Positions 1-22,522 of a stretch of 22,522 bases of DNA are shown in pieces. The first letter of the stretch is position 1. The number at the start of each line of letters is the position of its first letter. The stretch covers positions 1 through 22,522 of the IMG/VR virus record IMGVR_UViG_3300050006_000486, one strand, 5' to 3'. The stretch comes from a virus. The notes beneath the pieces were generated by a model. That model was not told the DNA's origin. It worked only from the letters and a program-made list of their open reading frames with translations, and did not search any database. The translations under genes and the position numbers were made by a program.

Positions 1-2319
1 GCGGAGCATGTCCTGCTCGTCGCCATAGACCCGCGTGGCACGGGCCAGTGGGTCCAGGCGGTCGAGCACTCCCTGGACCGCATCGCGCTGGCGTTTCAGC
101 TCGGCGTTTGCCTTTTTCTGCGCCTCCTCGGCTTTGCGAATGGCCGGGTCTTCGTATTGCTTGTTTAGGTTTTTCAGCCCCTGCTCAAGCTCGGCCGCGG
201 TGACCTTGCCGGCGGCATGGGCTTTGCGGAGGTCTTCCTGCGCCTTGGCCAGGTCTTCCAGCCGCTTGCGCTCGGGCAATGCCCTGTCGATCACCGCATC
301 AATGGCGCGCAGCTGCTCGTCGATGCTGCTTTTCGAGGCCTTGCGGCCTGCCGTCGCGCGGGCATCGGCGGCGCGCTGGGCATCCTGGGCGGCCGCCAGT
401 TCGCGGATTTTGATGATCTGCTTGTCAGTCAGCCCGGTGTTTTCGGCGATGAAGCGGTTGGCCGCATCGAGCGCGGTTTTGTCCTGCAGGGTGTTGAGAC
501 GCTGCTGCAGCTGGGCAATGTACTTATCACCCGCCTCGACAGCTGCCGCCGCGGCGGCCGCGTTTTCGCGCTGGGCGCGGGTGCCTTCATCCAGCGAGGC
601 GGTCAGCGCGTCGTGGCGCGCCTGCAGCTCCGCAGTGGTGCGCGCACTGGTCTCCTGCCCAGCGGCGACAGCCAGGGTCTTTTCCACCAGCGTGGCGGAA
701 ATACCCTGTACGCCGCGCATGGACTCGGCGACCTCCAGCCAATTGACCGCCTTCCCCTGGCTGGCGGCCGCCATGGCTTGACCCAGGCGGCCAAGCGCGG
801 CCTCGGCCTCTGGCGACGGCGCACGGTTGCCCGAGCCGCCATACAGCGAGTTGGCGAACGCCTCGCGCAGCTCGTCAAGCGAGCCGGCAGCCTTGGTTTT
901 CTCCTGCTCGATCTGCTGGCTAAGGCGCGTCAGCTGCAGGCTGCGCTCAGCATCGCCCAGCTTTTCGAACTCCGCGCGCACCTGCTCCAGCGGCGTTTTC
1001 AGGTCGCCCAGGCTGAACGCGGCGTCGTCCGCGTTATCACGCATCAGCAAGAAGGCCGCCGCCGCACTGCCGGCCAGCATGGCAATGCCCATCGGGCCGC
1101 CAAGCAACGCCAACACGCCGGTGGATGCCTGCCGCAAGCTGGTTTGCGCTGCAGTGACGGCCGCAGTGGCCGCCGCCTCGCGCTGGCGAGCCTGCGCAAG
1201 CTGGATCGACATTTGCGTTTGTACGGCCGTGCCACGCGCGGCCTCAACCTCGCGCTGCGCCAGGATGGTGGCGGTTTGCGCCTTGCGCTGGTCGGCGATG
1301 GCAGCCTGCAGCACCGCATCAGCCTGGGCGATGCGCGCGGCACGATCCGCCACGGCAGTGCGGATGCCCTTGGCCGTTTCCACGGCCGCCAGCGCCGCGG
1401 CGCGGGTGTACACGGCCAGCGCACCCATGGCCACGCCGCCGATCACGGCGCCTACCACGTCGATGTTGTCGGCAATCACCTTGAGCGATGCCGCCAGGGT
1501 ATCCGTGGCGCCGGTGGTTTCGTTGAACCGGCCGATGTAGTCCTGCGCGGCATTGCCGATGTTGACCAGGGCGTCGTTGACGGAAACCGACATGTCGGCC
1601 GCGGCCTTGCGGTTGGCCTCCAGGGTTTCCATGAGGCCGGCGTTCAGGTCGTCAAGCGCCAGCTTGCCCGAGGCGCCAAGCCTGCGAATTTCGGCGGCGC
1701 TCTTGCCCGTGGCGGTCGCCACGGCATCCACCACAGTGGGCATGGCCGAGAGGATGGTGGCCCAGCCGTCCGCCTCGACCTTGCCGGTATTGAGCGACTT
1801 GCTGTAGGCATCCAGCGCGCCGCTGGCCTTGTCCGCGCTGGCGGCGTTGGTCACCAGCAGGTAAGAAAACGAATCAGTGATATCCAGGGTTTGCCGGGTG
1901 TTGTAGCCCAGCCCCTTGATGGCGTCCGCGGTGCGGATATACAGCTCTTGCGCTTCGCGCAATGGGCGGTAGGTCTCTTGCGCCGTCTGCATGAGACGGT
2001 TCTGCACCATGTCATATTCGCGGCTGTCTTCGGTGGCCGCACGCATGCGGTCGGCCATCTGCCCCACCGCGTCGGCCTGCTTGATGATCGAGCCCACCAG
2101 GCCAGCGCCGGCGATGGCGGCAAACGCGCCGCGAATAAGCTGCCCGGCCTGCTGCGCCCCCTGGGCGGTGCGGTCGAACGCCGAATCCACCGTGGTCAGG
2201 TTGCGGTCGATCTGTTGCGTGGTGCGCGCGACCACCTGATCCGCCGATGCCAGCTCGCGGCGCAGCTGCGCCGTGGTGGCCTCGATCTGAATCAACATCC
2301 CTTGCACGTCTTGGGACAT
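1..2319 (-). CDS. Tail tape measure protein (C-terminus beyond window)
   Basis: The frame is open from the ATG at 2319 to the left edge, giving 773 residues with no stop, so the gene is partial. Tape measure proteins set tail length and act in DNA ejection. Residues about 70-240 (from RAATEDSREYDMVQNRLMQ through LASGKLALDDL-like sequence to VNIGNAAQDYIGRFNE) match what I know of the tape-measure N-terminal domain TIGR02675. Around residues 290-420 the sequence is Ala/Gln/Arg-rich and coiled-coil-like, with a hydrophobic stretch (TGVLALLGGPMGIAMLAG). The visible C-terminal part is again charged and helical. GGAG at 2327-2330 provides the ribosome site. It is the last gene of the late operon seen here, following the tail chaperone as expected. 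An intrinsic terminator stands directly upstream. Confidence 0.93.
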   Translation of the reverse strand, partial: MSQDVQGMLIQIEATTAQLRRELASADQVVARTTQQIDRNLTTVDSAFDRTAQGAQQAGQLIRGAFAAIAGAGLVGSIIKQADAVGQMADRMRAATEDSREYDMVQNRLMQTAQETYRPLREAQELYIRTADAIKGLGYNTRQTLDITDSFSYLLVTNAASADKASGALDAYSKSLNTGKVEADGWATILSAMPTVVDAVATATGKSAAEIRRLGASGKLALDDLNAGLMETLEANRKAAADMSVSVNDALVNIGNAAQDYIGRFNETTGATDTLAASLKVIADNIDVVGAVIGGVAMGALAVYTRAAALAAVETAKGIRTAVADRAARIAQADAVLQAAIADQRKAQTATILAQREVEAARGTAVQTQMSIQLAQARQREAAATAAVTAAQTSLRQASTGVLALLGGPMGIAMLAGSAAAAFLLMRDNADDAAFSLGDLKTPLEQVRAEFEKLGDAERSLQLTRLSQQIEQEKTKAAGSLDELREAFANSLYGGSGNRAPSPEAEAALGRLGQAMAAASQGKAVNWLEVAESMRGVQGISATLVEKTLAVAAGQETSARTTAELQARHDALTASLDEGTRAQRENAAAAAAAVEAGDKYIAQLQQRLNTLQDKTALDAANRFIAENTGLTDKQIIKIRELAAAQDAQRAADARATAGRKASKSSIDEQLRAIDAVIDRALPERKRLEDLAKAQEDLRKAHAAGKVTAAELEQGLKNLNKQYEDPAIRKAEEAQKKANAELKRQRDAVQGVLDRLDPLARATRVYGDEQDMLR

Positions 2320-2335
2320 GGCGTTTTCTCCGGGC

Positions 2336-2363
2336 AAAAAAAAACCCCGGCGGCGTGCCGGGG
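2336..2363 (-). terminator. Intrinsic terminator or attenuator upstream of tape measure
   Basis: Read on the minus strand, a perfect 7-bp GC stem (CCCCGGC / GCCGGGG, 5-nt loop, 2345-2363) is followed by nine consecutive T (2344-2336). It lies after the small membrane protein stop and only about 6 nt before the tape measure ribosome site, so it would block tape measure transcription unless polymerase is antiterminated. Confidence 0.8.
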
Positions 2364-2382
2364 TCTGGTGTTTCGGTTGGGG

Positions 2383-2634
2383 TCAATCGCCCCCGGTGCG
2401 CTGGTGGCGAGCCGCCGCGGCAGCCGTGCGCGCCGCGCGCCGTTCAAGGCGCTGCTCTGGCGTGCCGCGCATGTGCCTGAACAGCCACACGGCGCCGCCA
2501 ATCACCAGCAGCGCGCAAGCGCCATAGAACACGCCGGTCGCGCCTACCGTGAACAGCACGGCAAGCGCCTGCAGCAGCCACGGAAAGAACAGCACGCCCA
2601 GCACGAACAGAACCAGCAGGATGAGCAACGGCAT
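2383..2634 (-). CDS. Small membrane protein between tail chaperone and tape measure
   Basis: An 83-residue protein. I chose the ATG at 2634 because GGAGG lies 5 nt upstream; a longer in-frame start 12 codons earlier has no such site. Residues about 2-35 and 37-52 are strongly hydrophobic (LLILLVLFVLGVLFF; ACALLVIGGAVWLF), suggesting two or three membrane segments, followed by a short basic cytoplasmic tail rich in Arg and Ala. I do not recognise a family. A membrane protein in this slot is not a standard tail component. It could be a lysogenic conversion or superinfection-exclusion product, or an ejection partner of the tape measure; that is speculation from position only. Confidence 0.75.
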   Translation of the reverse strand: MPLLILLVLFVLGVLFFPWLLQALAVLFTVGATGVFYGACALLVIGGAVWLFRHMRGTPEQRLERRAARTAAAAARHQRTGGD

Positions 2635-2695
2635 AACAACCTCCAATGTCAGGGGCTGCCAGCGTAGCAAAACGCCAGCCGCCTGGCCGTGACGG

Positions 2696-2968
2696 TCACG
2701 CCTCGCGCTTGCGCCCTGTCAGCGCCGCGCGCAGCTTGGCCGCCACGGTGTCGGCGCTGGGCTTCGCTGGCTCTGCCGCCGCCTTCTTGCCGCCGCCGAA
2801 CGGGTTGGTCAACGCCACCCATTCGGTGCGCGCATCGAGCGCGAGCAGGATTTCAGGGATGGGGGTATTCCACGCCACATCCGGCGGCCAGCCGAGCCAG
2901 CCGGTGGCGTAGCGGTAAAGGGAATCGACGTAACTGCCGTTCTCGACGGCGTTTACGCCTGCTGGGCG
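2696..2968 (-). CDS. Frameshift extension of tail assembly chaperone (T-like part of G-T)
   Basis: This frame has no convincing start of its own. It is exactly the -1 frame relative to the upstream chaperone gene and is open from the slippery heptamer at 2968-2974 to its stop at 2696. A -1 slip would add 90 residues (beginning RPAGVNAVENGSYVDSL) to 113 residues of the chaperone, giving a 203-residue fusion. The segment VENGSYVDSLYRYATGWLGWPP is conserved-looking and sits before any internal start, which supports translation by frameshift and not independently; a GTG at 2878 would give only 60 residues. In lambda the analogous gpGT binds the tape measure and tail tube proteins during tail assembly and is absent from the virion. 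Confidence 0.8.
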   Translation of the reverse strand, partial: RPAGVNAVENGSYVDSLYRYATGWLGWPPDVAWNTPIPEILLALDARTEWVALTNPFGGGKKAAAEPAKPSADTVAAKLRAALTGRKREA

Positions 2969-3306
2969 TTTCCCTCGCCGTCCTCGCCGTCTTCGCCCTC
3001 AGGCTTGGCGGCAGGGTTGAGCAGCGCCGAAATATAGGCCACGCACTGCGGGCCGACATTGACCACGCCGGCATTGAATACTTTTTCCTGGACCGACTCG
3101 GTGATTTCGCGCTTGGTGCCCATGCCTGCGCCGGCCTGGATCACAAAGGCGATCTGCTCAATGCTGCTCGACCCAATGGCCCGATAGGCATTGGTCAGCC
3201 CGCCAAACTGGCGTTCGATGGCGAGCGCCGCTTTCAGGGTGGGTTTCAGGGTGATTTCCTCGTCGCCGAGGGTGACGGTAACGGTGCCGTGCAGGGTCTT
3301 GCTCAT
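2953..3306 (-). CDS. Tail assembly chaperone (G-like; GTA-gp10-type family)
   Basis: 117 residues from the ATG at 3306. The N-terminal 90 residues (TVTVTLGDEEITLKPTLKAA, then AIERQFGGL) look like the phage/gene-transfer-agent tail chaperone family I know as GTA-gp10/DUF3356. The acidic C-terminus (EGEDGEDGEG) runs into the frameshift site, much like lambda gpG. It lies between the tail tube gene and the tape measure gene, the canonical place for this chaperone. A weak GAGAG precedes the start. Translation normally ends at 2953; a fraction of ribosomes should shift to make the longer product. Confidence 0.85.
   Translation of the reverse strand: MSKTLHGTVTVTLGDEEITLKPTLKAALAIERQFGGLTNAYRAIGSSSIEQIAFVIQAGAGMGTKREITESVQEKVFNAGVVNVGPQCVAYISALLNPAAKPEGEDGEDGEGNAQQA
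2968..2974 (-). other. Programmed -1 ribosomal frameshift site (G GGA AAC)
   Basis: Read on the minus strand in the chaperone frame the heptamer is G_GGA_AAC, a canonical X_XXY_YYZ slippery site, five codons before the zero-frame stop. Lambda uses GGGAAAG at the same place in gene G. The -1 frame is open on both sides, as required. Confidence 0.85.
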
Positions 3307-3357
3307 GGTTCTGGGCTCTCAGTAAAAACGGATGATGGCGGGGGCGCAGCAGAGCAA

Positions 3358-3379
3358 CGCCGGGGCAAGCGCCCCGGCG
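3358..3379 (-). other. GC hairpin just after tail tube gene
   Basis: A 9-bp perfect inverted repeat (CGCCGGGGC / GCCCCGGCG, 4-nt loop) begins 6 nt after the tail tube stop. No U tract follows on the minus strand, so it is more likely an mRNA-stabilising or pausing hairpin than a terminator. It mirrors the hairpin after the capsid gene. Confidence 0.65.
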
Positions 3380-3385
3380 CAGCTC

Positions 3386-3874
3386 TTAGGCCGGCAGGAT
3401 TTCGAGGATGTCGGAGTTGATCGCCACGCTGATATTGCGCTTGACCACGTTATCGGCGGAGCCCGCCGCGACGGTGTTTTTCATCACCTTGCCGCGCATG
3501 TAGAAGGTGGTCGGCTTGACCGGTGGAACCGCAGTGGGGTCACCGTCGTTGAGGGTGATCTTGATGTTGTAATCGCCCTTCGAACGGTCCTTGTGTGCAG
3601 TCTTGACGGCTGCCTGGCCGGCGTCGCCGTTGTCCAGGCCGACCACCAGGGCGATATCGCCGGCATCGGCGGTGCCCTTGTACTTGCGCACGCGGCCATC
3701 GCTTAGCGCGGTAAAGCTCACGTTGTTGAACGTGTCGCCGAACTCGCCCAGGTCTTCGATCTCGCCTACCTCGACATAGGTATCGGCCTCGTATGCGGTC
3801 TGGTCATCGGCGCCGCTCTTGGTGCCGATCGAGAATCGGCAGCCGGCGGCGGTGTTGAGGTTGTCTTCGGCCAT
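3386..3874 (-). CDS. Major tail tube protein
   Basis: 162 residues, ATG at 3874 with GGAGGA well placed. The pattern is that of siphophage tail tube proteins of the lambda gpV type: a conserved N-terminal beta region (CRFSIGTKSGADDQTAYEAD), VGEIEDLGEFGDTFNNVSF, a polymerisation loop region around residues 55-70 (GRVRKYKGTADAGDI), and a beta-rich core (YNIKITLNDG ... TFYMRGKVM ... RNISVAINSDILEILP). It forms the stacked hexameric rings of the tail tube. Genomic position before the chaperone and tape measure genes fits. Stop codon is followed at once by a strong hairpin, suggesting a message stabilised for high output. Confidence 0.92.
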   Translation of the reverse strand: MAEDNLNTAAGCRFSIGTKSGADDQTAYEADTYVEVGEIEDLGEFGDTFNNVSFTALSDGRVRKYKGTADAGDIALVVGLDNGDAGQAAVKTAHKDRSKGDYNIKITLNDGDPTAVPPVKPTTFYMRGKVMKNTVAAGSADNVVKRNISVAINSDILEILPA

Positions 3875-3939
3875 GGGGGTTCCTCCAAAGGCTCATTGGT
3901 GATAGCCGCGGTGCGCGGCAGATGGGGTTTGCAGGGGTG

Positions 3940-4335
3940 TTAGTGGGTGGTGATCACGCGCACGGTGGTGGCGCCCTGATAGGTCACGCCGTCCGGCTCA
4001 CGGCTGGTGTCCTGCTGCTCGACCCGCACCGACACGGCCCGACCGACCGTCAGCGGCAGCGGGCGCTCATTCAGGGCGCGGTACAGCTCGCCAAGGATGC
4101 GCAGCACCTCGGCCTGGCCGCTGTAGTTGCTCCAGACGCTGAGATACACCAGCCGCACAGAGCGCTCGCGGCCCTGCAGCGGCGTGGTGTTCTTCGACAG
4201 GCTGCGATCAATGGTGACGTAGGGGTACGCCGTGCCCATGGGCACATGGTCATACACCGGCACGCTCAGCTCGGCAGTCAGCCGCTGGTAAAGCGCCTGT
4301 TGCAGTGCCGCGCCGATTTCCAAGGGGCTGCTCAT
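3940..4335 (-). CDS. Tail completion / terminator protein (DUF3168-like)
   Basis: 131 residues. Start ATG at 4335 overlaps the stop of the preceding gene (ATGA) and has GGAGG upstream. Residues 1-60 (ALYQRLTAELSVPVYDHVPMGTAYPYVTIDRS) and the later VRLVYLSVWSNYSGQAEVLRILGELYRAL match the DUF3168 family, which corresponds to lambda gpU or SPP1 gp17: a ring that caps the tail tube at the head-proximal end. Context, directly between an HK97 gp10-type protein and the tail tube, supports this. Confidence 0.85.
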   Translation of the reverse strand: MSSPLEIGAALQQALYQRLTAELSVPVYDHVPMGTAYPYVTIDRSLSKNTTPLQGRERSVRLVYLSVWSNYSGQAEVLRILGELYRALNERPLPLTVGRAVSVRVEQQDTSREPDGVTYQGATTVRVITTH

Positions 4336-4826
4336 GGGTTGCCACCTCCTGCGGCTTTGGCCAGCGTGCTGGCTATCGCGGCACGTATAAGCCCGACAAT
4401 CTCGTCGCGGTTGAGGTCATACGACGGCCGCAGCCACGGATGCGCCGGCCGCGCCGGGATATCGGGGTACTTGCCGAAGAAGTTGGCGCCGTCCGATTTG
4501 TTGGTGTCGCGGCGATTGCGCCCGCCGGCCCGCTTGTTGCCGACATAGCCCTTGGTGCCGTACTCCAGAAAGCGCACGTAGTAGAACTCCCGCCGCTTGG
4601 CCTTACCGCGGATGCCGATCTGCGCATCAAGCCCCGAGCGGGACACGAAGGCCTCCAGCGCCGCCGCGGCGGCGCCGGTGTCCTTGGGCATCAGCTCGCG
4701 CTGTTTTTGCAGCACGATATCGGCAGCGGCCTGCATGGCGGGGCGTACCTCGTTGTCAACCGTCTGGTTGATGTTGCGCAGCAGACGACGCAGCTTGAAG
4801 TCACCAACCCGCGAACGGCGGGCCAT
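4332..4826 (-). CDS. HK97 gp10-like neck / tail completion protein
   Basis: 164 residues, ATG at 4826. Features typical of the HK97_gp10 family (PF04883): an N-terminal helix with AMQAAADIVLQKQRELMPKDTGAAAAAL, followed by beta strands including FYYVRFLEYGTK and a C-terminal ARPAHPWLRPSYD motif. The family bridges head connector and tail in siphophages. An Arg/Lys-rich insert lies at residues about 95-110 (NKRAGGRNRRDTNKSD). Start and stop are tightly coupled to neighbours (3-nt gap upstream, 4-nt overlap downstream). Confidence 0.88.
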   Translation of the reverse strand: MARRSRVGDFKLRRLLRNINQTVDNEVRPAMQAAADIVLQKQRELMPKDTGAAAAALEAFVSRSGLDAQIGIRGKAKRREFYYVRFLEYGTKGYVGNKRAGGRNRRDTNKSDGANFFGKYPDIPARPAHPWLRPSYDLNRDEIVGLIRAAIASTLAKAAGGGNP

Positions 4827-4829
4827 GGC

Positions 4830-5033
4830 TCAACCCTTGCCGCGCGGCTTGCGCGGGCGCGGCGCGGCCTTGGCTGGCACTACAGGCGCGGCAGCGGCCT
4901 CGGGCTGTGCGTCGATGGCCACCAGGCCACGGGCGCGCAGCGCCTCGGCCTCGACGGGGCTCACCTCGAAACTGGCACCCTTGGGCTGGTCGCCGTGATG
5001 CCCGCTGATGTTGGCCAGAGCGGTTACTTTCAT
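4830..5033 (-). CDS. Small basic head-tail region protein, unknown function
   Basis: 67 residues from the ATG at 5033, which overlaps the upstream stop (ATGA). A longer in-frame reading exists upstream but would run through the neighbour. The first 40 residues (MKVTALANISGHHGDQPKG then SFEVSPVEAEALRARGLVAI) look like a small beta domain followed by one helix; the remainder is a disordered Ala/Pro/Arg/Lys tail. Architecture resembles the 86-residue protein at 6142-6402, whose tail is acidic. No recognised function; probably a small virion or assembly protein by position. Confidence 0.75.
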   Translation of the reverse strand: MKVTALANISGHHGDQPKGASFEVSPVEAEALRARGLVAIDAQPEAAAAPVVPAKAAPRPRKPRGKG

Positions 5034-5254
5034 GGCCGGCAACCTCCGCAGCATTTGCCGGCAGGCGCCTTGGCCAGCTGCAGCTGCGCATCGAGCAGGT
5101 CCTGCAGGTGGTAACGCAGCCGGGCACGGGTCGCGCCCGTGCTGGCGTTGATGTTCTGGATGGTCGAGCGAATCGCGCATTCCAGCTCATAGCTGGCGTC
5201 GGTGCTCTCCAGGGTGGCGGCGACAGGCGCGCCGCCGGCTGGCGTACTGTTCAT
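5030..5254 (-). CDS. Hypothetical protein with C-terminal cysteine cluster
   Basis: 74 residues, ATG at 5254 with AGGA 8 nt upstream. Residues about 20-60 (YELECAIRSTIQNINAST, then RLRYHLQDLLDAQLQLAKAP) should be helical. The protein ends KCCGGCRP, a Cys-Cys-x-x-Cys cluster, plus one more Cys at about position 26. I do not recognise the family. It lies between the head closure protein and other connector genes with start/stop overlap to the next gene, so it is part of the structural operon. Confidence 0.7.
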   Translation of the reverse strand: MNSTPAGGAPVAATLESTDASYELECAIRSTIQNINASTGATRARLRYHLQDLLDAQLQLAKAPAGKCCGGCRP

Positions 5255-5264
5255 GCAATTGTCC

Positions 5265-5585
5265 TCATGGGTTGGCGATGCTGCTGCACAGCAGACGTAC
5301 CATTGAGTTGACGTTGTCGGGCAATACGGCTTCGATGCGGTATGTGCCGCGGCTCGTAACCAGCCGCCGGCCCGCTACCAGTTCGACAGATGGACGGCAG
5401 CGGATCTCCGCGTCGACTGTCGCAGTGAGCTGCTGCGCTACAACCCCCACACGCCCGGTGGGCGTCGTGATCTCTGCCCAAAGCTTGCGCAGCTCCACCC
5501 ACCCGGGGCGTGAGCCGCCCATGCCATCAGGGACGGGCTGCTCGGCCTGGAGGGCGCAGCGGTGTCGGAGAGCTCCGGCTCGCAT
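5265..5585 (-). CDS. Head closure / head-tail adaptor protein (Phage_H_T_join-like)
   Basis: 106 residues, ATG at 5585, one base after the stop of the connector gene. The order LRHRCALQAEQPVPDGMGG, then WVELRKLWAEITTPTGRV, and a beta-rich end (YRIEAVLPDNVNSMVRLLC) follows the Phage_H_T_join / SPP1 gp16 head-closure family (PF05521). These proteins form the ring below the connector that stops DNA leakage and receives the tail. Length is usual for the family. Confidence 0.85.
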   Translation of the reverse strand: MRAGALRHRCALQAEQPVPDGMGGSRPGWVELRKLWAEITTPTGRVGVVAQQLTATVDAEIRCRPSVELVAGRRLVTSRGTYRIEAVLPDNVNSMVRLLCSSIANP

Positions 5586-5586
5586 A

Positions 5587-6138
5587 TCAGAACCTCGGCG
5601 GTAGGGTTATTTCAGCCAACAGGGCATCCATGAAGCTCGAGGGAAGCTCAGCGACGATGGTGCCAACGATGAGCGTTTCCCGATTCTCATAGGCCGTCGC
5701 CGCATGCATCAGCATCCAGCTTTTCACGCACGGGTAGGCATCCAGATCGACCCCGGCGCTGTAGCGGATCACCAAGCGCCCCGGAGGACGCCCGGCAGGA
5801 AAGATGAGGAAGCTTTCGCGGGCGCTGTGCTGTAGCACCTGCGGCACCTGCAGGGCGGTCAGTGAGCCGTCGCTTTCGCGCACGCTCACCGACTGCACTT
5901 CCTTGACCTGCCCCACGTCGAGGGCGTGGCCGGAGCCGTAGGCCGGCGGCCACTCCTCTTCATAGGTGGCTTCACGAATCGCCGCACCGGTCCGCGCCTC
6001 GCACTGGGCCGTTACGCCGGGGATGATGATCAGCTCGATCAGCTCCGGCTGCAAGTCTTCGACTTCGACCCGGCATTGCCGGGCCACGTCTTCGAGCGTC
6101 AGAACCGGCTGACCGGTGTAGGCGATTCGCTTGGCCAT
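5587..6138 (-). CDS. Head-tail connector protein (gp6 / phiE125 gp8-like)
   Basis: 183 residues, ATG at 6138. N-terminal VLTLEDVARQCRVEVEDLQPELIELIIIPGVTAQCEARTG and the C-terminal SWMLMHAATAYENRETL are hallmarks of the phiE125 gp8 / HK97 gp6 connector group, an alpha-helical ring attached to the portal. The middle holds beta strands (SFLIFPAGRPPGRLVIRYSAG). It is followed after one base by the head closure gene, the standard order. Confidence 0.88.
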   Translation of the reverse strand: MAKRIAYTGQPVLTLEDVARQCRVEVEDLQPELIELIIIPGVTAQCEARTGAAIREATYEEEWPPAYGSGHALDVGQVKEVQSVSVRESDGSLTALQVPQVLQHSARESFLIFPAGRPPGRLVIRYSAGVDLDAYPCVKSWMLMHAATAYENRETLIVGTIVAELPSSFMDALLAEITLPPRF

Positions 6139-6141
6139 GGG

Positions 6142-6402
6142 TTAGGGCTTCTTGTCTTCGTCGACGGTGTCGTTATCGCCGGTTTTGTTCTCGGCGGTGT
6201 TGTCACCAGTGTTTGCAGCTCCGGCGGCGCCGCCCTTGGGTACGGCCGGCTGCGCGGCCGGGGCGCCCTTACCCTTGGCGTAGGCTTCCGCCACGCCCGC
6301 TTCGATCAGCTGATCGGCCTTTTCCTTGGCGAACCCGGCTACTTCGTTCGGGCCGTAGCCCTGCCAGGGTTTCTTGAACTTGATGATGGTCGGCTTGCTC
6401 AT
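6142..6402 (-). CDS. Small acidic-tailed protein between capsid and connector, unknown
   Basis: 86 residues, ATG at 6402. The first 45 residues (PTIIKFKKPWQGYGPNEVAGF, then KADQLIEAGVAEAY) suggest a small beta domain plus helix; the rest is low complexity (AAQPAVPKGGAAG) ending in an acidic tail (NTGDNTAENKTGDNDTVDEDKKP). Similar small genes often sit right after the capsid gene in HK97-like phages. Function is not known to me; head decoration or connector assembly would fit the position. Confidence 0.75.
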   Translation of the reverse strand: MSKPTIIKFKKPWQGYGPNEVAGFAKEKADQLIEAGVAEAYAKGKGAPAAQPAVPKGGAAGAANTGDNTAENKTGDNDTVDEDKKP

Positions 6403-6429
6403 GTTGGAGTCTCGCTTGGTTCAAGGGAC

Positions 6430-6449
6430 GCCCCGCCGGCTGGCGGGGC
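6430..6449 (-). other. GC hairpin just after capsid gene
   Basis: An 8-bp perfect stem (GCCCCGCC / GGCGGGGC, 4-nt loop) starts 6 nt downstream of the capsid stop on the minus strand. No U tract follows. It is a likely 3' stabiliser or partial attenuator. Confidence 0.65.
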
Positions 6450-6455
6450 AGTCAG

Positions 6456-7772
6456 TTACATGCCGGCACCCCAGGTGACGCCGGTACCGATGGCGATCGA
6501 CTCAACATGGCGCGGGCCGAAGTCGTGCTTGCTGATCACGCGGATCAGTGTCTGGTCGCGCTGGAAGGCGCTAACCACGTTGCCTTCGCCGTCCTTGTAG
6601 GAGGCCTCGGTGCTGATGGCGATGGCCAGCTGCTCGACCTCGCCGATGTAGCAGTCGGCGAAGTTGACGAAGTAGATTTCGGACTCGTTGCCGCCCGCGC
6701 CCAGGTTGGTCGGGATCTGGGTAGTGAGTGCCCACTTGTAGCCCTTGAGCAGGCCGGCATCGATCTCCGGATAGGCCTTGTTGCCGTTGCCATCTCGCAG
6801 GCTCTGCAGCCAGCGAATGGTGCGCGGGTGCATCAGCCAGCCACAGGCAGCCAGGTCGACGTTTGCCACCTCCAGGCGCAGCATCAGGCCGCCGAGGAAG
6901 GTATCGACGTCAGCCAGGGTGACACCGGCCGGCGCAGCGATGATGTGCCCAGCCGGCGCCCAGTTGCGCAGGCCCTTGGGTAGCGGGTCGACGCCAGAGC
7001 CACGGATGAAGTGCAGGTCCTCGGAGAGGCCCATGCTGGTGGCCAGGTCACTGCTGACCAGCGCATCGACGCGCGGGTTGACGCCGGAGAAGGCCAGCAG
7101 GTCGTTGGAGATCGGCACGATGGCAGCCGCCTTCTTGGCCGACAGCTTGAGGTCGGCGAAGGTCATCTCGGTCAGCGGGATATCCTGCTCGGTACCGATG
7201 TAGCTGACCGAGGTATTGCCGTTGATACGCGGCAGGGTCATGTTGCCGTTGTTCAGCGGCAGGCTGACCGCCCCCATGCGACGAACCACCGACTTCGGAC
7301 GCAGCGACTCGATGACGCCGGAGCTGAAATTCTCCGGCACCAGCACACCGCCGGCACCAGCGGTCACGGTGGACAGCGCCATGTGCACGTCGGCGCCGAA
7401 ACCGTTCACCTTGGCCAGCTCGGCGGCCTGCTGCTGATTGCCCTGCGCTTGCACGAGCAGGCGCACCATCTGCGCCATTGCCACATCGGGCTTGGTCGGC
7501 TGGTTGTACGGGCCTTCTACACGGCTGCCCGGCGGGCTGTTAATGCCCTGAGCGCTTTCGTTCACCGGTACGGCGGCGGAAGCGGCAGCACGCTCCGCGC
7601 TTTCGGCACGGCTGATCTTGTCGGACAGGGTGTTGATCTGTGCTTCGAGCTCGCCGAACTTGGCCAGCTGCTCGGCATTGAGGCTGGTACCGTCAGCCTC
7701 GAGTTTGGCCAACGCTTGCAGCTCGGTGTTGAGCTGGGCGCGTTCGCTTCGCAGTTGAAGTACTTTGGACAT
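6456..7772 (-). CDS. Major capsid protein (HK97 fold)
   Basis: 438 residues using the ATG at 7772, which has AGGAG 9 nt upstream; an upstream in-frame start six codons earlier lacks support. Residues 1-65 form a coiled-coil delta/scaffolding domain (LRSERAQLNTELQALAKLE ... EAQINTLSDKISRAES). A linker to about residue 130 is followed by the HK97 core: GGVLVPENFSSGVIESLRP, LPLNNGNMTLPRI, EMTFADLKLSAKKAAAIVPIS, then WLMHPRTIRWLQSLRDGNG and the terminal DQTLIRVISKHDFGPRHVESIAI. The delta domain is presumably removed by the protease encoded next door. A terminator precedes the gene and a hairpin follows it, so its message level may be set separately from its neighbours. Confidence 0.95.
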   Translation of the reverse strand: MSKVLQLRSERAQLNTELQALAKLEADGTSLNAEQLAKFGELEAQINTLSDKISRAESAERAAASAAVPVNESAQGINSPPGSRVEGPYNQPTKPDVAMAQMVRLLVQAQGNQQQAAELAKVNGFGADVHMALSTVTAGAGGVLVPENFSSGVIESLRPKSVVRRMGAVSLPLNNGNMTLPRINGNTSVSYIGTEQDIPLTEMTFADLKLSAKKAAAIVPISNDLLAFSGVNPRVDALVSSDLATSMGLSEDLHFIRGSGVDPLPKGLRNWAPAGHIIAAPAGVTLADVDTFLGGLMLRLEVANVDLAACGWLMHPRTIRWLQSLRDGNGNKAYPEIDAGLLKGYKWALTTQIPTNLGAGGNESEIYFVNFADCYIGEVEQLAIAISTEASYKDGEGNVVSAFQRDQTLIRVISKHDFGPRHVESIAIGTGVTWGAGM

Positions 7773-7791
7773 CGGGTGTCTCCTGGGCATG

Positions 7792-7814
7792 AAAAAGCCC
7801 GCACTGGGCGGGCT
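7792..7814 (-). terminator. Intrinsic terminator between protease and capsid genes
   Basis: On the minus strand a perfect 7-bp stem (AGCCCGC / GCGGGCT, 5-nt loop, 7796-7814) is followed by TTTTT (7796-7792) and lies 24 nt after the protease stop and about 20 nt before the capsid ATG. It would uncouple capsid transcription unless polymerase is antiterminated. Confidence 0.7.
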
Positions 7815-7837
7815 CGGGTTAGCTGCCGCGAACGCGG

Positions 7838-8785
7838 TCAGAATCGGGTTTGCAAGTCGGCTGCGGCGGCGCGCATGCCAATCCGCGTCGGGCTGCGCTG
7901 GGCTCGCGCCTGGGCGATGGCCTGGGATATCTCATCCACGGCCTGCTGCGGGCTTTGCAGCCGATCGGCTAGCCCCGCCGCGATGCCAGCCTTGCCACGG
8001 TAGAGGCCTGCCTGGGTGTCGATGACTTGCTGCACGGACAGCCCCCGGTACTCAGCCACGGCGTTGACGAACAGCTGATAGCTCTCCTGCACCAGGTCGT
8101 TCAGCACCTTCAGCGACTGGTCGCTGATCGGCTCATGCGGCGTCAGGTCGTTCTTGTGCGAGCCGGCGTAGACGGTGGTCACCTTCACGCCGAGCTTTTC
8201 GTTCATCTGGCTGCGGTCGTAGTGGCTGGCGATGACGCCAATCGAGCCGACCCCGCTGGTCTGGCTGACCACGATCTCGCTGCAGGCCGCCGCGATGATG
8301 TAGCCGCCGCTGTAGCCGCTGAAGTTGATCACCCCGGTGATCGGCTTTTGCTGGGCCATGGCTCGAATGTCCGCAGCCAGCTCGAAGGCACCGGTAGCGG
8401 CGCCGCCCGGGCTGTCGATGTCCAGCACGATGTGCTCGACCATCGGATCAGCGACCGCTGCGCGAAGCTGCTGGCGAAGCCCTTCGTAGCTGGTCATGGT
8501 TTCGCAGGGCTGCAGGTGCGCCCCGCGGCTGACCAGCACACCGTGCACGTCGATGACCTGAATGCCGGTGCGCGCGATGGTCTGCCGCCGGCTTTCCTCG
8601 GCCAGCGCCAGGCGGTCGCTGTGCCCTTCGTCCTCCATCATCCGGGCGCCGTCACTGGCACCGATGTTGACGATGTTCAGACTCATCGCCTGGTTGGCCC
8701 AGCGCACGCCCAGTTCGAGCATGTCCGGGGTAATCAGCAGCGGCTGGTTGAAGAGCAGGCTGGCTGCTCTGAGATAGGCTTTCAT
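7838..8785 (-). CDS. Prohead maturation protease, S49 (SppA/lambda gpC-like) family
   Basis: 315 residues, ATG at 8785 overlapping the portal stop (ATGA). Serine protease with a Ser-Lys dyad. Visible motifs: IVLDIDSPGG (residues 119-128), the nucleophile in GYSGGYIIA (Ser159), GVGSIGV at about 178-184, and the likely general base Lys211 in AGSHKNDLTPHEP, in the position used by bacterial SppA. The C-terminal YRGKAGIAAGLAD is the usual end of the S49 domain. It should cut the capsid delta domain and itself during prohead maturation. I see no separate scaffold gene nested at the 3' end with confidence. Confidence 0.92.
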   Translation of the reverse strand: MKAYLRAASLLFNQPLLITPDMLELGVRWANQAMSLNIVNIGASDGARMMEDEGHSDRLALAEESRRQTIARTGIQVIDVHGVLVSRGAHLQPCETMTSYEGLRQQLRAAVADPMVEHIVLDIDSPGGAATGAFELAADIRAMAQQKPITGVINFSGYSGGYIIAAACSEIVVSQTSGVGSIGVIASHYDRSQMNEKLGVKVTTVYAGSHKNDLTPHEPISDQSLKVLNDLVQESYQLFVNAVAEYRGLSVQQVIDTQAGLYRGKAGIAAGLADRLQSPQQAVDEISQAIAQARAQRSPTRIGMRAAAADLQTRF

Positions 8786-10053
8786 TGCGCCAGGATCCTC
8801 TCGATTTCAGCGTGCTGCAGTTCGAGCTGCGCGCGGACGTTGGGGTTGTTCAGGTCGGGCATGCCCTTGCCGGCATCGACCATGTTCAGCGGCTGCAGGT
8901 ACACATCGCCGCCGGCAACCGGTGGCATGTTCTCCAGCCGCCGAATGTCGTTAACGCTCAGCCAGCCCCATTGACGGCCAATGGCGTACGACTCGTAGCG
9001 GCTCTTCTGGTCGCCGCGTAGCAGGCCGGACAGGTTGAACTCGATGAAGTGGTCGCGCCGGTCCTTGGGCAGCAGGAAGTCGCGCATCATCGATTGCTCG
9101 TGACGCTTGACCCACGGCAGCAAGGCGAAAACCACGAACTGGATCAGCAGCTGTTCCAGCGTGTTGTAGTTCGACTTCTCCAGATCGTTAACCATCGGCA
9201 GCGGGATCTTGTAGATCCGCGCTACGTCGGTGCCGCTGAGCTTGAGGATGTTGACGATGTCGGCATCGACGTGGCTCATGCTGATCGGCTTGAAGGCCAT
9301 GCCTTCCTGCAGCAGCGCGACCTTCTTGGCGTTGTCCATGCCGCCGTACTTGTCACCCCACTGATCCAGAATGCGATCGATGCTCGCCTGATCCTTGATC
9401 GGCGGCGCCTCGCGGGGCCGCTCGATGACGCCAGAAACCGCCGCACCATTGGCGAAGCTCTTGCCAGTGTACTGGCGTACCGCCTGCGCCAGCCCCACCG
9501 CTTCGGCGTGCAGCTCGATGGGCGACAGCCCGGTGTAGTGGTTGACCGTGTGCCAGCGCACATGGTGAACCATGCGCATCGGCAGCCGCTCCGGATGGTT
9601 GCCCACCTGGTAGTAGGGCAGCATGTCGCCGCCCTTGTAGGTGATGACCTTGCTGGTATCCAGCGGCCAAAGCGCAGCCACGTTGCCGTCGTCGCGCCGT
9701 TCGATCAGCTGGAAGCCGTTGCCGCGCAGGCCAGCGGAGAGCTGGGTGCACTCGCGCAGTTCGTACGGCGTTTGAAAGCCGTTGGGCTGGTAGCGCAGCA
9801 CGTCGTACAGCGGATGGTTGATGGCCGCGTCGCGTTGGCCCTGCCCTTGCCGACGGTACAGCTCGAGCGGCAACTGGCCGATGGATTCGGCCAGCAGCGT
9901 GACGCAGTTCTGCAGCACCGGGATGCCCAGCGCCGTTTCCGGCGTGACGACCATCCCGCTGCTGTTCTTGCCGCGGCCAATCAGCCCGCGCCACCAGTCG
10001 TTGCTTTCGGTGACGCTGCCGCGCGTGTCGCCGAGAAGGCTGGAAAAGAACAT
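8782..10053 (-). CDS. Portal protein (HK97 family)
   Basis: 423 residues from the ATG at 10053 (AAGGGGG 6-7 nt upstream). The upstream in-frame extension overlaps the 57-residue gene and is rejected. Family hallmarks: VTPETALGIPVLQNCVTLLAESIGQLPLELYR near the N-terminus, NHPLYDVLRYQPN, HVRWHTVNHYTGLSPIELHAE, the stem/crown region with DVARIYKIPLPMVNDLEKSNYNTLEQL, and RRLENMPPVAGGDVYLQPLNM near the end. It forms the dodecameric DNA gate at the capsid vertex. Tightly coupled to protease (4-nt overlap) and to the upstream small gene (1-nt gap). Confidence 0.95.
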   Translation of the reverse strand: MFFSSLLGDTRGSVTESNDWWRGLIGRGKNSSGMVVTPETALGIPVLQNCVTLLAESIGQLPLELYRRQGQGQRDAAINHPLYDVLRYQPNGFQTPYELRECTQLSAGLRGNGFQLIERRDDGNVAALWPLDTSKVITYKGGDMLPYYQVGNHPERLPMRMVHHVRWHTVNHYTGLSPIELHAEAVGLAQAVRQYTGKSFANGAAVSGVIERPREAPPIKDQASIDRILDQWGDKYGGMDNAKKVALLQEGMAFKPISMSHVDADIVNILKLSGTDVARIYKIPLPMVNDLEKSNYNTLEQLLIQFVVFALLPWVKRHEQSMMRDFLLPKDRRDHFIEFNLSGLLRGDQKSRYESYAIGRQWGWLSVNDIRRLENMPPVAGGDVYLQPLNMVDAGKGMPDLNNPNVRAQLELQHAEIERILAQ

Positions 10054-10054
10054 T

Positions 10055-10228
10055 TCAGCCCCCTTTTGCGTTGAGTTTGGCGGCAGCGCGGTCGGCCAGA
10101 TAGGACCAGCCGAGCAGCCCACCACCGGCCACCATCAGCGCGGCGGGAATGTTGAGCAGGGCGACACCCGCCACCAGCAGGCCGAACCCAGCCAGCCCGG
10201 CCAGCCAGGAAAGCACCATCAGTTTCAT
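10055..10228 (-). CDS. 57-residue membrane protein between terminase and portal
   Basis: A short gene I read directly: ATG at 10228 overlaps the large terminase stop (ATGA) and the stop at 10055-10057 is one base from the portal ATG. The protein starts MKLMVLSWLAGLAGFGLLVAG and has two hydrophobic segments, about residues 3-25 and 27-43, then a short positively charged tail (YLADRAAAKLNAKGG). Perfect coupling on both sides argues that it is translated. Tiny membrane proteins occur at this spot in some HK97-like phages; role unknown (possible holin/antiholin or assembly factor). Confidence 0.75.
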   Translation of the reverse strand: MKLMVLSWLAGLAGFGLLVAGVALLNIPAALMVAGGGLLGWSYLADRAAAKLNAKGG

Positions 10229-12048
10229 ATGCCCGTGCCTTCTTCGTAGATTGAGGTGCCGCTGCTCACGCTGCCGGCGCCGCTGATGCCGGTCGCCATG
10301 ATCGCGGCGACGATGCCATCGATACGGCCGATCGCCTTTTGCTTGTCCACTTTGCGGTTGCCGGCCGGGTCCGACACGGTGATGGCATTACCTGCGTTCC
10401 AGGTCAGCACCGGATTGCCGTCGTGCCGCAGCGTTTCGACTTCCCCCGCCTCGCGCGGTACCAGTTGATAGTCGCCGGGGTCGAGGTCGAGCACGTCAGG
10501 TTCCGCAACGGTACCCAGCAGGCGCCGCTCGAACTCATCCACCGCAGGCCCCATGTCCTTGAAGCCCTGGCCGAACGGGGTCAGCTCGGGGAGCGTGATG
10601 CCGTGTTCGTTCATCAGCTCGCGCAGGTCTTCGATGCGCCAGCGGTCGTAAGCGATCTGATGCACCTCGAAGTAGTCGCAGATCGTCTGCAGCCGGCGCA
10701 GCACATGCAGCTTGCTGATGGCCTTGCCCGTCGTGGTTTCGAGATGGCCTTCCTTGATCCAGACGCTGTAGGGCACCTTGTCGCGGCGCTCCCGCTCCTC
10801 GAGCTGATGGTCCGGAATCCAGAAGTACGGCAGTAGCCGCCAGTGCGGGTCGGCTTCGGTCGGGTAGAACAGCAACGCGAACGCCGTGAGGTCGGTGGTA
10901 CTCGACAGGTCGAGCCCAGCCACCGCAGGGCGGTTGCGCAGCAGGCGCATGGGCACGCGCTCTTCGGCGGCGCTCCAAACGTCCCAGCCGATCCAGGGGT
11001 TGTCCGCCTGGGTCCACTGGCAGAAGTTCAGGCGGCGCACGACCGCTTCTTTCGCCGGCAGACCGCGCGCTTCGGCTACCTGTTCGCGCAGGTATTTGCG
11101 GCCGGGAATGCCCTCGGTTTGCCGCTCCGGATCCGCGACGAAATCCAGCGAGGGGTTGACCTTCGCCCAGCAGCTTTCATCGGTAAACGGGTCGTCGCCT
11201 TCGTCCAGGGAGCAGATGAAGGCGAACAGGCTGTCGTTGTCCTCGATGCCGGCGCAGATGCGTTTGCCCAGTTCGTGGTACTGACCGCAGACGCTGTTCT
11301 TGTCGCTGCCGCTGTTGGTGATCATCACGATCATGGCGCGGCGGCGGTTCTTCGTGCCGGCACGCATCATGTTCACGGCGGTGGCGCTCTTGTGCTCGTG
11401 CAGCTCGTCCAGCAGGCCGATGTGCGGGCGCGGGCCGGATTGGCCATCGTCCGAACTGATCGGTCGGAAGAAGCTGTTGGTGCTCGGGTAGAACAGGTTC
11501 CAGACCTTCTCGTCCCGGCCCGATTGCACCAGCCTGCGCACCAGCGCGGGCGACATGTTGACCATGCTCACCGCATCGCGGAACAGGATCATCGCCTGGT
11601 CGCGCTTGGTGGCGGCTGCGTAGATCTCGGCGCGCTGCTCATCGTCGGCAACCAGGCCGTAAAGGCCGATGCCACCCACCAGCGGCGACTTGCCGGAGCC
11701 CTTGCCCGTCTCGATGTAGGCCATCCGGAAGCGTCGGTAGCCGTCGACGGTGTACCAGCCGAACAGGCTGCCGACCACGAACGCCTGCCAGGGCGCCAGC
11801 ACGAAGGGTTCGCCCTCGTACTCGCCGCCGTTCAGGCAGAGCACTTCCTCGAAGAAGCCGAGCGCCTTGTCAGCCGCGGCCTGATTCCAGACCAGCCCGC
11901 GCAGTTCGGCGGTATCGCGGTCGCGCAGGTGGCGCTTGCAGGCGTTACGCACGTCAGGGCCTGCGACCAGCTCACCGGCCAGCACCGCCTGGGCGAATGC
12001 GGTTACGCGGTCAACTGAAGTACTTGGCGGCAGCGTCTCGTTGTTCAT
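10225..12048 (-). CDS. Terminase large subunit
   Basis: 607 residues from the ATG at 12048; a GTG at 12063 would add five residues, and I cannot decide firmly between them. ATPase domain: Walker A in YIETGKGSGKSPLV (residues 111-124), Walker B in HIGLLDELHEHKS (Asp214, Glu215), and coupling motif-like MIVMITNSGS. Nuclease domain of the RNase H type: first acid in VAGLDLSSTTDLTAF, a later YDRWRIEDL, and a final acid in KAIGRIDGIVAAIMA. It belongs to the Terminase_1/COG4626 group used by HK97-type phages. Its start overlaps the small subunit gene by 38 nt. Confidence 0.95.
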   Translation of the reverse strand: MNNETLPPSTSVDRVTAFAQAVLAGELVAGPDVRNACKRHLRDRDTAELRGLVWNQAAADKALGFFEEVLCLNGGEYEGEPFVLAPWQAFVVGSLFGWYTVDGYRRFRMAYIETGKGSGKSPLVGGIGLYGLVADDEQRAEIYAAATKRDQAMILFRDAVSMVNMSPALVRRLVQSGRDEKVWNLFYPSTNSFFRPISSDDGQSGPRPHIGLLDELHEHKSATAVNMMRAGTKNRRRAMIVMITNSGSDKNSVCGQYHELGKRICAGIEDNDSLFAFICSLDEGDDPFTDESCWAKVNPSLDFVADPERQTEGIPGRKYLREQVAEARGLPAKEAVVRRLNFCQWTQADNPWIGWDVWSAAEERVPMRLLRNRPAVAGLDLSSTTDLTAFALLFYPTEADPHWRLLPYFWIPDHQLEERERRDKVPYSVWIKEGHLETTTGKAISKLHVLRRLQTICDYFEVHQIAYDRWRIEDLRELMNEHGITLPELTPFGQGFKDMGPAVDEFERRLLGTVAEPDVLDLDPGDYQLVPREAGEVETLRHDGNPVLTWNAGNAITVSDPAGNRKVDKQKAIGRIDGIVAAIMATGISGAGSVSSGTSIYEEGTGI

Positions 12049-12535
12049 TGGGGAATAGCTCACCTTGCGGGGCCGCCGCCTTCATGTTGCGGCGGGCCAT
12101 CGGCGAGAAACCAAACAGGGCGCCGGCGGCGTTCGCGCGCTTTTCGGCGTCGTTGGCCAGCTGCCGCCACACGCTGATCTGCTTGGCGCCAGTGGCGAAT
12201 GTCTGGATGTCGCCACTGCATTCAGCCTTGGCGTTGTGTTCGGCGATCAGCCTGCGGAAGCGCTGCCAGTCCGCTACCGCTTCGCAGTAGGTGGCCAGCG
12301 CCATCATGTCCAACTTGCTGATCCAGCCGAGCGTCAGCAGGTCCGCAACCACGCGATCCCACTCGGCCGCAGCCTCGGCGCTCAGCCAGTCAGGCTTCGG
12401 CGGTGCGTCGACCGGCACGGCCGGTTCCAGCACCTCGGCCAGCAACTGGTCGGCGTTCTTTTTGCTCGGGTTACCCTGCAGCAGGTGCAGGTGCGCCGGC
12501 TTGCCCGGGCGTCCCGAGTTACTGTTTCCGGCCAT
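12011..12535 (-). CDS. Terminase small subunit (P27 family)
   Basis: 174 residues from the ATG at 12535, chosen because GAGG lies 7 nt upstream; the longer open frame upstream covers the intergenic region and the HNH gene and is not credible. N-terminus SGRPGKPAHLHLLQGNPSKKN is characteristic of P27-family terminase small subunits. It continues with DWLSAEAAAEWDRVVADLLTLGWISKLDMMALATYCEAVADW and a C-terminal SMARRNMKAA-like segment. The protein recognises the packaging site and recruits the large subunit. The gap between it and the HNH gene may hold that site. Confidence 0.92.
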   Translation of the reverse strand: MAGNSNSGRPGKPAHLHLLQGNPSKKNADQLLAEVLEPAVPVDAPPKPDWLSAEAAAEWDRVVADLLTLGWISKLDMMALATYCEAVADWQRFRRLIAEHNAKAECSGDIQTFATGAKQISVWRQLANDAEKRANAAGALFGFSPMARRNMKAAAPQGELFPNEQRDAAAKYFS

Positions 12536-12653
12536 AAATAACCTCTGATGCGCTTCGTTTTCCGGATACCCCCCCTCTCCATTTTTCCCGCCGTTGCACA
12601 CGGAGTTGGGGGACTGGTCTAGAGTGGGTCGCCGGCTGAATTTTTCACCCCCC
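12536..12653 (-). other. HNH-TerS intergenic region, candidate cos/packaging site
   Basis: 118 bp with two G7 runs on the minus strand (12648-12654, overlapping the HNH stop, and 12569-12575), each near an AAAAA tract (about 12641-12645 and 12582-12586). In HK97-like phages cos lies beside the small terminase gene and an HNH protein assists cleavage, so location and repeated G-run/A-tract blocks make this the best candidate for the packaging site. No cohesive-end sequence can be proved from one strand of sequence. Confidence 0.4.
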
Positions 12654-13028
12654 CTACCCTGGGCGGTGCCAGTGGTGGCGCGGGTCGAGCGGCCGGCCAT
12701 CGGTGCCGCACCCTGCCTGACGCCCCGACTTCTCGAAGCGCTGCTTGTCCGAGCTGTGGCAGTTGGTGCACAGCGACTGCCAGTTATCCCGCGACCAGAA
12801 CAACTTCCAGGCAGCCGCAATGCGCTCGGGGTCACCGCTCGCCTTCGCTTCCTTCAGCCGGGGCGGCGTCTTGTGGTCCACCACCTGCGCCAGCACCGGG
12901 CGGGCTGGGCTGCTGCACCCCCCGCAAAACGGGTTGCGCCTAAGGTGATCTTCACGGGCCAGCTGCCAGCGGTAGCCATACCCGCGTGACGCAGCCGTGC
13001 CGCGCCGGTCAGCCCTGCCGCTCGACAT
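12654..13028 (-). CDS. HNH endonuclease
   Basis: 124 residues from the ATG at 13028, which overlaps the holin 3' end by 20 nt. Motifs: basic N-terminus, zinc-ribbon-like RRNPFCGGCSSPARPVLA, the HNH core beginning VVDHKTPPR and ending DNWQSLCTNCHSSDKQRFEK with the paired CxxC cysteines. Such HNH proteins next to the terminase (as HK97 gp74) stimulate terminase cos cleavage and packaging. An alternative start at 13088 would extend it further into the holin gene and seems unlikely. Confidence 0.92.
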   Translation of the reverse strand: MSSGRADRRGTAASRGYGYRWQLAREDHLRRNPFCGGCSSPARPVLAQVVDHKTPPRLKEAKASGDPERIAAAWKLFWSRDNWQSLCTNCHSSDKQRFEKSGRQAGCGTDGRPLDPRHHWHRPG

Positions 13029-13347
13029 TGCAGACTCCCGCCTTCTTGGCCAGGTAGCGCGCATAGATGCCACCGGCGATGTCTGCACCGATCAGGCCCA
13101 CGGCGATGCCCATCGCGCCGGCCAGCAGATAGTCCTGCTTGAGCCAGTAGACGAACATCAGCATCGAAACACCGAACAGCGCCGAGCTGCCGAAGCGCAG
13201 CAGCACACGCTTGACCAGCACACCCACTGCCACGCCAGCAGCCTCGGCGCGCCACATCTCACCAGTCAGCCCGGCAAGCGCGACAAGGATCAGCATCCAC
13301 GCCGGCAGGTCCGCCAGCGACTGCTGCATCTGCTGTTCGGTCGACAT
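13009..13347 (-). CDS. Phage holin (LydA / Phage_holin_3_3-like)
   Basis: 112 residues from the ATG at 13347. Hydrophobic segments at about 16-34 (AWMLILVALAGLTGEMW), 55-74 (SSALFGVSMLMFVYWL) and 77-97 (YLLAGAMGIAVGLIGADIAG) give three probable membrane spans with a basic C-terminus, fitting a class I-type holin. GADIAGGIYARYL near the end resembles the GA...A motif of LydA-type holins. It would form lesions at the time of lysis. It is the first gene after the late promoter. No endolysin or spanin is seen in the window; they are probably beyond the left edge. Confidence 0.8.
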   Translation of the reverse strand: MSTEQQMQQSLADLPAWMLILVALAGLTGEMWRAEAAGVAVGVLVKRVLLRFGSSALFGVSMLMFVYWLKQDYLLAGAMGIAVGLIGADIAGGIYARYLAKKAGVCNVERQG

Positions 13348-13392
13348 GCACCGCACTCCGAATAAAAGGCCCGCATGGCGACGGGCAAGGGC

Positions 13393-13407
13393 GATGGCGG
13401 CGCCATC
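13393..13407. repeat. 15-bp inverted repeat in late leader
   Basis: GATGGCG-G-CGCCATC, a 7+1+7 palindrome between the terminator and the holin start. It could fold in the leader RNA or bind a protein; no further evidence. Confidence 0.4.
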
Positions 13408-13410
13408 AGC

Positions 13411-13446
13411 CAGAAAAGACAAAGCCCCGCACGATGGCGGGGCTTT
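13411..13446 (-). terminator. tR'-like intrinsic terminator in late leader
   Basis: A 10-bp perfect stem (AAAGCCCCGC / GCGGGGCTTT, 6-nt loop, 13421-13446), followed on the minus strand by a T-rich tail (GTCTTTTC). It sits between the Q-like gene and the holin, about 90 nt after the candidate late promoter start. This is where lambdoid phages put the terminator that Q overrides. Confidence 0.75.
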
Positions 13447-13541
13447 GAGAGGTGACCGGCAGGGGAACCGGCCGTTGCCTGACACAGCAAGTTAGGCTCG
13501 TTTCGGTCATCGCCTTGGCGCTGCTCTGACCTGTTATGCGC

Positions 13542-13570
13542 TTTTTACCCCCCGACTGCGGAGGCGTAAA
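13542..13570 (-). promoter_or_regulatory. Candidate late promoter (PR'-like)
   Basis: On the minus strand: -35 TTTACG (13570-13565), 17-bp spacer, -10 TAAAAA (13547-13542); each matches the sigma-70 consensus at 4 of 6 positions. Initiation would fall near 13535, upstream of the terminator at 13446-13411 and the holin gene. The 305 bp from 13348 to 13652 contain no gene; they hold this promoter, the terminator and the repeats listed separately. Confidence 0.5.
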
Positions 13571-13602
13571 CCGTGATTTAAAGCCACCCGGCAATGTTCC
13601 GG

Positions 13603-13630
13603 TTATCTACTGCTTATCTGCCGGTTATCT
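13603..13630 (-). repeat. Three AGATAA direct repeats at exact 11-bp spacing
   Basis: On the minus strand AGATAA occurs at 13630-13625, 13619-13614 and 13608-13603, each separated by 5 bp, the outer two continuing CCGG. One copy per helical turn, on the same face, upstream of the candidate late promoter and immediately after the Q-like gene. Best guess is a Q-binding element or another activator site. Confidence 0.6.
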
Positions 13631-13631
13631 C

Positions 13632-13646
13632 CCGCCAATGTGGCGG
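13632..13646 (-). other. Small hairpin after Q-like gene
   Basis: CCGCCA-3 nt-TGGCGG, 6-bp stem, 6 nt past the Q-like gene stop. No U tract, so not a standard terminator; may pause polymerase or stabilise the early message. Confidence 0.45.
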
Positions 13647-13652
13647 AAGGAA

Positions 13653-14144
13653 TTAAGCCACGTAACGCCCACCGTGCACGCGCTGCATCCGGCGGCGGTA
13701 TTCCAGCTCTGCCCTCACCCGCTCGTGCAGCTGCTGCACCCGGTCGTGATAGGTCCGCTCCGAACCGATCTTCACCCGCCGCATTTGCTGTTTAACCGTC
13801 GGGATCGGGTCGGGCAGGTAGCGCACCATGGCCAGCTTCACCAGCTGCGTCTCCAGGCAGAACGGCGGGCGAGTCGTGTTCCCAGCCTGCCGCCACGCCT
13901 TCGCCAGCTTGCGATCCTGCACCAGCCCCGCCTGCTTGATCGTCCCGATGGCCGCATCCACCTCCTCGGCAACCTGATCGACCGCGCCAGCCAGCCCCAT
14001 CGAGCCGCGACCAGAAGAGGGGATCATCCCGCCGTACTGCATCGCAACTGCCAGCGGCGACGAGCCAGCCGCGCCAGGCGAACCCAGCCCGCCACGGCAC
14101 CGCTCTCCCCAGTGCTGCAACAACGCCTCGACTGCCTCAATCAC
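13653..14144 (-). CDS. Late-gene regulator, Q-like antiterminator
   Basis: 163 residues from a GTG at 14144 chosen for its strong GGGGAGG ribosome site. The start of the protein (IEAVEALLQHWGERC then GSSPLAVAM) recalls the phage-21/Phage_antitermQ family, which opens with a helix, WG, and a YSP/SPL motif. The C-terminal half (LVKLAMVRYLPDPIPTVKQQMRRVKIGSERTYHDRVQQLHERVRAEL) looks like a sigma-region-4-type helix-turn-helix, also as in those proteins. It is the last early gene and is followed at once by a promoter/terminator region, the classic position of Q. The assignment is by pattern and context, not by proven homology; a DUF1133-like regulator is the alternative. Confidence 0.65.
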   Translation of the reverse strand: MIEAVEALLQHWGERCRGGLGSPGAAGSSPLAVAMQYGGMIPSSGRGSMGLAGAVDQVAEEVDAAIGTIKQAGLVQDRKLAKAWRQAGNTTRPPFCLETQLVKLAMVRYLPDPIPTVKQQMRRVKIGSERTYHDRVQQLHERVRAELEYRRRMQRVHGGRYVA

Positions 14145-14478
14145 GGCCCACCTCCCCTGCAAAACCAACGCGACACACAAACGCCCAACCCAACACAAAC
14201 CCGACACACTCAAAACCCTTAAAAATCAATGCTTTCAAAGCATCTGTGTCGGGTGTGTTGGGTTTGTTGGGTTTTTCAGCCCTCGCATAAGAAAAAAACA
14301 GCGCCGCCTTTGAAACAGCCAAACGAATCGGCGCATGCACGCCTGCGCGCGCGTCAAACCCAACACACCCCGCACACACGCCGCAAAGCCCCGCCGTTGC
14401 TAGCTCCGCGCTGTGTTGGGTCGCAAAACCAAACCCGACACAACCCAACACACCCGACACACCATCGCGCGCACTCAT
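14137..14478 (-). CDS. Translationally coupled 113-residue ORF over the iteron cluster (doubtful protein)
   Basis: The ATG at 14478 overlaps the primase stop (ATGA), has GGGGAAGG upstream, and the stop overlaps the Q-like start by 8 nt, exactly like a real operon gene. The protein however is mostly a readout of DNA repeats: CVGFGF, AGCVGFD, FECVGFVLGW, CRVGFAG from one repeat orientation and KPNKPNTPDTD from the other. Such proteins with recurring VGF and KPNKP segments look like a by-product of the repeat DNA. Both readings could be true: continued translation may keep the segment free of polarity and carry ribosomes to the Q gene. Confidence 0.4.
   Translation of the reverse strand: MSARDGVSGVLGCVGFGFATQHSAELATAGLCGVCAGCVGFDARAGVHAPIRLAVSKAALFFSYARAEKPNKPNTPDTDALKALIFKGFECVGFVLGWAFVCRVGFAGEVGRD
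14169..14461. repeat. Cluster of 9-bp iteron-like repeats, candidate replication origin
   Basis: The 9-mer TGTGT(T/C)GGG occurs nine times without mismatch: on the minus strand at 14453, 14444, 14434, 14359, 14200 and 14189, and on the plus strand at 14245, 14254 and 14412 (left coordinates). At least three more copies have one mismatch (14169, 14184, 14263). Two head-to-head pairs (14189-14208 against 14245-14262) flank an AT-rich stretch with a 7+1+7 palindrome at 14229-14243. An 18-bp perfect inverted repeat links 14245-14262 with 14444-14461. Iterons beside a D5/P4-alpha-type primase-helicase gene plus an AT-rich centre are what an origin would look like. Confidence 0.65.
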
Positions 14479-17195
14479 GCTGCCTTCCCCTTCACATGAT
14501 CCCAGCCATCCACGTCCCAGCCCGCCTCCCGCGCCTTCGCACGCCAATCCTTCACCATCTGGCCGAGCGCAGCGCTCGTCAGAGATGGGGGCAGGGAAGA
14601 GTTCGGATCGTCAGGGATGAAGAACGCGCCAAAGCGCCGTGAGTTGCCATCCGTCCAGGGGATCGGCCGTGCCGTCTTCTCCACCTCGGAACTGATGAAC
14701 AGCGAGAACTTCGTCTGGCTCATCGCGTGTTCCCGGTTGCGCTGGCACCACTCGAGGAACAGCGAATAGAGGTCGCTCGACAGGCAGCCACCCCACAAAC
14801 CGCGCCCCAGCTCCTGCGTACGCCACTGGTGCAGAAAGGTCTGCCAGCCGGCCCGACTCAACGCCACCAGGCGCTGCCGTGCATCGGTATGCGGTGGGCG
14901 CGTCCGCTCGTTGAAGTCGCCCAGGTCAACCGCCAGCAGCCACGCATACAGCGCCGCCACACCACCATTGGCCAGCTCGCGCCCGATCGCCTGCTGCCGC
15001 TCCGGCGGCAACGTCTCCTGTGGCCACATCACCAGCAGCCGCCGGTCGCTGTCGCTGATCGGCCACGGCAGAATCTCGTTCGAGAGGAACACCGCATTCA
15101 TATGGTTGGCTTCCTCCCAACCATTGATGAACTTCGACTCCATCCGCACCGTCTTGCCGGTGATCAGATGCTTGATCTTGCCCACCTGGTTGTAACGCTG
15201 GTCGCGGCTGACGACTTCCTCGAACACCGCCCACAGCTTCCGGCTCTGCCACGCGTTGAAGTTCGACTCCAGCTGCGTCTGCCCCACCGTCGCCGCGTAC
15301 TGCCCATACAGCGCACCCATCGTGTCCGCGAAGAACAGGCTCTTGCCCGAACCCTCCATCACCGAATGCATCAGCACAGCGGTGTCCAGCTTCGCGCCCG
15401 GGTGCTGCAGCGGAAAGGCCAGCCACTTCGTCAGCCAGTCCAGCGCCTTGCCGTCGTGGTTGCACAGAAACGAGATCAGCCAGCGCAGGTTCTCGCACGC
15501 CGCGTCATCGCGCACCGGCTCCAGCGGCAGCCCCTCGAACGTATTGATGTACGTCGCCGGGTCCTTCGTCATCGTCGGGTCGAACACGATGTGGTCCACG
15601 TCCACCGTGCGGCGCTCTGCCGAGTTCAGCCACAGCGCATAGGCATCGCCCAGCGCCATCTTCACCGCACCTTCCGGGATGCGCCGCTTCTTCTCGCGGT
15701 CCCACACATCCTTCGTCCCGTCGATGTACACATAGCGCTCGGTCGGCGGCATGCCCAGCGCACCGGCCTTCTTTCCCGCCATGCGCCGCGCCTGCTCGAT
15801 CTCGCGCACCGCATCGGCGCCGATCAGCTTCTTGTTCGTGTCATCCAGCCAGGTCTTCGCCAGCGGCTTGCCCACCAGCGCCTCGAAGGCGGTCTTCTTC
15901 ATCGCCGCCTTCTTATCCTGGTCCCATACCTGCGTCGTTCCCTCAACCAGCGCAAACCGCCGCAGTACCTGTTCGGGCGTGAAGCCCGCCCCCTGCCCCC
16001 CGGTGTCGGAGGAGCCGGCCGGCGCAGCGGCTTCGGCAGCGGATGGGGCCGGGGAAGGCTTGCCAGCAGCAACAGCCGCATCGAGCTGCTGCTCGACCAC
16101 CTCCAGCCCCCACGCCACATGCACATCGTTCCAGTCCTGCCCCGCCTCGCCTTCGGCCGGCAGCATCGGGAAGGCAGCAATGCCACCCACCTCACCCGCC
16201 GCCGCTTCCGCCTTCTTCCGGCCAGGGTTGCCCGGCTTCGTCGGGTCATCGTCGCCAGCCACGACCAGCAGCGCATCCGGGCACTGCGCCGCCAGCTCAC
16301 GCGCCACCGCCGGCATGTTGCCGGAGTCCAGCGCCAGCGCTACCGGCCAGCCCTTCGCCATATGCACACTGGCAGCCGTCGCATATCCCTCGGCCTCACC
16401 GATCACCGTCGCGCCGTCCAGTTCGCCCAGCACATGCCGGCAACCCGCCTTGCGCCCGTACTTCGGAAACAGCTTCGTGCCCTGCTCGTTGATCGCCTGC
16501 AGGCTCCACAGCTTGCCCGCCGCATCGCGCAGCGGAATGGCAATGCTGCCCTTCTTGAACATCAGAAAGCTGATCGAATCTGGCCGCGGCTTCGGCAGGT
16601 TCGCGAAGAACTCGCGCGTCTCACTCCCCACCCAAACATCGCAGCGCTGCCGCTCGTCATCGATGGAAAGCACAACCGTGTAATGGAAGAAGCCAACGCC
16701 AAAAGCCCCCACCTGCTTGCGTTCCAGGTAGGGGCTTTCGCCTTGCGGCTTGCAATGCTTCGTCCAGATCAGCTCGCAGGCGCTGGCCACCGCCTCACGC
16801 ATAACCGAGGCCCTGGCTTCGTCCGCTTCGATCTCAGCCTGCCGCACCGCCCGCCGGGCTTCCGCCTCGGCATTCAGCCGGCGTTTCTCCTCGGCAGTCA
16901 TCGGCTCCCGGCGCGGCCGCCAGCCGTTGTCCTTGGCCAGCTTGATCACCGTGCCCATGCCTGTGCCGGCCTTGCGGAAGCTCCGCCAAACCGTCTTCGC
17001 ATCGCCTGCGTTATACCCTGCGCCCGTAGCACTCCAAGTATCCCAGGCGTCAAAGCCGGCACTGGCGAACTCCGCCTTGATGCCCATGCCCACCTGCAAC
17101 CAGGTATCGCGGTCATCCGCGGGGATGTACTGCAGCAGCTCGGTCAGGTCGGCCAGCGTAAGAGGAACGCGCTCAACCACGCCGCACCCCCGCAT
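14475..17195 (-). CDS. Primase-helicase (PriCT, Toprim, D5-like SF3 helicase)
   Basis: 906 residues from the ATG at 17195; a GTG at 17180 preceded by GGGGG is a possible alternative start. Residues about 12-95 (LADLTELLQYIPADDRDTW, VWRSFRKAGTGMGTVIKLA) fit PriCT_2. Residues 255-370 form a Toprim-type primase domain: VIGEAEGYATA (Glu267), LALDSGNM, VVAGDDDPT (Asp315-317). A linker leads to a helicase of the poxvirus D5/DUF5906 kind: Walker A EGSGKS (614-619), Walker B LWAVFEE (654-660), then NAVFLSNE and DRRLLVMWP, and a C-terminal winged-helix-like region. It should load at the phage origin, prime and unwind DNA. Phage P4 alpha is the functional model. The repeats directly downstream may be its binding sites. 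Confidence 0.92.
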   Translation of the reverse strand: MRGCGVVERVPLTLADLTELLQYIPADDRDTWLQVGMGIKAEFASAGFDAWDTWSATGAGYNAGDAKTVWRSFRKAGTGMGTVIKLAKDNGWRPRREPMTAEEKRRLNAEAEARRAVRQAEIEADEARASVMREAVASACELIWTKHCKPQGESPYLERKQVGAFGVGFFHYTVVLSIDDERQRCDVWVGSETREFFANLPKPRPDSISFLMFKKGSIAIPLRDAAGKLWSLQAINEQGTKLFPKYGRKAGCRHVLGELDGATVIGEAEGYATAASVHMAKGWPVALALDSGNMPAVARELAAQCPDALLVVAGDDDPTKPGNPGRKKAEAAAGEVGGIAAFPMLPAEGEAGQDWNDVHVAWGLEVVEQQLDAAVAAGKPSPAPSAAEAAAPAGSSDTGGQGAGFTPEQVLRRFALVEGTTQVWDQDKKAAMKKTAFEALVGKPLAKTWLDDTNKKLIGADAVREIEQARRMAGKKAGALGMPPTERYVYIDGTKDVWDREKKRRIPEGAVKMALGDAYALWLNSAERRTVDVDHIVFDPTMTKDPATYINTFEGLPLEPVRDDAACENLRWLISFLCNHDGKALDWLTKWLAFPLQHPGAKLDTAVLMHSVMEGSGKSLFFADTMGALYGQYAATVGQTQLESNFNAWQSRKLWAVFEEVVSRDQRYNQVGKIKHLITGKTVRMESKFINGWEEANHMNAVFLSNEILPWPISDSDRRLLVMWPQETLPPERQQAIGRELANGGVAALYAWLLAVDLGDFNERTRPPHTDARQRLVALSRAGWQTFLHQWRTQELGRGLWGGCLSSDLYSLFLEWCQRNREHAMSQTKFSLFISSEVEKTARPIPWTDGNSRRFGAFFIPDDPNSSLPPSLTSAALGQMVKDWRAKAREAGWDVDGWDHVKGKAA

Positions 17196-17394
17196 TCCGC
17201 TTATCGATCACCTGCTGACAGTCAAAGCACATGCGGCAACCCTTCACCGCCTCCTGCCGCGCCTTCGGTATGTCGCAACCGCATTCCTCACACTCGGTCA
17301 GGCTCTCACCCTGGTACTGCACGCGGCTTGCGATAAGGCGCTGCAGCTCCTCGTCCTGCTCCCGCTGGGCACGTTCGATCAGATGCTCATCCAT
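17173..17394 (-). CDS. TraR/DksA-family C4 zinc-finger protein
   Basis: 73 residues from the ATG at 17394 with GGAGG 9 nt upstream; overlaps the CII stop by 8 nt and the primase start. N-terminal helix (LIERAQREQDEELQRLIASR), then the zinc finger CEECGCDIPKARQEAV followed by CRMCFDCQ. Short phage/plasmid TraR-type proteins bind the secondary channel of RNA polymerase and mimic DksA plus ppGpp. In this early operon it could tune host or phage transcription during replication. Confidence 0.9.
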   Translation of the reverse strand: MDEHLIERAQREQDEELQRLIASRVQYQGESLTECEECGCDIPKARQEAVKGCRMCFDCQQVIDKRNAGVRRG

Positions 17395-17878
17395 GGCACA
17401 CCGCCTCCGCTTCCATCGCCTGCTCAGCGCCGGCCACAATCCCCAGGATCTCGCCGATCATCTTGTTCGCGTGGTAGCGCAGCGCTTCCACCTCGTGCCG
17501 CTCCCAGCAGTTGTCCTCGGCTCCGTCGTGCAGGCTGCCGACGAACTCGCCTTCTGCCTGCAGCAGTGCGCCCAACGCCTTCAGCGCATCGCGCGTGGCC
17601 GGTACCGGCTGTGGCACGAACGCCACCGCACCGGCCGGACGCACCAAAGCCGCCAGCAGGCGCGGGTCGCGCGTGGTCGCCACGATCTCTTCAAGGAACT
17701 CAGGGTGCAGCGGGCGGTTGCCCGTGGGGTTGACGCGCTTGCTCAGCTCGTCGGGGTCGATACCGATGGTCAGTGCCACCGCGTTCTGCCCACCCACCGC
17801 ATCGCGCGTGGCGCGGTACAGCGCCTGGCGGGTGGTCAACACCGGGCCGGCGCCCGGCAGAAGGTCTTTACGGCTCAT
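17387..17878 (-). CDS. Phage regulatory protein CII (Phage_CP76 family)
   Basis: 163 residues, ATG at 17878 with AGGGG upstream. Sequence typical of the Phage_CP76 family: ALYRATRDAVGGQNAVALTIGIDPDELSKRVNP, then LHPEFLEEIVATTRDPRLLAALV, a helix-turn-helix-like N-terminus followed by a helical C-terminus (ALLQAEGEFVGSL ... ALRYHANKMIGEIL). The family is annotated as CII-like regulators in P2-type and many Pseudomonas phages; exact DNA targets are rarely known. It is first in the replication operon after a 338-nt leader. An 11-bp-phased direct repeat lies 48 bp upstream. Confidence 0.88.
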   Translation of the reverse strand: MSRKDLLPGAGPVLTTRQALYRATRDAVGGQNAVALTIGIDPDELSKRVNPTGNRPLHPEFLEEIVATTRDPRLLAALVRPAGAVAFVPQPVPATRDALKALGALLQAEGEFVGSLHDGAEDNCWERHEVEALRYHANKMIGEILGIVAGAEQAMEAEAVCHG

Positions 17879-17925
17879 AGCGTTAATGCCCCTGTAACGC
17901 TGTAGCCAACCGCCGGGCCGTTGCC

Positions 17926-17942
17926 CTACAGTTCACCTACAG
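17926..17942 (+). promoter_or_regulatory. CTACAG-N5-CTACAG direct repeat, possible CII (PRE-like) site
   Basis: Two identical hexamers start 11 bp apart; an inverted copy CTGTAG lies at 17900-17905. Lambda CII binds TTGC-N6-TTGC across the -35 of PRE, and this pair lies beside the CII-like gene pointing towards cI and the RNA candidate. A weak -10 (CATGAC at 17954-17959) is at suitable distance. Alternatively it is an operator for the cII operon. Confidence 0.45.
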
Positions 17943-17996
17943 CACGCGACCCTCATGACTGCTGTGTCCACGGGTCGCGGGTTGAGGTAGCCGGCT

Positions 17997-18010
17997 GGTA
18001 ACCGGTTACC
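17997..18010. repeat. Perfect 14-bp palindrome
   Basis: GGTAACCGGTTACC, fully self-complementary, inside the cro-cII leader and just upstream of the RNA hairpin. Could be a dimeric-repressor operator or the 5' hairpin of the RNA candidate. Confidence 0.5.
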
Positions 18011-18015
18011 GGACC

Positions 18016-18106
18016 GTCGAGGCTGGGGTTCTTGCTGTGGTAAGTGGGTCCCCAGTTCTCGACCTCTATACAAGCCTGCCGCCGTAGCGACAGGCTTTTG
18101 TGTTTC
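18016..18106 (+). ncRNA. Candidate antisense small RNA (C4-like)
   Basis: On the plus strand a hairpin with stem GTCGAG-G-CTGGGG / CCCCAG-TT-CTCGAC (18016-18063, 12 bp with a 1x2 internal loop) exposes a 21-nt loop (18029-18049). It is followed after 8 nt by an intrinsic terminator ending near 18106. The loop contains GTGGTAAGTGGGT, complementary to the mRNA leaders at 20418-20430 and 22503-22515. No plus-strand gene lies to its left that would need this terminator. The 5' end is not defined; a start near 17968 under the CII-like repeats would give about 140 nt. It would be antisense to the cro-cII leader as well. Promoter evidence is weak, so expression is the open point. Confidence 0.55.
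18072..18106 (+). terminator. Intrinsic terminator on the plus strand
   Basis: AAGCCTG (18072-18078) pairs with CAGGCTT (18091-18097), with inner CGC/GCG pairs and a CGTA tetraloop, followed by TTTTGTGTTT on the plus strand. On the minus strand the tail is only TTGTATAG, so the element is directional, opposite to the surrounding genes. Confidence 0.75.
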
Positions 18107-18123
18107 TGGGCTGCTTGCCCGGC

Positions 18124-18160
18124 GCCGGCCCGATGGCGTTGGTAAGACTCTCGGGCCGGC
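18124..18160. repeat. 10-bp stem hairpin in cro-cII leader
   Basis: GCCGGCCCGA / TCGGGCCGGC, perfect 10-bp arms with a 17-nt loop, 57 nt downstream of the cro stop on the minus strand. No U tract on either side. May be a pause or processing site of the early transcript. Confidence 0.55.
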
Positions 18161-18216
18161 TCCCGCCTGATACGTGTGCTGCTGTGCTGTGTCCTGAAGG
18201 CGGGCTGTGATTCTGG

Positions 18217-18474
18217 TTAGGCGCGGCGTTCGCCTTGGCGCCGCTCTCCGCGCCTACGCTCCGCCTGGCGGCGGTCAGCTTCGAAGCCGGCGCCGCCGCT
18301 CTTCTCGGCATAGAGCTTTTCCAGCTCCTTACCGATGCAGTAACGGAGCTCAGCGCCATTCAGCGCCCGGAAAACGGTCGGCTGAGTAACGCCAATAGCA
18401 TCAGCGATGCCTTGCTGGGTCATCCCAGCTTCGATAAGCGCTTTCAGCATTTCAGTGATCGAGGGAGTAGTCAT
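18217..18474 (-). CDS. Cro-like helix-turn-helix repressor
   Basis: 85 residues from the ATG at 18474; an upstream ATG at 18501 would be almost leaderless relative to the predicted promoter and adds nine residues. Residues about 15-40 (GMTQQGIADAIGVTQPTVFRALNG) form a clear helix-turn-helix. The C-terminus is unusual: DRRQAERRRGERRQGERRA, a near-repetitive Arg/Glu tail. Divergent from the CI gene with a shared promoter-operator region, so it is the lytic repressor and first gene of the left operon. Confidence 0.88.
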   Translation of the reverse strand: MTTPSITEMLKALIEAGMTQQGIADAIGVTQPTVFRALNGAELRYCIGKELEKLYAEKSGGAGFEADRRQAERRRGERRQGERRA

Positions 18475-18574
18475 GACAAAGGAATGTATCCGGCTACGCA
18501 TTGAGCAAGATAATACGCATCGGAATTGTCAGCCGCAATACGCTTTGCATAATTCGCAAAGGAATAATCTCGGC
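18475..18574. promoter_or_regulatory. Immunity switch: divergent cI and cro promoters with operators
   Basis: Plus strand towards cI: -35 TTGTCA (18526-18531), 16-bp spacer, -10 CATAAT (18548-18553). Minus strand towards cro: -35 TTGCGG (18538-18533), 17-bp spacer, -10 TATTAT (18515-18510). The two -35 regions overlap and lie in an inverted repeat ATTG-N7-CAAT (18525-18539). A second inverted repeat TTTGC-N7-GCAAA (18544-18560) covers the cI -10. TACGCAT recurs at 18495-18501 and 18514-18520. These are the likely CI/Cro operators. Confidence 0.65.
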
Positions 18575-19237
18575 ATGGCTATTTCGATCGGTCACATCGC
18601 CGCCACGCTGGCGGCAAGGCGCGAAAAGCTGGGCTGGAGCGAGACAGAGCTGGCCAAGAGAGCCGGCCTTAACCAATCCACCGTGCACCGCATCCTCAAG
18701 GGTGAGTTCCAGAACCCGCAGATCAATTACATCGAGCGCCTCACTCGCGCCCTTGGGTTGGACATGGCTGAAGTACTCGGCCTCCGCCAGCCCGATCCGC
18801 AAACCCTAGACTCGACCTTGGGACCTGGGCCCGCCTTGCATCAACGCGTACCTCTGATTTCATGGGTGCGCGCCGGAGATTTATGCGAGGCGATAGATTT
18901 GTTTGAACCTGGCTTTGCCGATGACTGGCTAGACTGCCCTTTCCCCCATAGCCCCTCCGCCTACTGCCTAGAGGTCCGAGGGCTGAGCATGTCCCCAGAG
19001 TACAGAACCGGGGAGATTCTTCTCGTGGAGCCCGAGCTGGTCCCCATGCACAACGATGACGTTGTCGTACGCACTCCGGATGGCCAGGTAACGTTCAAGC
19101 GCTTGCAGATAACCGAGGACGGCACATACCTTCTGGCATTGAACCCGGAATTTCCGAATCGAATCCTGCATATGCCAGAACAAACGAGCTTCTGCGGTGT
19201 AGTGACTGGTTCATGGATCAAGCGGAAACGACGGTAG
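18575..19237 (+). CDS. CI-type prophage repressor (XRE HTH + S24 LexA-like peptidase)
   Basis: 220 residues from the ATG at 18575 (AAAGGA upstream); longer in-frame reading to 18407 runs through the operators and is rejected. Residues 6-70: helix-turn-helix (ELAKRAGLNQSTVHRILKG). Residues 90-220: S24 autoprotease with the Ala100-Gly101 cleavage site (SWVRAGDL), nucleophile Ser138 in VRGLSMSPEYRTGE and base Lys175 in VTFKRLQ. It should hold the lysogen and be inactivated by RecA-stimulated self-cleavage. Basic C-terminal tail (IKRKRR). Confidence 0.95.
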   Translation: MAISIGHIAATLAARREKLGWSETELAKRAGLNQSTVHRILKGEFQNPQINYIERLTRALGLDMAEVLGLRQPDPQTLDSTLGPGPALHQRVPLISWVRAGDLCEAIDLFEPGFADDWLDCPFPHSPSAYCLEVRGLSMSPEYRTGEILLVEPELVPMHNDDVVVRTPDGQVTFKRLQITEDGTYLLALNPEFPNRILHMPEQTSFCGVVTGSWIKRKRR

Positions 19238-19291
19238 ACCGCGGGCAGAGACTGGACAGAATCCGAACCAAAGGTGTAAAGATACAGAACT

Positions 19292-19330
19292 GGCGAGTGG
19301 CAACGCGGTCTTTATATCCGTATACTCGCC
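19292..19330 (+). promoter_or_regulatory. Candidate promoter/operator of the toxin-antitoxin pair
   Basis: GGCGAGT (19292-19298) and ACTCGCC (19324-19330) form a 7-bp inverted repeat that brackets an AT-rich -10 candidate (TATACT 19321-19326, or TTTATA 19310-19315). Autoregulated toxin-antitoxin operons commonly have such sites, so the upstream protein could bind here. Confidence 0.45.
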
Positions 19331-19343
19331 GGCCACTTGAAAC

Positions 19344-19883
19344 ATGCTTGCACCCAAAAGAGACGCAGATATGGCTCTCAATCTCGCTGCCTCATCGCTG
19401 ATCATGGCCACGCTGGCAATGGTTGGAGATTATTCGGTTGCTGCACAGGCTTCGCATCTGCGTTCTTCATCGTCGCATGCGGAACGCCCGAGTAAGCCAG
19501 TCAACCGACAGGACCAGCGCCGCATAATCGAAGAGATCCGGGACCAGTTCAATGAACTGGACGGACTCTACGCGCAAGCAATTCAGGCCACTCTTAAGCG
19601 CGGGTGCTTCGACGCAGAGCTGTTTGAGCGTCTTCCACACCACATCAGCATGACGAGAGCGCTAGAGGCGGCCCTGCGTGGGACCATCGTTCAGCCTGAT
19701 ATTGAGGAGGCGCACATGGGCTTGCGCCGCTCAGTGGCGAAGGTCAGAGGCCGACTGGTTCAGCTTGAGAATCTTCTACTCCAAGCTCATGAAACGCCGG
19801 ACTACTTCGAGAGCGACATCGACATGGAAGGACTGAAAGCGCTTGCAGACCATTCCACTAGGCATCTGGCGAAGATTGCCTAG
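19344..19883 (+). CDS. Putative partner (antitoxin candidate) of the YafO-like toxin
   Basis: 179 residues from the ATG at 19344; an ATG at 19371 (MALNLAASS) is also possible, neither with a strong ribosome site. I recognise no family. The N-terminal 30 residues are fairly hydrophobic (LAASSLIMATLAMVGDYSVA), then a charged helical region starts (VNRQDQRRIIEEIRDQFNELDGLY), with further helices to the end (RRSVAKVRGRLVQLENLLL). It ends 3 nt before the toxin start, so both are co-translated. A YafN/Phd-type antitoxin pattern is not visible. By context I infer that it neutralises the toxin. Confidence 0.7.
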   Translation: MLAPKRDADMALNLAASSLIMATLAMVGDYSVAAQASHLRSSSSHAERPSKPVNRQDQRRIIEEIRDQFNELDGLYAQAIQATLKRGCFDAELFERLPHHISMTRALEAALRGTIVQPDIEEAHMGLRRSVAKVRGRLVQLENLLLQAHETPDYFESDIDMEGLKALADHSTRHLAKIA

Positions 19884-19886
19884 CGA

Positions 19887-20327
19887 ATGGCGGTAATCGT
19901 TACCTTCAATAGCTCCACATATTCCGAACTGTTCGCTCCGATAGAAGCCAGCTATCCCGGCCTTGCCGAGAAATTAAGGGCTGACTTTCAGCGGTACGTA
20001 GAATCCGACCGTACCAACCCGCCGCATTATTTTGGGCGTGACGTCTGCTACACGCAGCCTCCCGAAGCGCTTAAATCCTCGTTGATGCACATCCACATAA
20101 AGCTTCCCCCCGGCCGCTTTCCACAGGACCGCGCGCAGTATTACCGCGTCTGCCAGCCTGGAAAACCAGGGCAAGATGCCGCGCTGGTGTATGTCCAGGG
20201 CGAGCTCGAAGAAGAGAGCTACCAGCTGTTAGCGTTTCTATGGCCAGATGCTCATGGTCAAGCCCGCCAGAGAGATTTGATGCGCTACCTTGCACGCCTC
20301 GCCCAAGAGTTTCGAGACAGCCACTAA
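19887..20327 (+). CDS. YafO-family toxin (type II toxin-antitoxin)
   Basis: 146 residues, ATG at 19887. Conserved features of YafO, a ribosome-dependent mRNA interferase in E. coli: PPHYFGRDVCY (FGRD plus Tyr), LMHIHIKLP, AALVYVQGELEEESYQLLAFLWPDAHGQAR and the closing YLARLAQEFRDSH. Slightly longer than E. coli YafO (132 residues) at the N-terminus. Located between the repressor and the early operon, where prophages often keep accessory genes expressed in the lysogen; it could act in stabilising the prophage or in defence against other phages. Confidence 0.82.
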   Translation: MAVIVTFNSSTYSELFAPIEASYPGLAEKLRADFQRYVESDRTNPPHYFGRDVCYTQPPEALKSSLMHIHIKLPPGRFPQDRAQYYRVCQPGKPGQDAALVYVQGELEEESYQLLAFLWPDAHGQARQRDLMRYLARLAQEFRDSH

Positions 20328-20343
20328 TAGGCGTCGCCTCATC

Positions 20344-20366
20344 GCGGAAAGCCGCTTTGGTATTTT
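20344..20366 (+). terminator. Weak terminator-like hairpin after toxin gene
   Basis: GCGG-AAAG-CCGC (20344-20355) followed by TTTGGTATTTT. Stem is only 4 bp, so termination is uncertain. Confidence 0.3.
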
Positions 20367-20380
20367 AATCCCTATACGTA

Positions 20381-20409
20381 TTGACTAGATAAATTCGTTG
20401 ACGGATTAT
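20381..20409 (+). promoter_or_regulatory. Promoter of the right-hand early operon
   Basis: -35 TTGACT (20381-20386, 5/6), 17-bp spacer, -10 GATTAT (20404-20409, 4/6). Start would be near 20416, putting the 13-mer at 20418-20430 at the very 5' end of the transcript. Confidence 0.6.
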
Positions 20410-20417
20410 TGCCGCGT

Positions 20418-20432
20418 ACCCACTTACCACGG
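20418..20432 (+). promoter_or_regulatory. mRNA leader site complementary to the small RNA loop (site 1)
   Basis: ACCCACTTACCAC (20418-20430) is the exact reverse complement of loop positions 18037-18049; the next two bases could add a G-U and a G-C pair. It lies 11-13 nt before the ATG at 20443 and reaches into its weak GGGAT ribosome site. Pairing here would hinder initiation. Confidence 0.5.
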
Positions 20433-20442
20433 GATCGCGACA

Positions 20443-20637
20443 ATGGACACAGCACAGCACAGCAGCACCCGCTGCCCGGTCTTTCTGCACCCGGCAGCGG
20501 CAACCAACCCCTTCACCGTACGCCGCATCGAACGTGAAACCGGCCTGACCGCTCACATCACCCTGCGCGCTGCACAACTCAAGCGCCATAACCTGCCCGC
20601 CTTCGAGGACTTCGGCCCGTTCGGTGGCGCCGCATGA
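20443..20637 (+). CDS. Small early protein, unknown function
   Basis: 64 residues from the ATG at 20443; an upstream in-frame start lies within the promoter and is unlikely. Sequence FTVRRIERETGLTAHITLRAAQLKRH is basic and helical and could contact nucleic acid, but I recognise no family. First gene of the operon, its stop overlaps the next start (ATGA). The leader carries the 13-mer complementary to the candidate small RNA. Confidence 0.7.
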   Translation: MDTAQHSSTRCPVFLHPAAATNPFTVRRIERETGLTAHITLRAAQLKRHNLPAFEDFGPFGGAA

Positions 20638-21176
20638 GCACTTTCTCCCTTACCAGAGGCAGCGAAGCCGCCCTCAGCATGCTCGCACGCCAGGCAGGCA
20701 CCGAAACCCTGCTGCTCACCCAGCCAGCCCGCGAGCTCCGCGCATCGCTCACCATCGAGCCGTTCACCAGCCTTGGCGGCGGCATGCTGATGGCAGAGTT
20801 GTACATGCGCGAACAGCGCCACAGCATGACCCTCCAGCGCAACGACGGCGCCAACGCCCAGCACCTGGCCGATTGGATCGAAGCCGTGGCCAACGGCACG
20901 GTGGATACGGCAGAAGCCATTCCGCAGCGAGCTGACCCAAGTGATCTGGCCGCGGCCACTGCGGCATTCAATGCTGCCGCAGTTGAACTGAACGCGACGG
21001 CAAAGCCAGCCCAGGCTCCAGATGGATGGCAGCTCGTGCCGATGGAGCCGACGCAGGCAATGCGCGAGGCGTTTCACGCGGCGACCGAGCGCTACGAAGA
21101 TGGCTATGGCGAGAGCCCGGATAGCCAGTGGCACGCCATGCTCCGCGCCGCCCCGGCCCCCAGCCCCACAGCCTGA
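20634..21176 (+). CDS. Early phage protein with WxxVP...PTxxM...ML.AAP C-terminal motif
   Basis: 180 residues, ATG at 20634 in a 4-nt overlap with the previous stop. The N-terminal half (SEAALSMLARQAGTETLLL ... YMREQRHSMTLQRND) is not recognised. The C-terminal 45 residues (DGWQLVPMEPTQAMREAFHAA through WHAMLRAAPAPSP) are a motif common in small early phage proteins; function unknown. An Ala-rich linker joins the two parts (residues 105-125), so it may be a fusion of two small modules. Confidence 0.8.
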   Translation: MSTFSLTRGSEAALSMLARQAGTETLLLTQPARELRASLTIEPFTSLGGGMLMAELYMREQRHSMTLQRNDGANAQHLADWIEAVANGTVDTAEAIPQRADPSDLAAATAAFNAAAVELNATAKPAQAPDGWQLVPMEPTQAMREAFHAATERYEDGYGESPDSQWHAMLRAAPAPSPTA

Positions 21177-21187
21177 GGCCCGCCACC

Positions 21188-21463
21188 ATGAACCGCACCC
21201 TCGACCAGGCAGCCGCCGTGCTCGGTATTGGCCCGCGCAAGCTCCGCGCCCGTATGCGCGAGCTGGGCCTGCTCAACCACGCCGGCGAGCTCATCAGCAG
21301 CGAGCGCGGCCAGGGCCGGCTGTTCGTCGACACCCGCAGCCGCTGGAACCCGGCCATCAAAAGCTACACCCACTACGGCGTGGTCATGGCCACCGAAGCG
21401 GGTGTCGCCTGGCTGGCCGATCAGCTGGAGATCACCGTCACCAAGAAGGACGCCGCCGCATGA
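21188..21463 (+). CDS. KilAC/antirepressor-like DNA-binding protein
   Basis: 91 residues from the ATG at 21188; the longer frame reading back into the previous gene is rejected. LDQAAAVLGIGPRKLRARMRELGLLNHAGEL is the first helix-turn-helix of the phage antirepressor C-terminal (KilAC, PF03374) domain, followed by GRLFVDTRSRW, then YTHYGVVMATEAGVAWLADQL, the usual end of that domain. It is a stand-alone KilAC-like module, without the BRO/KilA N-terminal domain. Could bind DNA or the repressor. Its stop overlaps the next ATG. Confidence 0.78.
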   Translation: MNRTLDQAAAVLGIGPRKLRARMRELGLLNHAGELISSERGQGRLFVDTRSRWNPAIKSYTHYGVVMATEAGVAWLADQLEITVTKKDAAA

Positions 21464-21858
21464 CTATCTCTGCCAACCAACACGCAATCGGCGCGCTCAA
21501 GCTCACCAGCCTTCATCTGGACCACCCGACCGTGGTACCCGCCACCGTGGTGCGCGACGCCTGCGCCGAGGCCATCGCCCTGCTGCGGCTCAACCACCCG
21601 TGCGCTGCAGACCTGGGCAGCTTCTTCTGCAGCCTGCTCGCCGTCACGCCGCGCGGGTACATGCCCTACGTCACGCTGACCACCGACCCGGCAACGCCCT
21701 ACGCCTGCGTCATCACCGATGCCGCCGGCAACATCGTCGACCGCCAGCTGGGCAAGACCATCGAAGGCATCACCGAACTCATCCGCCTGCGCCACATCGC
21801 GCCCAGCCCGGCACGCACCTCAGAGGGGCGCGGGGAGATCGGAGGGACCGCGCCGTGA
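21460..21858 (+). CDS. Conserved-type early phage protein, unknown function
   Basis: 132 residues, ATG at 21460 in a 4-nt overlap (ATGA). Helix (VVRDACAEAIALLRLNHPCAADLGSFFCSLLAV) followed by a beta hairpin region (YMPYVTLTTDPATPYACVITDAAGNIVDRQLG). I do not recognise the family. Its C-terminus (SEGRGEIGGTAP) encodes the GGAGG ribosome site of the next gene. Confidence 0.75.
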   Translation: MTISANQHAIGALKLTSLHLDHPTVVPATVVRDACAEAIALLRLNHPCAADLGSFFCSLLAVTPRGYMPYVTLTTDPATPYACVITDAAGNIVDRQLGKTIEGITELIRLRHIAPSPARTSEGRGEIGGTAP

Positions 21859-22121
21859 GCAGCACCTACCAGCAATTGCTGCGCCGCTACGACCGGCCCT
21901 GCCTGCCGCTGGACGAAGTGCGCGCCGAGTACCTGCCGCACATCGGCGACGTCGAGTCGCTGATCAAGCTGATCCACCAGGGCCGCGTCCGCCTGCGCTA
22001 CACCCGCACGGACGTCACCCGCAAGGCGCCACCCGTTGTTTACCTACGCGATCTGGCCGCCTGGCTGGACGCCCACGACCCGAGCAACACCCAACCCGCC
22101 ACTGACCGCGTGGCGTCGTAA
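21855..22121 (+). CDS. PrtN-like (pyocin activator family) protein
   Basis: 88 residues from a GTG at 21855 (GTGA overlap with previous stop; GGAGG 10 nt upstream). Alignment by eye to the pyocin activator PrtN family (PF11112): TYQQLLRRYDRPCLPLDEVRAEYLPHIGDVESLIKLIHQGRVRLRYTR, then VVYLRDLAAWLDAHD. Pseudomonas PrtN activates pyocin genes by binding P-boxes; small phage paralogues are common and their targets unknown. I see no P-box in the window with confidence. Confidence 0.8.
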   Translation: MSSTYQQLLRRYDRPCLPLDEVRAEYLPHIGDVESLIKLIHQGRVRLRYTRTDVTRKAPPVVYLRDLAAWLDAHDPSNTQPATDRVAS

Positions 22122-22145
22122 CCAACCGCAACAAGGACACAGCAA

Positions 22146-22493
22146 ATGAAAGCAACCGACACCAGCGAGTTCATCAACAGCCTCAACGCCGGCGTGTTCG
22201 CCGACCAGGTAGGCCGCGCGCTGTCCGACGTCGCCGCGGGCGTCATCGAGCACAGCAAGCAGGGCCAGATCACCCTGACCTTCAAGCTCAAGCAGATCGG
22301 CCAGAGCAACCAGGTGGCCGTGTCGCACACGCTTGACTACGTGCAGCCCACCAAGCGCGGCAAGAAGCGCGAAGACACCACCCTCGACACGCCGCTGTAC
22401 GTCACCGCCAACGGCCTCGAACTGTTCCAGACCGACCCGACCGCGCAGCTGTTCAGCCGCGAAGACGCGCCGGTTAAAGCGCGCGAAGTCTGA
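22146..22493 (+). CDS. Conserved phage early protein, unknown function
   Basis: 115 residues, ATG at 22146 with AAGGA 9 nt upstream. N-terminal helix (FINSLNAGVFADQVGRALSDVAAGVIEH), beta strands (QITLTFKLKQIGQSNQVAVSHTLDYVQPTKRGKKRED), then a polar C-terminus (TANGLELFQTD). I recall similar proteins beside DUF2303-type genes in phage recombination or replication clusters, but no function is established to my knowledge. The following gene starts just beyond the window. Confidence 0.75.
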   Translation: MKATDTSEFINSLNAGVFADQVGRALSDVAAGVIEHSKQGQITLTFKLKQIGQSNQVAVSHTLDYVQPTKRGKKREDTTLDTPLYVTANGLELFQTDPTAQLFSREDAPVKAREV

Positions 22494-22502
22494 CCCAGCA
22501 AA

Positions 22503-22522
22503 ACCCACTTACCACACAAGGA
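22503..22522 (+). promoter_or_regulatory. mRNA leader site complementary to the small RNA loop, covering a ribosome site (site 2)
   Basis: Positions 22503-22516 match the reverse complement of loop positions 18036-18049 exactly (14 nt). After a one-base bulge in the RNA (C35 of 18035), 22517-22522 (CAAGGA) pairs with 18029-18034, one pair being G-U. AAGGA should be the Shine-Dalgarno of the next gene, so the whole 21-nt loop is used and the ribosome site is masked. Confidence 0.55.

Follow-up and report, generated by a model that had tools for sequence, protein, structure and literature searches.

Phage immunity based on antisense RNA so far rests on a few classical cases, namely P1/P7 C4, the P4 CI RNA and P22 sar. 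C4 (RF01695) is an RNase P-processed RNA of about 77 nt with a compact three-stem fold that silences an antirepressor operon, and the P4 CI RNA derives, by processing, from the leader of its own target operon and acts by premature termination. In P1 and P7, one loop of C4 pairs upstream and provides specificity while another one addresses the ribosome site, and a change of 4 nt separates P1 from P7 specificity (PMC5320573). P22 sar is likewise an antisense RNA of a phage; it keeps translation of a lytic-side gene from being initiated and favours lysogeny (PMC12197685). In phage lambda, CII activates the promoter PRE, which is located between cro and cII (PMC8630535).

In this study, we analysed an IMG/VR virus record of 22,522 bases, referred to in its full length as the window, which is near Pseudomonas phage PG1 (host Stutzerimonas stutzeri) and shares 99.7% identity with it across 341 bases of the cro-cII gap. 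The window contains a lambda-type switch, in which cII-like and cro/YdaS-like genes lie opposite an S24 CI-like repressor gene (Table 1). In plus-strand order, the gap between cro and cII carries a promoter-like site, the hairpins B1, A0 and A1, a terminator-like hairpin, and the hairpins A2 and B2, where TGGTAA(G) is common to the A loops and TGCTGTGTCC to the B loops. An earlier reading of this DNA from its letters alone (the sequence-only reading) had described a single hairpin, here A1, which proved to be one of five loop-bearing hairpins, the others being the two B hairpins, A0 and A2. A multi-loop, C4-like antisense RNA, transcribed from a PRE-like promoter and blocking translation of the right-hand operon, is very probably the best explanation of this array. 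Such an RNA would account for the conserved gene-free gap in these phage genomes; in the records of PG1, pAN and Lodos, no RNA is annotated there. Between cI and the right-hand operon, a two-gene cassette (19344-20327) encodes a 179-aa protein (phrog_8416) and a protein with a YafO toxin domain (PF13957, E = 2.5e-20).

Table 1. Positions of the switch genes, array elements and predicted target sites in the window
Feature	Position	Strand	Remarks
CII-like activator gene (PF06892/phrog_101)	17387..17878	-	Family match; transcribed against the array direction
Dyad CGTTA-N9-TAACG	17881..17899	+	Just 5' of the promoter-like element, by the -35 region
Promoter-like element TAGCCA-N18-TACAGT	17903..17932	+	Directed into the array; lies between cro and cII, as PRE does
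Hairpin B1	17940..17984	+	Loop core TGCTGTGTCC 17960-17969, complement of GGACACAGCA at translation starts
Hairpin A0	17986..18010	+	Loop CTGGTAA
Hairpin A1 (reported earlier)	18016..18063	+	21-nt loop 18029-18049 with GTGGTAAGTGGGT, complement of ACCCACTTACCAC
Terminator-like hairpin	18072..18105	+	Hairpin 18072-18099, then TTTTGTGTTT; from sequence and consensus fold of relatives
Hairpin A2	18124..18160	+	Loop core TTGGTAAG 18139-18146
Hairpin B2	18162..18204	+	Loop core TGCTGTGTCC 18185-18194
Cro/YdaS-like gene	18217..18501	-	Transcript toward cII runs across the array in opposite sense
CI-like S24 repressor gene	about 18575..19237	+	Same strand as the array, downstream of it
Target 1, leader of first right-operon gene	20410..20445	+	A site ACCCACTTACCAC 20418-20430
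First right-operon gene, 64 aa, phrog_13491	20443..20637	+	Codons 1-4 (20445-20454, GGACACAGCA) = B site
Target 2, B site GGACACAGCA	22135..22149	+	Immediately 5' of ATG of YfdP-like gene (22146-22493)
Target 3, A site ACCCACTTACCAC then AAGGA	22503..22522	+	Leader of YfdQ-like gene starting past the window end

With C4, the array shares the predicted nature of a prophage antisense RNA and the two classes of loops, an upstream specificity loop and a loop directed at the ribosome site or start, and its specificity loops likewise change together with their targets between relatives. Unlike C4, which is one compact three-stem RNA, arrays are made up of individual hairpins, numbering from two to eight or more, and address several target leaders; moreover, the array is set between cro and cII of a lambda-type switch, on the strand opposite cII, and its targets constitute no proven antirepressor operon. 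With the C4 covariance model (RF01695), neither the window nor five relatives yielded a match at gathering score, and 17800-22522 gave no match even when E values up to 5 were allowed; no other Rfam family matched the array in the window or these relatives either. Membership in the C4 family was therefore rejected on the basis of the missing Rfam match and the different architecture, while sequence evidence strongly supports the core of the earlier proposal, a plus-strand antisense RNA directed against leaders of the right-hand operon. Given the missing Rfam match, the hairpin-row fold and the differing targets and genomic setting, we regard the predicted array RNA as a new RNA family whose action resembles that of C4.

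Like the P4 CI RNA, it would be a small RNA keeping immunity by pairing with leaders of the controlled operon, but the array lies kilobases away from its targets and its B loops are directed at translation starts. P22 sar has one target, the ant mRNA, whereas the array has several predicted trans targets, addressed via short loop sequences. The resemblance to lambda PRE and OOP lies in a promoter-like site between cro and cII pointing toward cI and in an antisense orientation to the cro-cII message; lambda, however, is not known to have a multi-loop array or trans targets, and OOP acts on cII in cis. We found no description of this array RNA in the open-access literature, to which the search extended, and no match to the array in a plasmid collection. 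Many temperate phages of Pseudomonas, Stutzerimonas and Halopseudomonas appear to share this undescribed, predicted RNA layer with its modular loops.

The earlier description of A1 and its complementarity to two leaders was borne out. The hairpin comprises 12 Watson-Crick pairs and one G-U pair and presents the 21-nt loop TTCTTGCTGTGGTAAGTGGGT, and folding of 18010-18110 yields -45.8 kcal/mol (z = -3.6), a value equalled by none of 200 shuffles. The complementary 13-mer ACCCACTTACCAC is located at 20418-20430 and 22503-22515, in gene-free leaders of the right-hand operon. Its repetition had been held to exceed chance, and indeed a 12-mer has three exact copies in the window and no extra copy with 2 mismatches permitted (1.1 expected), while the 8-mer core ACTTACCA is found 3 times against 0.10 expected, a 30-fold excess, with 0/100 shuffles reaching 3. 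A chance repeat is ruled out by these copy counts, the shuffles and the array-leader permutation test reported below. The proposed terminator was recovered in part: the hairpin at 18072-18099 followed by TTTTGTGTTT is present, but it is a modest one and is not listed in a simple consensus terminator scan of the window. Since its stem contains an internal mismatch, it provides moderate support for an RNA end, and it probably marks the 3' end of a short RNA.

The consensus fold, built from an alignment of 19 relatives, is a row of independent hairpins spanning about 270 nt, in which 18 of 61 pairs display compensatory double changes. Covariation in this alignment amounts to 0.240; shuffled versions give 0.114 and slid ones 0.051 or less. 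Of the cells, 96.8% are able to pair, compared to at most 45% after sliding. Double changes are found at 4 pairs of helix 1 (B1), 3 pairs of helix 3 (A0) and 8/16 pairs of helix 4 (A1). Array stems can be wholly different among relatives with pairing preserved; in A1, the stems GTCGAGGCTGGGG, GCTGGGTCAAGGC and GCAGGAACCAGGG swap while the loop is retained.

Directly upstream of B1, TAGCC[AG]-N17/18-TANNNT is conserved in 47/51 distinct relatives, the spacer sequence itself varying; this element is absent from the sequence-only reading. At the sequence level, the window contains a promoter-like site placed as in a lambda-type PRE, between cro and cII and directed toward cI. The dyad next to it, in place of which P. 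aeruginosa-type relatives carry CCGTAAA-N7-TTTACGG, is a possible activator site, perhaps for CII. The cII-cro gaps of four relatives (L014, L015, L066 and L071) hold a second promoter-like copy (ACGACATAGCCA...CCCTACTATTC) with a further B hairpin and A hairpins, and the putative promoter-plus-array unit is duplicated in these phages. Base-pair statistics do not decide the strand: the G-U:A-C count in array stems is 73:37, close to the composition expectation of 1.77, that at loop-target edges is 145:162, and folding z-scores of the two array strands are similar.

The right-hand operon starts with the 64-aa gene at 20443 (phrog_13491) and continues through YfdP- and YfdQ-like genes, and these three and one further gene are the ones directly targeted. 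The targeting of leaders proposed earlier is supported for the A loops, but the second loop class, B, which is complementary to translation-start regions, had been missed. The KilAC/antirepressor-like gene on which that proposal drew exists as an ORF in the operon; its assignment is weak (Pfam ANT, E = 0.0087, under the curated cut-off), and it has no direct array target site itself, the paired genes being others. In the 37-kb genome of PG1, mRNA-sense CTTACCA is found in three leaders, belonging to the first gene, to the YfdQ gene and to one later gene, and once just within a gene start, while on the opposite strand it is confined to two array loops; GACACAGCA is located at gene starts, with one stray copy. 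Across 45 right operons (192 kb), a phage's own A cores occur 161 times in mRNA sense vs 1 antisense, cores of other types about 11 times, and B cores 247 times in sense vs 3 antisense. In 32/42 distinct leaders, the A site occupies the loop of a hairpin that ends immediately ahead of the start codon; the exact window-type target-1 leader showed no 5-bp Watson-Crick stem in the leader-hairpin scan. The promoters just 5' of target 1 (L004, L018, L007, L009, L034 and others) belong to several classes that are unrelated to one another (TACGTATTGAC..., ATTCGCTATTGCG..., ...GTACATATT...), which probably follow CI operator specificity, with the A motif retained downstream.

Relatives were retrieved by CII alone, so that loops and leaders were unselected for matching. 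Their leaders display 8 motif types (CTTACCA, CTCACCA, CCTACCAC, CTCTGAC, CTCTAAC, CTCTCAC, CTCTATT and CTCTAC), which require 13 changes on the CII tree, where the minimum possible is 8 (CTCACCA being split into two types for this count). The sequence-only reading had named independent change of loop and leader in related phages as the outcome that would speak against it; instead, they change together, with the A-loop type being the complement of the leader type in 51/51 distinct phages of this first set and off-type loops almost absent. Exact array-leader complementarity averages 10.6 nt for matched pairs vs 7.6 nt over all pairings, and none of 20,000 permutations reaches the matched value. 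Three further CII queries were used for a second retrieval, which yielded 53 distinct pairs, in which some loci are contigs of the first set (e.g. L167, L066) and the KT1-like group is new; for this partly overlapping set, complementarity is 11.7 nt matched vs 9.6 nt, again with 0/20,000 permutations. In the combined set, at least 7 contiguous pairs are kept in 82/84, and a 7-nt match is missing from two second-set phages: L182 has lost one base, and the leader of L101 bears a C-to-T change by which a G-U pair remains. Duplex energies of -39.9 kcal/mol for the own type vs -35.8 kcal/mol for the other type agree, although GC-rich stems dilute the difference.

The B loops behave similarly. Complementarity of B1 to the first codons of gene 1 is 10.3 nt for matched pairs vs 4.6 nt at codons 20-28 of the same gene (0/20,000 permutations), and B variants change jointly with their sites, as in the Halopseudomonas type (TGGCTGTGTC/GACACAGCC) and in L198 (TGTACTGTGCTG/CAGCACAGTACA). 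In some clades, the A2 loop lacks an own target. The array of L071 contains two GTTAGAG loops (at 401 and 438, counted from the cII start), for which its available right operon holds no CTCTAAC target and which fit the leader of the L066 type.

Repeated motifs in both operons might also be protein-bound sites. If the A and B motifs were sense RNA elements bound by a phage protein, such as nut/boxB-like hairpin loops or translational operators, a motif common to the cro-cII and right-operon leaders would parallel lambda nutL/nutR. Minus-strand array hairpins do bear the sense motif of the right-operon leaders, whose copies likewise sit in hairpin loops, and the G-U counts are compatible with this. 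However, CI and CII, the two proteins compared for a nut/boxB-type relation, show specificities that do not track the A motif: among phages with CTTACCA in common, CI repressors can be as little as about 27-31% identical and the target-1 promoters differ, and CII proteins 97-99% identical (L015/L071, L066/L076, L067/L072) accompany different motifs. Between such phages the motif swaps at a single position (CTCT-G/A/C-AC), and where a motif takes G, A or C at one position and several array loops carry the matching complement, this is, as far as sequence comparison goes, a signature of base pairing. Furthermore, array B motifs match start codons and early codons, yet the array has no gene start, and the conserved promoter-like element is directed along the plus strand. 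We consider sense elements of this kind unlikely; a dedicated RNA-binding protein retains a small probability because the G-U strand tests do not decide.

The same comparisons bear on asymmetric DNA operators for the repressor as they occur in Cluster A mycobacteriophages, whose stoperators are asymmetric, oriented sites repeated in short intergenic gaps (PMC9283540). The motifs described here have this appearance, being asymmetric and oriented repeats in the gene-free gaps of both operons, but stoperators are protein-bound DNA sites, whereas the array motif is constant across the diverged S24 repressors and differing target-1 promoters mentioned above, every array copy is set in a different, compensating inverted repeat, and B motifs overlap start codons. 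Since same-motif CI proteins diverge and near-identical CII proteins pair with different motifs, the motif is unlikely to be bound by CI or CII; a CI operator or stoperator was rejected, the motif specificity not following the repressor, and a CII site is improbable on the latter ground. Repressor-bound DNA operators as a whole are very unlikely. A functional antisense array could also serve mainly against other phages, by superinfection or heteroimmune interference, rather than the phage's own lysogeny decision. Phages with unrelated CI have A-loop types in common, and the GTTAGAG loops of L071 fit a foreign leader; nearly all arrays, however, fit their own leaders, which suggests self-regulation first, and few loop types lack an own target. 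As the main task of the array, this is very unlikely.

We therefore return to the antisense RNA directed at the phage's own right-hand operon, for which we infer transcription of the array, control by CII, a translational block and a role in immunity. The cro-cII gap would give rise to a small plus-strand RNA of about 170 nt if it ends at 18099-18105, or longer with read-through, driven by CII or another activator while lysogeny is being established. Its A loops would act as fast-evolving specificity loops pairing with right-operon leaders; where the leader A site lies in a hairpin loop, loop-loop pairing would be possible, as would often be the case. The conserved B loops would pair with gene start regions, in several cases including the ribosome site and start codon. 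In the short form, 5'-B1-A1-3' would be antiparallel to 5'-A-B-3' of the target-1 leader, so that one RNA could bind both sites. The most likely effect would be a block of translation of phrog_13491, the YfdP-like gene, the YfdQ-like gene and the one further gene, possibly with polar loss of operon expression, which would favour establishment or maintenance of lysogeny. During lytic growth, the opposing cro-cII transcript, which is the complement of the whole array, could titrate the array RNA.

More tentatively, the A loop may provide immunity with a second key that is based on RNA and does not depend on CI. An incoming phage of the lysogen's own A type would then have its right-hand operon silenced even though its CI differs, and L071-like arrays may have collected extra loops against the leaders of other phages. 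The natural variants are ready matched and mismatched pairs, making superinfection immunity at the RNA level, apart from CI, directly testable. Among the relatives, L005 (PAQL01000031.1) is filed under a Phycisphaerae MAG, while the CII of its prophage is 98% identical to that of this Stutzerimonas phage; the contig is probably misbinned.
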